Assembly: GCF_001425305.1 (NCBI RefSeq)
Contig: NZ_LMEE01000002.1
Location: 878,191 to 942,190, forward strand
Source of the DNA: Phenylobacterium sp. Root1290
GTDB lineage: Bacteria > Pseudomonadota > Alphaproteobacteria > Caulobacterales > Caulobacteraceae
Reading direction: 5' to 3'
Length of the DNA stretch: 64,000 nt
This document shows, in pieces, positions 1 through 64,000 of this stretch. A model generated the notes under the pieces. That model worked only from the letters and a program-made list of their open reading frames with translations, had not been told where the DNA came from and did not search any database. A program made the position numbers and the translations under genes. Numbering within the stretch: the first letter of the stretch is position 1; every line of letters starts with the position of its first letter.

Positions 1-2
1 TC

Positions 3-359
3 TATGGCCAGCTGCTGGGCTGCCCGGAGGGCCGCTCCAGCCCCGACTGGATCGACTTCGACTTCTATGGCCACCAGATCGTCGCGCACCTGTCGCCCGA
101 GGAATGCGGCCATCGCAACACCAGCAGCGTCGACGGCGAGGACGTGCCGGTCCGGCACTTCGGCGCGATCCTGACCGTGCCCGAGTGGCACGTCCTGGCG
201 GGCAAGCTGGAGGACGCCGGGATCAAGTTCGTCATCGAGCCGCAGATCCGCTTCGAGGGGCAGCCCGGCGAGCAGGCGACGATGTTCTTCCTCGACCCGT
301 CCGGCAACGCGCTGGAGTTCAAGGCCTTCGCCGACGACTCGATGGTGTTCGCGACGTGA
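3..359 (+). CDS. VOC family (glyoxalase/dioxygenase superfamily) protein, 5' end cut by the window
   Basis: The frame is open from base 3 to a TGA at 357-359, giving about 118 C-terminal residues. The paired beta-alpha-beta-beta-beta pattern of the vicinal-oxygen-chelate fold is visible. [11 protein letters not shown] opens a module and [16 protein letters not shown] closes it, where the Glu of ALEFK is the usual C-terminal metal ligand. Family members are small metalloenzymes such as lyases, dioxygenases and isomerases. No specific substrate can be read from this fragment. The stop overlaps the GTG of the following dehydratase gene, so the two are probably translated together. Family assignment is firm; specific function is unknown. 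Confidence 0.8.
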
Positions 360-1336
360 GCGTGACCCTGGCCGATATCGAGGCCGCCGCTGCGCGGCTG
401 GCCGGCCACGCGGTCGAGACGCCGCTGATCGAGAGCCCGGCGCTGAACGAGCGCCTGGGGCGCCGGGTGCTGATCAAGCCGGAGACGCTGCAGCGGGTCG
501 GGGCGTTCAAGTTCCGCGGGGCCTACAACCGCCTGGCGCAGCTTTCCGCGCGGGACGCCAGGCGCGGGGTGGTGGCGTTCTCCTCGGGCAACCACGCCCA
601 GGGCGTGGCGCTGGCGGCGCGGCTGCTGGGCCTGCCGGCGATCATCGTGATGCCGGCCGACGCGCCGAGCGTGAAGGTCGAGGCGACGCGCGGCTATGGC
701 GCCGAGATCAGGTTCTACGACCGCCTGACCGAGAGCCGCGAGGAGATAGCCGCTGCGATCGCCGCCGAGCGCGGCGCGGTGACGGTTCCGGCGTTCGACG
801 ACCTGGACGTGATCGCCGGCCAGGGCACGGTCGGGCTGGAGCTGGTCAACCAGGCGCGGGGCCGCGGCCTATCCCTGGACACGGTGATCTCGCCGATCGG
901 CGGCGGCGGGCTGCTGGCCGGCGTCTCGACGGCGGTGAAGGCGCTGTCGCCGAACACCGCGATCGTCGGCGTCGAGCCGGCCGGCTTCGACGACACCCTG
1001 CGCTCGCTGCAGAAGGGCGAGCGGATCGTGACCAAGCCGACCTCGCGCTCATTGTGCGACGCGCTGGAGAGCCCGGCCCCCGGGCTGCTGACGTTCCCGG
1101 TGCTGCAGAAGACGGTGGCCGACGTCGCCCTGGTCACCGATGCCGAGGTCGCCGAGGCGATGCGCTATGCGTTCTCGGTGCTGAAGCTGGTGGTGGAGTC
1201 CGGCGGATCGGTGGGCCTGGCCGCGCTGCTGGCCGGCAAGGTCGGCGACTTCGGCGACAACGCCACGGGACTGATCCTGTCGGGCGGCAACGTCGATCCC
1301 GAGCTGTTCGCCAAGGTGCTCCGCAAGGAGGTCTAG
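356..1336 (+). CDS. Threonine/serine dehydratase (PLP-dependent, fold type II, single domain)
   Basis: Predicted 326-residue cytoplasmic PLP enzyme that would deaminate L-threonine to 2-oxobutyrate and/or L-serine to pyruvate. The PLP lysine is K52 in [17 protein letters not shown] near residue 77 is the substrate loop, and [11 protein letters not shown] near 180 holds the PLP phosphate. Length fits the short catabolic or racemase-like class: no C-terminal ACT-like regulatory domain is present, so it is unlikely to be the isoleucine-feedback-controlled biosynthetic IlvA. I chose the GTG at 356, which overlaps the upstream TGA, because [15 protein letters not shown] is a typical family N-terminus. 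Its TAG shares the bases CTAG with the convergent gene. Serine racemase activity cannot be excluded. Confidence 0.88.
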
Positions 1337-2250
1337 GCGCTCTCGCGCTGGGCGACGAGCTGGCGATAGATGTCGGCCAGGGGCGCGAGGTAGAGCGTCG
1401 TGCTGAGCACGCTGACCACGGCCATCAGCACCGCGGCGACGCCGACCACCGGCGCCGCCTGCGCGAAGGTCAGGGCGGTGACGTCCATCGCGGCGGTGGG
1501 CTGCAGGATCGCGAACGCCGCGGCGATGAAGCCGGTGAACAGCAGCGCCTGGATCACGAAGGTGACGACGCTGACCAGGCCCCCGACCACCACCATCTTG
1601 CCGACCTGCCCGCGGGTGAGGGACCAGGATTCGAACAGCCGGAAATAGCTGTCGGCGAACGACATCGGCAGGCCCAGCGAGAAGCGCAGGAAGAGCCAGA
1701 TGATCGCGCCCAGCGCGATCAGCACCATCGCGCCGCACGCCAGCACGACGCTTGGAGCCAGGCCCGCGCTCGGCTCGGCCGCGCAAGCGAACAAGGCGGT
1801 GGTGATGAAGATCGGGAACATCGAGATCATCGTCACCAGGAACAGGACCACGCCGACCACGACTAGGCACAGCGCCAGCCAAAGCTCCTGACGGCCGAAG
1901 CGGAGATAGAAGAAGGAGCGCCTCTCCGGCTCCAGCACCGCGCGAAACACCGCCCCGACGATCAGGGCCGACGACGCCAGGCTGGAACCCCATTGCAGGA
2001 GTTGGAAGGCGTTCATCTGGCCCATCAGGGCCATCATCTGCTGGGTCGCCGCGGGAGAGTCGGGGGAGACGTCGGCCTCATTCAGCGCCGCCAGCGCCTG
2101 GAGCTGCGGCCAGACCATCGCTCCCATCAGCGCCAACGGACCGAGCGCGACGACGAGATAGACGAGACACCAGGCCAGGAAAGCCAACGGATTGCGTCCG
2201 ATGACCTTGAAGCCGGACGCAAACGCGCTTCGGCCGGAAAATGTCGCCAT
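1333..2250 (-). CDS. Multi-pass inner-membrane protein of unknown function
   Basis: About 305 residues with roughly six hydrophobic segments: near residues 20-42 (AFLAWCLVYLVVALG), 80-100, 120-145, 160-185, 215-245 and 265-290. The start MATFSGRSAF was preferred over an ATG five codons upstream. I do not recognise a named family with certainty. The arrangement of short soluble N-terminus, helices and a Pro-poor C-terminus resembles generic alphaproteobacterial membrane proteins annotated as hypothetical. It faces the dehydratase gene tail to tail, with stops overlapping in CTAG (1333-1336), and lies upstream of the efflux operon's end on the same strand with a 65-base gap. A functional link to efflux is not supported by the sequence. 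Confidence 0.75.
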   Translation of the reverse strand: MATFSGRSAFASGFKVIGRNPLAFLAWCLVYLVVALGPLALMGAMVWPQLQALAALNEADVSPDSPAATQQMMALMGQMNAFQLLQWGSSLASSALIVGAVFRAVLEPERRSFFYLRFGRQELWLALCLVVVGVVLFLVTMISMFPIFITTALFACAAEPSAGLAPSVVLACGAMVLIALGAIIWLFLRFSLGLPMSFADSYFRLFESWSLTRGQVGKMVVVGGLVSVVTFVIQALLFTGFIAAAFAILQPTAAMDVTALTFAQAAPVVGVAAVLMAVVSVLSTTLYLAPLADIYRQLVAQRESA

Positions 2251-2315
2251 GCTTCGCCCCCGCAACTACGAGGTGCGAAGCATAGCTTGGCGGCCTAGAG
2301 CCGCAACAGCTCCGC

Positions 2316-5300
2316 TTAGAGCCGGTCTTCGGGCACGGCGTCGGTCGGCGCCTCGCGCGGGGTGATCAGCTTGCCGAGCTTGGGCCGCAGCCAGTTCTCG
2401 AAGTCGTCGACGAACTCGTAGACGACCGGCACCAGCACCAGCGACAGAATGGTCGAGGTGATCAGGCCGCCGATCACCGCGACCGCCATGGGCTGACGGA
2501 ATTCCGCGCCCTTTTCGAGGGCGAAGGCGGTCGGCAGCATGCCCGCCGCCATGGCCACGGTGGTCATCACGATGGGGCGGGCCCGCTCGCGGCAGGCCTC
2601 GATCAGGGCCTGTCGCTGCTCCATGCCTTCGCGCTCGCGCTCGATGGCGTACTCGACCAGCAGGATCGAGTTCTTCGCGGCCAGACCCAGCAGCATCAGG
2701 AAGCCGATGAGCGAAGGAATGGAGAGCGAGAGGTTGAAGATCAGCAGGCCGAGGAACGCTCCGCCCACCGCCAGCGGCAGGGCCGAGAGGATGACGATCG
2801 GCTTGAAGAACGAGCGGAACAGCAGGACCAGGACGCCGTAGATCATCGAGACGCCGGCGAACACCGCCAGCCCGAAGGATGCGAACAGCTCCTGCATGGC
2901 CTCGAGCTGACCGGTCTGGGCCGGCGTTACGCCGTCAGGCAGCTTCTTCATGATCGGCAGGTTGTCGACGGCGTTGTTCGCGACGCCCATCTCCACGCCG
3001 TTGAGCTCGGCCTGGATGGTGAGCTGCCGCATGCGGTTGAGCCGCTCGATCTTGGCCGGGCCGGCCTGGAACTCGACGTCGGCCACGGCGTCGAGCGTGG
3101 TGACCCCGCCGCTGGCCGTGGGGATGCGCAGCGCCTTGATCCGCTGGATGTCGGCGCGGGCGTCGGCCGGCAGGCGGATGCGGATCGGCAGCCGCCGCTC
3201 GCCGTCGGTCATCTTGGCGACGTTGGCGTCGATGTCGCCGACGGTGGCGACGCGGGCCACCTGGGCGATGGTCTCGGACGAGACGCCGAGGCGCGCAGCT
3301 TCGGCGTGACGCGGACGGATCACGACCTCAGGCCCGACCGGCGGCGTCGAGGGCCGCGGGTTGGCGATGACGTCGAGCGTCCGCATCTGGCGTTCGAGTT
3401 CGAGCGCCGTGGCGTCCAGCTTGGCCGGATTGTCGCTCTGCAGGACCTTGGACAGGCCGGCCTGACCCTGGAAGTCCAGGAAGGTCACACGGGCGTCGGG
3501 AACGCCCATCAGTTCCTCGCGCAGCTCGCGGCGGATTTCATCGCCGCTCTTGTCGCGATCCGCGGTCAGCAAGACGGTCATGGTGCCGGAGCGCAGATCG
3601 CTGCCCCCGCCGCCGCCGCCGGGGCCGCCGGTGATCACGGTAGAGCCGATCTGGGCGAAGGTGCCGGTCACTTCCGGCCGCGCCTGGAACACGCGGTTCA
3701 GTTCGCGGGTGACTTCTTCCATGTCCTCGGCGGTGGCGCCGGGCGGCCCCTGGATGTCGACATAGAGGTAGTCCGGGTCGCCGGCCGGCTGGAAGCCCTG
3801 GGGCAGCAACGTCGCCAGGCCGAGCGAGCCGATGAACATTACGCCGCCGAGGATCGAGGCGATGATCCGGTGGTCGAGGGCCCACTCCAGGGCGTTCCGG
3901 TAGAAGCCCTCGAACGGCTTGCGCGGCTTGGGATGAGCCGCGGGCTTGAGCAGGTAGGCGGCCATCAGCGGAGTCAGCAGGCGGGCGACCACCAGCGAGA
4001 ACAACACCGCCACCGAGACGGTGAGGCCGAATTCGCGGAAGAACTGGCCCGCCATGCCGGCCATGAACGAGACCGGGGTGAACACCACCACGATGGCGAA
4101 GGTCGTCGCGACCACCGCCAGGCCGATGGCGTCGGCGCCCTCCATCGCGGCCTGGAAGGGCCGCATGCCCTCGGACACCCGCTTCTCGATGTTCTCGATC
4201 TCGACGATCGCGTCGTCGACCAGGATGCCGATGACCAGGGTCAGGGCCAGCAGGGTGACGACGTTCAGCGAGAAGCCGAACAGCTGCATGAAGAAGAAGG
4301 TCGGGATCAGCGAGACCGGCATGGCGAAGGCGGTGATCGCCGTCGAGCGCCAGTCGCGCAGGAACAGGAACACGACCAGCGCCGCCAGGATCATCCCCTC
4401 CAGCAGCACGTGCTGGGTGGCCCGGAAGTTGGCCCGCGTCTCGTCGACGCTGGAGAAGATCTTGGTGAAGGTGACGCCCTTGTACTGCGCCTCGGCCTTC
4501 TCCAGCGCGGCCATGACGTTGTCTTCGACGGCGACGTCGCTGGAGTCCCGCGTCTTCATCAGCAGGAAGCCGACGACGGGCTGACCGTTGAGGCGCGCGA
4601 AGCCGCGCACCTCGGAGGCGCCGTCGCCGACCTCGGCGATGTCGGTCAGCTTCACGAAGCCGCCCGTTCCGGTCGGGATGGTCAGCTCGCGCAAGCCCGC
4701 GAGGGTGTTGACCGAGCCGAGCACCCGCAGGGTCTGCTCGCGCCCGCCGACCTGCACCCGGCCGCCGGGCGAGTCGAGATCGGCCGCACGCAGGGCGTTG
4801 TTGACCTGGGCCGCGGTCAGGCCGCGGGCGTTCATCCGGTCAGGATCGATGATGACGTTGATCTCGCGCGTCACCCCGCCGACGCGGGCCACCTGCGCCA
4901 CGCCGTTCTCGGACTGCAGCGTGCGGGCGATGGTGTCGTCGACGAACCAGGACAGTTCGGCGTCGGACATCTCGGGCGCGGCGACCGCGTAGGTCAGGAT
5001 CGGCTGGCTGTCGATCTCCACCCGCGTGATGGTCGGCTCGTCGATCTCGCGCGGCAGCACGGCGCGGGTCTGATCGACCCGCGAGCGGACCTCGTCGGTC
5101 TTTTTCTGGAGATCCTCGCCGAGCTCGAACTCGATGGTGGTGGTCGAGACCCCCAGCATCACGGTCGAGTAGATGTTCTTGACGTTGGGGATCCCCGCCA
5201 TCGCGTCCTCGACCGGACGGGTGATCTGGGTCTCCATTTCCCCGGGGGCCGCGCCGTTCTGCGTGACGGTCACGGAGACCGCCGGGAACTGCACGTTGGG

Positions 5301-5447
5301 GAACATTTTCACGTAGAGGCCGGAATAGGCCACCATCCCGGCCAGCAGCAGCGCCACGAACAGCACCGCCACGGGGACCGGGTTCTTGATGGCCCAGGCG
5401 GAGATCTTCAGACCATCGCCGCCGCCGCTGGAATGAGCGTTGGTCAT
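2316..5447 (-). CDS. RND family multidrug efflux pump, inner-membrane permease (AcrB/MexB type)
   Basis: 1043 residues, the normal length for HAE1 permeases: proton-driven export of drugs from membrane and periplasm through an outer-membrane channel. Visible parts are TM1 near 20-40 (VPVAVLFVALLLAGMVAYSG), the porter and docking domains with IPNVKNIYST, and the TM4 proton-relay pair in GILVDDAIVEIEN. A second repeat ends in SLVLVPVVYEFVDDFE. A glycine-rich loop (ITGGPGGGGGG) sits in the second periplasmic half. The ATG overlaps the adaptor stop by one base (TGATG), so it is the last gene of a minus-strand operon of outer-membrane factor, adaptor and pump. Substrates cannot be inferred. No regulator gene is adjacent. 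Confidence 0.93.
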   Translation of the reverse strand: MTNAHSSGGGDGLKISAWAIKNPVPVAVLFVALLLAGMVAYSGLYVKMFPNVQFPAVSVTVTQNGAAPGEMETQITRPVEDAMAGIPNVKNIYSTVMLGVSTTTIEFELGEDLQKKTDEVRSRVDQTRAVLPREIDEPTITRVEIDSQPILTYAVAAPEMSDAELSWFVDDTIARTLQSENGVAQVARVGGVTREINVIIDPDRMNARGLTAAQVNNALRAADLDSPGGRVQVGGREQTLRVLGSVNTLAGLRELTIPTGTGGFVKLTDIAEVGDGASEVRGFARLNGQPVVGFLLMKTRDSSDVAVEDNVMAALEKAEAQYKGVTFTKIFSSVDETRANFRATQHVLLEGMILAALVVFLFLRDWRSTAITAFAMPVSLIPTFFFMQLFGFSLNVVTLLALTLVIGILVDDAIVEIENIEKRVSEGMRPFQAAMEGADAIGLAVVATTFAIVVVFTPVSFMAGMAGQFFREFGLTVSVAVLFSLVVARLLTPLMAAYLLKPAAHPKPRKPFEGFYRNALEWALDHRIIASILGGVMFIGSLGLATLLPQGFQPAGDPDYLYVDIQGPPGATAEDMEEVTRELNRVFQARPEVTGTFAQIGSTVITGGPGGGGGGSDLRSGTMTVLLTADRDKSGDEIRRELREELMGVPDARVTFLDFQGQAGLSKVLQSDNPAKLDATALELERQMRTLDVIANPRPSTPPVGPEVVIRPRHAEAARLGVSSETIAQVARVATVGDIDANVAKMTDGERRLPIRIRLPADARADIQRIKALRIPTASGGVTTLDAVADVEFQAGPAKIERLNRMRQLTIQAELNGVEMGVANNAVDNLPIMKKLPDGVTPAQTGQLEAMQELFASFGLAVFAGVSMIYGVLVLLFRSFFKPIVILSALPLAVGGAFLGLLIFNLSLSIPSLIGFLMLLGLAAKNSILLVEYAIEREREGMEQRQALIEACRERARPIVMTTVAMAAGMLPTAFALEKGAEFRQPMAVAVIGGLITSTILSLVLVPVVYEFVDDFENWLRPKLGKLITPREAPTDAVPEDRL

Positions 5448-6601
5448 CAGCGCTTATCCGCCGGTTGAGCCTTGGCCGCCGGTTGAGCGGCGGGCGCCGC
5501 GACCGGCTGGGCCTGCGCGCCTTCCACCGGCTTGACGATGTCGCCGTCGAGCAGGAAGGCGGCCGCGTTCTGGACGACGCGCGTGCCGGCGGCAGGTCCG
5601 CGAACCAGGGTCACCAGACCCTCGCCGCGGGCGCCGGTCTGGACGTTGACGCGCTTGACGCGGTTCTGGGCGTCGATGGTCATCACGCTGGCGCCGTCGG
5701 CGTCGTAGCGGATCGCCGTTTCCGGCACCACCAGCCCCTGGCCGGCCACGTCGCCGAACACGGCGCGGCCGAAGCCGCCGGCGCGGATGTCGTTGCGAAC
5801 GGGCAGCAGGATGCGGACCGTGCCGAGCTTGGTCTGGGTGTTGATCTGCGGCGAGATGATCCGCACGCGGCCGACCGCGGTCGCGCCGGACGGCAAGGTG
5901 ACGGTTGCGGCCTGGCCCACACGCACCCGCGCCAAGCTGTCTTCCGACAGATCGGCGGAGAGTTCGATCTGGCCGTCGCGGGCGATGCGGAACCAGGGCG
6001 TTCCGCCGGCGCTGGCCAGATCGCCAGGACGAACGGTGCGTTCCAGGACGACCCCGCTGACCGGGGCGGTCACGGCCAGTTTGGTCGCACGGGTCTGGAC
6101 GTCGCGATAGGCGGCGGCCTGGGCGTTGGCGGTGGCGCGGGCGGCCTTGGCCTGGAAGCGGCGCTGGTCGATCGCCTCCTGGCTGAGCACCCCCTGCCCG
6201 TCCAGCCCGGCGACGCGGCCGGCTTCCGCCTCGGCCTGCTGGGCCTGGGCTTCGGCCTGGGCGGCCAGGGCCTTCTGCTGCTCGACCTGGGCGTTGATCA
6301 GCACGCCGTCGAGCTGAGCGAGGGTCTGGCCCGCCTTCACCTGCGCGCCTTCCTCGACCAGCACGCGCGAGACGCGATAGCCGCTGACTTCCGGGTTCAC
6401 CGCCGCCTCTTCGCGCGGGATCAGCGAGCCCGACGCGGTGAGCGAACCGGAGATCGCGCGGTTCTCGACGCGCACGACGCGGACGGCGCGCGCGTTGGCG
6501 GCCTCGTCCTTCTTTGGCGCTTCCTTGGGGCCGCAGGCGGCGAGCGTCACAGCGGAAGCCAGGCCGGCCGCGATGGCGAGGATGGTCGTCGTTCTCGTCA
6601 C
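5447..6601 (-). CDS. RND efflux periplasmic adaptor (membrane fusion protein), lipoprotein
   Basis: 384 residues bridging the RND pump and the outer-membrane channel. The GTG start at 6601 lies one base after the stop of the outer-membrane factor gene. It gives a lipoprotein signal (TTTILAIAAGLASAVTLAAC) with the lipobox cysteine near residue 22. The open frame extends further upstream, but that part overlaps the preceding gene and lacks family features. The order is a lipoyl half-motif (SGYRVSRVLVEEGAQVKAGQTLAQLD), an alpha-hairpin rich in Ala and Gln (EQQKALAAQAEAQ), a second lipoyl half (TKLAVTAPVSGVVLERTVRPGD), then beta-barrel and membrane-proximal domains. The C-terminus is Ala/Pro/Gln-rich (AQPVAAPAAQPAAKAQPADKR), which is longer than usual and low complexity. 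Confidence 0.92.
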   Translation of the reverse strand: MTRTTTILAIAAGLASAVTLAACGPKEAPKKDEAANARAVRVVRVENRAISGSLTASGSLIPREEAAVNPEVSGYRVSRVLVEEGAQVKAGQTLAQLDGVLINAQVEQQKALAAQAEAQAQQAEAEAGRVAGLDGQGVLSQEAIDQRRFQAKAARATANAQAAAYRDVQTRATKLAVTAPVSGVVLERTVRPGDLASAGGTPWFRIARDGQIELSADLSEDSLARVRVGQAATVTLPSGATAVGRVRIISPQINTQTKLGTVRILLPVRNDIRAGGFGRAVFGDVAGQGLVVPETAIRYDADGASVMTIDAQNRVKRVNVQTGARGEGLVTLVRGPAAGTRVVQNAAAFLLDGDIVKPVEGAQAQPVAAPAAQPAAKAQPADKR

Positions 6602-6602
6602 G

Positions 6603-8057
6603 TCAGCGAGCCTCTTTATTGGTCGGGGCGGCCTCAAGCGGCCATCCGCCGCCGAGCGCCTTGTAGGATTGAACGGCGCGGCGCAGGCCCTGCACCTGGG
6701 CCGCGGTCGAAAGGGTGCGCAGGGTGCGCCAGGCCCGTTCGTTGTCGAGCGTCGTCTGAAGGTCGTTGAAGCCGGCCACGTAGCCCTTGCGAGAGGCCTC
6801 GTAGGCGCGCAGGGCGCGCTCTTCGCCGTTCTCCAGAAGGGCGATGCGGCGGCGATCCGCCTCCAGCTGAACCAGCGAATTCTCGGCCTCGCCATAGGCG
6901 GTCTGCACCGCCTTCTCGTAGGCGATGGCGGCCTGTTCGGCGCGGGCGTCCTGGGCGTTCATTTCGGTCAGCAGGCGCGGGATGTCGAGCACCGGGACCG
7001 TGACGTTGGCGCCGATGGTCCAGGACTGGATCGTCGCCGAGTAGCTGGGCTGGTCGTTCTGCTGCAGGCCGATGCCGGGCGCGAGCTTGAAGGTCGGGAA
7101 GAAGGCGAGCTTGGCGTAGTCGAGGCGGCCCAGGGCCGAGACAAGCATCGCCTCGGCGCGGCGCACGTCCGGGCGGCGGGCGAGCAGTTCGCCCGGCACG
7201 GCGGCCGGGACCTGCGGCACGACGCCGACCGACGCGTCGATCGGCAGGCTGGCGATCGGCTCGATCCCACGGCCGGTGAGGATGAGCAGATTGCGCTGCG
7301 CGGCCTGCAGGTCGGCCTCAAGAGCGGTCACCTGCGAGCGCGCCTGCGCCAGGTCGCCGGCGACGCGGTCGGCGTCGGCGGTCGAGGCGATGCCGCGTTC
7401 GGCGCGGATGTTCACGATGCGATAGAGTTCGGCCTGGATCCGCTCGGTCGCGCGCGTGTCCTCAAGCTGAATGGCGAGGCCGCGGGCGGCGAAATATCCG
7501 TCGGCGACGGCGGCTGCGAGGCTGGCGCGCGCCGCCTCGTAGTCCAGCCGGGCGGCGGCCATCTCGGCGTTGGCGGCGCGGCGGGCGGCGAAGATCCGGC
7601 CGAAGAGGTCGATCTCCCAACTGACGTCGAAGTTCGCGCTCTGGGTCTCGCTGTCGCCCGCGGTCGAGAAGCCCGGAACCGCAACCTCGGCGCCGTCGAT
7701 GACCTTGCTGTCGGTCTGTGTGACGGAGCCGCGCGGATTGCCCTGCGGCAGGAAGCTGGTCAGCGCGCCGGAGCGGGTGGCGCGGGCTTCGCGCAGCTTG
7801 GCCGCGGCGCTGCGCGCGTCGGGGCTGGCGGCCAGCGCCTGCTCGATCAGGGCGGTGAGTTGCGGATCGTTGAAGCCGGTCCACCAGGTTTCCAGCGACG
7901 GCGCACTGGCGACTTCCGGCGAGACCGGCGCCTCATAGACGGCCGGCACGCGCGTATCGGCGTCACGGGTCGAGGCGCAGGCGGACAGCAGCATCAGGCA
8001 GGCCATGCCGGCCACCGGTCCGACAGCAGGGGAGACTAGGCGCATCGCTCTCTTCAT
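6603..8057 (-). CDS. Outer-membrane efflux channel, TolC/NodT family lipoprotein
   Basis: 484 residues forming the trimeric outer-membrane duct of the RND pump. The N-terminus MKRAMRLVSPAVGPVAGM...LLSAC carries a lipobox, with Cys near residue 27, as in NodT/OprM-type factors. An in-frame ATG four codons later is an alternative start. Two repeats of paired long helices follow. Recognisable family signatures are VSWEIDLFGRIFAARRAA and RRPDVRRAEAMLVSALGRLDYAKLAFFPTF, the latter typical of NodT members. It is first in the operon, with the adaptor GTG one base after its TGA. This gene order (channel, adaptor, pump) differs from the common adaptor-pump-channel order. The promoter must lie in 8058-8279. 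Confidence 0.92.
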   Translation of the reverse strand: MKRAMRLVSPAVGPVAGMACLMLLSACASTRDADTRVPAVYEAPVSPEVASAPSLETWWTGFNDPQLTALIEQALAASPDARSAAAKLREARATRSGALTSFLPQGNPRGSVTQTDSKVIDGAEVAVPGFSTAGDSETQSANFDVSWEIDLFGRIFAARRAANAEMAAARLDYEAARASLAAAVADGYFAARGLAIQLEDTRATERIQAELYRIVNIRAERGIASTADADRVAGDLAQARSQVTALEADLQAAQRNLLILTGRGIEPIASLPIDASVGVVPQVPAAVPGELLARRPDVRRAEAMLVSALGRLDYAKLAFFPTFKLAPGIGLQQNDQPSYSATIQSWTIGANVTVPVLDIPRLLTEMNAQDARAEQAAIAYEKAVQTAYGEAENSLVQLEADRRRIALLENGEERALRAYEASRKGYVAGFNDLQTTLDNERAWRTLRTLSTAAQVQGLRRAVQSYKALGGGWPLEAAPTNKEAR

Positions 8058-8279
8058 TACTTTCGGTTCGCGACACCACCCACCGCGCCGGGCGGCAGGC
8101 GCGGCGCAGACCTTGATACCGGTGTTCCGTTCTTAGCGATGCTCATGCTTCAGGTCGATTGCAGAGACGAGACAATCGGTATTGGTCGCGCGGGTGTCGC
8201 ATCCTGGTCGCATGGCGCTGGCGTAAGCTCCCGCCCCGAACTAGGGTTCGGCGCAATTCCATCCCCGTTTGAGTGAACT
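8058..8279. other. Divergent intergenic region between efflux operon and M28 peptidase
   Basis: 222 bases separating a minus-strand efflux operon from a plus-strand exported peptidase, so promoters must point both ways. I see no hairpin with a T tract and no convincing small gene. No clear palindromic operator of the kind expected for a TetR-controlled efflux operon was found by eye, and no regulator gene is adjacent. Confidence 0.4.
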
Positions 8280-9929
8280 ATGAAACAGTTTCTCCTCGCT
8301 GGCGCCGCCATTTGGGCCGTTTTCGCCGCTCCGGCGCTGGCCGCCGATCTCGAACCGGCCAAGATCGCCGAGCACGTGAAGGTCCTGTCGTCCGACGCGT
8401 TCGAGGGCCGCGGCCCGGCCACGGAAGGCGAGAAGAAGACCGTCGCCTACATCTCCGAGCAGTTCAAAGCCGCTGGATTGAAGCCCGGCGGCGACCTGGT
8501 GAACGGCCAGCGCAGTTGGACCCAGGACGTGCCGCTGGCTCGCTTCGAGATCAAGGGCCCCGTCGCGGTCGGCGTGACCACCGGCGGCAAGGCCCAGGCC
8601 TGGACCCAGGGCGACGATGTCGCGCTGCGCGCGGCGCAGACCGGGGCGACCCGGGTCAGCATCAAGGACGCGCCGGTCGTGTTTGTCGGCTATGGCGTCA
8701 CCGCGCCCGAACGCAACTGGGACGATTTCAAGGACGTCGACCTGAAGGGCAAAGTCGCGCTGGTGCTGGTCAACGATCCCGATTTCGAGACCGGGAACGG
8801 CGATTTCGGCGGCAAGGCGATGACCTATTATGGCCGCTGGACCTACAAGTACGAGGAGGCCGCGCGCCGCGGCGCCGTCGGCTTCCTGGTGGTCCACGAG
8901 ACCGCGCCGGCCTCGTACGGCTGGGCGACGGTGAAGAACTCCAACACCGCGCCGCTGTTCGACATCATCCGCGACAAGCCGAGCGAGGCGCACGCGCTGC
9001 TGGAAGGCTGGATCCAGCGCGACCGCACGGTCGAGCTGTTCAAGGCCTCGGGCCTCGACTTCGAGGCGCTGAAGAAGCAGGCCCAGACCCGCGACTTCAA
9101 GCCAGTGGAACTGAAGGGCGCGACCTTCTCGACCGACTATGAAGTCGACGTCCAGAAGATCGTCTCGAAGAACGTGGTCGGGCTGATCCCCGGCGCCAAG
9201 CGTCCCGACGAGACCATCATCTATTCCGGGCACTGGGACCATCTGGGCGTCGGTCTGCCGGACGCCAAGGGCGATGCGATCTACAACGGCGCCGTCGACA
9301 ACGCCGACGGCATCGCCACGATGATCGAGATCGGCCGCGCCTTCGCCAAGGGCCCGCAGCCGGACCGCTCGGTGGTGTTCCTGGCGGTGACCGCCGAGGA
9401 GAAGGGCCTGCTGGGCTCGGAATACTACGCGGCCAACCCGCTCTATCCGCTGGGCAAGACGGTGGCGAACATCAACATGGACGCCCTGTCGCCGGCCGGC
9501 CCGGCCAAGGACTTCACCTCCTCAGGGGACGCCGCGTCGACGCTGCAGGACGCGCTGATCGCCGTGGGCAAGGCTCAAGGCCGCTACTACACGCCGGACT
9601 CGCGTCCGGAAGCGGGCCTGTTCTTCCGCTCGGACCACTTCCCCTTCGCCAAGCGCGGCGTGCCGGCGATCTCGTTCGGCTCGGGCTCCGACCTGGTGCA
9701 GGGCGGCAAGGAGGCTGGCGCGGCCTGGTCGAAGGCCTACACCGCCGACCGCTATCACCAGCCGGCCGACCATTTCGACGACAGCTGGAACCTTGAAGGC
9801 ATCGCCCAGGACGGCCAACTGATGCTCGAGCTGGGCCGCCAGCTGGCCGACTCCACGACCTGGCCGGAGTGGAAGGCGGGCTCGGAATTCAAGCAGACCC
9901 GGGACGCCACGGCGTCCGAACGGAAGTAG
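8280..9929 (+). CDS. Exported M28 family zinc metallopeptidase
   Basis: 549 residues. The signal peptide MKQFLLAGAAIWAVFAAPALA is likely cut before ADLEP, so it acts outside the cytoplasm. An inserted PA-like domain lies near 130-290 (VVFVGYGVTAPERNWDDF), followed by the catalytic co-catalytic-zinc domain. Ligands are visible in order: His and Asp in YSGHWDHLGVG, Asp in NGAVDNADGIATM, the Glu pair in VTAEEKGLLGSEYY, Asp in NINMDALSP and His in FRSDHFPFAKRGVPA. Families of this layout include aminopeptidases and glutaminyl cyclases; an aminopeptidase is the likeliest role. The ATG at 8280 follows a free-standing promoter region. The DUF72 gene begins 16 bases downstream and may be cotranscribed. 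Confidence 0.92.
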   Translation: MKQFLLAGAAIWAVFAAPALAADLEPAKIAEHVKVLSSDAFEGRGPATEGEKKTVAYISEQFKAAGLKPGGDLVNGQRSWTQDVPLARFEIKGPVAVGVTTGGKAQAWTQGDDVALRAAQTGATRVSIKDAPVVFVGYGVTAPERNWDDFKDVDLKGKVALVLVNDPDFETGNGDFGGKAMTYYGRWTYKYEEAARRGAVGFLVVHETAPASYGWATVKNSNTAPLFDIIRDKPSEAHALLEGWIQRDRTVELFKASGLDFEALKKQAQTRDFKPVELKGATFSTDYEVDVQKIVSKNVVGLIPGAKRPDETIIYSGHWDHLGVGLPDAKGDAIYNGAVDNADGIATMIEIGRAFAKGPQPDRSVVFLAVTAEEKGLLGSEYYAANPLYPLGKTVANINMDALSPAGPAKDFTSSGDAASTLQDALIAVGKAQGRYYTPDSRPEAGLFFRSDHFPFAKRGVPAISFGSGSDLVQGGKEAGAAWSKAYTADRYHQPADHFDDSWNLEGIAQDGQLMLELGRQLADSTTWPEWKAGSEFKQTRDATASERK

Positions 9930-9945
9930 CAAGGCGAGGAACGAG

Positions 9946-10749
9946 ATGGCGCAGGCAGGTCAGATCCGGGCCGGCATCGGGGGCTGGACCTTCGAGCCCT
10001 GGCGCGGCGTGTTCTATCCGCAGGGACTGAAGCAGGCGGACGAGCTGTCCTACGCCAGTCGCCATCTCACCACGCTGGAGATCAACTCGACCTACTACTC
10101 AAGCCAGAAGCCCGAGACCTTCGCCAAGTGGGCGGCCGCCACGCCGGACGGCTTCGTCTTTGCGGTGAAGGCCTCGCGGTTCTGCACCAACCGCCGGGTG
10201 CTGGCCGAGTCAGCCGACTCGATCGGCAAGTTCCTGAACCAGGGGATCGTCGAACTGGGCGACCGGCTCGGCCCGATCCTCTGGCAGTTCATGCCCACCA
10301 AGAAGTTCGACGCCGACGACTTCGCAGGGTTTCTCGACCTGCTGCCGAAGACGCAAGGCGGCCTGAAGCTGCGCCATTGCGTGGAAGTCCGGCACGCCAG
10401 CTTCGTGGATCGCGCCTTCGTGAAGATGTGCCGCGACCGGAACGTGGCGATCTGCATCTCGGAACACGAGAACTATCCGCTGATCTCCGACATCACTGCG
10501 GACTTCGTCTATTCGCGCCTGCTGATGGGCTCGGACGACATCGAGACCGGCTACCCGCCCGAGGACATCGACGCCTGGGCGCAGCGTTTCGGCGAGTATT
10601 CGAAGGGCCGCGTCCCCGGAGACTTGAAACCCATCGACCGGACCGGCCCCGCCGAAGGCCCGCACGAGACCTTCGTGTTCTTTATTCACGAGGGGAAGGT
10701 CCGCGCCCCCGCGGCCGCGCAGGAACTGCTGAAGCGGGTGAACACGTAG
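9946..10749 (+). CDS. DUF72 domain-containing protein (YecE-like TIM barrel)
   Basis: 267 residues covering the whole family. The N-terminal IGGWTFEPWRGVFYP, the central LEINSTYYSSQKPETFAKWAAATPDGFVFAVKASRF (quoted as two adjoining pieces of the family signature: LEINSTYYSSQ and FVFAVKASRF) and the C-terminal ETFVFFIHEGKVRAPAAAQEL are diagnostic. Biochemical function of DUF72 proteins is not established. The fold resembles TIM-barrel enzymes of the xylose-isomerase/endonuclease IV type. SD-like AGGCGAGGA precedes the ATG. It follows the M28 peptidase by 16 bases, so cotranscription is plausible without implying a shared role. A strong hairpin just downstream (10764-10787) ends this unit and the convergent gene. 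Confidence 0.88.
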   Translation: MAQAGQIRAGIGGWTFEPWRGVFYPQGLKQADELSYASRHLTTLEINSTYYSSQKPETFAKWAAATPDGFVFAVKASRFCTNRRVLAESADSIGKFLNQGIVELGDRLGPILWQFMPTKKFDADDFAGFLDLLPKTQGGLKLRHCVEVRHASFVDRAFVKMCRDRNVAICISEHENYPLISDITADFVYSRLLMGSDDIETGYPPEDIDAWAQRFGEYSKGRVPGDLKPIDRTGPAEGPHETFVFFIHEGKVRAPAAAQELLKRVNT

Positions 10750-10763
10750 CCCCAAATGCAAAA

Positions 10764-10787
10764 CGCCCCCGGCCATGGCCGGGGGCG
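10764..10787 (-). terminator. Intrinsic terminator, mainly for the minus-strand secreted-protein gene
   Basis: A perfect 24-base palindrome (CGCCCCCGGCCA and its complement) lies between converging genes. On the minus strand it is followed by GTTTTGC, so it works best as the terminator of the gene at 10821-11129. It could also stop transcription from the plus strand. Confidence 0.7.
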
Positions 10788-10820
10788 CGATCTGCAAGAA
10801 TGCGAATTCTTGTTTGCGGC

Positions 10821-11129
10821 TTACGCGCCGCCGGGGAAGCGCATCGGAACCTTCACGGTCCCGGTCTTCGCACCCATCGGCAGAGCGTCGGCGACGCAGA
10901 GGGCGGCCTTATCGAAGCCCTTGCCGGCCTTGCTGTCTTCCAGGACCTTGCAGCCCGACAGCTTACCAGCCGCGGCGTTGCACTCGAGCATCACCACAGC
11001 CGCATCGCGGGTGTTGGCGTGCTTGGTCAGGCACTTCGACATGCTTTCTTGGAAATCAGCCGCAGCCGACGCGCCGGCAAACGCCAGGCAGAGGGCGACA
11101 CCGCCGCCGATTTTGATGAGATTCTTCAT
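10821..11129 (-). CDS. Small secreted protein resembling a stand-alone TonB C-terminal domain
   Basis: 102 residues with signal peptide MKNLIKIGGGVALCLAFAGASAAA, so the mature protein of about 78 residues is periplasmic or secreted. Four mature cysteines (near 33, 50, 60 and 78) could form two disulfides. The run VVMLECNAAAGKLSGCKV, then GKGFDKAALCVADALPM and GTVKVPMRF, matches the order of the TonB C-terminal fold (beta strand, 'G.L.DC.V..', 'G.GF..AAL', '.V.VPIRF'). The transmembrane and Pro-rich parts of a real TonB are missing, so energy transduction is unlikely. It may be a divergent solitary TonB-fold protein. The fold assignment is my inference. A strong terminator follows. Confidence 0.65.
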   Translation of the reverse strand: MKNLIKIGGGVALCLAFAGASAAADFQESMSKCLTKHANTRDAAVVMLECNAAAGKLSGCKVLEDSKAGKGFDKAALCVADALPMGAKTGTVKVPMRFPGGA

Positions 11130-11367
11130 GGCCCCACTCCTTTCTAGATAACGGACGCATCCCTGGTATGGGGCATTCAGGTTAAAAGAATCTGATGGCC
11201 GAGAATTAGATGTGGTTAACGCGCAGTAAATGCCGAAATCACAATTCTCGTGTCTTTATATATATTGCGCACGTGAAGTCAGGGAAATGCGGATTTCCAG
11301 TGACGATTGGTTAGCAACCTCCCGTCATTGTGAAGGTAAGGATACTACCTAGTCGGGGGAAACTTAG
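11130..11367. promoter_or_regulatory. Divergent promoter region with a near-consensus CtrA half-match
   Basis: 238 AT-richer bases between the small secreted protein (minus) and the chemoreceptor (plus). TTAA-N7-TAAA at 11216-11230 differs by one base from the CtrA consensus TTAA-N7-TTAA. A GAATC (GANTC, CcrM-type methylation) site lies at 11188-11192. A TATATATATT tract near 11258-11267 could be a -10 region for the chemoreceptor. Chemotaxis genes of Caulobacter relatives are commonly cell-cycle controlled, so CtrA input is reasonable but unproven. Confidence 0.4.
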
Positions 11368-13308
11368 GTGAAGCGTTTTCGGCTCGTCGACCTGCCGCTC
11401 ATCGCGAAGATCGGCTTCGCTCCTGCTTTCGCACTGGTGATGCTGGCCCTGACGGCCGGCGGCGCCGTCGTCATCCAGCGAGGCCAGGCCAACGACCTGA
11501 AGCAGGTCGTGCATACTGACCTTCCCAACAGTCTGCGCCTGCAGAAGGTGTCCGAACGGATCACCGCCGTGCACGGCCAGCTCTACTTCCTGCTGACCCA
11601 CCAGGCCGCTTCGATCGAAACTGACAAGATCGAGGGCGAAAGCCAGAAGATGCTGGCCGAGGTGGATGCGATCACCAAGGAAGTGCAGGCCCTCGAAGCG
11701 ACGGCGCCCGCCTCGCAGAAGAAAGCCTTCCAGGACCTGGTCAAGGCGCTCAAGGGCACCCGCGACGCGCTGGACGTGATCGCCGCCATGATCAGCGTCG
11801 ACTTCGGGACCGCCGCCGGGTTCGCTGCTCCGTTCGAGCAGGAATATACGAACATGGCGAGCATGCTGAACAAGATCGTCGCCGCCAACAACACCCTGAC
11901 CGACGCCAACGCCAAGGCCAGCGAGCAGCGCGCGCAGACCGCCCAGATGGTTCAGATGGTGGCCGCGATCGCGACCCTGCTGATCGCCGGCGCCCTGGCC
12001 TGGGCGCTGACCATGATGCTGCGCCGCGACGTCAAGCAGATCGCCGGCGCCACCGAGGCCCTGGCCCGCGGCGACAATGCGATCGACCTGGACAAGCTCG
12101 GCCGCAAGGACGAACTCGGGGCCATCGTCTCGTCGCTGACCATCTTCCGCGACAACCAGCTGCATCTTGAGAAGCTGCGCGTCGAGCACGACCAGACCGA
12201 GGCTGCGGCCGAAGTGACCCGTCGCCAGAACGCCGACGCCGCCGCCGCGATCGCCGAAGAGCAGGCGATGGTCGTGAACTCTCTGGCCCGCGGGCTCGAC
12301 AGCCTGGCGGCCGGCGACCTGACCTATCGCCTGGACACCGAATTCCCCGGCGACTACCGCAAGCTGCGCGACGACTTCAACGCCGCCTCCGCCAAGCTGG
12401 AAGAAGCCATGGCCGCCATCGCCGGCGCCACCGCCTCGATCCAGTCCGGCGCTGGCGAGATCAGCACCTCGGCCGACGACCTGTCGCGCCGCACCGAGCA
12501 TCAGGCCGCGACCCTGGAAGAAACCGCCGCGGCGCTGGACGAGATCACCGCCACCGTCAACAAGACCTCGGAAGGCGCAAGCCACGGCCGTGAAGCCGTC
12601 GCCGCCGCCAAGTCCGACGCCGAAGAAGGCGGCCTGGTCGTGGGCCGCGCCATCGAGGCGATGGGCCAGATCGAAAGCTCGGCCAAGCAGATCAGCCAGA
12701 TCATCGGCGTGATCGACGAGATCGCCTTCCAGACCAACCTGTTGGCCCTGAACGCCGGCGTCGAAGCCGCCCGCGCCGGGGAAGCCGGCCGCGGATTCGC
12801 GGTCGTCGCCTCCGAAGTGCGGGCCCTGGCCCAGCGCTCGGCCGAAGCGGCCAAGGAGATCAAGACCCTGATCTCGGCGTCCAGCCAGCAAGTCGCCTCC
12901 GGCGTGAGCCTAGTCGGCGAGACGGGCAAGGCGCTGGAACGCATCGTCCGGCAGGTGGCCGAAATCTCCAACGTCGTCGGCGAGATCGCCGCCTCGGCCA
13001 AGGAAGAAGCCCTCGGCCTCGGCCAGGTGAACACCGCGGTCAACCAGATGGACCAGGTCACCCAGCAGAACGCCGCCATGGTCGAGGAGTCGACCGCCGC
13101 CAGCCGCGTGCTGGCCGACGAAGCCCACGAACTGGCCCGTCTGGTCGCGCGCTTCCGGGTCACCGGCGGCGGCGTGCAGACCGCCACCCGCACCGTCGGC
13201 TCCGCGCCGCCGCGTCAGCACCAGCCGGCGCAGCGCCTGGCCACCCGGGGCGCCACCGCCCTGGCGCCGAGCGCCCACGTCGAGCAGGACAGCTGGGAAG
13301 AGTTCTAA
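11368..13308 (+). CDS. Methyl-accepting chemotaxis protein (transmembrane chemoreceptor)
   Basis: 646 residues. TM1 near 15-36, a periplasmic helical sensor near 37-190 and TM2 near 195-217 ([17 protein letters not shown]) are followed by HAMP modules and a long signalling coiled coil. The hairpin tip [24 protein letters not shown], quoted here only by its core [18 protein letters not shown], contacts CheA and CheW. Gln/Glu-rich methylation helices flank it. The very C-terminus, DSWEEF, looks like the tethered CheR/CheB docking pentapeptide (aromatic-x-x-F) that long receptors carry. The GTG at 11368 follows GGGGGA; no better start is seen. The ligand is unknown. A strong terminator with a GCAA loop follows. 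Confidence 0.93.
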
Positions 13309-13330
13309 AAATACAAGACGTCCAGGAACG

Positions 13331-13360
13331 AAGGGGGTCGCCGCAAGGCGGCCCCTTTTT
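13331..13360 (+). terminator. Intrinsic terminator of the chemoreceptor gene
   Basis: Stem AAGGGGGTCGCC / GGCGGCCCCTT with a stable GCAA tetraloop, directly followed by TTTTT, 23 bases after the chemoreceptor stop. It closely resembles the terminator after etfA (58758-58790), including the preceding CCAGGAAC. Confidence 0.85.
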
Positions 13361-13443
13361 CGTTGCGCCAGCTCTGAACGGCGCGCCTTGACCGACGCGG
13401 CGTCAGCCGACGCCGACTTCCTGCACCGACAGGAGGACACGCG

Positions 13444-14358
13444 ATGGCTCAATTCTCGGCCGACGACCTGATGTTCAAGCCCGGCCTGATGACCGGCGAG
13501 CGCATCCTGATCACCGGAGGCGGCACGGGCCTGGGCAAGGTGATGGCCGAGGCGCTGCTGATGCTGGGGGCGGAGGTCTATATCTGCGGCCGGCGGGGCG
13601 GGGTGGTCGAGGCGACCGCCAAGGAGTTGATGGACGCCCACGGCGGCAAGTGCGTCGGCCTGGCCTGCGACATCCGCGTGCCCGAGGCGATCTCGGAGAT
13701 GCTCGACACCATCTGGGCGGACGGCGCGCTGACCGGCCTGGTCAATAATGCGGCCGGCAATTTCATCAGCCGCACCCAGGACCTGTCGCCGCGCGGCTTC
13801 GACGCCATCGCCAACATCGTTTTCCGCGGCTCGTTCTTCGTGACCCTGGATTGCGGCAAGCGCTGGATCGCCGAAGGGCGGCGCGCCTCGGTGATTTCGA
13901 TCCTGACCACCTGGATCTGGAACGGCGGCCCGTTCACCGTGCCCTCGGCGATGTCCAAGGCGGGGCTCGCCACCATGAGCCAATCGCTGGCGGTCGAGTG
14001 GGGCCAGCACGGCATCCGGTTCAACAACATCGCGCCGGGCCCCTTCCCTACGGAGGGCATGAGCGCCCGCCTCAATCCAAGCCAGGAGGAAGGCGCCGGC
14101 GGCGCCTATTCCGACATGAGCGGCCATCCGATGGGCCGGGTCGGCGACATGCGTGAGCTGGCCAATCTGGCCGTCTACCTGCTGCATCCGCTGTCGGCCT
14201 ATGTGAACGGCCAGACCATCGCCATCGACGGCGCGGCCTGGCAGGCCTCCGGCGGCAACTTCTCGCGCCTGACCGGATGGGGGGAGAGCGAGTGGGCGGC
14301 GGCCAAGGAGGCGATCCAGGCCACCAACGCCAAGGACCGCGCTGCGCGGACGGTCTGA
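13444..14358 (+). CDS. SDR oxidoreductase, 2,4-dienoyl-CoA reductase-like
   Basis: 304 residues. The Rossmann motif TGGGTGLGKVMAEAL binds NADP(H), and NNAAGNF is the family's NAG-type motif. The region PSAMSKAGLATMSQSLAVEWG followed by RFNNIAPGPF (each a short diagnostic stretch) resembles mitochondrial-type 2,4-dienoyl-CoA reductase, where the classical YxxxK is replaced by a Ser/Ala-x-x-Lys arrangement. The role would be NADPH reduction of 2,4-dienoyl-CoA during breakdown of unsaturated fatty acids. The tyrosine that the human enzyme uses (in TTIYAE) appears here as TTWIW, so catalysis may differ. SD AGGAGG precedes the ATG. The gene is monocistronic after a terminator. General SDR identity is certain; the substrate is inferred. 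Confidence 0.82.
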   Translation: MAQFSADDLMFKPGLMTGERILITGGGTGLGKVMAEALLMLGAEVYICGRRGGVVEATAKELMDAHGGKCVGLACDIRVPEAISEMLDTIWADGALTGLVNNAAGNFISRTQDLSPRGFDAIANIVFRGSFFVTLDCGKRWIAEGRRASVISILTTWIWNGGPFTVPSAMSKAGLATMSQSLAVEWGQHGIRFNNIAPGPFPTEGMSARLNPSQEEGAGGAYSDMSGHPMGRVGDMRELANLAVYLLHPLSAYVNGQTIAIDGAAWQASGGNFSRLTGWGESEWAAAKEAIQATNAKDRAARTV

Positions 14359-14373
14359 GGGGCGCTTTTATGG

Positions 14374-14388
14374 TTAACCGGACCTTAA
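14374..14388 (+). promoter_or_regulatory. Perfect CtrA-type box (TTAA-N7-TTAA)
   Basis: TTAACCGGACCTTAA matches the CtrA consensus exactly. It sits 24 bases upstream of the ATG of the Cys-rich secreted-protein gene, where binding would overlap a promoter. CtrA is the master cell-cycle regulator of Caulobacterales. Assignment rests on the consensus and position only. Confidence 0.55.
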
Positions 14389-14412
14389 GGCGCGTCGCCT
14401 CAAGGCTGGGGC

Positions 14413-14730
14413 ATGCGCGCCGCCCTGCTCCTGCTGATCCTGGCCTTGTCCGCATGGCCCGCAAGCGCCCAGCAGAGCGCCCTGCGCGGGCCGGTGACGC
14501 CCGGGCCGGCGAAAGAGGCGGCCGCGCCGCTGCCTGCCCTCCTGGCCCCGCTGGCGCCGCCGAGCGCGGCCGACGCCGAGCGTTGCCGGCTGAACTGCGC
14601 AAGCGGCTACTATGTCTGCCTCTCGACCGAGGCGGCCGAGGATTGCGCCCCGAACTGGATGCAATGCCGCAGCGGCTGCGACGCCGCAGCGCGCCGCCGG
14701 AGCGCTACGACGGGTTCGGAGCGTTCCTGA
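14413..14730 (+). CDS. Small Cys-rich secreted protein of unknown function
   Basis: 105 residues with signal peptide MRAALLLLILALSAWPASAQ. The mature part has a Pro/Ala-rich linker and a compact domain with six cysteines (CRLNC, YYVC, DCAPNWMQCRSGC), a spacing that suggests three disulfides in the periplasm or outside. No family is recognised. It stands 54 bases after the SDR gene with its own CtrA-like box and ends 64 bases before a TetR gene. The signal peptide, regular cysteine spacing and upstream regulatory site support a real gene despite its size. Confidence 0.65.
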   Translation: MRAALLLLILALSAWPASAQQSALRGPVTPGPAKEAAAPLPALLAPLAPPSAADAERCRLNCASGYYVCLSTEAAEDCAPNWMQCRSGCDAAARRRSATTGSERS

Positions 14731-14794
14731 GCTTGGCTTCCGGGCCGCCCTGGTCGTAATATGACGGGCGTCACCTTTCCGAGTCAGGCCTGAG

Positions 14795-15418
14795 ATGTCC
14801 GAAGTCGCCTATCTTCCCACCGGCAAGCGCGAATTGACCAAGGTCGCCAACCGGCAGGCCATCCTCGACGCCGCCCGCAAGGTGTTCGGCGAGCTGGGCT
14901 ATGAGACGGCGACCGTGCGAGACATCATCCGCGGCACCGGCCTGGCTGCCGGCACCTTCTACAACTACTTCAAGTCCAAGGATGAGGTTTACCTCGCCCT
15001 GGCCAGCGAGGGCGCGCGCCAGTTCGCGCCGCTGCTGAAGGCTCAGCGCGCACAGTCGGCCGGCTGGGAGGAGTTCCTCAACGCCGCCATCGAGGCCTAC
15101 TTCCTGTTCCTGGCCGATGCGCACAAGAGCTGGCTCAGCCAGCGCCCGCCCGGCGAGACCCAGCCGCACGTCCATGGCGAGACGCCCGAAATGGCGGCCG
15201 TGTTCAACGAGGTCCGCGAGGCCATCGTCGAGGAGATGGCGAACGGGGGCGCGCCGATCACCGACCCCGACTATCTGGCCGCCGCCTGCATCGCCATCGC
15301 CCGCGACGTCGGCGAGAAAATGCTGGCCCGCCGTCCGATCGACACCAAGGGCGCCACGCAGTTTGCGGTGGCGATGATCCAGGGCGGATTGAACGGCCTG
15401 CGACAGGCGGAGGACTGA
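14795..15418 (+). CDS. TetR family transcriptional regulator
   Basis: 207 residues. The N-terminal helix-turn-helix (AILDAARKVFGELGYETATV then GTGLAAGTFYNYFKSKDEVY) is the classic TetR_N domain. The C-terminal ligand-binding helices run from about residue 75. The downstream hydrolase GTG lies five bases after its stop, so the two genes are likely one operon and this regulator may control it. The ligand is unknown; a lipid-like ester or quinone-like compound is only a guess from the neighbours. Confidence 0.88.
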   Translation: MSEVAYLPTGKRELTKVANRQAILDAARKVFGELGYETATVRDIIRGTGLAAGTFYNYFKSKDEVYLALASEGARQFAPLLKAQRAQSAGWEEFLNAAIEAYFLFLADAHKSWLSQRPPGETQPHVHGETPEMAAVFNEVREAIVEEMANGGAPITDPDYLAAACIAIARDVGEKMLARRPIDTKGATQFAVAMIQGGLNGLRQAED

Positions 15419-15423
15419 GCAGG

Positions 15424-16476
15424 GTGGCGAGCATCCAGCGCACCCTTGCCCGCACCCTCCTCTCGCTGCCCTCGCCGATCCTGCGCCTGATGTCCGGCGG
15501 CGCCGCCGTCTATCGCGGCGGCCGGACCCTGGACCCGCGCTTTCAGTTCATGGCCGCCCAGGCCGCGCGCCTGCCCCCGATGACCACGCAGTCGCCGGAG
15601 GAGGCCCGGCGCGCGACCTCCGAGGGCGCAAAGGTCTATGGCGGGGGCCCCGAGCCGGGCGTGAGCGCCGAGCCGCTGGCCATTCCCGCCGGCGACCGGA
15701 ACCTCCCCACCAGGCTCTACAGACCCGAGGGCCAGGACCCGGCCGCGCCGGCCATCGTCTTCGCGCATTTCGGCGGCGGAGTGATCGGCGACCTCGAGAC
15801 CAGCCATGCGTTCTGCGGGATCCTGGCCAAGGTGAGCCGCGCCCCGGTGATCTCGGTCGACTACCGCCTGGCGCCCGAACACCGCTTCCCCGCCGGGCTC
15901 GACGACGTTCTGGCGGCCTATCGGCATGTCCGCGACAACGCCGCGCGGTTCGGCGCGCCGGAGGGCCGCGCGATCATCGGGGGCGACTCGATGGGCGGCA
16001 ATTTCGCCGCCGTGATCTGCCAGGAGCTGCGCCGCGCGGGCGAGCCGCAGCCAGACCTGCAGCTGCTCATCTATCCGTGCGTGGACGTCGCCAGCCAGAC
16101 CGCCTCGATGACCACCTATGCCGAGGCGTTCCCTTTGTCGCGGGCGATGATGGACTGGTTCATGGGCCACTACATGGGCCCAGAGGCCGACCCCGCCGAT
16201 CCGAGGCTGTCGCCGATCCGGGAGCCGGACCTCGCCGGCCTGGCGCCCGCCGTCGTCGTCACCGCGGGCTTCGATCCGCTGGTCGACCAGGGCGAGGCCT
16301 ACGCCAAGCGCCTGCGCGCCGCGGGCGTGCCGGTGATCTATCGTTGCTATGACGCCATGGCGCACGGGTTCACCGCCTTCACCGGCGTGGTCCCGTGCGC
16401 CGACGTGGCGTGCCGAGAAATTGCGGGCCTGGTCCGCGAAGGCCTGGAGGGACGTATTGCGCGCGTTGCTGGTTGA
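15424..16476 (+). CDS. Alpha/beta hydrolase, hormone-sensitive-lipase (HSL) type esterase
   Basis: 350 residues. The oxyanion motif is HFGGGV (near 118), a Phe-containing variant of HGGG. The nucleophile elbow is GGDSMGGNF (Ser near 188). The acid is Asp in TAGFDPLVDQG and the base is His in MAHGFTAF. The layout with its N-terminal cap matches HSL/arylacetamide-deacetylase-type carboxylesterases acting on short or medium acyl esters. GTG at 15424 follows GGAGGACTGAGCAGG, overlapping the end of the TetR gene region, so it is probably coregulated. No signal peptide, hence cytoplasmic. Its last codons contain the ribosome site (GGAGG) and TTG of the next gene. Confidence 0.88.
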   Translation: MASIQRTLARTLLSLPSPILRLMSGGAAVYRGGRTLDPRFQFMAAQAARLPPMTTQSPEEARRATSEGAKVYGGGPEPGVSAEPLAIPAGDRNLPTRLYRPEGQDPAAPAIVFAHFGGGVIGDLETSHAFCGILAKVSRAPVISVDYRLAPEHRFPAGLDDVLAAYRHVRDNAARFGAPEGRAIIGGDSMGGNFAAVICQELRRAGEPQPDLQLLIYPCVDVASQTASMTTYAEAFPLSRAMMDWFMGHYMGPEADPADPRLSPIREPDLAGLAPAVVVTAGFDPLVDQGEAYAKRLRAAGVPVIYRCYDAMAHGFTAFTGVVPCADVACREIAGLVREGLEGRIARVAG

Positions 16477-17455
16477 AGACCTCGCCCCCGACTACGGCGG
16501 CTGCGTCCTGAAGGAGATCGAGACGCCCGCCCCCGGCCCCGGCGAGGTGCAGGTCAGGGTGCGCGCCGCGGCGGTCAACTTCCCCGACCTGCTGCAGACC
16601 CGCGGCGAGTATCAGCACAAGCCGCCCCTGCCGTTCATCCCGGGCATGGAGATCGCCGGGGAGGTCAGCGCCCTGGGCGAGGGCGTCGACCAGTTCCAGA
16701 TCGGCGAGGCGGTGGTCGGCGGGGCGCGGATCGGCGGCTTTTCCGAATACGCCGTGACCCCGGCCGCGGGCCTGCGGCGCAAGCCCGAAGGCCTGTCGTT
16801 CAGCCAGGCGGCAGGCTACGCCACGGCCTATCTGACGGCCTATGTCTCGCTGGTGCGCCGCGCGGCGGTGGAGCCGGGCGAGTGGGTGCTGGTGCACGGC
16901 GCGGCCGGCGGGGTCGGCCTGGCGGCCGTCGACCTGGCCAAGCATCTGGGCTGCAGGGTGATCGCCGCCTCGGCCTCGGACGACAAGCTGGCCATCGTGC
17001 AGCGTGAATATCAGCCCGACGCCGTCGTGAACGTCAGCGGCGGCTTCCGCGAAAAGGTCAAGGAGATCACCGGCGGGCGCGGCGCGAACGTCATCTACGA
17101 TCCCGTGGGCGGCGACGTGTTCGACGAGAGCACCCGCTGCATCGCCTTTGACGGCCGGCTGCTGGTGGTCGGCTTCGCCTCGGGCCGGCTGCCGGTGCTG
17201 CCGGTGAACCTCGCCCTGATCAAGGGCTTCTCGGTGATGGGCGTCCGGGCGGGCGAATACGGCCGCCAGTTCCCCGAGAAGGGCCGCGAGAACCAGGCCG
17301 CGATCTGGGGACCTGGCCGCCAGCATGAAGCCGCGCGTCGACCAGGGGTATGCGCTGAGCGACTGGCGGGCCGCCTTCGACTCGCTCGCCAACCGCAAGG
17401 TCGTGGGCAAGACCATCGTCAGGCCGGACCTCTGACCTATATAGTCGGGTCATGA
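16457..17455 (+). CDS. NADPH:quinone oxidoreductase family protein (zeta-crystallin-like), frameshifted near the 3' end
   Basis: Zinc-free medium-chain reductase. TTG at 16457 with GGAGG six bases upstream gives MRALLVEDLAPDYGG, the family N-terminus, and overlaps the esterase gene by 20 bases. GROES-like domain (VNFPDLLQTRGEY), Rossmann fold (VHGAAGGVGLAAVDLAK) and VIYDPVGGDVF are intact. After ENQAAIW the frame shifts: one extra G in the GGGG run at 17307-17310. With three Gs the family ending WDLAASMKPRVDQGYALSD ... NRKVVGKTIVRPDL, stopping at 17435, is restored. As written the frame runs to 17455 with a non-homologous tail of about 50 residues. It may be a real mutation or a sequencing error; the catalytic core is kept. 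Confidence 0.8.
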   Translation: MRALLVEDLAPDYGGCVLKEIETPAPGPGEVQVRVRAAAVNFPDLLQTRGEYQHKPPLPFIPGMEIAGEVSALGEGVDQFQIGEAVVGGARIGGFSEYAVTPAAGLRRKPEGLSFSQAAGYATAYLTAYVSLVRRAAVEPGEWVLVHGAAGGVGLAAVDLAKHLGCRVIAASASDDKLAIVQREYQPDAVVNVSGGFREKVKEITGGRGANVIYDPVGGDVFDESTRCIAFDGRLLVVGFASGRLPVLPVNLALIKGFSVMGVRAGEYGRQFPEKGRENQAAIWGPGRQHEAARRPGVCAERLAGRLRLARQPQGRGQDHRQAGPLTYIVGS

Positions 17456-18201
17456 CCGTCGAACACGAACACGAACTCGAGGGCCTCAAGGCCGCCGGCC
17501 GTCTGGTCGCGCGCACGCTGGAGGCCATGGGCAAGGCGCTGGAGCCGGGGATCACCACCCGCGAGCTGGATCAGCTGGGCCGCCAGATGCTGGAGCTGGA
17601 AGGCGCCCGCTCGGCGCCGGAGCTGACCTACAACTTCCCGGGCGCGACCTGCATCTCGGTGGCCCCCGACTGCGCCCACGGCATTCCGGACGACCGCCGC
17701 ATCGAGGCCGGGACCCTGGTCAATATCGACGTGTCGGCCGAGCTGAACGGCTTCTACGGAGACACCGGGGCGAGCTTCGCGGTGCCGCCGGTCAAGCCGA
17801 ACATCGAGCGGCTGTGCCGCGACGGCCGCCGGGCCATGTGGGCGGGCATCCGCGCCGTGCGGCCGGGCGCCAAGCTCAACGAGGTGGGCAAGGCCATCCA
17901 GGGCTTCGCCGACAAGAACGGCTACTCACTGGTCACCAACCTCGCCAGCCACGGGGTCGGACGCTCCCTGCACGACGAACCGGCCGAGATTCCGACCTGG
18001 TGGGAGCCGGGAGACCGCCGCCGGATTCACGAGGGTCTGGTGTTCACCATCGAGCCGTTCCTGTCGCTCGGGGCGGACTGGGTCGAGGAGGGCGACGACG
18101 GCTGGACGCTGACCCCGCCAGGCCACGAGCCGACCGTTCAGTACGAACATACGCTGATCGCGACCCGCCGCGGACCGGTGATCCTCACTCTTGCGGCCTG
18201 A
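17452..18201 (+). CDS. map: Methionine aminopeptidase, type I
   Basis: 249 residues, cytoplasmic, removes the initiator Met from new proteins. All metal ligands and the key His are visible: His in CAHGIPDD, the Asp pair in NIDVSAELNGFYGDTGASF, His in SHGVGRSLHDEP, Glu in FTIEPFL and Glu in VQYEHTL. The length is that of the minimal type I enzyme, without an N-terminal zinc finger or SH3-binding extension. The start MTVEHEHELEGLKAAGRLVA is slightly longer than usual but in frame and ATG-initiated. It follows the frameshifted reductase with 16 bases from the restored stop. The ribosomal and protein-maturation genes that follow fit its housekeeping role. Confidence 0.93.
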   Translation: MTVEHEHELEGLKAAGRLVARTLEAMGKALEPGITTRELDQLGRQMLELEGARSAPELTYNFPGATCISVAPDCAHGIPDDRRIEAGTLVNIDVSAELNGFYGDTGASFAVPPVKPNIERLCRDGRRAMWAGIRAVRPGAKLNEVGKAIQGFADKNGYSLVTNLASHGVGRSLHDEPAEIPTWWEPGDRRRIHEGLVFTIEPFLSLGADWVEEGDDGWTLTPPGHEPTVQYEHTLIATRRGPVILTLAA

Positions 18202-18216
18202 GAACGCAGGAGAAGG

Positions 18217-18245
18217 TTGACTCCTCTCCTCGCCTCCCTTAGGAA
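18217..18245 (+). promoter_or_regulatory. Candidate sigma-70-type promoter for rpmH-rnpA
   Basis: TTGACT (18217-18222), a 17-base spacer and TAGGAA (18240-18245) lie 33 bases upstream of the rpmH GTG. The -35 is near consensus and the -10 is weak, a common pattern in GC-rich alphaproteobacteria. Confidence 0.4.
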
Positions 18246-18277
18246 CCGCCGCTCAATTTTATACCGGAGTTGATCTC

Positions 18278-18412
18278 GTGAAGCGGACTTTCCAACCGTC
18301 CCGACTGGTGCGTGCACGCCGTCACGGTTTCCGCGCGCGCATGGCGACGAAGAACGGCGCCAAGATCGTGGCTCGCCGTCGCGCCAAGGGCCGCAAGCGC
18401 CTGACCGCCTAA
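18278..18412 (+). CDS. rpmH: 50S ribosomal protein L34
   Basis: 44 residues, [18 protein letters not shown] with a basic C-terminus ending GRKRLTA. This is the full length and sequence of bacterial L34, which sits in the 50S subunit near the exit tunnel. Translation starts at GTG (18278), 12 bases after a CGGAG-type site. It is followed at 34 bases by rnpA and then yidC, the conserved rpmH-rnpA-yidC cluster. Confidence 0.97.
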
Positions 18413-18446
18413 GACGCATCAGCGTCTGGGCTCCTGAGGTGTCGGC

Positions 18447-18845
18447 ATGACCGACGCCCCTAAGGTCATCGAGCGCATCCAGAAGCGTTCGGACTTTCTC
18501 GCCGCCGCGCGGGCGTCTTCGCACGCCAAGGGCGCGGTGGTGATGCAGGCCCGTGATCGGGCCGACGATTCCCCTGTCATTCGTGTCGGCTTCACGGCGA
18601 CCCGCAAGATCGGCGGCGCCGTCGTGCGCAATCGCGCCAAGCGTCGAATGCGGGCGGCCGCCCAGGCGGTTTTGCCGCAACTGGCTCAGCCTGGATTTGA
18701 CTATGTTTTGATCGCTCGCAACGGCGCGCCCACCCGCGCGTGGCCGCGTTTGCTTGACGATGTGAAAACCGCGCTGATAAGCCTCGCGGCCGAAAGCGAC
18801 AGCCCGTCCCGCGCATCGCAGCGCGCCCCCACTCCCTCCGCCTGA
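18447..18845 (+). CDS. rnpA: Ribonuclease P protein component
   Basis: 132 residues. Binds the RNase P RNA and helps it cut the 5' leader from tRNA precursors. The RNR signature is visible as [14 protein letters not shown], preceded by [17 protein letters not shown], the usual arrangement for substrate and RNA contact. The tail of about 20 residues ([17 protein letters not shown]) is low complexity and not part of the core. It is sandwiched between rpmH and yidC. The small yidD gene that often lies between rnpA and yidC is absent here: only 11 bases separate the two genes. Confidence 0.95.
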
Positions 18846-18856
18846 GCGCGCCCCCA

Positions 18857-20668
18857 ATGCAAGAGAACAATAACCGCAACACGATCATCTTCGTGGTCAG
18901 CGCGGTTCTGATCCTGATCGCCTACCAGTTCCTCGTGCTGGATCCGGCGGCGAAGAAACGGAACGCCGAGATGGCGCGCCAGAAGGCTGCGTCCGCCGAG
19001 GTGCAGGCCGCGCCAGGCGGCCCGGCCGCGCCGACTGCGCCAGGCGCCCAGCCCGGTCCCGTCGTGGTCTCGCGCCAGGACGCCGCCGCCGCCAGCGCGC
19101 GCGCGCCGATTTCGACGCCGGCCCTGTCGGGCTCGGTGTCGCTGCGCGGCGCACGGATCGACGACCTGTTCCTCAAGAACTACCGCGTCGCGGTGGCCAA
19201 GGACTCGCCGCCGGTCGAGCTGCTGCGTCCCGAGGGCGCCAAGTACGCCTTCTTCGCCGAGTTCGGCTGGACCGGAGCGAACCTGCCCGGCCTGCCCAAC
19301 GCCGAGACCGTCTGGCAGGTGGTCGAAGGCTCGGTGCTCGCGCCCGGCCAGCCCCTGGTGCTGCGGACCGCGAACGGCCAAGGGCTGACCTTCACGCGCA
19401 AGATCGAAGTCGACGACAAGTTCATGTTCACGGTGTCCGACACCGTGGCCAACACCGGCGCCGGCTCGGTCACCCTGGCGCCCTACGCCTCGGTGCAGCG
19501 CCAGGGCATTCCGTCCGACCTCGGCCGCAACCAGATCGTCCATGAAGGCGCGATCGGCTGGCTGGGCGACGAACTGCGCCAGGTGAAATACGCCAAGTGG
19601 CTGAAGGAGGGCGGCATGTCGGTGTCGTCCGTCGGCGGCTGGACCGGCATCACCGACAAGTACTGGCTGACCGCCCTGATCCCCGATCAGAAGGAACCGA
19701 TCCAGAGCCAGTACCGCGTCACGCGCTCGGTCGCCGCGGACATCTTTGAGGCCAACTATGTCGGCCGCCCGCACATCATCCCGGCCGGCAAGCAGGTCAC
19801 CGAGGTCACCCGCCTGTTCGCCGGCGCCAAGACCGTGCCGCTGCTGAAGGAATACGAGACCAAGCTGGGCGTGCCGCACCTGGACATGGCGGTCGACTGG
19901 GGGAACTTCTGGTTCATCACCCGGCCGATGTTCATGTTCCTGGACTTCATCTTCCAGAAGGTCGGCAACTTCGGCATCGCCATCCTGCTGCTGACCGTGG
20001 CCGTGAAGCTGATCTTCTTCCCGCTCGCCAACAAGAGCTACGAGTCGCTCACCAAGATGAAGAAGGTGCAGCCGCAGGTCGAAGCGCTGCGCGCGAAATA
20101 CAAGGAAGACCCGGCCAAGCAGCAGCAGGAGCTGATGGCCCTGTACCAGAAGGAAAAGATCAACCCGCTGACGGGCTGTCTTCCGATGCTGGTCCAGATC
20201 CCGGTCTTCTATGGCCTGTACAAGGTGCTGACGGTCACCATCGAAATGCGGCACGCGCCGTTCTTCGGCTGGATCCAAGATCTGTCGGCCAAGGATCCGC
20301 TGACCATCTGGAACCTCTTCGGCCTGATCCCCTACAATCCCGCCAACGTGCCGGTGATCGGTTCGATCCTGAATTCGGACCTGCTGCACCTGGGCCCGAT
20401 GGCCCTGCTGTACGGCTTCACCATGTACCTCTCGACGGCCATGAACCCGCCGCAGCCGGACCCGATCCAGCAGAAGATCTTCCAGTTCATGCCGATCATG
20501 TTCACGTTCATCATGGCCCCGTTCGCGGTCGGCCTGCTGATCTACTGGACCTGGTCGAACGTGCTGACGATCCTGCAGCAGTACGTGATCATGCGCCGCT
20601 TCAAGGTGGACAACCCGATCGACCAGATCATCGCCAAGGTGACCGGCAAGCCCAGGGAAGTCGGGTGA
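18857..20668 (+). CDS. yidC: Membrane protein insertase YidC
   Basis: 603 residues, inner membrane. TM1 at about 6-26 ([21 protein letters not shown]) is followed by a Pro/Ala-rich linker and the large periplasmic P1 beta-sandwich (about 85-350). The conserved insertase core follows: [20 protein letters not shown], the cytoplasmic coiled-coil hairpin ([45 protein letters not shown] in the usual place) and the final TM helices. It inserts membrane proteins alone or with SecYEG. The TGA overlaps the GTG of yihA (GTGA), so the two are translationally coupled. Confidence 0.97.
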
Positions 20669-21315
20669 GCCAGGACCCGCTCTTCACCGAGGACGAACTG
20701 GAAGCCGCGCGGGTTCTGTTCGCGCGGCAGGCCAGCTTCCTCATGGGGGCGGTCTCGGTCGACGGCCTGCCCCCCGGCGACCTCCCCGAGGTCGCCTTCG
20801 CCGGCCGGTCCAACGTCGGCAAGTCGTCGCTGATCAACGGGCTGGTCGGTCACAAGGGCCTGGCCCGCGCCTCCAACGAGCCCGGCCGCACGCGCGAGGT
20901 GAACTTCTTCGTGCTGGACGAGCGGCTGCGGCTGGTCGACCTGCCCGGCTATGGCTGGGCCAAGGCCTCCAAGGTCACGGTGAAGAAGTTCCAGAACCTC
21001 GGCCGCGACTTCCTGCGCGGACGGGCGAACCTCAAGCGCGCCTACCTGCTGATCGACGCCCGCCACGGCCTGAAGGCGGTCGACGAGGAGCCCATGGCCG
21101 CCTTCGATAAGGCCGCGGTCTCCTACCAGATCATCCTGACCAAGGCCGACAAGCTGAAGCCTGCCGAGGTCGAGGCCGTGCGCCTGCGCACCGAGGCGGC
21201 GATCATCAAGCGCCCGGCCGCCTTCCCGCGCGTGCTGGCCACCTCGTCGGAGAAGGGCTTGGGCCTACCGGAACTGCGCGCCGAGATCATGTCGGCCTGC
21301 GAGCTCACGCTCTAG
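20665..21315 (+). CDS. yihA: Ribosome biogenesis GTP-binding protein YihA/YsxC/EngB
   Basis: 216 residues. A TRAFAC GTPase needed for late 50S subunit assembly. G1 is [11 protein letters not shown]3 is DLPGYGWA and G4 is TKADKL. The GTR in [10 protein letters not shown] corresponds to the switch I region. The GTG start overlaps the yidC stop (GTGA at 20665-20668), as in other alphaproteobacteria. Its role beside YidC is ribosome and membrane-protein homeostasis. In related genomes argB usually follows; here an acyl-CoA dehydrogenase gene lies between them. Confidence 0.95.
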
Positions 21316-21405
21316 CGCACGGCGCCGCACTGACGCGGGGTCAGTCTTTGCGCGCCGCAGCGTCCATGGAAGAACGGCGGGGAAGGCAACCTCGGAACCG
21401 CCACC

Positions 21406-22548
21406 ATGCTCTCCACCGCCAGCCGCACGGCCTATGACGCCGACCTCGACCTGTTCCGCGACCAGGTGCGCAAGTTCTTCGACAAGGAGCTCTATCCGCA
21501 CCTCGACCGCTGGGAAGAGGAGGGCATCGTCGATCGCGGGTTCTGGAAGGCATATGGCGAGGCGGGCCTGCTGTGCCCGCAGGTCCCGGCCGAATACGGC
21601 GGCCTGGGCCTCGACTATCGCTTCAACGCCGTCATCGGCGAGGAGTTGTCCTATGCCGGCTCATCGGCAGGGGTGACCCTGCAGTCCGACATCACCGTCG
21701 ACTACATCATCAACTACGGCTCAGAAGAGCAGAAGAAGCGGCTGCTGCCGGGCATGGTCTCCGGCGAGATCATCACCGCCATCGCCATGACCGAGCCCGG
21801 CACCGGCTCGGACCTGCAGGGCGTCAAGACCACCGCCCGGCGGGACGGCAACCACTACGTCATCAACGGCAGCAAGACCTACATCACCAACGGCCAGAAC
21901 GCCGACGTGGTGATCGTCGTCGCCAAGACCGATCCGACGCTGGGCGCGAAAGGCATCTCGCTGATCCTGGTCGAACGCGACCGCGAAGGCTTCGAGCGCG
22001 GCCGCAACCTCGACAAGGTCGGCCAGAACTCGGCCGACACCTCCGAGCTGTTCTTCAACGACGTGCGCGTGCCGATCACCAACTGCCTGGGCGAGGAAGG
22101 CCGCGGCTTCGCCTATCTGATGGGCCAGCTGTCGCAGGAGCGGCTGCAGATCGCCGTCGCCGCCCAGGCCGGCGCGCAACGGGCCTTCGACGAGGCCGTG
22201 AAGTTCACCAAGGACCGCAAGGCCTTCGGCCAGGCGATCTTCGACTTCCAGAACACCCGCTTCACCCTGGCCGCCCTGAAGGCCAAGCTGCAGGCCGGCT
22301 GGGCCCACCTGGACTGGGCGATCACGCGCCACGTGGCCGGAAAGCTGGACGCCGCCGAGGCTTCCGCCGCCAAGCTGTTCCACACCGAACTGCAGTGGGA
22401 GGCGTGCGACACGGCGCTGCAGCTGCATGGCGGCGCGGGCTACATGAACGAGTATCCGATCGCCCGACTGTGGCGCGATGCGCGGGTCCAGCGGATCTAT
22501 GGCGGCACCTCAGAGATCATGAAGGAAGTCGTCGCGCGGTCGATCTGA
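21406..22548 (+). CDS. Acyl-CoA dehydrogenase, long-chain-like
   Basis: 380 residues, FAD enzyme for the first oxidation of acyl-CoAs, passing electrons to ETF. Signatures: MTEPGTGSDLQGVKT (FAD/substrate site) and the C-terminal IYGGTSEIMKEVVAR. Where medium-chain enzymes have the catalytic Glu in YEGT, this has YGGT, as in long-chain and isovaleryl types. The base is therefore probably the Glu in LSQERLQIA. Substrate is not determined. It lies between yihA and argB, a position where it does not belong functionally, and has its own 90-base upstream gap. Electrons would be taken by the ETF encoded at 57.0-58.7 kb. Confidence 0.9.
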   Translation: MLSTASRTAYDADLDLFRDQVRKFFDKELYPHLDRWEEEGIVDRGFWKAYGEAGLLCPQVPAEYGGLGLDYRFNAVIGEELSYAGSSAGVTLQSDITVDYIINYGSEEQKKRLLPGMVSGEIITAIAMTEPGTGSDLQGVKTTARRDGNHYVINGSKTYITNGQNADVVIVVAKTDPTLGAKGISLILVERDREGFERGRNLDKVGQNSADTSELFFNDVRVPITNCLGEEGRGFAYLMGQLSQERLQIAVAAQAGAQRAFDEAVKFTKDRKAFGQAIFDFQNTRFTLAALKAKLQAGWAHLDWAITRHVAGKLDAAEASAAKLFHTELQWEACDTALQLHGGAGYMNEYPIARLWRDARVQRIYGGTSEIMKEVVARSI

Positions 22549-22697
22549 GAGCGCCCTGGCCCGGCGTATGACCCCGTCATCGTCTCCAGGCGGTGACAGG
22601 GGCATTTAGGTCCGCTATCGGAGCCCCCAACAGCGCGCGAAGTATCGCGCCTGGCATTGTGTGGTGGAGCCTCGAAGGCTCCTGGAGGGTTCCGACC

Positions 22698-23612
22698 TTG
22701 ACCGACGACGCCGAAGAACAGGGCTGGGCCACCGCCAAGACCCTCGCCGAGGCCCTGCCCTACATCCAGATCTACGACCGCGAGGTCGTGACGATCAAAT
22801 ATGGCGGCCACGCCATGGGCGAGGAAAGCGTCGCCAAGCTATTCGCAGCCGACGCGGTTCTGCTGAAGATGCTGGGCGTCCACCCGGTCGTGGTGCACGG
22901 CGGCGGTCCGCAGATTTCGCGCATGCTCGACAAGGCCGGCGTGAAGTCGACGTTCGTCGATGGCCTGCGGGTGACCGACGAAGCGACCATGGAAGTCGCC
23001 GAGATGGTGCTGTCGGGCGCCATCAACAAAGAGATCGCCAACTGGATCACCCTGGCCGGGGCCGAGGCCGACGTTCGCGGCGTGGGCCTTTCGGGCAAGG
23101 ACGCCCGGCTGATCACGGTCGAGAAGGCGCACCGCACCAAGAAGGACCCCGACAGCCAGATCGAGCAGGTCGTGGACCTGGGCTTTGTGGGCGAGCCGAC
23201 CCGGATCGACCCCAAGCTGATCGAGGCGCTGATCTACGCCGAGGAAGACTACATCCCGGTGGTCGCGCCGATCGGCGTGTCCAAGCAGGGCGAGACCTAC
23301 AACATCAACGCCGACACCGTGGCCGGCGCCCTGGCCGGAGCCCTGAACGCCAAGCGCATGCTGCTGCTGACCGACGTCCGCGGCGTGCTGGACAAGAACG
23401 GCGATCTGATCCGCCAGATGACGCTGGCCGAAGCGCGCGAGGCCATCACCTCGGGCGTGGCCACCGGCGGCATGATCCCCAAGCTGGAAACCGCGATCGC
23501 CGCGGTCGAGTCCGGCGTCGAGGCGGTGGTCATCCTGGACGGCCGGCGGCCGCACGCGATGCTGACCGAGCTCTTCACGGAACACGGCTCGGGCACGCTC
23601 ATCCGCGCATGA
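22698..23612 (+). CDS. argB: Acetylglutamate kinase
   Basis: About 304 residues; second step of arginine synthesis, phosphorylating N-acetylglutamate. Signatures: KYGGHAMG (phosphate-binding), [10 protein letters not shown] and [23 protein letters not shown], quoted by its core [11 protein letters not shown]. Start: I prefer the TTG at 22698 ([22 protein letters not shown]), which has GGAGG about nine bases upstream. The longer in-frame start at 22593 adds a stretch ([10 protein letters not shown]) not expected in the family. ATGA at 23609-23612 couples it to the HAD gene. The argB-HAD-dapD run is a tightly overlapping operon. Confidence 0.93.
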
Positions 23613-24271
23613 CCGCGGACCTGTCGCATATCGACACCTGGCTGTTCGACCTGGACAACACCCTCTACCCGGAGGAGTCCGGGTTCATGCAGGGCGTCGA
23701 GGGCCGGATGACCGACTTCGTGGCCAAGGTCACGGGGCTGGAGCATGACGCCGCCTATAACCTCCAGAAGCACTACCTGGCCGAACACGGCCTGACGCTG
23801 AAGGGGCTGATGCTGCATCACGGCGTCGATCCGGCGGACTTCCATGCCCTGTTCCACGATCTGTCGCTGGACCTGCTGGCCCGCGATCCCGAACTGGTCG
23901 CAGCGATCGCCCGGCTGCCGGGCCGGCGCCTGATCTTCACCAACGCCGACGACACCCATGCCGAACGGGTGCTGGCGCACCTGAACCTGCGTGACCTGTT
24001 CGACGACGTGTTCCACATCCATTCGTTCGGGTTCGCGCCCAAGCCCGATCCGCTGGGCTTCCAGCGGATGATCGACGCTCACGGCCTGACGCCCGCCACG
24101 ACCGCATTCTTCGAGGACTCCGAGCGCAACCTGCACCCGGCCGCCGACATTGGCATGACCACCGTGCTGGTCGGCTCGCGCGCGCTCGCCTCGACCGCTG
24201 ATTTTGTCCACCACCGCACCGAGAAGCTGACGCCGTTCCTGAGTACGGCGCGTCTGAAGGAAACCGCCTGA
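23609..24271 (+). CDS. HAD-superfamily pyrimidine 5'-nucleotidase (SDT1/PHM8-like)
   Basis: 220 residues. Motif I DLDNTLYP with its nucleophile Asp, motif II IFTNADD, motif III Lys in FGFAPKPDP and motif [11 protein letters not shown] identify the HAD fold with a helical C1 cap. The DLDNTLYP start and the small cap match the pyrimidine 5'-nucleotidase group that dephosphorylates nucleoside monophosphates. The ATG overlaps the argB stop and its own TGA overlaps the dapD ATG (TGATG), so all three are probably translated as one unit. A link to arginine or lysine synthesis is positional only. Confidence 0.88.
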
Positions 24272-25101
24272 TGTCCGACGACCTGAAGTCCGTGATCGAA
24301 GCCGCCTGGGAAGCCCGCGACGGCGTCAACACCAGCACCAAGGGGCAGGTCCGCGAGGCGGTCGAAGAGACCCTGACGCGCCTGGACAACGGCACGCTGC
24401 GCGTCGCCTCGCGCGGCGACGACGGCGTGTGGAGCACGCACCAGTGGGCCAAGCAGGCGATCCTGCTGTCCTTCCGTCTGAACGCCAACCAACTGATCGA
24501 CGAGGGCGCGCCGCACCCCTACTGGGACAAGATCCCGCTGAAGTTCACCGGCTGGGACGCCGCCAAGTTCGAGGCCGCCGGCTTCCGCGCGGTGCCCGGC
24601 TGCGTCGTCCGCCGCGGCGCCTACATCGCCAAGGGCGTGATCATGACGCCGTCGTTCGTGAACATCGGCGCCTATGTCGACGAAGGCACGATGGTCGACA
24701 CCTGGGCGACGGTCGGCTCGTGCGCCCAGATCGGCAAGAACGTCCACCTGTCGGGCGGCGCGGGCATCGGCGGCGTGCTGGAGCCGCTGCAGGCCAACCC
24801 GACAATCATCGAGGACAACTGCTTCATCGGCGCGCGTTCGGAAGTGGCCGAAGGCGTGATCGTGCGCGAAGGCAGCGTGCTGTCGATGGGCACCTTCATC
24901 ACCTCGACCACCCGCATCGTCGACCGCAAGACCGGCGAAGTGTTCATGGGCGAGGTCCCGCCCTACTCGGTGATCATGCCGGGCTCGATGCCCAGCCCGT
25001 TCGGCGAGGGCCTGCCCTCGATCAACTGCGCGGTCATCGTCAAGACCGTGGACGAGCGCACCCGCTCCAAGACCTCGATCAACGAACTGCTGCGCGACTA
25101 G
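24271..25101 (+). CDS. dapD: 2,3,4,5-tetrahydropyridine-2,6-dicarboxylate N-succinyltransferase
   Basis: 276 residues. Adds succinate from succinyl-CoA to tetrahydrodipicolinate in the succinylase branch of diaminopimelate and lysine synthesis. An N-terminal helical domain precedes the left-handed beta-helix with hexapeptide repeats ([46 protein letters not shown]). The full length and the conserved [14 protein letters not shown] confirm DapD. It is the last gene of the argB-HAD-dapD operon. Its partner dapE, which removes the succinyl group, lies 1.7 kb downstream, separated by two unrelated genes. A GC-rich hairpin follows at 25110-25134. Confidence 0.97.
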
Positions 25102-25109
25102 GCGCCGGC

Positions 25110-25134
25110 TCCGGCGGCGCGGCGCGCCGCCGGA
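25110..25134 (+). terminator. GC-rich hairpin after dapD
   Basis: Perfect 11-base stem (TCCGGCGGCGC) with a GGC loop, starting 9 bases after the dapD stop. There is no following T tract, so it may be a weak or Rho-assisted terminator or an mRNA-end stabiliser. Confidence 0.5.
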
Positions 25135-25500
25135 CCACTCCCACTGATTCTCGATGATTCGCGGGGATGCGAGGCATTCGGCCCCGTAAGCGCCTCCGTG
25201 CGCCCGCTTGCGCGGCCTAGCCGGCGCGAGCATGCGGCGGCGCGCCGCACTGCGCCCTCGTCATCCACAGGAAAAGCCCCCAGATCGGGGCTTAGCAACC
25301 GATTAACTATAGCATTCGCTTCTCGCGATACTTCCGGGTCCTTAGTTTATCGCGTGACGCGAACGTAGCCGCGGCGAGCATTGATAGTATCCTTAACGTA
25401 GCAACGCGGCATGTTCGGAGCCCGTTGTTATTCAAGGACATTAGCATTCGCCACGACGATTGAAGCGGATGCCGTTAACTTTAACGCAGGGCCCGAACCG
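25135..25500. other. Intergenic region between dapD and the winged-helix gene
   Basis: About 370 bases with no credible protein-coding frame. AT content rises after 25270. It holds a hairpin at 25274-25293 (AAGCCCC / GGGGCTT) whose T run (GCTTTTCC) lies on the minus strand, which would terminate a minus-strand transcript although no minus-strand gene is present. A single TCATCCACA at 25261 is one base from a DnaA box. The promoter of the 25501 gene must also lie here; no convincing -35/-10 pair was identified. Confidence 0.45.
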
Positions 25501-25992
25501 ATGATCCCAGCGACTTCCCTCGCAGCTCTCATCGCCGAGCCGCCGAGCCAGGACTTCCCGCCTGCAGAGGCCTCTTCCTGGACCGAACCGGCCGCCGGCT
25601 ATCTCGAACAGGACGCGATGCGGTTCTTCTACCGCTGGGGCGGCCACCTCTCGGCGACGCTGATCCGGGTGCGCTCGCGCTTCGACGGCGACCTAGACCA
25701 GTACCTGCTCTACCTGGTGTTCCTGCTGGCCGAGATTTCCGAGAGCCTGCCCCGCGGCCCCCGACCGCCCCAGACCTTCCGCCGCCGTAGGGGGCTCAAC
25801 GCGCTCAGCCTGGCCGACATCACCCAGATCCCGCGCGAGACCACCCGCCGCAAGCTGCTGGCCCTGGTCGAGCGCGGCTATCTGGTGCGCGAGGACGATG
25901 GGCTGTTCACGCTGGGCGAGGCCTACGACGTCGATCAGTTCTTCACCGACCTCAAGCCGCTGTTCTGGGACGCCGTGCGCACCGAGCGCTAG
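25501..25992 (+). CDS. Winged-helix DNA-binding-like protein of unknown function
   Basis: 163 residues from the ATG at 25501, which has GCAGGG upstream. A 30-residue longer form starting at 25411 is possible but has no ribosome site. The central part is helical (RFFYRWGGHLSATLIRV, YLLYLVFLLAEIS). The segment LSLADITQIPRETTRRKLLALVERGYLV reads as a helix-turn-helix plus wing of MarR/GntR-like type: 'LSLADIT' helix, 'PRETTRRKL' recognition helix, 'LVREDDG' wing. It is thus a probable transcription factor. Target unknown. Its TAG overlaps the convergent gene's stop in CTAG (25989-25992). Family naming is not attempted. Confidence 0.7.
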   Translation: MIPATSLAALIAEPPSQDFPPAEASSWTEPAAGYLEQDAMRFFYRWGGHLSATLIRVRSRFDGDLDQYLLYLVFLLAEISESLPRGPRPPQTFRRRRGLNALSLADITQIPRETTRRKLLALVERGYLVREDDGLFTLGEAYDVDQFFTDLKPLFWDAVRTER

Positions 25993-26624
25993 TCGATATT
26001 GTCGAGCTTCCGCCAGAGACGGCGGATCGCCAGGGCGCGGACCGCCGCGTCCTCGGAGTCCAGCGGCGACATGCCCAACTTCAGCAGGCAGTCGTTCAGC
26101 GCCAGGGGCTCGCGCCGCGAGAGCGCGACGCCCTTGCGCCGGGCCACCGCCTGGAACCGCCGCCAGACGCATTCCGAGCCGGCCGCACCGTCCACCGCGC
26201 CAGCCGGCAGAAGCCCAGTCTGCAGCACGCGGTGGAAGGCGACCAGCGTCGCGCCCCGGCAGATCCGCGCCGCCAGCACCGCGAAGGCCGCCTCGTCCAT
26301 GGGTTCAACGGCGAGATCCTCGCTGGCCGATCCGCCGAACAGGTTGGCCGGACTGGATGAGCGCACGAAGGCGCTGAGCGCGACATTCCCACGGTCATCG
26401 ACGAAGGCGTACTGCATCACGTGCTGACGAGCGTCCGCGGCCACCGAACGAACTGCGAAGTAGACATGCTCGCTGGCTGAGACCTGATGCGATGTCGCCG
26501 GCGGGAATATATGCTCGGGTAACTGCGTTCCACGAATAACGCCGCCGCGCTCCAGAATATCAAGGATATCCTCGATCTTTTCTGAAGATGTTCTGGGTTT
26601 CTTCTTCTTGAAGAAATTGAACAT
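25989..26624 (-). CDS. DnaQ/exonuclease-fold-like protein lacking recognisable catalytic acids
   Basis: About 211 residues starting MFNFFKKKKPRTSSEK; the open frame allows ten more residues upstream, but this ATG has GGGGTG before it. The body resembles the order of DEDDh exonucleases: YFAVRSVAADARQHVMQYAFV where motif I normally has DxE, LVAFHRVLQTGLL where motif II has H-N-x-x-F-D, and DSEDAAVRALAIRRLWRKL where motif III has H-x-A-x-x-D-A. The expected acids are missing or displaced at motifs I and II. It may therefore be a catalytically dead nuclease fold with a Lys-rich N-terminal patch. This is an inference from pattern, not a family hit. An alternative is an unrelated hypothetical protein. 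Confidence 0.6.
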   Translation of the reverse strand: MFNFFKKKKPRTSSEKIEDILDILERGGVIRGTQLPEHIFPPATSHQVSASEHVYFAVRSVAADARQHVMQYAFVDDRGNVALSAFVRSSSPANLFGGSASEDLAVEPMDEAAFAVLAARICRGATLVAFHRVLQTGLLPAGAVDGAAGSECVWRRFQAVARRKGVALSRREPLALNDCLLKLGMSPLDSEDAAVRALAIRRLWRKLDNID

Positions 26625-26807
26625 GACGCAACACCCCACACGCGGTGCAGGCATAGTTCTTGAATGCGTGTGTCAGGTCGATCCACTTGCTTCCCAAATC
26701 GGGATGGTAAACGCCGATTAAGCATGCCCAATCTGGGCGCCCGGCCTTGACTGAGGATCGACTCAAGCCCCATTGCCCCTGAGCGCCTACGCAGCTACCA
26801 GCGAGCC

Positions 26808-27959
26808 ATGCCGCAGCTCGATCCCGTCGCCCTCACCCAGGAACTCATCCGCCGCCCGTCGGTGACCCCCGCCGACGAGGGCGCCATGGACGTGGTCCAG
26901 CGCACGCTGGAAAGCCTCAGCTTCAGCTGCCGGCGCATGAAGTTCGGCGATATCGAGAACCTCTACGCCCGCTACGGCGCCGCGCGCCCGAACCTCTGTT
27001 TCGCCGGGCATACCGACGTCGTGCCGGTGGGCGACAGCGCCGCCTGGAGCCGCGAGGCCTTCGCCGCCGAAATCGTCGACGGCATGCTGATCGGCCGCGG
27101 CGCGGTCGACATGAAGAGCGCGGTCGCCGCCTTCGCCGCGGCCGCAGCCAAGGCGATCGCCGCCGGCCAGGTGAAGGGCTCGTTGTCCTTCCTGATCACC
27201 GGCGACGAAGAAGGCGTCGCCACCCACGGCACCAAGATGGTCGTCGAGGCCCTGAAGGCTGAGGGCGAGATCATCGATCACTGCGTGGTGGGCGAGCCCT
27301 CCAGCGCCGAGACCTTCGGCGACATGATCAAGATCGGCCGCCGCGGCTCGATCAACACCTGGATCACGGTCGACGGCCGCCAGGGCCACGTCGCCTATCC
27401 GCACCGCGCAGCCAATCCGATCCCGGTGCTGATCGACCTGCTGGCGCGGCTGCAGAACCACGTGCTGGACGAGGGCTATACGGGCTTCCAGCCCTCGAAC
27501 CTCGAGGTCACCACGGTCGATGTCGGCAACGCCGCGACCAACGTGATCCCGGCCCAGGCGAAGGCGCGCCTGAACATCCGCTTCAATCCCGCCCACAAGG
27601 GCGCCGAGCTCGCCGCATGGATCGAGGCCGAGGCCGCCAAGTCGCGCGAGGGCTTCGGCGGGACGATCACCGTCGAGCCGGTCATCAGCGGAGAGGCCTT
27701 CCTGACCGCGCCGGGCGCCTTCACCGACGTCGTCGCCGGGGCGGTGCAGGACGTCGCGGGCGCTGCGCCGGAACTGTCGACTACCGGCGGCACCTCGGAC
27801 GCGCGCTTCATCCGCGACCTCTGCCCCGTCGTCGAGCTGGGCCTAGTCGGCAAGACCATGCATGCGGTCGACGAACGGGCGCCGGTGCAGGAAATCCACG
27901 ACCTGCAGAAGGTCTATGAGCGGCTGATCGAGCGCTATTTCGCGGCGTTCGCGGCTTAG
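26808..27959 (+). CDS. dapE: Succinyl-diaminopimelate desuccinylase
   Basis: 383 residues, M20 zinc enzyme. Hydrolyses N-succinyl-LL-diaminopimelate to LL-diaminopimelate and succinate, feeding lysine and peptidoglycan. Zinc ligands appear in CFAGHTDVVPVGD, RGAVDMKSAVAAF (bridging Asp), GDEEGVATHGT (catalytic Glu) and, at the end, the His in KTMHAVDERAP. The dimerisation domain lies near 180-290. TTGGTSDARFIRD is the DapE signature. Start MPQLDPVALTQELIRRPSVTP. It works after DapD, encoded 1.7 kb upstream on the same strand. It converges on truA with a 63-base gap. Confidence 0.96.
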   Translation: MPQLDPVALTQELIRRPSVTPADEGAMDVVQRTLESLSFSCRRMKFGDIENLYARYGAARPNLCFAGHTDVVPVGDSAAWSREAFAAEIVDGMLIGRGAVDMKSAVAAFAAAAAKAIAAGQVKGSLSFLITGDEEGVATHGTKMVVEALKAEGEIIDHCVVGEPSSAETFGDMIKIGRRGSINTWITVDGRQGHVAYPHRAANPIPVLIDLLARLQNHVLDEGYTGFQPSNLEVTTVDVGNAATNVIPAQAKARLNIRFNPAHKGAELAAWIEAEAAKSREGFGGTITVEPVISGEAFLTAPGAFTDVVAGAVQDVAGAAPELSTTGGTSDARFIRDLCPVVELGLVGKTMHAVDERAPVQEIHDLQKVYERLIERYFAAFAA

Positions 27960-28022
27960 GCCGTCCTCGCTACGCTCGCCCACCCTCTCCCGCGAGCGGG
28001 AGAGGGGCGCATAGCGGGGCGG

Positions 28023-28760
28023 CTAGTACTTCACGCCAGTGAGATAGAGGCCGTCCGCCGGCGCGACAGGGCCGCAGGCGGTTCGGTCGCGGGCCTCCAG
28101 CGCGGCGGCCACCTGCCCATGCGCCCAGCGGCCGACGCCGACCTCGGCCAGGGTTCCGGTCATCGAGCGAACCTGGCGATGCAGGAAGGACCGCGAGGCG
28201 AACTCCAGCAGCACGTACTCGCCCTCGCGCCACGCCCGCGCCACGTCCAGCGTCTTCATCGGCGACTTCGCCTGGCACTGCATGTGGCGGAAGGTGGTGA
28301 AGTCGTGGTGGCCGATCAGTTGCGCCGCCGCCGCGTTCATCGCCTCGGCGTCAAGCGGCTTCTTGACGTGCCAGACCCGGCCGCGGTCGAGGGCCGGCGG
28401 GCTCTTGCGGTTGAGAATTCGGTAGATGTAGCGCCGCTCGGTCGCCGAGAACCGCGCGTGCCAGTCGCCCTCCGCCACCGTCACGTCGATCACCGCGACC
28501 GGTTCGGGGACGAGATAGGCGTTCATCGCGTCGCGCACGACCTCGGGCCGCCATTCTTTCGCGAGGTCGATGTGGATCACCTGGCCGGTGGCGTGGACGC
28601 CGGTGTCGGTGCGTCCGGCGGCCTGGAGGCGCAGGGTCTCGCCGCTGAACGACTTCACCGCGCGCTCGATCGCGCCCTGCACCGAGGGCAGGTTGTCCTG
28701 GGCCTGGAAGCCTTTATAGGGCCGGCCGTCGTACTCGATGGTGAGCTTGTAGCGCGGCAT
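28023..28760 (-). CDS. truA: tRNA pseudouridine(38-40) synthase
   Basis: 245 residues. Isomerises uridines 38-40 in the anticodon arm. Catalytic Asp is in AAGRTDTGVHATGQV. IEYDGRPYKGFQAQ opens the protein and FLHRQVRSMTGTLAEVG is the C-terminal signature. Complete length. Its ATG shares its first base with the fmt stop (28760), so fmt and truA are translationally coupled on the minus strand. In many alphaproteobacteria def, fmt and truA are contiguous; here def is separated by two opposite-strand genes. Confidence 0.96.
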   Translation of the reverse strand: MPRYKLTIEYDGRPYKGFQAQDNLPSVQGAIERAVKSFSGETLRLQAAGRTDTGVHATGQVIHIDLAKEWRPEVVRDAMNAYLVPEPVAVIDVTVAEGDWHARFSATERRYIYRILNRKSPPALDRGRVWHVKKPLDAEAMNAAAAQLIGHHDFTTFRHMQCQAKSPMKTLDVARAWREGEYVLLEFASRSFLHRQVRSMTGTLAEVGVGRWAHGQVAAALEARDRTACGPVAPADGLYLTGVKY

Positions 28761-29686
28761 CAGCCGAGCCGGGTTCCAGCGGCGACCGGCGCGCCGCGCA
28801 GGAAGGTCTCCGCGTCCTGCGGACCCTTGCCCTCGCGCTGAATGCGCAACAGCCTGACCGCACCCTCGCCGCAGGCGACCAGCAGGGCGTCGTCGAGCAC
28901 CTGGCCGGGCGCGCCCGCGCCATCTTCCAGACGCGAAAGCAGCGCCTTCACCCGCACGGGGCCCTTGTCGGTCGGCAGCTCGAACCAGGCGCCTGGGAAC
29001 GGCGACAGGCCGCGGATCTTGCGGTCGACCTCTGCGGCCGGCTTGTCCCAGCGGATGCGGGCTTCCTTGGGGCGGATCTTCTTGGCGTAGGTTTCGCCCT
29101 CCGCGGCCTGGGGCGTAGCCTTCGCCTCGCCGCGCTCGACGGCGGCCATGGTCCGGGCCAGGAGCGCGGCGCCGACGACCGCGAGCCGGTCGTGCAGGGT
29201 CGAGGCCGTCTCCAGCGCATCGATCCGCACGGTCTCGGAGGCGAGCACCGGCCCTTCATCCAGACCCTCGGTCATCTGCATGACCTCCACGCCGGTGACC
29301 AGGTCGCCGGCCATGATCGCCCGCTGGATGGGCGCGGCGCCGCGCCAGCGCGGGAGCAGCGAGGCGTGCAGGTTGAAGCAGCCGAGCCGCGGCGCATCGA
29401 GCACCGCCGCCGGCAGGATCTGGCCGAACGCCACCACCACGCCGGCGTCGAGATTCAAGGCGGCGAAGGCCTCGATCTCCGCCGGATCGCGCATGGAGGC
29501 GGGCGTGCGCACCGGAATGCCCTGCTCTTCAGCATAGGCGTGGACCGGCGACGGCTTGAGGGTCTGGCCGCGGCCTCGCGGAGCCGGCGGCTGGGAATAG
29601 ACGCACGCGACCTCGTGCCCCGCCTCGACCAGGGCGGCGAGGGCGGCGACGGCGAAGTCGGGCGTTCCGAGAAAAGCGATGCGCAT
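28760..29686 (-). CDS. fmt: Methionyl-tRNA formyltransferase
   Basis: 308 residues. Formylates initiator Met-tRNA using 10-formyl-THF. [16 protein letters not shown] is the N-terminal nucleotide-type fold. [21 protein letters not shown] carries the folate-site His and the HxSLLPxWRGAAP signature, and the C-terminal tRNA-binding domain contains the [20 protein letters not shown] stretch. Complete. Coupled to truA. Peptide deformylase (def), which removes the formyl group, is on the same strand 0.9 kb upstream but separated by two plus-strand genes. Confidence 0.96.
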
Positions 29687-29776
29687 CAGAGGTGCATGTA
29701 ACGATGGCGGAGGATTTTAGGAACCTCATGCAAGCTTGGCCGTTCTGTGATGCACTCGGGTAGGGAGAACCACACC

Positions 29777-30118
29777 ATGCGCAATCTGATGATCGTCACC
29801 CTGGTCGCCTCGGGCCTGGCCCTGTCGGCCTGTTCGCAAGCGACGCAGGATCAGGCCAAGGCCACGGCCGATCAGGCCGCCGCCGACGCCAAGGCCGCGA
29901 CCGACCAGGCGGCTGCGGACGCCAAGGCCGCCGCCGACAAGGCCGCCGCCGAGGCTCAGGCCGCTGCGGGCGCCGTTGCGGCCGACACCAAGGCCGCGGC
30001 TGCAGACGCCAGCGTCGCCGCCAAGGACGCCGCGGCTGACGCCAAGGCCGCCGCCACCGGCGCCGCCAAGGACGCCAAGGCCGCGGTCCACGACGCCACG
30101 GCGCCGGAAAAGCACTAG
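29777..30118 (+). CDS. Alanine/lysine-rich lipoprotein built of 11-residue repeats
   Basis: 113 residues. The signal MRNLMIVTLVASGLALSAC ends in a lipobox, so the mature protein would be lipid-anchored in the envelope. The rest is almost only Ala, Asp, Lys, Gln and Thr in hendecads: TADQAAADAKA, ATDQAAADAKA, AADKAAAEAQA, AAGAVAADTKA and looser copies after. Such 11-mers form right-handed or amphipathic helices, as in LEA group 3 proteins and Lpp-like fibrous lipoproteins. The start at 29777 follows AGGGAGAA; an upstream in-frame ATG was rejected because it breaks the signal peptide. Stress or envelope-spacer roles are possible but unproven. A hairpin terminator follows. Confidence 0.8.
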   Translation: MRNLMIVTLVASGLALSACSQATQDQAKATADQAAADAKAATDQAAADAKAAADKAAAEAQAAAGAVAADTKAAAADASVAAKDAAADAKAAATGAAKDAKAAVHDATAPEKH

Positions 30119-30128
30119 GTCAGGCTCC

Positions 30129-30155
30129 GCACCTGCCCGCGGGTCGGGCAGGTGC
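30129..30155 (+). terminator. Hairpin terminator after the repeat lipoprotein
   Basis: Perfect 11-base stem GCACCTGCCCG with loop CGGGT, beginning 10 bases after the stop and followed by GTTCCCTCTT. The T tract is poor, so termination may be partial. The next gene starts 22 bases further on. Confidence 0.6.
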
Positions 30156-30177
30156 GTTCCCTCTTGGGCCGAAGGCG

Positions 30178-30600
30178 ATGGGCGAAACAGTCGATATCGA
30201 GACTCTGTTGGACGCCCGCCCAGAGCCGGCGCGATCGGCGCTTCGGCGCCTGCACCATCTGATCCTTGAGACAGCGACCGCAACGCCGGGTGTCGGCAAG
30301 ATCGAACAGGGCGTCCGCTGGGGCCAGCCCAGCTATCTGACGTCTACCGGCAGCACGATCCGGATCGACGCCCTGAAGGGCGCGCGCAACCGCTATGCGC
30401 TCTATGTCCACTGCCAGACCGACCTGCTGGCCAGCTTCCGCGACATCTACGGCGACGCCCTGACCTATGAAGGTAAGCGGGCGCTCGTGTTCGATGCGGC
30501 CGAGCCGATCGACGAAGAAGTTGTGGCGCGCTGCATCGCGTTGGCGCTGACGTATCGCTCTCGGAAGCGCGCTCGGGTGGGGGCGAACGCCCGCGCCTAG
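30178..30600 (+). CDS. DUF1801 domain-containing protein
   Basis: 140 residues. [24 protein letters not shown] is the family's 'E.I.WGQPSY' core (seen as [11 protein letters not shown]), with [20 protein letters not shown] and [19 protein letters not shown] following. DUF1801 proteins are small cytoplasmic proteins of unknown biochemical role, structurally related to the frataxin-like YdhG/YyhF group. Start ATG at 30178. The final TAG shares the CTAG at 30597-30600 with the def stop. It appears to be one of two genes placed between def and fmt. Confidence 0.82.
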
Positions 30601-31106
30601 GCCGCGCGGGCCTGCTTCTTGACCTTGGCGACGGCGCGGTCGCGCTTCAGGCGCGACAGGTGGTCGATGAACAGCACGCCTTCGAGATGGTCCATCTCGT
30701 GCTGGATGCAGACCGCGAACAGGCCGTCGGCGTCCTCGATCACTTCTTCGCCCTGATAGTTCAGGTACTTCAGCTTCACGCGGGCCGGACGCTCGACCTC
30801 GTCGTAGATGTCCGGGATCGACAGGCAGCCTTCCTCGTAGGGCGCGGTGTCCTCGGAGCTCCAGACGATTTCAGGATTGACGAAGTAGCGCGGCGCCTTC
30901 TCGTCGTCGGGGCCGGAGATGTCCATGACGATCACGCGCTTGGGTACGCCGATCTGGATCGCGGCCAAGCCGATGCCCGGAGCGTCGTACATCGTCTCCA
31001 GCATGTCATCCATCAGCGCGCGCAGCTCATCGTCGACTTTGTCGACGGGCTGCGAGACCTGCTTGAGGACCGGATTCGGAACGACGAGGATTTCGCGGAT
31101 AGCCAT
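30597..31106 (-). CDS. def: Peptide deformylase
   Basis: 169 residues. Removes the N-formyl group from nascent proteins, with an Fe2+ (or Zn2+) centre. The three signatures are complete: [19 protein letters not shown] (Cys ligand) and QHEMDHLEG (two His ligands, Glu general base). The C-terminal tail is short and basic ([19 protein letters not shown]). Start ATG at 31106, 15 bases after the rmuC stop, so rmuC and def probably share a transcript. Separated from fmt by two plus-strand genes. Confidence 0.96.
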
Positions 31107-31121
31107 AAAAACGCAGGTAGG

Positions 31122-32393
31122 TCAGCGTCCCTTCGCCGTCAAGGCGGTGAGGCGCCCCGTCTCGGGCGCATCAGGGTCGGCGGCGAGCTTGGCCAGCGGC
31201 CGGATTCCGGTCTCCACCGGCGCCAGTTCGGGCAGTTCCTTGCCCTCGTGGTCGACCTTCAGGTCCTCAAAGCGCCGAGCCTGGGTCAGGACCTGCGTCT
31301 CAAGCGACCCGACGAACTGATTGTAGCGGGAGACCGCCGCCTCCAGCGCCTTGCCGACCGAGCCGGCGTGCGCGCCCATCACCGAGATCCGCTTATAGAG
31401 CTCGCGGCCCAGCTTTGAGATCTCCTGGGCGTTGGCGGCCTGCTCCTCGACCCGCCAGCCGTAGACGACCGCCTTGCAGAGCGCGAAGAGCGTCGTCGGA
31501 GTGACAACGAGGACGCGGCGATCCATCGCCTCGCTCATCAGCTCCGGCGCGCGCTCCAACGCCGCGGCCAGGAAGCTGTCGCCCGGAATGAACATGGCGA
31601 CGAAGTCTGGCGAGCCCTGGTTGAACTGATCCCAGTACGCCTTGGCCGAGAGCCCCTGCATGTGGGCGCGCACGCTCTGGGCGTGGCGCACATAGGCGGC
31701 CTCGCGGCTGGCGTCGTCGGTCGCCTCCTGCGCCTCGAGAAACGCGTTCAGCGAGCACTTGGCGTCGATCACGAACACCGCCCCGCCCGGCAGACGCACG
31801 GTCACATCAGGCCGGCGCCGGCCCTCGTCGGTGTCGGTCGAGGTCTGTTCGTCGAAGTCGTAGCGGTTGTGCAGGCCGGCGGCCTCCAGCACGTTGCGCA
31901 GGGTCTGCTCGCCCCAGCGGCCCTGAACGCCGGCCCCGCGACGCAGCGCCGCAGACAGCTTGCGCGCCTCGGCCTGAGTGGCGCTGGACGCCAGCATCAG
32001 CTGGTTGATCTGCTCCTTTAGGCCGCCGGTCTCTTCCGCCCGGGTCTTTTCGACCGCGACGACCTGCTCCTGGAACTTGGCCAGAGTCTCGGCGACCGGC
32101 TTGAGCTGCGCCTCGAGGCGCGCCTGGGCCAGCTGCTCTCTATTATGGAAGGTCTCGTCGGCGCGCTTCATCACCTGCTCGGCGATGGCCGCGGCGGCCT
32201 GGGCCTGGAGGAAGCCGGCGTTCTTGGCCTCCTGCTCCTCCATCACGCGCAGCCGGGTGGCGGCCTCCTGCAGCAAGGCGGCGCGCGCCTCGGCCCGGTT
32301 GGCGCGCCCGCGCTCCATGAGCGCCCAGGCGAGAGCGGGAATGGCCGCCAGCAGGGCGGCGAGGACGGCGAGCAGGATGGAGTCCAGGTTCAT
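31122..32393 (-). CDS. rmuC: DNA recombination protein RmuC
   Basis: 423 residues. An N-terminal hydrophobic anchor (ILLAVLAALLAAIPALAWAL) is followed by a long coiled coil (about 25-145) and the conserved RmuC domain (VQGRWGEQTLRNVLEAAGL, VTVRLPGGAVFVIDAKCSLNAFLEA, FVAMFIPGDSFLAAALE), a predicted restriction-endonuclease-like fold. In E. coli it limits inversions at inverted repeats, but the biochemistry is unsettled. First gene of the rmuC-def unit. The short region upstream of it contains an unrelated terminator belonging to a separate minus-strand RNA. Confidence 0.93.
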   Translation of the reverse strand: MNLDSILLAVLAALLAAIPALAWALMERGRANRAEARAALLQEAATRLRVMEEQEAKNAGFLQAQAAAAIAEQVMKRADETFHNREQLAQARLEAQLKPVAETLAKFQEQVVAVEKTRAEETGGLKEQINQLMLASSATQAEARKLSAALRRGAGVQGRWGEQTLRNVLEAAGLHNRYDFDEQTSTDTDEGRRRPDVTVRLPGGAVFVIDAKCSLNAFLEAQEATDDASREAAYVRHAQSVRAHMQGLSAKAYWDQFNQGSPDFVAMFIPGDSFLAAALERAPELMSEAMDRRVLVVTPTTLFALCKAVVYGWRVEEQAANAQEISKLGRELYKRISVMGAHAGSVGKALEAAVSRYNQFVGSLETQVLTQARRFEDLKVDHEGKELPELAPVETGIRPLAKLAADPDAPETGRLTALTAKGR

Positions 32394-32452
32394 GCTCCGT
32401 TCCTATACGGAGTCGGACCCAGGCGATAGTTTCGCAGCCCCAGGGCTCAGGC
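32394..32452. other. Short spacer between the small-RNA terminator and rmuC
   Basis: 59 bases carrying the rmuC promoter or leader. No other element seen. Confidence 0.4.
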
Positions 32453-32453
32453 C

Positions 32454-32481
32454 AAAAAAAAGCCGGACCCGAAGGCCCGGC
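32454..32481 (-). terminator. Intrinsic terminator of a minus-strand small RNA
   Basis: On the minus strand the sequence is GCCGGGCC-TTCG-GGTCCGGC followed by eight T. The stem is continuous there, using one G-U wobble, while on the plus strand the same pair would be an A-C mismatch. The T8 lies on the minus-strand 3' side. It therefore terminates a minus-strand transcript, yet the next minus-strand gene (rmuC) starts beyond it. Confidence 0.9.
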
Positions 32482-32537
32482 AGTTCATTAGGGAGGAAAC
32501 GCCCAGGAAGGGCAGAAGCGGCAGCGCCGCCTCACAG
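32454..32537 (-). ncRNA. Candidate small RNA (about 85 nt) with an anti-Shine-Dalgarno CCUCCC stretch
   Basis: A promoter (-35 TTGTTG at 32572-32567, 17-base spacer, -10 TATATA at 32549-32544) and the T8 terminator enclose about 85 bases on the minus strand without a usable reading frame. Reading 5' to 3': stem-loop GCGGC-GCT-GCCGC, stem-loop GCCC-TTCCT-GGGC with a pyrimidine loop, unpaired GTTTCCTCCCTAATGAACT, then the terminator hairpin with a UUCG loop. CCUCCC is complementary to a Shine-Dalgarno sequence, a feature of several alphaproteobacterial trans-acting small RNAs. It lies between rmuC and the divergent typA. I do not recognise a named family; the prediction rests on promoter, structure and terminator. 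Start site is estimated to within a few bases. Confidence 0.75.
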
Positions 32538-32543
32538 TTCGAA

Positions 32544-32572
32544 TATATACGGTGCGACGCACAAAACAACAA
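32544..32572 (-). promoter_or_regulatory. Sigma-70-type promoter driving the small RNA
   Basis: TTGTTG, 17 bases, TATATA on the minus strand: the best-matched vegetative promoter I see in the window, with transcription expected to start near 32537. Confidence 0.65.
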
Positions 32573-32790
32573 CCGAATTTGTGCCGAGCCCATCACATTT
32601 TCTGAAAACGGCGAAAAAATACGTTACAAATCAGTGAGATTTGAAAGCGCCTCAGGGCCATTCAGTTTGCTGCACCGCACAATGGCATGATATCAATGTT
32701 CGGCGCCGCGGCGAGAAGGCGCTGGCGCAAACGTCATTCGTCACCTAAAAGCGCGCGCTTCCCCAAATAGGCGCCCTCAAAGCCAAATCA
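32573..32790. other. Upstream region of typA
   Basis: About 220 AT-richer bases between the small-RNA promoter and the typA ATG. No open frame of note. A weak plus-strand candidate promoter is TTGCTG, 18 bases, TATCAA (about 32668-32697). The region must drive typA and may include its leader. No hairpin terminator was seen. Confidence 0.35.
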
Positions 32791-34625
<1,835 letters not shown>

Positions 34626-34626
<1 letters not shown>

Positions 34627-35933
34627 TGGGGTTCACGGAGGCGGCTCCCCAGCCGAGTGAAAGCAGGCAGGCGGCGCGCGAACGTGCTTTCCGCCTGCTC
34701 GCTGTCACCGTCTCCGCACTGTTCCTCGCCTTCGCCGCCCTCGGCGGCGCGTTCATCTGGTACGATCGCGCCGCGGGCTGGCTCAACCACGCCCATGAGG
34801 TGAGGACCGAGATCGAAGGCCTGCGGCTGTCGCTGACAGAGGCCGAGTCGGCCCAGCGGGCCTTCATCCTCACCGGCGATTCCCGCTTCACGCGCCAGAT
34901 CGAAGGCGCGCGCACCGAAGCCGGCGAGCGCATCGTCGCCCTGGATCGGCTGACCCGCGAAAATCCCTCCCAGCAAGAACGCCTGATCCGCCTGCGCGAG
35001 CTGATGGCCGAGCGCATGAGGATCATCGACGAGACGGTCGCCGCCCGGCGGACAGGTTCGCCGGGCGCGGCCATTCAGGTCATCCTGCGCGGCCAGGGCG
35101 TCGCGGCGATGGACAGCGTACGCGCCATCGCCGCCGAACTTGAGCAGGAGGAACAGCGCCTCCTGAACTTGCGGCAGCAGCAGGTCACCATCATACGGGC
35201 TGTGATCGTCGCCTCGCTGGTGATCTTCGCCGCACTGCTCGCCCTGCTGTTCTTCAAGGCCCTGCGCGACATCAGCCTGGACCGCGAGACCGAAGCGGAC
35301 ATCGCCCAGCGCCTACGCCAACTGCTGGCGGACCGAACCCTGCTGCTCGACGAGGTCAATCACCGCGTCAAGAACTCGCTGCAGCAGATCGCCAGCGTCG
35401 TGCGGCTGCAGTCGCGATCCGTCGAGCATGCCGACGCGCGCGACGCGCTGGACAGGACCCTCGACCGGATCATCGCGGTGGGCCGCGTCCACGAGCAGAT
35501 GTACAAGGCCGGCGACGCCATCGGGGCCTTCGACGCGGGGCGCTACACCGAGGCCCTTGCGCGCGATCTTGTCAGTTCGCTCGGACGCGAAGACGTCGAC
35601 CTCGAGACCGAAATCGAGCACGCCGTGCTCGACGTGAAGCAGGCGGTGCCCTTGGCGCTGATCCTGAATGAACTGATCACCAACGCCTTGAAATACGGCT
35701 GCCCCGCCGATAGGCCGTCCAGAATAAGGGTCGCGCTCGGAACGGAAGGCGAGCTTTACCGTTTGAGCGTAGCTGACGACGGCGATGGTCTGCCCAAGGA
35801 CTTTTCGCCGAAGGCGAGCAAGAGCCTCGGGATGCGGGCGATCGAAGCCTTGGCGAGGCAACTCGGCGGGCGCTTCGAGATTGAACAGCCGAAGGCCGGC
35901 GCGTCTTTCGCGGTAGTCTTCCCCAGGAGTTGA
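34626..35933 (+). CDS. Sensor histidine kinase, HisKA_2/HWE-like, with CHASE3-type sensor
   Basis: 435 residues. GTG at 34626 is preceded by AAGGAGG inside typA. TM1 about 23-45, periplasmic four-helix CHASE3-like sensor about 46-185 (ESAQRAFILTGDSRF is characteristic), TM2 about 190-211. The HisKA_2 phosphoacceptor is in LLLDEVNHRVKNSLQQIASV (His about 246), followed by an HATPase with N-box LILNELITNALKYG and G-box DDGDGLP. This kinase class is common in alphaproteobacteria, including general-stress-response circuits. It probably phosphorylates the adjacent single-domain regulator. The signal is unknown. Direct coupling to typA is unusual. Confidence 0.9.
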
Positions 35934-35941
35934 ACTGCGCA

Positions 35942-36292
35942 GTGCGTATAATGGTTGTTGAGGACGACGCGCTGATCGCGCTCGACATCGTCGGTCTCCT
36001 GGAAGACATGGGCCACGAAGTCGTCGCCGAGGCGGCCGACGCCACAGAAGCCTGGGCGCTGGCCGAAGGCGGCCGGCCGGACATCGCGCTGGTCGACATC
36101 CGTCTGGCGCGCGGCGCCGATGGCGGGGCCCTCGCCCGCAAGCTTTACGACCAGCTTGGCGTCCGCTCGCTGTTCGTATCGGGCTCCATCACCGACGATT
36201 TCCGCCGCTCCGTGGCAGCCATCAACCCGATCGGGTTCGTCGGCAAACCGCTCAGCCGCCGCACGCTCAACGACGCGCTCAGCGCGGCCTGA
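35942..36292 (+). CDS. Single-domain response regulator receiver protein
   Basis: 116 residues from GTG 35942 (VRIMVVEDDALIALDIVGLL). The acidic pair is in VVEDDA, the phosphoacceptor Asp52 in ALVDIRLA, Thr/Ser in LFVSGS and Lys in GFVGKPLS: all the receiver essentials. There is no output domain. A TTG at 35930 is in frame but directly abuts the AGGAG site, so GTG 35942 (or ATG 35951) is more likely. The kinase TGA is at 35931-35933. A CheY-like phosphorelay shuttle or sink is likely, paired with the upstream kinase. Confidence 0.87.
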   Translation: MRIMVVEDDALIALDIVGLLEDMGHEVVAEAADATEAWALAEGGRPDIALVDIRLARGADGGALARKLYDQLGVRSLFVSGSITDDFRRSVAAINPIGFVGKPLSRRTLNDALSAA

Positions 36293-36313
36293 GAAGACCT
36301 GGGGCCGCTTGGG

Positions 36314-37387
36314 CTACCTGGCGCGCGTATCGATGCTTACCACCGCCGACATGCCCGGCCGCAACCGCGCCGTGGCCGCCTGCCCCTCGTCCAGGACGAT
36401 CCGCACCGGCAGGCGCTGAACGACCTTGGTGAAATTGCCTGTGGCGTTATCGGGCTTGATCACCGCGAACTCCGATCCCGCCGCCGGCCCGATCCGCTCC
36501 ACCTTGCCGGTCAGCTTCGTGCCCGGCAGGGCGTCGACGCGGATGCGGACGGGCTCGCCGACCGCGACGTCCTTCATCTGGGTCTCCTTGAAGTTGGCCG
36601 TGATCCAGACGGCTTGCGGCACCAGGCCCATCAGCTGGGTCCCGGGCGCCACGTACTGGCCGACCTTGACGCCCACCTCCCCGACCTGGCCGTCGACCGG
36701 CGCAAGGATGCGCGTATTGGACAGATCGATCTGCGCCAGCCGTAGCGACGCTTCCGATTGAGCGACGGCCGCCTCCAGCGCCGCACGGTTCACGCCGACC
36801 GAGGCAAGGTCTTCCTCCGCCACCCGGCCCTGCGCCTGGGCCTGCCCCACCGAGGCCTGAGCCTGCTGCACCGCCAGCCGCAGCCGGTCGAGCTCCGCCG
36901 GCGCAAGCCAGCCCTTCTGAACCAGCGGCTCGGCGCGCTTGAAGTCGGCCTGCGCCTTGGCCAGGGCGGCCCTCGCACTGGCCGCCTCGGCGCCGACCAG
37001 GCTGACATTGGCCTGCCCACGGCGGCGCTGCTGTTCCCAGTTGGCGAGATTGGCCTTTTCGACCGCCAGGGCCGCGGTCGCCTGCTCCACCTTCTGACGA
37101 TAGTTGCGGTCGTCGATGACCACCAGGGTCTGGCCGGCCTCTACCGGCATGAAGTCCTTGACCAGAACCTCCGCGACATAGCCGTCGAGCTTCGGGCTGA
37201 TGACGGTGACATAGCCGCGGACATAGGCGTTGTCGGTGCTCTGCACGCCGGTGTCGAACGGCGGCAGGCGCCAGGCGAACAGCACCAGCAGCACGCCGCC
37301 GATCGCGGCCAACACGATGGGAATGGCGGCCCGTGACCAGGGACGCTTGGCGGGCGGTTCTGCGGTCGGGACGGCTGCGTCGCTCAA
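36314..37387 (-). CDS. HlyD/EmrA-type membrane fusion protein of an efflux pair
   Basis: 357 residues from TTG 37387 (MSDAAVPTAEPPAKRPWSR), two bases after the MFS stop. An N-terminal TM near 24-44 (AAIPIVLAAIGGVLLVLFAW) is followed by TDNAYVRGYVTVISPKLDGYV, the EmrA-type signature, then lipoyl halves, a long coiled coil (about 95-190) and the conserved LAPVDGQVGEVGVKVGQYV. It would connect the MFS pump to an outer-membrane channel to export hydrophobic or acidic drugs. An apparently longer frame upstream overlaps the MFS gene in another frame and is spurious. Converges on the response-regulator gene. Confidence 0.9.
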   Translation of the reverse strand: MSDAAVPTAEPPAKRPWSRAAIPIVLAAIGGVLLVLFAWRLPPFDTGVQSTDNAYVRGYVTVISPKLDGYVAEVLVKDFMPVEAGQTLVVIDDRNYRQKVEQATAALAVEKANLANWEQQRRRGQANVSLVGAEAASARAALAKAQADFKRAEPLVQKGWLAPAELDRLRLAVQQAQASVGQAQAQGRVAEEDLASVGVNRAALEAAVAQSEASLRLAQIDLSNTRILAPVDGQVGEVGVKVGQYVAPGTQLMGLVPQAVWITANFKETQMKDVAVGEPVRIRVDALPGTKLTGKVERIGPAAGSEFAVIKPDNATGNFTKVVQRLPVRIVLDEGQAATARLRPGMSAVVSIDTRAR

Positions 37388-37389
37388 GA

Positions 37390-38979
37390 TCAGGCGGCCT
37401 CGGCTGGAGTAAGGGCGGCGGCCCGCCGCGCCCGCGCATCCTCGCGCAGGCGCAGGGCCAGGAGATAGACGAAGACCAGAAGCGAAAGCACGGCAATGAC
37501 GCGGAAGACGTCCGCATAGGCCAGGACGGTCGCCTCGCGCGTCGCCAGCTGCGCCAGCAACGCCAGGCCCTCGCCCTGTCGCAGGGCCGGGTCGCTGAGC
37601 GTGCCGCCATAGGCGCCTGCGTACTGGCGGACCCGGGCGGCGACCAGCGGGTCTGTCAGCAGCAGGCGTTCGACGATCTGGGCCGAGTGGGCCTTTTCGC
37701 GCACGGTCATCAGCGTGCCGAGAAACGCCGCGCCGGCCAGCGCGCCGATGCTCTGGCCCGCGCCGAAGATCACCGCGAAGCTGATGATGAACTCCTGCCC
37801 CTGGCGCATCGCGCGGCCGAACCCGGCCAGCATCGCAGCAGGCAGGAACAACGCGCTGGCGAAGGCGATCATGCCCTGGCTGAAGTACATCTGCTGGGGC
37901 CGCGTGAGGTTGGTCACGTTGCTGTCCCACCAGGCGCCGGCCGCGATCAGCAGCAGCGCGATCAGAGCCGGCGTGGAGACCCGCGCAGGATTGATCGTGG
38001 CGGCCACCGTGACGACCCCGGCCAGGGTGGCCCAGAACATCACCCAGGACAGTCCCCGCATCTGGTCGTTGTTCATGCCCATGGCCTGCAGGAAGCCGAA
38101 GGCGCCCACGCCCTGCTCTGACAGGACGATGCGGAACAGCAGGATGATCACCACCAGCCGCACCATGTCGGCGCTGGAGAGCCAGCGGATGTGCAGCAGC
38201 GGCTGCGCCCTGTGCAGCTCCACCAGGACCGAGGCGGCCAGCAGGATGATCGCGGCCACCAGCGCCCAGCCGAGCCATGGCGCGTCGAACCACCAGACGA
38301 ACCGTCCCTGGGCCAGCACCGCGCACAGCAGCGCCACTCCCGGCGCGAACAGCGCGAAGGTCAGGAAGTCCCGCGCCTGGAACATCTTCACCCGCGGCAT
38401 CGGCGGGACCCGTACTAGGTTGACGGCGACCAGGCACAGAAGGCTCAGCGCGATCTCGAGCAGGTAGAGCCCGTGCCACTGGCCGTTCTGCAGCAGCTCC
38501 GACGACACCAGCCGCGACAGCGGCGCGGCCAGCTGGCTCCAACTGACGCCCAGCGCGATGCCCATCGGCCGCCGGTGCTCGGGCACGGCGGCGATCATGT
38601 AGAGCAGCGCCATGGTCGACAGCGCCGTCGCCGCGATGCCCGAGGCCGCCCGCACCGCGATGGCCGAGCGCAGGTCGTCGGTGAACAGGTGGGCGATCGC
38701 CACGATGATAAACAGGCCCAGCCCGATGTCGCCGAACAGCCGCAGCCCGTATTGGAAGCGGAACTTGATCGCCAGCAGGCCGATGGTGGCGTTGGTGGCC
38801 GTATAGGCCGTCGACAGCCAGGCCGCCTCGCTGGGATAGGCGCCGAGCGAGCCCTGGATCCAGGGAAGGTTGTTGTTGACCAGGTTGAAGCCCAGCCCCT
38901 GGGTAAGGCCCAGCAGGAGCGAGACGCCGCCATAGGTGACATAGCGCTTCCAGCCGGTTGGCGGCTGCGCTCCGCCCAT
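37390..38979 (-). CDS. MFS transporter, DHA2 family (EmrB/QacA type) 14-TM drug exporter
   Basis: 529 residues with about 14 hydrophobic segments. TM1 is near 15-33 (YVTYGGVSLLLGLTQGLGFN), followed by WIQGSLGAYPSEAAWLSTAYT, whose W-x-x-x-A-Y pattern is DHA2-like. RPMGIALGVSWSQLAAPL carries a motif-C-like region. Proton-driven export. The adaptor TTG starts two bases after its stop, making a two-gene pump operon. The order pump then adaptor differs from E. coli emrAB. No dedicated regulator is adjacent, and the divergent aminotransferase lies 157 bases away. Confidence 0.9.
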   Translation of the reverse strand: MGGAQPPTGWKRYVTYGGVSLLLGLTQGLGFNLVNNNLPWIQGSLGAYPSEAAWLSTAYTATNATIGLLAIKFRFQYGLRLFGDIGLGLFIIVAIAHLFTDDLRSAIAVRAASGIAATALSTMALLYMIAAVPEHRRPMGIALGVSWSQLAAPLSRLVSSELLQNGQWHGLYLLEIALSLLCLVAVNLVRVPPMPRVKMFQARDFLTFALFAPGVALLCAVLAQGRFVWWFDAPWLGWALVAAIILLAASVLVELHRAQPLLHIRWLSSADMVRLVVIILLFRIVLSEQGVGAFGFLQAMGMNNDQMRGLSWVMFWATLAGVVTVAATINPARVSTPALIALLLIAAGAWWDSNVTNLTRPQQMYFSQGMIAFASALFLPAAMLAGFGRAMRQGQEFIISFAVIFGAGQSIGALAGAAFLGTLMTVREKAHSAQIVERLLLTDPLVAARVRQYAGAYGGTLSDPALRQGEGLALLAQLATREATVLAYADVFRVIAVLSLLVFVYLLALRLREDARARRAAALTPAEAA

Positions 38980-39136
38980 GGCTCATGCCCCTCCTCCGCC
39001 GGAGACGTCGCGCCGCAAGCTAGAGCGGGCGCTCCATCTCGACGTCACAACGCGCATAGTCGGTCCTCGGTCGCATCGCCGGGACGAGATCGCCGGGCGC
39101 CTCGCGATCCGTCGTCCAGGCATGCTAGGCAGTCTC

Positions 39137-40309
39137 ATGACCAATCCGATCTTCGCGAACCTGCCGACCACCATTTTCGAGGAAATGTCGGGACTGGCCC
39201 GCGACCTGGGCGCGATCAATCTCGGCCAGGGGTTTCCGGACGACCCGGGTCCGCTGGCGATCCGCGAGCGCGCCGCCGACGCGGTGCTCAACGGCTACAA
39301 CCAGTACCCGCCGATGGCCGGCCTGCCCGAGTTGCGCGCCGCCGTCGCCGCGCACTATGCGCGCACGCAAGGCCTGGACCTCGACTGGAAGACCGAGGTC
39401 ACCATCACCTCCGGCGCGACCGAAGCCCTGGCGGCGGCCTTCCTTGGCCTGATCCAGCCCGGCGACGAAGTGGTGGTTTTCCAGCCGCTCTACGACGCCT
39501 ACCTGCCGCTGATCCGCCGCGCGGGCGGCGTGCCGCGGCTGGTCAAGCTCAGCCCGCCGCACTGGCGCTTCGATCGCGCGATGCTTCAGGCCGCCTTCAG
39601 CCCGCGCACCCGGTTCGTCGTCCTCAACAACCCGATCAACCCCGCCGGAGCGGCGCTGCCGCGCGAAGACCTGGCTCTGCTGGCCGAGTTCTGCGTCGCG
39701 CACGACGCGATCGCCATCTGCGACGAGGTCTGGGAGCAGGTCGTCTTCGACGGCGTGGAGCACCTGCCGCTGATCGCCTTTCCGGGAATGCGCGAGCGCA
39801 CCGTGAAAATCGGCTCGGCGGGCAAGATGTTCGGCCTCACCGGCTGGAAAGTCGGCTTCCTCTGCGCCGAGGCCGAGCTGACGCGCGCGCTCTCGCGCAC
39901 CCACCAGTTCCTGACCTTCACCACCGCGCCCAACCTGCAGGCGGCCGTGGCCTGGGGCCTGGAGAACAGCGGCGACTGGTTCGAGGCCATGCCGAAGGCG
40001 CTGCAGCGGTCGCGGGACCGGCTGGCCGAGGGACTGGCCCGCGAGGGCTTCGTCACCCTGCCCGCCCAGGGCACCTATTTCCTCAACATCGACCTCGCAG
40101 CCTCAGGCGTCGAGGAGTCGGACCGCGCCTTCGCCCTGCGCGCGGTCAAGGAGGCGGGCGTGGCGAGCATTCCGGTGTCGGCCCTCTACGAGGAGGACCA
40201 CGTCACCACCATCCTTCGACTGTGCCTGGCCAAGAACGACGAGACCCTGGACGAGGGCGTGCGGCGCCTGGCCAAGGCACGCGACCTCTCGCGCGGCGTT
40301 CTCGCTTAG
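39137..40309 (+). CDS. PLP-dependent aminotransferase, class I/II (methionine/kynurenine-type)
   Basis: 390 residues from ATG 39137 (MTNPIFANLPTTIFEEMSGLA); earlier in-frame starts give a non-homologous extension. INLGQGFPDDPGP, FQPLYDAYLP, the PLP Lys in SAGKMFGLTGWKVGF and the C-terminal RLCLAKNDETLDEGVRRL are typical of the YbdL/kynurenine aminotransferase group. Expected reaction: transfer of an amino group from methionine, kynurenine or aromatic amino acids to a 2-oxo acid. Divergent from the MFS gene. Substrate unproven. Confidence 0.88.
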   Translation: MTNPIFANLPTTIFEEMSGLARDLGAINLGQGFPDDPGPLAIRERAADAVLNGYNQYPPMAGLPELRAAVAAHYARTQGLDLDWKTEVTITSGATEALAAAFLGLIQPGDEVVVFQPLYDAYLPLIRRAGGVPRLVKLSPPHWRFDRAMLQAAFSPRTRFVVLNNPINPAGAALPREDLALLAEFCVAHDAIAICDEVWEQVVFDGVEHLPLIAFPGMRERTVKIGSAGKMFGLTGWKVGFLCAEAELTRALSRTHQFLTFTTAPNLQAAVAWGLENSGDWFEAMPKALQRSRDRLAEGLAREGFVTLPAQGTYFLNIDLAASGVEESDRAFALRAVKEAGVASIPVSALYEEDHVTTILRLCLAKNDETLDEGVRRLAKARDLSRGVLA

Positions 40310-40403
40310 AATGAGCGCCTAGTAGCGCGCAGGTTGTCTCTGGTTCCAGATGCGCGCAGGCTGTGCCTATCGTTGCGAGAGACCGTCTCGAGAGGAACGA
40401 CCG

Positions 40404-41066
40404 ATGCACCTAAGCCTGAGACAAGCTGCGCATGTCGGCCTTGCGCTGGTCACCGCGAGCGCGGGTCTGACCGCAGGCAGCGTCGCGAACGCCCAATACT
40501 TCCCGTATCTCTCGTCGCGCCCCTATCAGGCCTACGGGCCGGCCGATCCTTGCGCACGCACCGCCGCCGAGCGGCGCCTGGGCTGGGGCATTGTCGGCCT
40601 GCTGGCCGGGGCCTGGGCCGGCGGCGCGGCCGCAGCGGCCGGGGTCGTCGCCGAGGGCGCGGCGCTTGGCGGCTTCGTCGGCTCGATCCTCGGCGGCAAC
40701 GCCGGCGCGCGCTCAGCCGCGTGCGGCACCGCCGCGCTGGCCGCCGCGCAGGGCTCCTACGGCCCCTTCTACGGCCAGGGCTACCCCGCGCAGTACGGCG
40801 GGCATCCGAGCTACGCGGTGGGTGGCGCCCAGCCGGTGACCTTCTACGAATACCGCAGGACCTATCGGTCGTTCACGCCGTGCTGCGAGGGCGGCCAGCC
40901 GCCTCAGGGCTTCTCCGACCAGGGCGGCTATGCTCAGGGGCCGGAGCCCCAGTACCAGCAGCAGCAGCCGCCTCCTCCGCCCCAGCAGTATGCGCCGCCG
41001 CCTCAGTATCAGCCGCCGATGCCGCCGCAATATCAGGGCCATCCGCAGCTCTATCCGCGCAACTAG
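40404..41066 (+). CDS. Secreted protein with a Gly/Ala-rich segment and Pro/Gln-rich C-terminus
   Basis: 220 residues from ATG 40404 (AGAGGA seven bases upstream). The signal peptide MHLSLRQAAHVGLALVTASAGLTAGSVANA is followed by a compact Gly/Ala-rich hydrophobic stretch, GWGIVGLLAGAWAGGAAAAAG then GGFVGSILGGNAG, resembling glycine-zipper helices that associate with membranes. A Tyr/Gly region and a C-terminal stretch with repeated Pro-Gln-Tyr (EPQYQQQQPPPPPQQYAPPP) follow. I do not recognise a family. Possibly an outer-membrane or surface-associated protein. Low-complexity composition makes homology by eye unreliable. Confidence 0.75.
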   Translation: MHLSLRQAAHVGLALVTASAGLTAGSVANAQYFPYLSSRPYQAYGPADPCARTAAERRLGWGIVGLLAGAWAGGAAAAAGVVAEGAALGGFVGSILGGNAGARSAACGTAALAAAQGSYGPFYGQGYPAQYGGHPSYAVGGAQPVTFYEYRRTYRSFTPCCEGGQPPQGFSDQGGYAQGPEPQYQQQQPPPPPQQYAPPPQYQPPMPPQYQGHPQLYPRN

Positions 41067-41074
41067 CGCGCCAA

Positions 41075-41101
41075 GGCCGGAAGCGACGAGCGCTTCCGGC
41101 C
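41075..41101. terminator. Bidirectional hairpin terminator
   Basis: Perfect 11-base stem GGCCGGAAGCG with loop ACGAG, placed between the converging secreted-protein gene (stop 41066) and the SDR gene (stop 41112). T tracts are weak on both sides. Confidence 0.6.
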
Positions 41102-41111
41102 CAGCCTTCGA

Positions 41112-41876
41112 TCAGGACGTCGAGCCGCCGTCGATGACGACGGTCTGGCCGGTCATCCACGAGCCGGCCTTCGAGGCCAGGAACACGGCGCCGCCGGCGA
41201 TGTCGTCCGGCTCGCCCAAACGGCGCAGCGGCGTGCCCGAAGAGGCGCGCTTCTCACCTTCCGGCGTATCCCAGAGCGCCTTGGCGAAATCGGTCTTCAC
41301 CAGGCCCGGCGCAATGCAGTTGACGCGGATATTGTCCGGCGACAGCTCCTGGGCGAGGTTGCGCGCCAGCTGCATGTCGGCCGCCTTGGAAATCGCATAG
41401 GCGCCGATCACCGAGGTGCCGCGCAGGCCGCCGATCGACGAGATGATGATGACCGAGCCGTCCTTCCGCTCGCGCATCTCCGGCGCGACCATGTTGATCA
41501 GCCAGTTGTTGGCGATGACGTTGTTCTCGAGGATCTTGCGGAACTGGTCGTCGGCGATGCCGCTCATCGGTCCGTAGTAGGGATTGGAGGCCGCGTTGCA
41601 GACCAGGATGTCGATCTTGCCGAACGCCTTGCGGGTCTCGTCGACCAGGCGCTGAAGGTCTTCCTTGGAGGAGATGTTGGCCGGCACGGCGATGGCCGCG
41701 CCCGGATGCTTGGCGTTGATCTCGGCGGCGACTTCCTCGCACGGGCCGGCCTTGCGCGACGAGATCGTCACCTTGGCGCCATGCTCGGCCATTCGCTCGG
41801 CGATCGCCTTGCCGATCCCGCGCGAGGATCCGGTGATGACAGCGACCTTACCGGTCAGGTCGAACAGTTCGCCCAT
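41112..41876 (-). CDS. SDR family oxidoreductase (Rossmann-fold NAD(P)-dependent)
   Basis: 254 residues from ATG 41876, preceded by GGAGGG at eight bases; the GTG six codons upstream overlaps that site. TGSSRGIGKAIAERM (cofactor), CNAASNPYY (the NNAG position), Ser in VIIISSIGG and YAISKAADMQLARNLA (Tyr and Lys) give the complete classical triad. C-terminal GGSTS is the family end. It resembles DHRS4-like carbonyl reductases or 3-oxoacyl reductases. The substrate is unknown. Divergent from the epoxide-hydrolase-like gene (90-base gap). Confidence 0.88.
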   Translation of the reverse strand: MGELFDLTGKVAVITGSSRGIGKAIAERMAEHGAKVTISSRKAGPCEEVAAEINAKHPGAAIAVPANISSKEDLQRLVDETRKAFGKIDILVCNAASNPYYGPMSGIADDQFRKILENNVIANNWLINMVAPEMRERKDGSVIIISSIGGLRGTSVIGAYAISKAADMQLARNLAQELSPDNIRVNCIAPGLVKTDFAKALWDTPEGEKRASSGTPLRRLGEPDDIAGGAVFLASKAGSWMTGQTVVIDGGSTS

Positions 41877-41965
41877 GGCGTTCCCTCCAAACACGTGTTT
41901 GATTTTATCGTCGCCATTTGCGGCGCCGGGCGACGTTGGGTCAAGCGGTTCGGGGAGAAGCCGAC

Positions 41966-42931
41966 ATGCCGGAATTTCGTGAGATAGCGCTGGCGGAGGT
42001 CACCCTCCGCGCCGCAGTCCAAGGCGCCGGTCCGCTGGTGGTCATGGTCCATGGCTTTCCTGAGAGCTGGTACAGCTGGCGCCACCAGATGGGGCCGATC
42101 GCGGAGGCCGGCTTCACCGCCTGCGCCATCGATGTGCGCGGCTATGGCGGCTCCTCGCGGCCCGAGCCCATCGAGGCCTATGACATGGAGCACATGGTCG
42201 CCGACGTCGCCGGAGTGGTCGAGGCGCTCAGCCCCGATGCGCCCGCCGTGCTGATCGGCCACGACTGGGGCGCGCCGATCGTCTGGAACACCGCCCTGGT
42301 CCGGCCCGATCGCGTGCGGGCGGTCGCGGGGCTGTCGGTGCCCTACACCGGCGTGCCCAAGCGTCCGTTCAGCGACATGATCGAAAGTGTGTTCACCAGC
42401 CGCGGCAAGTTCTTCTACCAGGCCTGGTTCCAGAACGTCGGGCCGGCGGAGGCCGAGCTCGAGGCGAACGTCCGCGACGGCTTGCGCAAGTTCTACTACG
42501 CGATCAGCGGCGATGCGCCCGACGGGACCTGGCCGAATGACAAGACCCACGGCCAGACCCTGCTCGAGGGACTCGTGAATCCCGATCCCTTCCCCGCATG
42601 GCTGAACGACGCCGACCTCGACTACTATGTCGGCGAGTTCGAGCGGTCCGGGTTCCGGGGCCCGATCAACCGCTACCGCAATCATCAGCGCGACTTCGAG
42701 TATCTGAGCCGGTTCGAGGGCCGCAAGATCGAGCAGCCGTCGCTGTTCGTCGGCGGCGAGCGCGACTTGGTGCTGTCGATGCTGGGCAAGGGCGACCTGA
42801 TGGCGATCATGGGCGCGGAGATGCCGAACCTGCGCGGGGCCGACGTCCTGCCCGGCTGCGGTCACTGGACCCAGCAGGAGCGCCCGCAGGAGGTGAATGC
42901 TCGCCTGCTGCCCTGGCTCAAGTCGCTCTAG
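41966..42931 (+). CDS. Alpha/beta hydrolase, epoxide-hydrolase-like
   Basis: 321 residues from ATG 41966 with GGGGAG upstream. Oxyanion motif HGFPESWYSW, Asp nucleophile in LIGHDWGAPIVW, His in GCGHWTQQERP, acid in GGERDLVLS region, and the cap motif DYYVGEFERSGFRGPINRYRN containing Tyr residues that open the epoxide. Asp rather than Ser at the nucleophile elbow indicates soluble epoxide hydrolase or haloalkane-dehalogenase-type chemistry; HGFPESW and the paired cap Tyr favour epoxide hydrolase. Cytoplasmic. Short intergenic space to the TSUP gene. Confidence 0.87.
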   Translation: MPEFREIALAEVTLRAAVQGAGPLVVMVHGFPESWYSWRHQMGPIAEAGFTACAIDVRGYGGSSRPEPIEAYDMEHMVADVAGVVEALSPDAPAVLIGHDWGAPIVWNTALVRPDRVRAVAGLSVPYTGVPKRPFSDMIESVFTSRGKFFYQAWFQNVGPAEAELEANVRDGLRKFYYAISGDAPDGTWPNDKTHGQTLLEGLVNPDPFPAWLNDADLDYYVGEFERSGFRGPINRYRNHQRDFEYLSRFEGRKIEQPSLFVGGERDLVLSMLGKGDLMAIMGAEMPNLRGADVLPGCGHWTQQERPQEVNARLLPWLKSL

Positions 42932-43005
42932 CCTTCGCCGATCGCGAAGGCTGACCACGGCGAAGGCGCATTGCGCGCCCACACGGGGCGCGCCAGCCTG
43001 ACGGC

Positions 43006-43758
43006 ATGGGTAGCGAATTCCTGTTGCTGGGCGCGGGACTGCTGGCGGGCGCCATGAACGCCCTGGCCGGCGGCGGCTCCTTCGTGACCTTGCCGGCCCT
43101 GATCGCAGCGGGCGTGCCTTCGGTCGCGGCGAACGCCTCCAGCACGGTGGCGCTCTATCCCGGCGGCCTGGCCAGCGCCTGGGTCTACCGCCAGGGCCTC
43201 ACCGAGGTCTGCGGCGTGCCGATCCGGCCGATGCTGATCGTCACCCTGGTCGGCGGGCTGGCGGGCAGTCTGCTGCTGCTGTGGACGCCATCCTCGACCT
43301 TCGACGTCGTCCTGCCGTGGCTGTTGCTGACCGCGACCCTGGCGCTGGCCTTCGGCCCGACGATCGCACCCTGGCTGCAGAAGCACGCCCGGCTGGGCGC
43401 CGGACCAATTCTGGCCCTGCAGTTCGGGCTAGGCGTCTATGGCGGCTATTTCGGCGGCGCGGTGGGCCTGATGATGATGGCCGCCTGGAGCCTGTTGGCC
43501 GGGGTGGATCTGAAGCAGCTCAACCCGCCGCGCACGCTGATGGTCAGCGCCGCCAACTCCATCGCCGTGCTCTGCTTCGTGATCGCCGGGGCGGTGCGGT
43601 GGCCGGAGACCTTGATCGTCGGCGCCGGCGCGATCGTGGGCGGATACCTGGGCGCGCACCTGGGAAAGCGGCTGGATCCGAGGATGGTCCGCGCCGCGAC
43701 CATCGCCCTGTCGGTCGTGATGACGGCGGTGTTCTTCGTGCGGGCCGCGCGCGGCTAG
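43006..43758 (+). CDS. TSUP family transporter (TauE/SafE-like)
   Basis: 250 residues, about eight TM helices in two repeats. AGAMNALAGGGSFVTLPALIAAGV and GVYGGYFGGAVGLMMMAAWSLL are the duplicated TSUP half-motifs (quoted as ALAGGGSFVTLP and GGYFGGAVGLMM). Family members export sulfite, sulfoacetate or related anions. The true substrate cannot be read. Its TAG overlaps the convergent extensin-like gene's stop in CTAG at 43755-43758. Confidence 0.88.
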   Translation: MGSEFLLLGAGLLAGAMNALAGGGSFVTLPALIAAGVPSVAANASSTVALYPGGLASAWVYRQGLTEVCGVPIRPMLIVTLVGGLAGSLLLLWTPSSTFDVVLPWLLLTATLALAFGPTIAPWLQKHARLGAGPILALQFGLGVYGGYFGGAVGLMMMAAWSLLAGVDLKQLNPPRTLMVSAANSIAVLCFVIAGAVRWPETLIVGAGAIVGGYLGAHLGKRLDPRMVRAATIALSVVMTAVFFVRAARG

Positions 43759-44483
43759 CGGCAGCGCAGGTACGGCCCGGTGTCCAGGTGCAGGTGATCG
43801 CGGTGAGCGGCGTTGTAGTCGGGGCTGAGGGTCACATGGAACCAGCGACACGCCTCGTCACGGGCGCGGCGCAGGAAGGCGCCCTTCCGGTCGTCGCCGT
43901 CGAACTGGCCCAGGACGCGCAGCTTGCGCCCTTCCGCCGTGGTGAAGCCGCCGACATCGAGGGCGTTGGCGAAGGCGTGCTGGCTGCGCGGTCCGTCCGA
44001 ACGGCCGTACATGTTGCGGCAGGCATAGGTCCCCATGTGGTCGACGCTTGCGATCGGCTCGCCCAGCAACTCGCGAGCCGCCGGCTGCAGGCCGTATCGG
44101 TCCCAGGCCGCATAGGTCAGGGCCTGACGGCAGGTCATCACGGGGGCGGCCGGCGCGAGCGGCGTCGTCCCGCTGCGCAGCCGCACGGCGTCGAGCTGCG
44201 AACACCCGGACTCCCGGCGGGGCGGGCTTTCGCTGAAGCCGACGCCGCCGGCGCGCAGGGCCGCGCGGCAGCGAGCGGGATCGGCCACGGCGCGCTCAAG
44301 CTGGTAGCGCGTGGCCAGTCCTGGCGGCTCAGACAGCCGCAGCGGCTTCCAAGGCAGGTCCTGCGGCGGCGCGGCGGCGTCGGCCCAGCACACCAGGGCC
44401 GCCAGAACCAATGCGGCGTCCGTCAGGCACGCCCATAGCGCCCCCAAAAAGACGCCGCGCGATGGGAACGCGATCAGGCGCAC
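43755..44483 (-). CDS. Extensin-like C-terminal domain protein (VanY/M15-like fold)
   Basis: 242 residues from GTG 44483. The N-terminal hydrophobic anchor (FLGALWACLTDAALVLAALVCWADA) is probably an uncleaved or late-cut signal. The domain contains SxHxxxxAxD in SQHAFANALDVGGF and the final DHLHLDTGPYLRCR, the metal-binding His/Asp pattern of D-Ala-D-Ala carboxypeptidase/M15-like enzymes. Six or more cysteines suggest disulfides in the periplasm. Likely acts on peptidoglycan, but no activity is proven for the extensin-like family. Divergent from the M20 peptidase gene. Confidence 0.82.
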   Translation of the reverse strand: MRLIAFPSRGVFLGALWACLTDAALVLAALVCWADAAAPPQDLPWKPLRLSEPPGLATRYQLERAVADPARCRAALRAGGVGFSESPPRRESGCSQLDAVRLRSGTTPLAPAAPVMTCRQALTYAAWDRYGLQPAARELLGEPIASVDHMGTYACRNMYGRSDGPRSQHAFANALDVGGFTTAEGRKLRVLGQFDGDDRKGAFLRRARDEACRWFHVTLSPDYNAAHRDHLHLDTGPYLRCR

Positions 44484-44546
44484 GCGATGCGGCTTTTCTT
44501 CCCTAAGGGCGCCGACCTATGGTCGCATCGCACTGGAGAGGGACGC

Positions 44547-46022
44547 ATGAAACTCATCGGCAAAGTCGCACTGGCGCTGGTCGGACTGATCTTGCTGCTC
44601 GCGGCCATAGTCGTGGTCAGGACGCTGACCTACAAGCCCGCGGCGGGCGCGGACCTCTCCCAGGTCAAACTGGCGCCGGCGGTGGCGATCGACTCCGCCA
44701 AGGCGGCCGAGCACCTGTCGCAGTCGATCCGCTTCCAGACCATCAGCCATCAGGACAAGGCCGACAACCAGTTGGCCGAGTGGGAAAAGCTGCACGCCTG
44801 GCTGCAGACCACCTATCCGGCCGCCCATGCCGCCATGACCCGCGAGGTCGTGGCCGGCCATACGCTGGTCTACACTTGGGCGGGTTCGGACCCGAGCCTG
44901 GCGCCGGTCGTGCTCATGGCCCACCAGGACGTGGTGCCGGTGACGCCAGGCACCGAGGACGACTGGAAGTACGCGCCATTCGAAGGAACGATCGCCGAGG
45001 GCGCCGTCTGGGGCCGCGGGGCGATCGACGACAAGGGCTCGCTGATCACCCTGTTCGAAGGCGTCGAGGCCCTGGCGACCCAGGGCTTCAAGCCCAAGCG
45101 CACCGTGATCCTGGTGTCCGGTCATGACGAGGAAGCCGGGGGGACGGGCGCCCAGGCGGCTGCCGAGCTCTTCAAGTCCCGCGGGATCAAGGCGCAGTTC
45201 GTTCTCGACGAGGGGATGGCCATCATCTCCGACAATCCGCTGACCGGCGGGCCGGTTGCACTGATCGGCATCGCCGAGAAGGGCTACGCCACGCTCATGG
45301 TCACGGCCGAAGCCGTCGGCGGCCACTCCTCGGCCCCGCCGGCTGACTCCGGCGGCGTGCTGACCCTGGCCAGGGCGGTGACCAAGATCGCCGAAGACCA
45401 GGCGCCGATGAAGCTCGACGGGCCCGGCGGCCAGATGATGGAGACCCTCGCGCCCCAAGGCTCGTTCATGATCCGGATGGCGATGGCCAATCGCTGGCTG
45501 TTCGAGCCGCTGATCATCAAGCAGGCCGCCGCCTCGCCCGCCGGCGCGGCGCTGCTGCACACCACCATCGCCCCGACCATGCTGAAGGGCAGTCCCAAGG
45601 AAAACGTCCTGCCGCAGGACGCCACCGCGTGGATCAACTACCGCATCGCACCGGGCGACAGCTCGGCCGCGGTCATGGACCGGGCCAAGGCGGCGGTCGG
45701 CGACCTGCCGGTCGCCTTCGCCTGGAGCCGCGCGCCGAACGAGCCCTCGCCCGTCTCGTCGACCACGTCGGAAGCCTGGAAGATGGTCGCGGCCCTGGCC
45801 GGAGACACCGCCAAGGCGCCCGTCGCGCCCAGCCTGGTCACCGCCGGCACCGACAGCCGCTACATGACCGGCGTGGCCGTCGATGTGTACCGCTTCCAGC
45901 CGATGGTGTTCTCGATGGAGACCATCAAGATGATCCACGGCACCAACGAACACATGTCACTGCAGAATCTGGAACGCGCCGTTCAGTTTTATGCGCGATT
46001 GATCGCCACGTCGGCCGGCTAG
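44547..46022 (+). CDS. M20 family peptidase (PM20D1/carboxypeptidase-S-like), membrane-anchored
   Basis: 491 residues from ATG 44547 (GAGAGGGA upstream). An N-terminal TM about 5-26 (GKVALALVGLILLLAAIVVV) places the catalytic domain outside the cytoplasm. Metal sites: MAHQDVVPVTP, GRGAIDDKGSLITL and GHDEEAGGTGAQ (catalytic Glu). VLDEGMAI and IHGTNEHMS complete the PM20D1/CPS1 pattern. These enzymes cleave or form N-acyl amino acids and dipeptides. The terminal His-containing motif is displaced (TDSRYMTG, normally T-D-S-R-H/Y). Followed 61 bases later by the ClpP-like gene. Confidence 0.87.
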   Translation: MKLIGKVALALVGLILLLAAIVVVRTLTYKPAAGADLSQVKLAPAVAIDSAKAAEHLSQSIRFQTISHQDKADNQLAEWEKLHAWLQTTYPAAHAAMTREVVAGHTLVYTWAGSDPSLAPVVLMAHQDVVPVTPGTEDDWKYAPFEGTIAEGAVWGRGAIDDKGSLITLFEGVEALATQGFKPKRTVILVSGHDEEAGGTGAQAAAELFKSRGIKAQFVLDEGMAIISDNPLTGGPVALIGIAEKGYATLMVTAEAVGGHSSAPPADSGGVLTLARAVTKIAEDQAPMKLDGPGGQMMETLAPQGSFMIRMAMANRWLFEPLIIKQAAASPAGAALLHTTIAPTMLKGSPKENVLPQDATAWINYRIAPGDSSAAVMDRAKAAVGDLPVAFAWSRAPNEPSPVSSTTSEAWKMVAALAGDTAKAPVAPSLVTAGTDSRYMTGVAVDVYRFQPMVFSMETIKMIHGTNEHMSLQNLERAVQFYARLIATSAG

Positions 46023-46083
46023 CCCTTGCGAAGCGCCGCCGCGCATCGCACGTTCCGGACTAACTGAATTGGAGACCCCATTT

Positions 46084-46695
46084 ATGCGTAACTGGCGCCT
46101 GGACGAAGACGACGACAGCGAAGACGGCGCCCGCAAGCCCGACATGCCGATGACGGCCGGGCCTGTGCAGAACGCGCTCTACAAGTCGCGCACCGTGCTG
46201 GTGTTCGGCGAGATCGACATGCGCCTGGCCGAGCGGGTCACCGCCCAGCTGCTGGCCCTGTCGGCTGAAAGCGACAAGCCAATCAAGGTGGTGATCAACT
46301 CCCCCGGCGGCCACGTCGAGAGCGGCGACACCATCCACGACATGATCCGCTTCTGCGGTCCGCAGGTGAAGGTGATCGGCACCGGCTGGGTGGCCTCGGC
46401 CGGCGCGCACATCTTCCTGGGCGCGACCAAGGAAAACCGCCTCTGCCTGCCCAACACCCGCTTCCTGCTGCACCAGCCGATGGGCGGCGTGCGCGGCCAG
46501 GCCAGCGACATCCAGATCGAGGCCGAAGAGATCGTGAAGATGCGCGAGCGCGTCAACCGCATGATCGCCAGAGAAACCGGGCATCCCTACGAGAAGATCG
46601 TCAAGGACACCCAGCGGAACTTCTGGATGAGCGCCGAGGCCGCCGTCGAGTACGGCCTGGTCTCGAAGATCATCAACAACGCCACCGAGGCCTGA
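46084..46695 (+). CDS. ClpP-like protease subunit with Asp-to-Asn change in the triad
   Basis: 203 residues from ATG 46084 (GGAGA upstream; an in-frame TTG at 46069 is less likely). The Ser is present in GWVASAGAHIFL, His in FLLHQPMGG. At the triad Asp position E. coli has ERDRFLSA; this protein has QRNFWMSA, so Asn replaces Asp. The handle region GQASDIQIEAEEI is intact. Listeria ClpP1 has the same Asn and is largely inactive alone, so this could be a regulatory or heteromeric subunit, in addition to a housekeeping ClpP elsewhere. The N-terminus is acidic (DEDDDSEDGARKP). It is followed at once by the alpha-glucosidase gene. Not the clpP-clpX locus. Confidence 0.87.
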   Translation: MRNWRLDEDDDSEDGARKPDMPMTAGPVQNALYKSRTVLVFGEIDMRLAERVTAQLLALSAESDKPIKVVINSPGGHVESGDTIHDMIRFCGPQVKVIGTGWVASAGAHIFLGATKENRLCLPNTRFLLHQPMGGVRGQASDIQIEAEEIVKMRERVNRMIARETGHPYEKIVKDTQRNFWMSAEAAVEYGLVSKIINNATEA

Positions 46696-46696
46696 G

Positions 46697-48298
46697 TTGT
46701 CGGCCGCGCCCTGGTGGAAGGGCGCGGTCGTCTACCACATCTATGTCCGGAGCTTTTTCGACTCCGACGGCGACGGACATGGCGATCTGGCCGGCGTCCT
46801 GGCCAAGCTGGACCACATCGAGAGCCTGGGCGTCGACGCCATCTGGCTCTCGCCCGTCCACCCCTCGCCGAACCGCGACTGGGGTTACGACATCTCCGAC
46901 TATGAAGGCGTCCAGCCCGACTACGGGACGATGGACGACCTGCAGGCGCTGATCGACGCGGCGCACCGGCGCGGCCTGAAGGTCATGCTGGACGAGGTGC
47001 TGTCGCACACCTCCGACGAGCACCCCTGGTTCGCCGACAGCCGCGACGGCGGCGCAGATGGGGCCAAGGCCGATTGGTATGTCTGGGCCGATCCGGCCCG
47101 CGACGGCACGGCGCCAAACAACTGGCTCTCGGTGTTCGGCGGCCCAGCCTGGGCCTACCAGCCGGCGCGCCGCCAGCACTATCACCACAAGTTCCTGCGC
47201 CAGCAGCCGAAGCTGAACTGGCGCCATCCCGACGCCAAGGCCGCCGCCCTGCGGGTGCTGGAGTTCTGGCTGGAGAAGGGGATCGACGGCTTCCGGCTCG
47301 ACGTCGCCGGCACCTTCCTCCACGACGACACCCTGACCGACAATCCGGCCATTCCGGCCGAGCAGCGTGCACGCCGCCACTGGGCCCACGCCAGCGAGAT
47401 GCAGCGCCACCTGCACGACTCCAACCTGCCCGAGAACATCCCCCTGCTGGACGAGATCCGCCAGCGGGTGGACGCTTTCGACGACCGCTTCGTGTTCGGC
47501 GAGTTCTCGGAGGAGGAAGAGCGTTGCGGCGCCTACTGCACGCCGGAGGAAGGGCTGCACTCGGCCTACACCTTCGTGCTGCTGCACGCCCGGCGGCTGT
47601 CGCCGGACATCTTCCGCGACCACTACGACACCCTGGACCGGTTCCCCGGCCACTGGCCGTGCATATCGTTCTGCAACCACGACATCCCGCGCACCGCCAC
47701 GCGCTTCGGCGGCGGCGAGGCGATCGCGCGGCTGATGCTGTCCCTGCTGCTGACGCTGAAGGGCACGGTGCTGCTCTATCAGGGCGAGGAGCTGGGGCTG
47801 CCCGAGGCGCAGAGCCTGACCCGCGAGGAAATCCGCGATCCGGTCGGCGACCTCTACTGGCCGATCGCCAAGGGCCGCGACGGCTCGCGCACGCCGATGC
47901 CGTGGACCGAGGGCCTGAACATGGGCTTCACCAGCGGCAAGCCCTGGCTGCCGCTGGCGGTGGAGCACAACGGCCTGTCGGCGGCGCAACAGGCGGCCGA
48001 TCCGACTTCCACCCTCGCCTATTCGCGCGCGCTCCTGGCCCTGCGCCGCTCGACCCCGGCCCTCATTGATGGGGACCTGGAGATGATCACCGCGCCCGAA
48101 CCGATCTTGGCCTTCATCCGGCGGTCAGGCGACGAGCAGGTGGCCTGCGTGTTCAACATGGGCGCCGCGCCGGCGATCTTCGGCGACGAACGCCTGGCGG
48201 GCGCAGTGATGCTGGAGCCGGGCACGGGCGCGGCGAGCCTCGACGGCGCGGCCCTGCATCTCGGCGCCCACTCGGCCAGGTTCCTGCGGCTCGCGTAA
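46697..48298 (+). CDS. GH13 alpha-amylase-family glucosidase
   Basis: 533 residues from TTG 46697 (GAGG six bases upstream), one base after the ClpP-like stop. GH13 regions: I DEVLSHTSDEHPW, II GFRLDVAG (Asp nucleophile), III FGEFSEEE (Glu), IV FCNHDIPRT. VVYHIYVRSFFDSDGDGHGDL is the oligo-1,6-glucosidase/alpha-glucosidase N-terminus (shown by VYHIYVRSF). No signal peptide, so cytoplasmic cleavage of alpha-1,4 or alpha-1,6 bonds in maltooligosaccharides or related sugars. C-terminal beta domain ends at ARFLRLA. Exact specificity is not assigned. Confidence 0.9.
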   Translation: MSAAPWWKGAVVYHIYVRSFFDSDGDGHGDLAGVLAKLDHIESLGVDAIWLSPVHPSPNRDWGYDISDYEGVQPDYGTMDDLQALIDAAHRRGLKVMLDEVLSHTSDEHPWFADSRDGGADGAKADWYVWADPARDGTAPNNWLSVFGGPAWAYQPARRQHYHHKFLRQQPKLNWRHPDAKAAALRVLEFWLEKGIDGFRLDVAGTFLHDDTLTDNPAIPAEQRARRHWAHASEMQRHLHDSNLPENIPLLDEIRQRVDAFDDRFVFGEFSEEEERCGAYCTPEEGLHSAYTFVLLHARRLSPDIFRDHYDTLDRFPGHWPCISFCNHDIPRTATRFGGGEAIARLMLSLLLTLKGTVLLYQGEELGLPEAQSLTREEIRDPVGDLYWPIAKGRDGSRTPMPWTEGLNMGFTSGKPWLPLAVEHNGLSAAQQAADPTSTLAYSRALLALRRSTPALIDGDLEMITAPEPILAFIRRSGDEQVACVFNMGAAPAIFGDERLAGAVMLEPGTGAASLDGAALHLGAHSARFLRLA

Positions 48299-48315
48299 CA
48301 CGGTAGAAGGCGCCC

Positions 48316-49416
48316 ATGCCCGACGGCGACGCAAAAACCACACCCACCGCCGACACCAAGTTCGGTCGCGGCTTCCTGCACGACATCTGGTACTTCGCCG
48401 CCCTCTCGGGGGACCTGAAGTCCGGAAAGCTGCAACGCTACGAGATCCTCGGGGAACCGATCCTGCTGGGCCGTGACCGGGCCGGGAAGGTCTATGCGCT
48501 CAAGGACATCTGCCCCCACCGCGCCGCGCCGCTGTCGGCCGGCAAGCTGACCCGCGAGGCCGACGGCGCCGAGAGCGTCGAGTGCCCCTATCACGGCTGG
48601 CGGTTCAAGACCGACGGCGCCTGCGCGGCGATCCCCTCGCTGGTCGACGACCAGGCGATGGACGTCAGCCGCATCCGCGTCCGCAACTATCCGGCCGCCG
48701 AGAGCCAGGGCCTGGTGTTCGTCTGGATCAGTTCGGACCCGCGTTTCTCCGGCGAACCGACCGAGCCGCCGCCGGTGTTCCCCGGCGTAGTCGGCGGCGG
48801 CCCCAAGCTGGTCGACCGCATGGACTTCGACGCCCACATCGACCACGCGGTCGTCGGGCTGATGGACCCGGCCCACGGCCCGTATGTGCATCAGCAATGG
48901 TGGTGGCGCTCGACCAAGAGCCAGCACGAGAAGGCCAAGAAGTTCGAGCCGCGCGAGCAGGGCTTCTCCATGGTCCGCCACGAGCCGAGCAAGAACAGCC
49001 GCGCCTACGCGATCCTGGGCGGCGAACCGCTGACCGAGATCACCTTCCGCATTCCGGGCCTGCGCTGGGAGCATGTGACCGTCGGCAAGCGCCAGGTGCT
49101 GTCGCTGACCTGCCTGACGCCGATCAGCGAGGGCAAGACGCGGATCACCCAGATCGTCTGGTCCGACCACCCGGCCTTCCTGGTGCTGAAGCCGTTCATC
49201 GCCGCCGGCGCGCGGGCGTTCCTGCGCCAGGACGGCGACATGGTGAACCTGCAGAACGAGGGCCTGCGCTACGATCCCTCGCTGCTTTGGATCGACGACG
49301 CCGACCGCCAGGCCAAGTGGTATCAGCAGTTGAAGCGCGAATGGACCGCCAGCCGCAAGGCGGGCCGGCCGTTCGAGAACCCGGTGGAGGCCGCGACCCT
49401 ACGCTGGCGCAGCTAG
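48316..49416 (+). CDS. Rieske non-heme iron oxygenase, alpha-subunit type
   Basis: 366 residues. The Rieske [2Fe-2S] ligands are in CPHRAAPLSAG and CPYHGWRF. The mononuclear iron site is in DHAVVGLMDPAHGPYVH (Asp and two His). Length matches single-component ring-hydroxylating or O-demethylating oxygenase alpha subunits (vanillate/PobA-like). Ferredoxin and reductase partners are not adjacent. Start ATG 48316, 17 bases after the glucosidase stop. Substrate unknown. Its end overlaps the convergent hypothetical gene by 18 bases. Confidence 0.88.
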   Translation: MPDGDAKTTPTADTKFGRGFLHDIWYFAALSGDLKSGKLQRYEILGEPILLGRDRAGKVYALKDICPHRAAPLSAGKLTREADGAESVECPYHGWRFKTDGACAAIPSLVDDQAMDVSRIRVRNYPAAESQGLVFVWISSDPRFSGEPTEPPPVFPGVVGGGPKLVDRMDFDAHIDHAVVGLMDPAHGPYVHQQWWWRSTKSQHEKAKKFEPREQGFSMVRHEPSKNSRAYAILGGEPLTEITFRIPGLRWEHVTVGKRQVLSLTCLTPISEGKTRITQIVWSDHPAFLVLKPFIAAGARAFLRQDGDMVNLQNEGLRYDPSLLWIDDADRQAKWYQQLKREWTASRKAGRPFENPVEAATLRWRS

Positions 49417-50412
49417 GCGCAAGGGCGGCGGCGCAGGCGCCGTCAGCTTCAGGTCGTCGATGGCGATGGGCGCAAAGCCGCGCCCGACATCCCAGTCGAG
49501 CCGCCCGCCCAACGCGGTGAGCGTCGAGACCGGCTCCATGCGGCGCAGGTCCATCGACGTCAGCTGCTGGTGCGTCAGGCGCAGATGCACGATCGGCTGC
49601 TGTTCGGTCTCGCCGCGCCCCTTGGGCGAAGGCAGGCAGCACCGCGCCAGGACCTCGATCCGGTCGATCGGGACCACTGACATCACTTCCTGCCCGACCC
49701 GCAGCGCCACCGAGCAAACATGGGTCAGCTGCATCTCGCGGCGAGCGCCGGGCGAGATCATGGCGTGGACGCTGCGGCCGGCGTCGTCGAGGCCGATGCT
49801 CTCGTCGGGCAGTGCGTCCAACTCCAGCACGTCGATGTGGACGACCAGCCGTCCGGGTCCAGGCATGTCCACCGCCAGCCCTTCCAGGATCAGCTGCAGC
49901 TCTGGCAACGGCAAATGTGCCTTGAGCGCGGCCTCGATCGCCGGGAACTCCAGCGCCGTGATCGCCGCGGCGAGGCCGACGTCGAGATTGTGCAGGTCGG
50001 CGTTCCGCTTGGCGCGAGCATAGAGCTCGGCGTCCTTCTTGGCGGCTTCCAGCACCCTGGCGGTCAGGGCGCGGCGGCGATCGGCCTGAAGGCCCAGCAA
50101 GCCGTCGATCACCCCGGGTCGGTAATTGGCCAGCGCCCGCCGGGCCTTCTTTTCCAGGGCGTGGGCGCGCACGGACGGCTCGACCGGACCCACCTCGCCG
50201 ATCTTCGCCCAGTCGCGGCGCTCGTACTTCTGGCAATGGGCGCGAGTGAGTTGCTCGAACAGAACCGCATAGCGCGCCGCCAGCTCGGGGGCGGAGCTGC
50301 GCCGGGCGGTCGAACGCTCCTTGCGCTCGCGCTCCCGCAGGGCTTTCTTGGTCGCGCGGTCGACCCGGCTCATCGTAGCGATGATCGTCGTTGGCCCGCC
50401 TTGAGCGTCCAT
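49399..50412 (-). CDS. Hypothetical protein with basic helical N-terminus
   Basis: 337 residues from ATG 50412, which is preceded by GGGGGGAAG at four bases. A basic segment near 14-45 (SRVDRATKKALRERERKERS) is followed by a helical domain of about 60-150 (YAVLFEQLTRAHCQKYERRDW) and a beta-rich C-terminal half (LVVHIDVLELDALPDESI, MEPVSTLTALGGRLDWDVG). No TM segment or signal peptide. I recognise no family. Overlaps the Rieske gene's 3' end by 18 bases, tail to tail. Divergent from the hydrolase gene at 50492 with 79 bases for promoters. Confidence 0.7.
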   Translation of the reverse strand: MDAQGGPTTIIATMSRVDRATKKALRERERKERSTARRSSAPELAARYAVLFEQLTRAHCQKYERRDWAKIGEVGPVEPSVRAHALEKKARRALANYRPGVIDGLLGLQADRRRALTARVLEAAKKDAELYARAKRNADLHNLDVGLAAAITALEFPAIEAALKAHLPLPELQLILEGLAVDMPGPGRLVVHIDVLELDALPDESIGLDDAGRSVHAMISPGARREMQLTHVCSVALRVGQEVMSVVPIDRIEVLARCCLPSPKGRGETEQQPIVHLRLTHQQLTSMDLRRMEPVSTLTALGGRLDWDVGRGFAPIAIDDLKLTAPAPPPLRLAAPA

Positions 50413-50491
50413 TTTCTTCCCCCCTATGGCTTTTCGCCTTTTATGTTTCCAGTAGACATCTGCGTTCGCTAATTATTCCCTTAAGGAAATC

Positions 50492-51274
50492 ATGGGCTTC
50501 ACAACCAGCGACGGCTTCACGATCAGCTATGACGACATCGCGCCCGACAACTACGAACGCGCCATCCTGCTGGTCCACGGCTTCACCTCGAACCGCAACG
50601 AGGGCTGGAAGCGGACGGGCTGGTACGCCGCGCTCGAGCGGCGACGTTTCCGGGTCATCGCCGTCGATCAGCGCGGCCACGGCGCCAGCGGCAAGGCTCA
50701 CGAACCGCAGGCCTATCTACGTGAGAACCTGGCTCGCGACGTCGTCGAGTTGATGGACCATCTGGGCGTCAATCGCGTCGACCTCTTCGGCTATTCGATG
50801 GGCGCGCGCGTGGCCGCCGCCGCCGCCCTGGCCGCGCCGCACCGGTTCTCGAACCTGATCCTGGGCGGGGTCGGCGACAAGATGCTGAGCGAACGCCCGT
50901 CGGATCGGGGCGAGGTGATGGCCCAGGCCATGCTGGCCGACGATCCCGAGACCATCACCGAGCCGTTCCTCAAGAGCTTCCGACAGTTCGCCGACGAGCA
51001 GGGCGAGGACCGCCAGGCGCTGGCGGCCTTCGTCCGCGCGGTGAACCCGCCGCTGGACACCGACGGCTTCGCCGCCCTGCCGATGCCGGTGTTGGTCGTC
51101 GCCGGACAACGCGAGACCAACGGCGATCCGGAAGTGCTCGCCCAGGCGTTCGGCGACGGCCGGGGCGTCGTCATCCCCGGCTGCGACCACTTCTCGGCCA
51201 TTCCGCACGCCCTGACCAAGGCGGCGGTGTTCGACTTCATCGACGGGGTGCTGGACGACCCCTGGGCGCGTTAG
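50492..51274 (+). CDS. Alpha/beta hydrolase (serine hydrolase)
   Basis: 260 residues. Oxyanion motif LLVHGFTSNRNEGW, nucleophile elbow FGYSMGARVAAAAAL (Ser), His in CDHFSAIPH and Asp in the region VAGQRETNGDPEVL form the expected triad order. Start MGFTTSDGFTISYDD, AAGGAA five bases upstream. No signal peptide. Substrate not predicted. Its TAG overlaps the stop of the convergent GST gene in TTAG at 51271-51274. Confidence 0.87.
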   Translation: MGFTTSDGFTISYDDIAPDNYERAILLVHGFTSNRNEGWKRTGWYAALERRRFRVIAVDQRGHGASGKAHEPQAYLRENLARDVVELMDHLGVNRVDLFGYSMGARVAAAAALAAPHRFSNLILGGVGDKMLSERPSDRGEVMAQAMLADDPETITEPFLKSFRQFADEQGEDRQALAAFVRAVNPPLDTDGFAALPMPVLVVAGQRETNGDPEVLAQAFGDGRGVVIPGCDHFSAIPHALTKAAVFDFIDGVLDDPWAR

Positions 51275-51903
51275 TCCTTGGGGCCGAGGTTGTAGGGGCC
51301 GCCCTTGGCCAGCGCCTTGCGATAGGCAGGACGCGCCTGGAACCGGCGCACCCACGCGGCGACGTTCGGATAGGTCTCGAACAGCCCGAACGCGCCGGCC
51401 ACCTCGCCGACGAAGCTCATCTGGATGTCGGCGGCGCTCAGCTCCGAGCCCATCAGGTAGTCGCGGCCGGCCAGAGCGCTGTCGACATAGCCGAGGTGAT
51501 TGGCGATCTCGCCCTGGATGCGGGGATGCAGCGGCGCACCGGCCTCGCCCAGACGGGCGACGTACATGTTCAGCATCAGCGGCAGCATGGCCGAGCCTTC
51601 GGCGTAGTGCAGCCATTGCTGGTGGGCTTCGTGGTCTGGCGTGCCGACCGGCGGCGCCAGGCGCCCCGCGCCATGGTGGCGCAGGATGTAGTCGATGATT
51701 GCGCCGGATTCGGCGATCGTGGCGCCGTCTTCGGTGACCACCGGCGACTTGCCGAGCGGATGGACGGCGGTCAGCTCGGGCGGCGCGAGCCGGGTCGTGG
51801 CGTCGCGCTGATAGGCCTTGATCTCGTAGGGAAGCTCCAGCTCCTCCAGCAGCCAGAGAATGCGCTGCGAGCGCGAGTCGTTGAGGTGATGGACGACGAT
51901 CAT
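51271..51903 (-). CDS. Glutathione S-transferase family protein
   Basis: 210 residues from ATG 51901-51903 with GGAGAAA upstream; the longer frame before it is unlikely. The thioredoxin-like N-terminal domain includes IVVHHLNDSRSQRILWLLEELELPY (catalytic Ser/Cys region HLNDSRS), GKSPVVTEDGATIAESGAI (GSH-gamma-glutamyl site) and an all-helical C-terminal domain with SAADIQMSF. It fits soluble GSTs of the bacterial nu/beta-like groups. Divergent from the methylsuccinyl-CoA-dehydrogenase-like gene. Confidence 0.9.
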   Translation of the reverse strand: MIVVHHLNDSRSQRILWLLEELELPYEIKAYQRDATTRLAPPELTAVHPLGKSPVVTEDGATIAESGAIIDYILRHHGAGRLAPPVGTPDHEAHQQWLHYAEGSAMLPLMLNMYVARLGEAGAPLHPRIQGEIANHLGYVDSALAGRDYLMGSELSAADIQMSFVGEVAGAFGLFETYPNVAAWVRRFQARPAYRKALAKGGPYNLGPKD

Positions 51904-51978
51904 GGCGCTTTCTCCGGTTTGCCCCTGGCGTAGCGTCAGCGGTGACGGGCGGCAAGCTTGCCCTATAGTCGAGCCGCC

Positions 51979-53619
51979 ATGATCCTTACGAACCTTCCCG
52001 GCCTGCTGGCCGACGCCGCGGACGCCGCCGAGACCCATGTCGCCGAAGCCCGCAGGGCGGTGGCGGCCCTCGTCGTCCAGGACGGACGCCTCGATCGGGG
52101 GGCGCTCGACGAAGAGCAGCACGTCGCCCATGGCCTGGCCTGGGCGGCCGCCTACGCCGAGACCTTGCGGCAGACCGCGGCCTGGGCCGCCGCGCTGGAC
52201 GCCGAAGGCCGGCTGAGCGAGGCCGAGGCCCTGCCTGCCCAGCTCCTGGCCTTCGAGTACCTAAGCCAGCTGGCCGGCGGATTGCCGATGAACCAGGGCG
52301 AGACCTTCCGCCCAGGCGACCTTGGCCTGGACGCCGCGCAGCTGACGCCCGTCATCGCCCGCCTCGCGCCGGGAGCGTCGCAGGCGGTGAAGACCCGCAT
52401 CGTCGAGCTGCTTGAGGCCACCCGCGGGCGGCCCTCGCTGGAGGCCAGCGGCCTGGACGAAACGCTGGAGCACATCCGCGACCAGTTCCACGCCTTTGCG
52501 GACGAAAAGATCGTCCCGTTCGCCCATGGCTGGCACCTGCGCGACGAGCTGATCCCGCTGCCGCTGATCGACGAACTGGCGGCGCTAGGCGTCTTCGGCC
52601 TGACGGCGCCGGAGGCGTATGGCGGCTCGGGCCTCGGCAAGGTCGCCATGTGCGTGGTGTCCGAGGCGCTGTCGCGGGGCTGGATCGGGACCGGCTCGCT
52701 GGGAACCCGCTCGGAGATCGCCGCCGAGCTGATCCTGGCCCACGGCACCGACGAGCAGAAGCAGCGCTTCCTGCCGGCCATCGCCAGCGGGGAGATCATT
52801 CCGACCGCCGTCTTCACCGAGCCGGAAGCGGGCTCCGACCTTGGCTCCCTACGGACCCGCGCGGAGCGCCAGGGCGACGCCTGGAAAGTCACCGGCGCCA
52901 AGACCTGGATCACCCACGCCGCCCGCGCCGATCTGATGACCTTGCTGGTCCGCACCGATGCGGGCTCCAAGGACCATCGCGGCCTGTCGATGTTCCTGGC
53001 CGAGAAACCCCGCGGGACCGCCGCCGATCCCTTCCCCGCCGCCGGCATGGGCGGCGGCGAAATCGGGGTGATCGGCTATCGCGGCATGAAGGAATACGAG
53101 ATCGCCTTCGACGGCTTCAGCGTCCAGCACGACCGTTTGCTGGGCGGCCAGGAGGGCCAGGGCTTCGTCCAGTTGATGGTCACGTTCGAGAGCGCCCGCA
53201 TCCAGACCGCCGCCCGCGCCATCGGGGTCGCGCAGTCGGCGCTGGACCTGGCGGTGGAATATGCGATCGGCCGCAGGCAGTTCGGGCGTCCGATCTCAGA
53301 CTTCCCGCGGGTGGCCAACAAGCTGGCCATGATGGCTGCCGAGTTGCTTGGTGCGCGCCGCCTCACCTGGTTCGCCGCACGCGCCAAGGACGAGGGCCGC
53401 CGCTGCGACCTGGAGGCCGGAATGGCCAAGCTGGTCGCCGCGCGCATCGCCTGGGCCTGCGCCGACAACGCCGTACAGATCCATGGCGGGACCGGCTTTG
53501 CGACCGAGCAGCCGGTCAGCAGGGTGCTGGCCGACGCCCGGATCCTCAACATTTTCGAGGGCGCCGGCGAGATCCAGGCCCAGGTCATCGCCCGACGCAT
53601 CCTGGAAGGCGCGAACTGA
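51979..53619 (+). CDS. mcd: Acyl-CoA dehydrogenase with long N-terminal domain, (2S)-methylsuccinyl-CoA dehydrogenase-like
   Basis: 546 residues from ATG 51979. A 160-residue N-terminal extension precedes the flavin fold, as in Mcd of the ethylmalonyl-CoA pathway. SRGWIGTGSLGTRSEIAAELIL, given here by its core SLGTRSEIAAELIL, and PTAVFTEPEAGSDLGSLRTRA (core FTEPEAGSDLGSLRT) match Mcd closely. The C-terminus ILNIFEGAGEIQAQVIARR carries Glu in FEGAGE. It would oxidise methylsuccinyl-CoA to mesaconyl-CoA, passing electrons to ETF. Other pathway genes (ccr, ecm, mch) are not in this window, so a related branched acyl-CoA substrate remains possible. Confidence 0.75.
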   Translation: MILTNLPGLLADAADAAETHVAEARRAVAALVVQDGRLDRGALDEEQHVAHGLAWAAAYAETLRQTAAWAAALDAEGRLSEAEALPAQLLAFEYLSQLAGGLPMNQGETFRPGDLGLDAAQLTPVIARLAPGASQAVKTRIVELLEATRGRPSLEASGLDETLEHIRDQFHAFADEKIVPFAHGWHLRDELIPLPLIDELAALGVFGLTAPEAYGGSGLGKVAMCVVSEALSRGWIGTGSLGTRSEIAAELILAHGTDEQKQRFLPAIASGEIIPTAVFTEPEAGSDLGSLRTRAERQGDAWKVTGAKTWITHAARADLMTLLVRTDAGSKDHRGLSMFLAEKPRGTAADPFPAAGMGGGEIGVIGYRGMKEYEIAFDGFSVQHDRLLGGQEGQGFVQLMVTFESARIQTAARAIGVAQSALDLAVEYAIGRRQFGRPISDFPRVANKLAMMAAELLGARRLTWFAARAKDEGRRCDLEAGMAKLVAARIAWACADNAVQIHGGTGFATEQPVSRVLADARILNIFEGAGEIQAQVIARRILEGAN

Positions 53620-53743
53620 TCCCGGTGTTATTTTGGCGGTCCGCATGCCAATATAGCGACGCGCGATGTCTACACGATTTCTTGATTGCTATTGGCCCGC
53701 GCCGCTGTCGTTCAATTTACGCCGTCCATTACTGACTCAAGCC

Positions 53744-53759
53744 TTGGACAGCTGTCCAA
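53744..53759. promoter_or_regulatory. Perfect 16-base palindrome, candidate operator
   Basis: TTGGACAGCTGTCCAA, fully self-complementary, 360 bases upstream of the small gene and TetR gene. Its size and symmetry suit a dimeric TetR-family regulator. Confidence 0.5.
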
Positions 53760-53834
53760 CTTGACCTGGACGCCGGCCTTCGGCCCGCACAAATAATGCG
53801 GCGACGAGGTGGGGTTTCTCTCCCCACGAGCGTC

Positions 53835-53852
53835 TTGGGTGCATGCACCCAA
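53835..53852. promoter_or_regulatory. Perfect 18-base palindrome, candidate operator
   Basis: TTGGGTGCATGCACCCAA, fully self-complementary. Same TTGG and CCAA ends as the 53744-53759 palindrome, 91 bases upstream. Confidence 0.5.
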
Positions 53853-54122
53853 CATGGGCCATACCAGAACGCCCACAATGCACGCCGTTGTCCGAGCGCG
53901 CTCAGCGAGTCTCGATCTTTGTGGCTGTCGGGAGCCCGACGCCAGGTTTGTGGAATTCAGTGAAAAACGCCGGTCTGCGACGCTGCGCCACACGGCAAAG
54001 CCTAGTCCGCCACGCTACATGCACCTTACGCACTCGCATCGCGGAACGAGTTCGCTGAACGCACTCAACCAAACCCTTCGCTTGGACGCGCCGTGTCGAA
54101 GGGCTAAGAGGAATTTGTGGTC

Positions 54123-54335
54123 ATGACGACCTGCGACACCGCCGCCCTTCCCCCCGCGGGCGGCAAACTAGCCGTAGAAAACCCGAGCCGACTCCTGGCT
54201 GACCTGCGCGACGCCGCCCTGACGGGGCTGCACCCCGCGCGGCAAGCCGCCGAGCGGATCGCAAAGGTAGTGAAAGAGTATTGCGTAGAGTTCGAACAGC
54301 CGACGGCGATGGCTACGGCGAGGATCGCCCGATGA
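54123..54335 (+). CDS. Small protein translationally coupled to a TetR gene
   Basis: 70 residues (MTTCDTAALPPAGGKLAVEN), helical and charged, with two Cys. GAGGA lies upstream of the ATG at 54123; a GTG at 54117 is an alternative. The stop overlaps the TetR ATG as ATGA at 54332-54335, which argues for real translation. No family recognised. It could be a leader peptide controlling TetR translation or a small helical partner protein. Confidence 0.5.
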   Translation: MTTCDTAALPPAGGKLAVENPSRLLADLRDAALTGLHPARQAAERIAKVVKEYCVEFEQPTAMATARIAR

Positions 54336-54985
54336 AACACGTTTCCAGCAATATCGAAGTCACCGGCGAAGCCCAGGTCCGAGTTCCGACCCGCCGCGCC
54401 CTGGCCAAGCAACAGACCCGCGCCAAGGTTCTGGCCGCCGCGCGCCGCCTGTTCTCAGAGTCGGGCTATGAAGGCGCGACCATCCGGGACATCGCCGCCG
54501 AGGCCGGCATGTCGACCGGCGCCGTGTTCGCCAACTTCACGGACAAGTCCGACCTGTTCCGCGAGATCATGGTCGCGGACATGGAAGCCCTGGTCGACGC
54601 CATGCGTGACGGCGTAGCCCGCGGCCGCGGGGTCGACGACACCCTGTTGAAGCTCTTCGTGGCCGGCTACGCCTTCTACAAGAGCCGCCTGCCCCTGGCC
54701 CGCGCCGCCTTCGGCATCTCGTGGATGCCCGAGCAAGGCCAGGAACTGCGCGACCTCGCCCCGGTGCAGATTCTGCAGGAACTCTTCACCGAGCAACTGA
54801 ACCTGGGCGTCGAGCGTGGCGAACTTTCGCAAGAAGCCGAAGTGAAGCTGCGCAGCCAGATGCTGTTCGACTGCTACCTGGCCAACTTCCAGGAAGCGAT
54901 CTTCGGCGGCTGGAGCCTCGAAGCTCTGCAGGCGAAGTCGAAAGACCAGATCCGCGTGATCCTGGCCGGCGCCCGCCGCGGCTGA
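54332..54985 (+). CDS. TetR family transcriptional regulator
   Basis: 217 residues from ATG 54332, which overlaps the stop of the small upstream gene. N-terminal HTH: RAKVLAAARRLFSESGYEGATI, then EAGMSTGAVFANFTDKSDLF. C-terminal ligand helices include FQEAIFGGWSLEAL. The 25-residue tail before the HTH (SSNIEVTGEAQVRVPTRRALAK) is longer than typical. The palindromes in 53.6-53.9 kb are candidate operators. A strong terminator at 55004-55043 follows, then a second TetR gene, so this ends the unit. Confidence 0.88.
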   Translation: MKHVSSNIEVTGEAQVRVPTRRALAKQQTRAKVLAAARRLFSESGYEGATIRDIAAEAGMSTGAVFANFTDKSDLFREIMVADMEALVDAMRDGVARGRGVDDTLLKLFVAGYAFYKSRLPLARAAFGISWMPEQGQELRDLAPVQILQELFTEQLNLGVERGELSQEAEVKLRSQMLFDCYLANFQEAIFGGWSLEALQAKSKDQIRVILAGARRG

Positions 54986-55003
54986 TCGCACGTTTAGACT
55001 TAT

Positions 55004-55066
55004 AAAGGCGAGATCTGCCGCCGACATGGCAGGTCTCGCCTTTGCTTTGCCTGAACAGTTTCAGGC
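55004..55066 (+). terminator. Tandem terminator hairpins after the TetR gene
   Basis: Sixteen-base stem AAAGGCGAGATCTGCC / GGCAGGTCTCGCCTTT (one wobble) at 55004-55043, followed by a second stem GCCTGAA-CAGT-TTCAGGC at 55049-55066 and then TTCT. They separate the two TetR genes. Confidence 0.75.
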
Positions 55067-55179
55067 TTCTGCTCCGCGGCGAACTGTCGCATCGTTCCAC
55101 ATGAAGCATTTCTGGCGCGGGATTCGCCCTAAGCACTTCGCGGGGAGCTTGCACGACAGATGCAGGCTGGGGGGAACAC

Positions 55180-55797
55180 TTGAGCGTACGTAAGTCCCAG
55201 AAGGAGGCGACGCGTCAGCGCGTGCTCGACGCCGCCCGAGAACTGTTTGAGACCAAGGGCTTCGACGCCACCACCGTCCGCGAAATCGCCAGCATGGCCG
55301 CGGTTTCGGTCGGCAGCGTATTCACGACTTTCTCGTCCAAGAGCGACATCCTCAGTCAAGTCATGGCCGACCGGCTGGACGCGCTCTATGCCGAACTCGA
55401 CCGTCTGGTGCCGCACCTGCGCGGGTCGACCCCCGACCGCCTGCGCTCGATCTTCGCGATCCACTACGCCTTCGAGACCCGGCGCACGCGGCTGTTCCTG
55501 GCCCACATCGCTGCGGCCTACAACTGGACGCTCACCCCCTCGAGCCGCCCGTATGGCCGCAATCAGCGGCTGAGGCTGGTGATCCGCGATTGCCTGACCG
55601 AGGGTGTGACCCGGGGAGACGTGGATCCGGCCACGGACCTGGAGATCGTCGTCGACGCGCTGATGGCGTCCTATGCCTGGACCTATCGCCTGGCCGCCTG
55701 GGAAGACGCCGACGCCGAGACCATGAGCAAGGTGATGGACCGCCACATCGGCCTGATCGCCAGTGGTTTTCGCCCGCCGACGCCAGCGAACCAATAG
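55180..55797 (+). CDS. TetR family transcriptional regulator
   Basis: 205 residues from TTG 55180, preceded by GGGGGGAA. HTH QRVLDAARELFETKGFDATTV with MAAVSVGSVFTTFSSKSDIL. C-terminal region is typical, ending GFRPPTPANQ. It lies 33 bases before a twin-TM gene and then cobalamin adenosyltransferase and etfBA. It may control these genes, but there are other promoters between. Distinct from the previous TetR: sequence similarity is limited to the HTH by eye. Confidence 0.86.
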   Translation: MSVRKSQKEATRQRVLDAARELFETKGFDATTVREIASMAAVSVGSVFTTFSSKSDILSQVMADRLDALYAELDRLVPHLRGSTPDRLRSIFAIHYAFETRRTRLFLAHIAAAYNWTLTPSSRPYGRNQRLRLVIRDCLTEGVTRGDVDPATDLEIVVDALMASYAWTYRLAAWEDADAETMSKVMDRHIGLIASGFRPPTPANQ

Positions 55798-55830
55798 GCT
55801 CGGCGGCTTGCTTTCGGCTAAGATCGCGGC

Positions 55831-56034
55831 ATGAACATCTTCACCTACCTGATCCCGATCAGCCTCGCGGCGGTGACCATCACCCTGTTCATCGGCCTCT
55901 TTGCGCTGTTTCGCGGCGGCGATTTCGGCCGCTCCTATTCGAACAAGCTGATGCGCCTGCGCGTGGCGCTGCAGGCGGTGGCCATCGCCGTGCTGGTCCT
56001 GGCCGTGTGGTGGCGCGCCAAGTCCGGCGGCTGA
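55831..56034 (+). CDS. Twin-transmembrane (HIG1-like) small inner-membrane protein
   Basis: 67 residues with two TM helices (TYLIPISLAAVTITLFIGLFAL, shown by its core ISLAAVTITLFIGLF; and LRVALQAVAIAVLVLAVWW) joined by a short basic loop (FRGGDFGRSYSNKLMRLR). The loop's N-K-L-M-R-x-R-V-x-x-Q resembles HIG1 domain proteins, which in mitochondria assist respiratory complexes. In alphaproteobacteria a small gene of this kind commonly sits before the cob(I)alamin adenosyltransferase. The next gene's GTG begins one base after its stop, so they are one operon. Confidence 0.8.
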   Translation: MNIFTYLIPISLAAVTITLFIGLFALFRGGDFGRSYSNKLMRLRVALQAVAIAVLVLAVWWRAKSGG

Positions 56035-56035
56035 C

Positions 56036-56599
56036 GTGGTCACGCTCAACAAGATCTACACGCGCTCCGGCGACGCCGGTTCGACGCGGCTGGCGACCGG
56101 CCAGTCGGTGTCCAAGGCCTCGCTACGCGTTGAGGCCTATGGCGCGGTCGACGAGGCCAATGCATGCCTGGGCATGGCCCGGCTTCACACGACCGGCGAA
56201 TTCGACGCCATGCTGGCCAGGGTGCAGAATGAGATGTTCGACCTGGGCGCGGACCTCGCTATGCCGCCGCGTGAGGGCGAGACCCACACCCTGCGCATGG
56301 TCCAGTCGCAGATCGACCGGCTGGAGCGTGAAATCGACGCGATGAATGCAGAGCTGCCGCCGCTCGCCTCGTTCATCCTGCCCGGCGGCACGCCGGCGGC
56401 CGCGAACCTGCATCTGGCGCGTACGGTGGCGCGACGGGCCGAACGCATCGCCGTGGCCCTCGTCGAGGCCGGCGAGACCGTCGGCCCCGAGGCGATGAAA
56501 TATCTGAACCGGCTTTCGGACTTCCTGTTCGTGGCCGCGCGGCACGCGAACGACCAGGGCCGCGCCGAGGTCTTCTGGCAGTCCGGCGCGACCCGTTAG
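56036..56599 (+). CDS. Cob(I)yrinic acid a,c-diamide adenosyltransferase, PduO type
   Basis: 187 residues from GTG 56036. Transfers the adenosyl group from ATP to Co(I) corrinoid to make coenzyme B12. Signatures: YTRSGDAGSTRLATG (ATP site), AYGAVDEANACLGMA, and FILPGGTPAAANLHLARTVARRAER (core FILPGGTPAA, ARTVARRAER). Complete length. It would serve B12-dependent mutases of the methylmalonyl- and ethylmalonyl-CoA pathways, in line with the nearby Mcd-like gene and etfBA. Its TAG overlaps the convergent small gene's stop in TTAG. Confidence 0.92.
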   Translation: MVTLNKIYTRSGDAGSTRLATGQSVSKASLRVEAYGAVDEANACLGMARLHTTGEFDAMLARVQNEMFDLGADLAMPPREGETHTLRMVQSQIDRLEREIDAMNAELPPLASFILPGGTPAAANLHLARTVARRAERIAVALVEAGETVGPEAMKYLNRLSDFLFVAARHANDQGRAEVFWQSGATR

Positions 56600-56877
56600 G
56601 GCTCGGTCTTCGCCGTCGGAGCCTTCTCGGCCCGGGCCTTCTGGGCGTCGGCCTCAGCCGCGGCGCGGGTCTTGTCGTCCTTGATCACCCGGCCGGTGAT
56701 GTCGGAGATCAGGATCGGGCGCGCGCAGGTGCGGCTGCGCCAATCCCACCAGTCGCCCGCCTCTTCGCACTTCTGGCCGGGCCATGCCCAGCCGACGTGA
56801 TAGACGAGCGTTCCGGCGCTCAGAATGACGAAAAGGCCGAGGAAGATCAGCTTCAGCCGGTCGATTATGCGTGTCAT
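56596..56877 (-). CDS. Small single-TM protein of unknown function
   Basis: 93 residues. One TM near 8-27 (LKLIFLGLFVILSAGTLVYHV), then a Trp/Cys-rich periplasmic stretch (CEEAGDWWDWRSRTCARPIL) with two cysteines and a basic Ala/Lys-rich C-terminus. I recognise no family. It faces the adenosyltransferase gene tail to tail with a 4-base stop overlap, and is divergent from etfB. Confidence 0.65.
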   Translation of the reverse strand: MTRIIDRLKLIFLGLFVILSAGTLVYHVGWAWPGQKCEEAGDWWDWRSRTCARPILISDITGRVIKDDKTRAAAEADAQKARAEKAPTAKTEP

Positions 56878-56920
56878 GGCGTGCTTCTAGTCTTCACTTG
56901 AGAGGCCTGCTAGCGGCTTC

Positions 56921-56942
56921 GTTCGCCGAAATTGCGGCGAAC
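56921..56942. promoter_or_regulatory. Inverted repeat in the etfB upstream region
   Basis: GTTCGCCG, six bases, CGGCGAAC: a perfect 8-base stem between the divergent small gene (minus) and etfB (plus). No T tract follows, so an operator is more likely than a terminator. Confidence 0.35.
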
Positions 56943-57036
56943 TGTGATCCCTCGCCGACTTGCAATGCTCGGCGGAACCGTTATGCCGCATCCGACCGAA
57001 TTTTTCGCAAAAACAAATTTGAGGCGCTAGCTACCC

Positions 57037-57783
57037 ATGAAGGTGTTGGTCCCGGTCAAACGGGTGATCGATTCAAACGTCAAGGCCAGGGTTAAGTCCG
57101 ACCAATCGGGCGTCGACCTCGCCAATGTGAAGATGTCCATCAATCCCTTCTGCGAGATCGCAGTCGAGGAAGCCGTGCGCCTGAAGGAAAAGGGCACCGC
57201 GAGCGAAGTGGTGGTCATTTCCATCGGCCCGGCCCAAGCTCAGGAAACCCTGCGTCAAGCGCTGGCCATGGGCGCCGACCGCGCCGTGCTGCTCCAGACC
57301 GATCAGGACCTGGAACCGCTGGAAGTGGCCAAGGTGCTCAAGGCGGCGATCGCCGAAGAGAACCCGAACGTGGTGATCATGGGCAAGCAGGCCATCGACG
57401 GCGACAACAACGCCACCGGCCAGATGCTCGCCGCGATCCTCGATTGGCCGCAGGCGACCTTCGCCTCGGCGATCGAGCTGTCGGCCGACACCGCCAAGGT
57501 GACCCGTGAAGTCGACGGCGGCCTGCAGACCATCGAGGTCGGCCTGCCCGCCATCATCACCGCGGACCTGCGCCTGAACGAACCGCGCTACGCTTCGCTG
57601 CCGAACATCATGAAGGCGAAGAAGAAGCCGCTGGACGTCAAGGAAGCCGCCTCGCTGGGCGTCGACCTGAAGCCGCACCTGAAGGTCCTGAAGGTCACCG
57701 AGCCTGCGAAGCGCTCGGCCGGCATCAAGGTTGAAACCGCCGGCGACCTGGTCGCCAACCTGAAGACCGCGGGGGTGCTCTAA
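57037..57783 (+). CDS. etfB: Electron transfer flavoprotein subunit beta
   Basis: 248 residues ([20 protein letters not shown]). Binds AMP and, with EtfA, carries electrons from acyl-CoA dehydrogenases to ETF:quinone oxidoreductase. [18 protein letters not shown] and the conserved [23 protein letters not shown] (core [13 protein letters not shown]) are family signatures. The stop shares a base with the etfA ATG (TAATG at 57781-57785), so both subunits are translated together. Confidence 0.96.
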
Positions 57784-58727
57784 TGGCTGTTCTCGTCATC
57801 GCCGATCACGACAACGCGTCGCTGAAGGACTCCACCAACAAGACCATCACCGCCGCCCTCGCCCTGTCGGGCGACGTCGACGTGCTGGTCGCCGGCAAGG
57901 ACGCCAAGGCCGCGGCTGACGCCGCCGCCAAGGTCGCCGGCGTGCGCAAGGTGCTGTTGGCCGAAAGCGACGAGCTGGGCCAAGGCCTGGCCGAAGCCGT
58001 CGAAGCCACCGTCGTTCCGCTGATGGGCGGCTACGACGCGGTCCTGACCCCGGCCACCTCGCAGGGCAAGAACTTCAGCCCGCGCATCGCCGCCAAGCTG
58101 GACGTCGCGCAGATCTCGGAAATCGTCGAAGTGGTCAGCAACGACACCTTCGTGCGCCCGATCTACGCCGGCAACGCGCTGGAAACCGTCCAGTCCTCGG
58201 ACGGCAAGAAGGTCATCACCGTGCGCGCCACCGCCTTCAAGGCGGCCGGCGAAGGCGGCTCGGCCTCGGTTGAGAACGTCGCCGCCGGCGCCGTCTCCAC
58301 CAAGGTGAAGTTCGTCGACCAGCAACTGGTGAAGTCGGCCCGCCCGGAACTGGCCGGCGCCAAGATCGTCGTCTCCGGCGGTCGCGCCATGGGTTCGGCC
58401 GAAGAGTTCCAGAAGGTCATCGAGCCGCTCGCCGACAAGCTCGGCGCGGCCGTCGGCGCCTCGCGCGCCGCGGTGGACGCCGGCTACGCCCCGAACGACT
58501 ACCAGGTCGGCCAGACCGGCAAGGTCGTGGCTCCGGAGCTGTACATCGCCGTCGGCATTTCCGGCGCGATCCAGCACCTGGCCGGGATGAAGGACTCCAA
58601 GGTCATCGTCGCGATCAACAAGGACGGCGACGCGCCGATCTTCCAGGTCGCCGACTTCGGCCTGGTCGCGGACTACAAGACCGCGGTGCCGGAACTGATG
58701 GACGCCCTGACCGCGGCCGGCAAGTAA
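57783..58727 (+). CDS. etfA: Electron transfer flavoprotein subunit alpha
   Basis: 314 residues ([20 protein letters not shown]). C-terminal FAD domain: [59 protein letters not shown] (cores: [23 protein letters not shown]). Electron acceptor for the acyl-CoA dehydrogenases at 21.4 and 52 kb. Followed by a strong terminator, so etfBA is a discrete operon. Confidence 0.96.
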
Positions 58728-58757
58728 ACCGACCAAGGTTCCAGGAACCAGACGATC

Positions 58758-58790
58758 AAGGGGCGGCCCCGCAAGGGACCGCCCCTTTTT
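58758..58790 (+). terminator. Intrinsic terminator of etfBA
   Basis: Stem AAGGGGCGG-C-CCC / GGG-A-CCGCCCCTT with GCAA loop and T tract, 30 bases after the etfA stop. Nearly identical in style to the chemoreceptor terminator at 13331-13360. Confidence 0.85.
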
Positions 58791-58810
58791 CACGCCTGCC
58801 GCCAGTGGGG

Positions 58811-59176
58811 CTAGCGGGTGGCGACGGCCGATGCGGCCTCGCCGAGGGTGAGGGTGAGTTCGCGGCCGACCAGGTCGACCGGGGCCGCCTCGGTGCGAAG
58901 ATTCTTCAAGGCCGCGACGATCTGATCGTCGAGTTCGGCCGAACCGCTGGAGCGGGCGATCCGCACGCCGCTCAGGCGGTCGGCCTGGACCCGGCCGCGG
59001 ATGGCGAAGCTCTTGCCGGCAAGATCGAGATTGCGCTCGGTCAGGCGTTCGCCGACGTCGGTCGTCGCCGAAGCGACGTAGCGCTGCACGTCGGCAGGCC
59101 CCGCCGCGGCGGTCGAGAAGGGAGCTACGGCGAGCAGCAGGCCGGCCGCGCTCAGCACGAGAAGCTGGGCTTTCAT
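58811..59176 (-). CDS. Secreted protein resembling a solitary TonB C-terminal domain
   Basis: 121 residues from ATG 59176 (the frame continues upstream, but [26 protein letters not shown] is the evident signal peptide). The mature domain [20 protein letters not shown]... then [40 protein letters not shown] follows the TonB-fold pattern ('G.V....V..SSG...LD..A..AL......P...GR...LTL'). No TM/Pro-rich part, so probably a periplasmic binding or adaptor domain rather than a TonB. Minus strand, divergent from the LysR gene. Confidence 0.65.
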
Positions 59177-59300
59177 CTGGGGTTGTCCTGGGTTTTCATC
59201 GTTGGGAGGAGCGGCGCCGCCCGCTTGATATGCCCTCGCCAGGCGTCGCCGACGAACGATCAATATTGCTCCAGGTTGTGAGCCGAGCTAACAACCATCC

Positions 59301-60179
59301 ATGACCCGCCTACCGCCGTTCTTCGCGCTTCGCGCCCTGGCCGCCGCGGCGCGCCGCCGCAGCTACAGCCGCGCGGCCGAGGAATTGGCGGTGACCCACG
59401 GCGCCGTCAGCCAGCAGATCCGCAAGCTGGAGGCCGAGCTCGGGGCCCGACTGTTCGTCCGCCAGGGCAACGCCATGGTCCCGACCCCGGCCGCCGAACG
59501 GCTGGCCAGAGAGGTCGAGCGCGCCATGGGAGTGCTGCAGGCCGGCGTCGCCGCGTTCCGCGACGCGGCCGACCATGACCCGCTGGTCGTCAGCCTGGAC
59601 CCGCAGCTCGCCGCCCGCTGGCTGCCGGCGCGCCTGCCGCGGCTGATGTCGGAGCCGGCGGGCGCGAATGTCGACTTCATCGCCGAGGAGCGGATGGCCG
59701 ACTTCGTCACCGACGGGGTCGATGTCGGCGTTCGTTACGGCCTGGCCCAGGAGCCTGGCCTGGAGAAGGCGCTGCTGCTGCACGAGCGCCTGTTCCCGGT
59801 GGCGAGCCCTACCCTCGCCGCAGCGCACGACATCCAGTCGCCGGAGGACCTGCTGAAGGCGCCGCTGCTGCGCAGCCGGCACCGTCCCTGGAAGGTCTGG
59901 TTCTCGGCTTTCGGGCTGGAGGATCCCGGCGGCGGCCTTGAGTTCGAGGATTCGATCATGCTGCTGGAATCGGCCATCCAGGGCATGGGCGTGGCCCTCG
60001 CCCGGGGCGCGCTGGTGGAGCAAGACCTGGCCAATGGGCGGCTGGTGCAGGTGCTGCCGCACGCCATCAACAACGAGTTCGCGTTCTACATGGCCTGGCG
60101 CGGGGACAACCCGAAACTCCACCGGATACACGCATTGCGCGACTGGCTGACAGCTGAGGCCGCAAGGTCCCAGCCCTGA
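59301..60179 (+). CDS. LysR family transcriptional regulator, GcvA-like
   Basis: 292 residues. N-terminal winged HTH LAAAARRRSYSRAAEELAVTHGAVSQQIRKLEAELGARLFVR (cores SYSRAAEELAV and GAVSQQIRKLE). The effector domain begins near 95 (DPLVVSLDPQLAARWLPARLPRL) and matches the GcvA subgroup. Start ATG 59301. No clear divergent target gene is next to it; the 3-hydroxybutyryl-CoA dehydrogenase lies 133 bases downstream on the same strand. Effector unknown. Confidence 0.9.
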   Translation: MTRLPPFFALRALAAAARRRSYSRAAEELAVTHGAVSQQIRKLEAELGARLFVRQGNAMVPTPAAERLAREVERAMGVLQAGVAAFRDAADHDPLVVSLDPQLAARWLPARLPRLMSEPAGANVDFIAEERMADFVTDGVDVGVRYGLAQEPGLEKALLLHERLFPVASPTLAAAHDIQSPEDLLKAPLLRSRHRPWKVWFSAFGLEDPGGGLEFEDSIMLLESAIQGMGVALARGALVEQDLANGRLVQVLPHAINNEFAFYMAWRGDNPKLHRIHALRDWLTAEAARSQP

Positions 60180-60312
60180 ATCCCTGATCCGCCAACGGGC
60201 TACGCTGCGTCGCAGCAAAAGCCTTGGCTAGGGCGCCGTTCCGCATGTTAGAAACCCGTCGCAAACGAGCGCGCAGGGGAGTGCGCCCGTGTCATTCGAG
60301 GCTTATTTCGGC

Positions 60313-61191
60313 ATGGTTCAGATTAAGTCGGTCGGCATCATCGGCGCGGGTCAAATGGGAGCGGGCATCGCTCATGTCTGCGCCCTGGCCGGATATGACG
60401 TGCTGCTCCACGACGTCAGCGAAGACCGCATCATCGCGGGCCGCTCGCTGATCGAGCGGAACCTGAGCCGCCAGGTCGTGAAGGGCGCGATCGCCCAGGA
60501 CGCCATGGACGAGGCGATGGCGCGCATCAAGCCGGCGCCGGAACTGCAGACCATCGGCACGACCGACCTGGCCATCGAGGCGGCCACCGAGAACGAAGAG
60601 GTCAAGAAGACCATCTTCAAGGCGCTGACGCCTCACCTCGGCCCGGACACCATCCTCGCCTCCAACACCTCCTCGATCTCGATCACCCGCCTGGGCGCGG
60701 CGTCGGATCGCCCCGAACGCTTCATCGGCCTGCACTTCATGAACCCGGTGCCGCTGATGAACCTCGTGGAGATCATCCGCGGCATAGCGACGGACGCGGC
60801 GACCTACGAGAACGCTGTCAACTTCGCCAAGTCGCTGGGCAAGACCACCGCCAACGCCGAGGACTTCCCCGCCTTCATCGTCAACCGGATCCTGGTGCCG
60901 ATGATCAACGAGGCGATCTACACCCTCTACGAGGGGGTCGGCACCGTCGACGCCATCGACACGGCGCTGAAGCTGGGCGCCAACCACCCGATGGGCCCGC
61001 TGGAACTGGGCGACTTCATCGGCCTCGACACCGTGCTGTCGATCATGAATGTGCTCTACGAAGGCCTGGCCGACTCCAAGTACCGCCCCTGCCCGCTGCT
61101 GGTGAAGTACGTCGAGGCCGGCTGGCTGGGCCGCAAGGCCGGCCGCGGCTTCTACGATTATCGCGGCGAGAAGCCCGTCCCGACCCGGTAA
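60313..61191 (+). CDS. 3-hydroxybutyryl-CoA dehydrogenase
   Basis: About 292 residues from ATG 60313 (MVQIKSVGIIGAGQMGAGIAH). A GTG at 60289 with the better ribosome site AGGGGAG at seven bases could add eight residues, so the start is uncertain. NAD site VGIIGAGQMGAGIAHV, catalytic region HFMNPVPLMNLVEII, TTANAEDFPAFIVNRIL and GADHPMGPLEL-like ANHPMGPLELGDFIGLD. Oxidises (S)-3-hydroxyacyl-CoA in beta-oxidation or polyhydroxybutyrate metabolism. Fits the etfBA and acyl-CoA dehydrogenase neighbours. A terminator-like hairpin (CGAACGCTTCA stem, 61200-61227) follows. Confidence 0.93.
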   Translation: MVQIKSVGIIGAGQMGAGIAHVCALAGYDVLLHDVSEDRIIAGRSLIERNLSRQVVKGAIAQDAMDEAMARIKPAPELQTIGTTDLAIEAATENEEVKKTIFKALTPHLGPDTILASNTSSISITRLGAASDRPERFIGLHFMNPVPLMNLVEIIRGIATDAATYENAVNFAKSLGKTTANAEDFPAFIVNRILVPMINEAIYTLYEGVGTVDAIDTALKLGANHPMGPLELGDFIGLDTVLSIMNVLYEGLADSKYRPCPLLVKYVEAGWLGRKAGRGFYDYRGEKPVPTR

Positions 61192-61199
61192 TCGACCGG

Positions 61200-61227
61200 C
61201 GAACGCTTCAGAACTGTGAAGCGTTCG
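61200..61227 (+). terminator. Hairpin after the 3-hydroxybutyryl-CoA dehydrogenase gene
   Basis: Perfect 11-base stem CGAACGCTTCA / TGAAGCGTTCG with loop GAACTG, eight bases after the stop and followed by TTAATCC. T tract short, so partial termination is possible. Confidence 0.6.
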
Positions 61228-61272
61228 TTAATCCATTCGACTTGTCGACCCGACGCACCCGATAATCCAAGC

Positions 61273-61283
61273 GATTCGGATTC
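61273..61283 (+). promoter_or_regulatory. Two GANTC (CcrM-type) sites just upstream of the TipF-like gene
   Basis: GATTC at 61273-61277 and 61279-61283, only one base apart, and 10-20 bases before the ATG. In Caulobacterales, hemimethylated GANTC sites can tune cell-cycle promoters. Confidence 0.35.
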
Positions 61284-61292
61284 TGCGGGCTC

Positions 61293-62594
61293 ATGCGACA
61301 GTTCACCTCGGTGGCGCTCTCGGCCACCTACCTCTGTCTAGCGCTGATCGTCGCCCTGCTGCTGTGGCGGAACGGGGGCGGCTGGGCGGCTGGCGTCGCG
61401 GCCTTGGTCGGCGGCCTGGGCCTGTGCTTCGCCGTGCACGGGCTGATCCTGCAATCGCTGAAGCTGCGCAGCATGCGCAAGGAACTCGACGCCGTGCGCG
61501 AGGCGCAGCGCGTCATGCTCTCGCAGATGGAGCAGGTCGACGCCCGGATGACCGAAGTCGCCGAGGCGGTCAGCGACGACGCCGGCCGCTCCGAGGCCCT
61601 CGAAGGCGAAGTGCACATGCTGGAAGACCTGGTCCAACGCATGGGCCAGCGCCTGGAAGAGCGCGGGTCGACCAGCCACGCCCGCCAGGAACCGAACCTG
61701 CGCCGTCACCAGTCGGCCGCCCTGCTCGACACCGTGCGCGAGGCGCTGGCCGAGAACCGGGTGGACCTCTACCTGCAGCCGGTGGTCGGACTGCCTCAGC
61801 GCCGGACGGTCTTCTACGAAAGCTATTCGCGCCTGCGCGACGCCACCGGCCGGGTGATGATGCCGGCGGAGTATCTGACCGTGGCCGAGCCCGAGGGGCT
61901 GGTCACCTCGATCGACAACCTGCTGCTGTTCCGTTGCGTGCAGATCGTGCGCCGCCTGGCCAAGCAGGACCGCAAGGTCGGGATCTTCTGCAACATCTCC
62001 ACCTCCAGCCTGGCTGACGAGAGCTTCTTCCCGCAGTTCCTGGACCTGCTGGCCGCCAACCGCGACCTGTCGGGCGCGCTGATCTTTGAACTGGGCCAGG
62101 CCGCGTTCGACGCCCGCGGCTCGGTCGAGGCCCGCAACATGGGCAAGCTGGCCGACCTCGGCTTCCGCTTCTCGCTGGACAAGGTCACCAACCTCGACAT
62201 CGACTTCCAGGACCTCGCCCGCTCGGACGTCAAGTTCCTCAAGATCGCTGCGCCGTTCCTGCTGGACGAACTGGCGGAGACCGACGAGGGCCTGATCCTC
62301 CGCTCGCTGCCTGATCTGGCGGCCCAGGACTTCGCCTCGCTCACCCGCCGCTACGGCGTCGAGATCGTCGCCGAGAAGGTCGAGAGCGAGCGCCAGATCG
62401 TCGACATCCTCGAGCTCGACATCGCCTATGGCCAGGGCCACCTGTTCGGCGAGCCGCGCGCCATCCGCGACGCGGTCCTGGCCGAGGCCGACGGTCCGGT
62501 CGCCGATCCGGCGCCAAAGAGCGAGCCTCCGCTGCGCACGCGAGGCGGGGTCGGCGTGCTCGCCCGTCGGCACGCCGCCGCCACCCGGATCTGA
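61293..62594 (+). CDS. tipF: TipF-like EAL-domain protein (flagellar assembly, c-di-GMP-binding)
   Basis: 433 residues. Two N-terminal TM segments (about 7-25 and 31-53), coiled coil about 55-125, then an EAL domain. The motif EAL is ESY (FYESYSRLRD), DDFGTG is DKVTNLD, AEGVE is AEKVE and Q in GQGHLFGEP is kept. So it probably binds c-di-GMP without hydrolysing it, as TipF of C. crescentus does for flagellum placement. Membrane anchors, coiled coil and degenerate EAL all match TipF; I am reasonably but not fully sure. Proline/basic tail at the end (PVADPAPKSEPPLRTRGG) is extra. Next gene is the HAD hydrolase. Confidence 0.7.
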   Translation: MRQFTSVALSATYLCLALIVALLLWRNGGGWAAGVAALVGGLGLCFAVHGLILQSLKLRSMRKELDAVREAQRVMLSQMEQVDARMTEVAEAVSDDAGRSEALEGEVHMLEDLVQRMGQRLEERGSTSHARQEPNLRRHQSAALLDTVREALAENRVDLYLQPVVGLPQRRTVFYESYSRLRDATGRVMMPAEYLTVAEPEGLVTSIDNLLLFRCVQIVRRLAKQDRKVGIFCNISTSSLADESFFPQFLDLLAANRDLSGALIFELGQAAFDARGSVEARNMGKLADLGFRFSLDKVTNLDIDFQDLARSDVKFLKIAAPFLLDELAETDEGLILRSLPDLAAQDFASLTRRYGVEIVAEKVESERQIVDILELDIAYGQGHLFGEPRAIRDAVLAEADGPVADPAPKSEPPLRTRGGVGVLARRHAAATRI

Positions 62595-62640
62595 CGCACC
62601 GCATTGACCGGCGGGCCGGCGACCGTTACCGCCGCAAGCC

Positions 62641-63504
62641 ATGACCGCGCCTGTTCCGATCTCCGGCCTGTCGGCCGTCGCCGACCGCTATGACGTTCTG
62701 CTCTCCGATGTCTGGGGCGTGATCCACAACGGACGCGAGAGCTTCCGCGACGCCTGCGCGGCGCTGGCCCGCTGGCGCGCCGAGCGCGGCCCGGTGATCC
62801 TGATCTCCAACGCGCCGCGCCCGTCCAGCGCCGTCCACTCTCAGCTCGACCAGCTGGGCGTGCCGCGCGAAGCATGGTCGGCCTTCATTTCCTCGGGCGA
62901 TGCGACCCGCATCCTCCTAAGCGGCCGTGCGCCCGGTCCGGCCTGGGCCATCGGCCCGGAGAAGGACTCGACGCTGTACGATGGGCTCGATCTGGCCTTC
63001 GCCGGCCCGGAGGACGCCGCCTTCATCTCGTGCACCGGCCCCTATGACGACGACGTCGAAGGGCCCGACGACTACGAGGAGCGCTTCAAGATCGCCCTCG
63101 CCCGCAAGCTGCCGATGATCTGCGCCAACCCCGACATCGTCGTCCAGAAGGGCGACCGCCTGATCTATTGCGGCGGGGCGCTGGCCCAGCGTTACGAGCA
63201 GATGGGCGGCGAGGTGATCATGGCCGGCAAACCGCATGCGCCGATCTACGACCTCTGCCTGACCGAGGCGCAGATGCTGCTCGGCCGTCCGCTGGACCGG
63301 GCGCGGGTCCTGTGCATCGGCGACGCCGTCGCAACCGACGCCAAGGGCGCCAATGACCAGGGCCTGGACGTGCTGTTCGTGGCCAGCGGCATCCATGGGG
63401 CCGAGACCATCGGGCCAGGCGGAGTCGACGCCCAGGCGGTCGAGGCGCTGCTGGCGAAAGACGGCGCGCGGGCGACCTACGCGATCGCCGATCTGGCGTG
63501 GTGA
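62641..63504 (+). CDS. HAD-superfamily hydrolase, TIGR01459-like
   Basis: 287 residues. Motif I LLSDVWGVIHNGRESF (Asp then Trp where most HADs have DxD), ILISNAPRPSS (motif II region), AKPHAPI and ARVLCIGDAVATDAKGANDQGLDVLFV (core IGDAVATDAKGAND, motif IV). Alphaproteobacterial family of unknown substrate related to NagD/phosphatase types. Start ATG 62641. Lies between the TipF-like and MaoC genes with short gaps, so perhaps in one transcript. Confidence 0.87.
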   Translation: MTAPVPISGLSAVADRYDVLLSDVWGVIHNGRESFRDACAALARWRAERGPVILISNAPRPSSAVHSQLDQLGVPREAWSAFISSGDATRILLSGRAPGPAWAIGPEKDSTLYDGLDLAFAGPEDAAFISCTGPYDDDVEGPDDYEERFKIALARKLPMICANPDIVVQKGDRLIYCGGALAQRYEQMGGEVIMAGKPHAPIYDLCLTEAQMLLGRPLDRARVLCIGDAVATDAKGANDQGLDVLFVASGIHGAETIGPGGVDAQAVEALLAKDGARATYAIADLAW

Positions 63505-63545
63505 GCAAAAGCCGCTAACTAGAGGCCGTGAGAGGGAGCGCGCGC

Positions 63546-63974
63546 GTGCAGGGGCTTTACTTCGAGGACTTGAGCGTCGGCCAGAGCGCCGAGACGACCA
63601 AGATCGTTGGCGCCGCCGATGTCGAGGCGTTCGCGGCCGTGTCGGGCGACACCAACCCGGTCCACCTGGACGAGGCCTACGCCCTCACCACCCCGTTCCA
63701 GGGGCGGATCGCCCACGGCATGCTGTCGGCCGCCTATATCTCCGCGGTGCTGGGCACCAAGCTGCCAGGGCCGGGCGCGATCTACATGACCCAGTCGCTG
63801 CGCTTCCGCCGGCCGGTGAAGATCGGCGACCCCGTCGTCACCCGCGTGACCGTCCAGGCTCTGGACGAGCGGCGGGGCTACGTCACCCTGAGCACGCTCT
63901 GCCAGGTGGACGGCAAGACCGTGGTCGACGGCGAGGCCGTGGTCGTGGCGCCCCGCCGCCCGAAGGACGCCTGA
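63546..63974 (+). CDS. MaoC-like hydratase ((R)-specific enoyl-CoA hydratase type)
   Basis: 142 residues from GTG 63546 (AGAGGGA eight bases upstream); GTG 63528 would add six residues. Hot-dog fold with FAAVSGDTNPVHLDEAYA (catalytic Asp and His), GRIAHGMLSAAYISAVL and PVKIGDPVVTRVTV are typical of PhaJ/MaoC enoyl-CoA hydratases, which hydrate trans-2-enoyl-CoA to (R)-3-hydroxyacyl-CoA. Possibly linked to polyhydroxyalkanoate or fatty-acid metabolism. Next gene starts four bases later. Confidence 0.88.
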   Translation: MQGLYFEDLSVGQSAETTKIVGAADVEAFAAVSGDTNPVHLDEAYALTTPFQGRIAHGMLSAAYISAVLGTKLPGPGAIYMTQSLRFRRPVKIGDPVVTRVTVQALDERRGYVTLSTLCQVDGKTVVDGEAVVVAPRRPKDA

Positions 63975-63978
63975 GACC

Positions 63979-64000
63979 ATGCGGATCGTCCACGGCTGGA
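63979..64000 (+). CDS. Start of a further gene (possibly riboflavin kinase/FAD synthetase), cut by the window
   Basis: Only MRIVHGW is present from ATG 63979, four bases after the MaoC gene. MRIVHGW resembles the N-terminus of RibF in related genomes, but seven residues do not prove it. Confidence 0.35.

Follow-up and report, generated by a model that had tools for sequence, protein, structure and literature searches.

The closest described relatives of the locus studied here are the small RNAs SisA of Caulobacter crescentus and MmgR of Sinorhizobium meliloti. In C. crescentus, SisA, SisB, SisC and SisD share a single-stranded 5'-UUUCCUCCCU-3' stretch; SisA represses many mRNAs through a 10-nt anti-Shine-Dalgarno seed, has the RNA CrfA as its sponge, and is a partner in about one in three of the sRNA pairs detected in Caulobacter (PMC12559287). 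The same source places sisA downstream of an FGase gene and describes SisA as nearly constitutive under the conditions tested, and its sections consulted here name no regulator for the sisA promoter. Hfq binding and a stable transcript are reported for SisA (R0014) and SisD (R0157) (PMC11005374).

In S. meliloti, MmgR limits polyhydroxybutyrate (PHB), and mmgR is under NtrC control and under negative control by AniA, with a conserved dyad between its -35 and -10 elements (PMC8401924). PhaR (AniA), a repressor that itself binds PHB and for which the consensus WNWD2NYGCRNYGCRNH2WNW is given, binds boxes at phaP1, phaP2 and mmgR, the mmgR site having been bound in EMSA (PMC12542648). PhaR binds the mmgR promoter in vitro and represses mmgR, and loss of the MmgR seed region raises PHB (PMC12542648, PMC8401924).

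To place the present locus among these systems, we searched the window, meaning the whole 64-kb stretch of DNA analysed, with Rfam covariance models. A single gathering-level match was found by cmscan: family RF00519 (suhB, synonymous with mmgR and alpha-r8), matched over its full length (1-77) at 32447-32520 with 54.7 bits against a cut-off of 41. Other families, among them SorX, anti-hemB, SorY and NsiR1, scored below their cut-offs and were rejected. The sequence shows that the locus belongs to the alpha-r8 (MmgR/SisA) small-RNA family, of which it is the Phenylobacterium representative. The features of the locus are collected in Table 1.

Table 1. Coordinates, strand and supporting evidence for the features of the locus.
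Feature	Position	Strand	Evidence or detail
rmuC, next gene downstream of the RNA	31122-32393	-	PF02646, 321.6 bits; FGase occupies this place in many relatives
alpha-r8 (MmgR/SisA) small RNA, about 83 nt	32454-32536	-	start inferred from the promoter; RF00519, fold, conserved pairing
Intrinsic terminator	32454-32481	-	stem 32462-32481, T tract 32454-32461; 6/8 pairs changed on both sides
Seed TTTCCTCCCT, anti-Shine-Dalgarno	32490-32499	-	direct reading; same 10-mer as the published alpha-R8 core
Stem-loop 2, 5 pairs	32500-32514	-	99.4% of cells paired, nearly invariant
5' stem-loop 1, 8 pairs	32515-32533	-	97.3% of cells paired; 5/8 pairs changed on both sides
Promoter TTGTTG-17-TATATA	32544-32572	-	direct reading; CTTG, box and TAnAT kept in aligned promoters (72 loci)
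-10 element TATATA	32544-32549	-	
Spacer, 17 nt	32550-32566	-	
-35 element TTGTTG	32567-32572	-	
Operator 1, PhaR/AniA-type box	32547-32567		core 32553-32561, between -35 and -10; 19/21 consensus positions
Operator 2, PhaR/AniA-type box	32665-32685		core 32671-32679, 118 bp from operator 1; 19/21 consensus positions
Putative typA (bipA), divergent neighbour	32791-34626	+	name by recognition

Read directly on the minus strand, the letters place the expected start of the RNA near 32536 and an unpaired stretch, GTTTCCTCCCTAATGAACT, at 32482-32500. Folding of 32454-32535 gave three hairpins with CCUCCC unpaired, at -38.7 kcal/mol (z -3.76), and none of 200 shuffled sequences was equally stable. 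The terminator stem consists of 8 pairs, 7 of them G-C, closed by a UUCG loop and followed by eight T. Reading and fold thus agree with the first-pass annotation, which had described this promoter, two stem-loops, the unpaired stretch and a UUCG terminator with eight U, and confirm the minus strand at 32454-32536 as a predicted small-RNA gene with a promoter, two stem-loops, an unpaired UUUCCUCCCU and a terminator. The same annotation had proposed an alphaproteobacterial regulator that acts in trans and exposes a CCUCCC anti-Shine-Dalgarno region, a proposal supported by the RF00519 match and by the published repression by SisA through UUUCCUCCCU (PMC12559287). The novelty that it implied does not hold, since the RNA belongs to a known Rfam family. 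Its promoter description stood, and it had overlooked the palindrome in the spacer (operator 1) and the second copy further upstream (operator 2).

Conservation of the structure was assessed in an alignment of 64 distinct typA-linked sequences, the window and 63 others from the genus, with rows selected to hold TTTCCTCCC. Pairing was retained in 98.5% of 1344 cells, compared with 36-54% in slid controls, and both sides had changed in 11 of 21 pairs, all in the first stem and the terminator, a result matched by none of 500 shuffles; conservation of stems and terminator among relatives, the lack of which the first-pass annotation had named as refuting its reading, is thus present. Stem 2 is nearly invariant and therefore without covariation evidence, so this alignment neither supports nor refutes it. 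The invariance of the seed is partly by construction, because rows were selected for TTTCCTCCC and locus L206, which lacks it, was omitted. L206 (G066:C398) is a typA-linked copy that scores above the Rfam cut-off yet has no exact TTTCCTCCC seed.

The family is widespread among relatives. RF00519 exceeded its cut-off in 97/100 genomes of the genus and 95/99 of the family. Within the present genome it matched three times, and the window copy alone passed the cut-off; the two weaker matches (L002, 32.8 bits; L003, 30.3 bits) lie below it, and TTTCCTCCC was not found in the inspected stretches of either. TypA gave one strong match in 95/100 genomes of the genus, and the TypA encoded here shares 98.4% identity with its P. 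haematophilum counterpart (L095), on which basis the genus is taken as Phenylobacterium. Among the matches listed, an RF00519 match lies upstream of typA in at least 74 of the 95 genus genomes with a strong TypA, and all 74 listed typA-linked matches are on the strand opposite typA. For genus Caulobacter (the genus of G190, including C. segnis, L113), a typA-linked copy was present in 15 of 20 stretches, which were hand-picked from the listed matches and are not a sample. One Phenylobacterium genome carries a tandem pair of alpha-r8 matches 82 bp apart (G028:C3:1829692-1829927).

A neighbouring FGase gene is usual for the family, though not obligatory. The window contains no FGase match, and rmuC occupies the place of FGase beside the RNA. 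FGase-like genes adjoin the RNA at other Phenylobacterium typA-linked loci (e.g. L133, L136, L139, L143 and L144), and an FGase gene lies on the other flank in L382 (PF05013, 168.4 bits) and, by similarity, in C. segnis. Because the typA/FGase synteny matches in relatives, we regard the window RNA as the main family copy (SisA/MmgR ortholog), and orthology to Caulobacter SisA in particular is likely by synteny.

We then considered how the gene may be controlled. A scan for E. coli-type promoters called none here, so the case for the promoter rests on conservation: the aligned promoters of 72 loci share a conserved island, TTTTGTGCRNYGCAC, between -35 and -10. The core of operator 1, YGCRNYGCR, was found in the 110 nt that precede the seed in all 73 typA-linked Phenylobacterium loci counted (L206, without TTTCCTCCC, is omitted), against 9% of shuffled upstream regions, and in 72 of the 73 it occupies the same place, -59 to -62 from the seed. 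At the window locus the box stands 2 bp from the TATA element, and a pattern with a box-to-TATA gap of 10-30 bp gave no match. Consensus score alone is uninformative: 30 places in the window reach at least 19/21, and a GC-to-CG control reached this at 35 places on one strand. The argument for the boxes is accordingly one of conservation and position, not of score. Operator 1 as such is already known for S. meliloti mmgR, from the site listed in PMC12542648 and the dyad described in PMC8401924.

A wider set of 196 loci, which overlaps the 73-locus set (L095 and G023 have the same coordinates) and is not independent of it, gave the core in 32/32 typA-linked promoters, 83/111 other promoters from the genome_contigs part, 10/19 other Phenylobacterium promoters and 1/19 other promoters that were Caulobacter-genus or named. 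The genome_contigs part is an uneven sample, made up of 120 among the listed stretches that are identical to the window RNA over 17 bases. The reversed motif occurred 0, 4, 0 and 1 times in the same four groups, and control windows held the core in 0/62 (typA-linked), 17/208 (genome_contigs), 2/38 (Phenylobacterium) and 1/38 (Caulobacter-genus or named). In one locus, L091, the boxes are placed differently, at -69 and -38. The near-constitutive expression of SisA in the conditions tested speaks against a PHB switch, and so does the finding of PMC12559287 that sisA-D have no promoter motif in common; the latter is expected if the boxes are present only at the typA-linked copy (1/19 at the others).

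Copies of the gene elsewhere carry other arrangements. Among the Caulobacter-genus or named alpha-r8 promoters not linked to typA, 14/19 hold TAGCGCTA, which occurs in 0/32 typA-linked promoters; such copies away from typA include L228, L229, L263, L269-L273 and L389. TAGCGCTA is a LacI-family-like palindrome with a possible resemblance to the xylose operator. Non-typA copies in Phenylobacterium (L125-L131, L134, L141, L142, L145 and L147) form a second class, in which a PhaR-type box similar to TTGCGTGCAGTGCAC lies at -43 relative to the seed. In seven Bradyrhizobium loci (L005, L023, L065, L073, L109, L111 and L121) the alpha-r8 gene is preceded by a pair of PhaR-type boxes at a spacing of 21 bp, which is the commonest spacing of box pairs in the genome_contigs set. 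The sibling alpha-r8 copies may each answer a different carbon signal.

The second box, operator 2, is kept at a nearly constant distance from the first. A further core lies 100-140 bp upstream of operator 1 in 71/72 loci, against 23% of shuffled regions with any further core, and in 70 of these 71 the distance is 115-120 bp. The 71 distances are 118 bp in 36 loci, 117 in 18, 119 in 8, 116 in 5, 120 in 2, and 115 and 112 in one each. L215, whose box is at -37 rather than at -58 to -63, is outside the spacing counts, and L183, with no second box, is outside the distribution. Where the spacing is 118 bp (36 loci), the 85 bp that separate the boxes have a median pairwise identity of 28% (mean 35%, 10th-90th percentile 22-64%), so that many pairs are near random. 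The alignments thus show two PhaR-type palindromes, so classed by motif, conserved at locked spacing. Fixed spacing with diverged DNA between is the pattern expected of a looping pair, and a loop between the two operators is likely. It is likely rather than demonstrated because helical phase is not common to all groups of relatives and closely related loci are not independent observations: other typA-linked loci have spacings of 110-112, 117-119 or 131-134 bp (the L091 layout differs), and the 15 typA-linked loci of genus Caulobacter have 131-133 bp, with one at 146; spacings of about 111 and about 132 bp differ by two 10.5-bp turns, and about 118 bp fits neither.

Several alternative readings of the locus were considered. 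The RNA ends 61 bp ahead of the rmuC start on the same strand, as would an attenuation or leader element of rmuC with no separate small RNA. The gene downstream of the RNA, however, differs among relatives, being an opposite-strand FGase in C. segnis and a TonB_C protein gene in L382, while the RNA stays, and the full-length match to RF00519 also argues against a leader. We rejected an rmuC attenuator, whose probability is negligible, on the ground that the RNA persists where its downstream neighbour is a different gene. A stronger competitor keeps the RNA and operator 1 and assigns operator 2 to separate PhaR control of the divergent typA, with no loop. Operator 2 is indeed the box nearer to typA, with its core 111 bp ahead of the typA start in the window. 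Yet the interval between operator 2 and typA is variable (sd 18.3) and that between the two operators is fixed (sd 1.07; n=69, leaving out two loci with typA more than 400 bp away), and in the columns flanking the box of operator 2 (25 bp before it, 34 bp after it) the information does not exceed 0.52 bits, a lack of conservation that speaks against a typA promoter there. We consider control of typA from operator 2 improbable, with about one chance in five.

The palindromes might instead belong to another TGC-N3-GCA regulator, in which case the RNA would be the same and its signal would not be PHB. Across the genome, TTGTGCRNYGCA matched 15 times and its reverse never; two matches are the pair at the window locus, and 8 of the 9 proteins scanned near matches have no obvious link to PHB, as another regulator would have it. 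Against this stand a gene for PhaR itself in this genome (PF07879, 105.4 bits, plus PF05233, both Pfam domains) and the presence of the same box before a phasin gene (PF09361, 92.5 bits), where two of the 15 matches are both strands of one palindrome. The promoter region of that gene (L245 1500-1560; G000:C1:98897) holds TTGTGCACTGCACAA and a second box, TTGTGCACTGCACAA resembling the S. meliloti phaP1 site (PMC12542648). PhaR of S. meliloti is, moreover, the protein that binds such boxes at its phaP and mmgR promoters (PMC12542648). A different regulator consequently appears unlikely to us, slightly more so than a role of operator 2 at typA.

The best explanation, to which we assign a probability of about 0.7, is that the locus encodes an alpha-r8 anti-Shine-Dalgarno RNA with a conserved promoter, controlled by a PhaR loop through two operators and released by PHB. 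From motif and genome context, PhaR would, without PHB granules, sit on operator 1 between -35 and -10, and operator 2, about 118 bp away, would assist it through a DNA loop, so that the gene is held off. As PHB accumulates, PhaR would be drawn to the granules, the loop would open and the RNA would be made; the released RNA would then brake the flow of carbon into storage, possibly by acting on phaC itself. The parts of this scheme that we infer are the binding of PhaR at this locus, the looping and the targeting of phaC.

With respect to the action of the RNA, the window RNA shows the features of alpha-r8 described in PMC12559287, namely a weak hairpin that precedes a single-stranded UUUCCUCCCU, and an intrinsic terminator, and the same action as SisA is the default assumption because the seed is identical. 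On this analogy with relatives, the RNA would act on Hfq, pairing UUUCCUCCCU with Shine-Dalgarno sequences, and would lower the translation of mRNAs that serve the uptake and use of carbon. The pattern GGGAGGAA-N(2-10)-ATG occurs at 21 places in the genome, compared with 0 for the reversed control, and 15 of the 21 open a frame of at least 150 codons; these include phaC, two TonB-receptor plugs, two AMP-binding enzymes and an enoyl-CoA hydratase. The genes at these sites are candidate targets only.

For phaC, contiguous seed complementarity of at least 7 nt was found at 10/30 Phenylobacterium and 8/30 Caulobacter-genus loci, against 0/46 window genes, taking 30 of 39 Phenylobacterium and 30 of 32 Caulobacter-genus matches and the best value over in-frame starts (L368 stops short of the gene start). 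Most relatives thus do not keep the complementarity, and at -15.0 the duplex energy is not exceptional, as window genes reach -17.9, each value being the best of many starts. By this evidence phaC is a weak lead as a target. The phasin mRNA was rejected as a direct target, its duplex of -5.4 lending no support.

A broader, tentative proposal, which we hold to be rather doubtful, is that throughout the Caulobacteraceae a PhaR loop between operators at fixed spacing silences the main MmgR/SisA gene, that PHB granules titrate PhaR and so open the loop, and that the RNA in turn shuts down phaC and carbon-uptake genes, so that the storage polymer would close a riboregulatory feedback loop on itself. 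The family, the seed and the mechanism are already published, and the RNA is not new in kind; the new part, as read from the genomes compared, is the promoter with its spacing-locked pair of PhaR-type operators. A search of open-licence literature found no report of PhaR control of SisA or of a two-operator mmgR promoter. The conserved pair offers a testable answer on sisA control, in which stored polymer is the signal. If true, this would unite what is known from rhizobia and from Caulobacter as one old circuit and make PhaR looping testable in a model organism.

Compared with SisA of C. crescentus (CCNA_R0014), the window RNA has the same UUUCCUCCCU seed, with a hairpin before it and a terminator after it (PMC12559287), and lies at the locus that has an FGase/typA neighbourhood in genus Caulobacter; it differs in adjoining rmuC instead of FGase, and the main text of PMC12559287, by term search, does not name PhaR. 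With MmgR of S. meliloti it shares RF00519 and a PhaR-type dyad between -35 and -10 (PMC12542648, PMC8401924), whereas a single PhaR site is listed for mmgR (PMC12542648) and the window locus has two at locked spacing. The auxiliary operators of Ralstonia eutropha phaP1 and phaP3 provide the parallel for several PhaR sites per gene with a proposed loop (PMC12849132); there the genes encode proteins and the evidence comes from binding assays, whereas here the gene encodes a small RNA and the evidence is the spacing kept across species.
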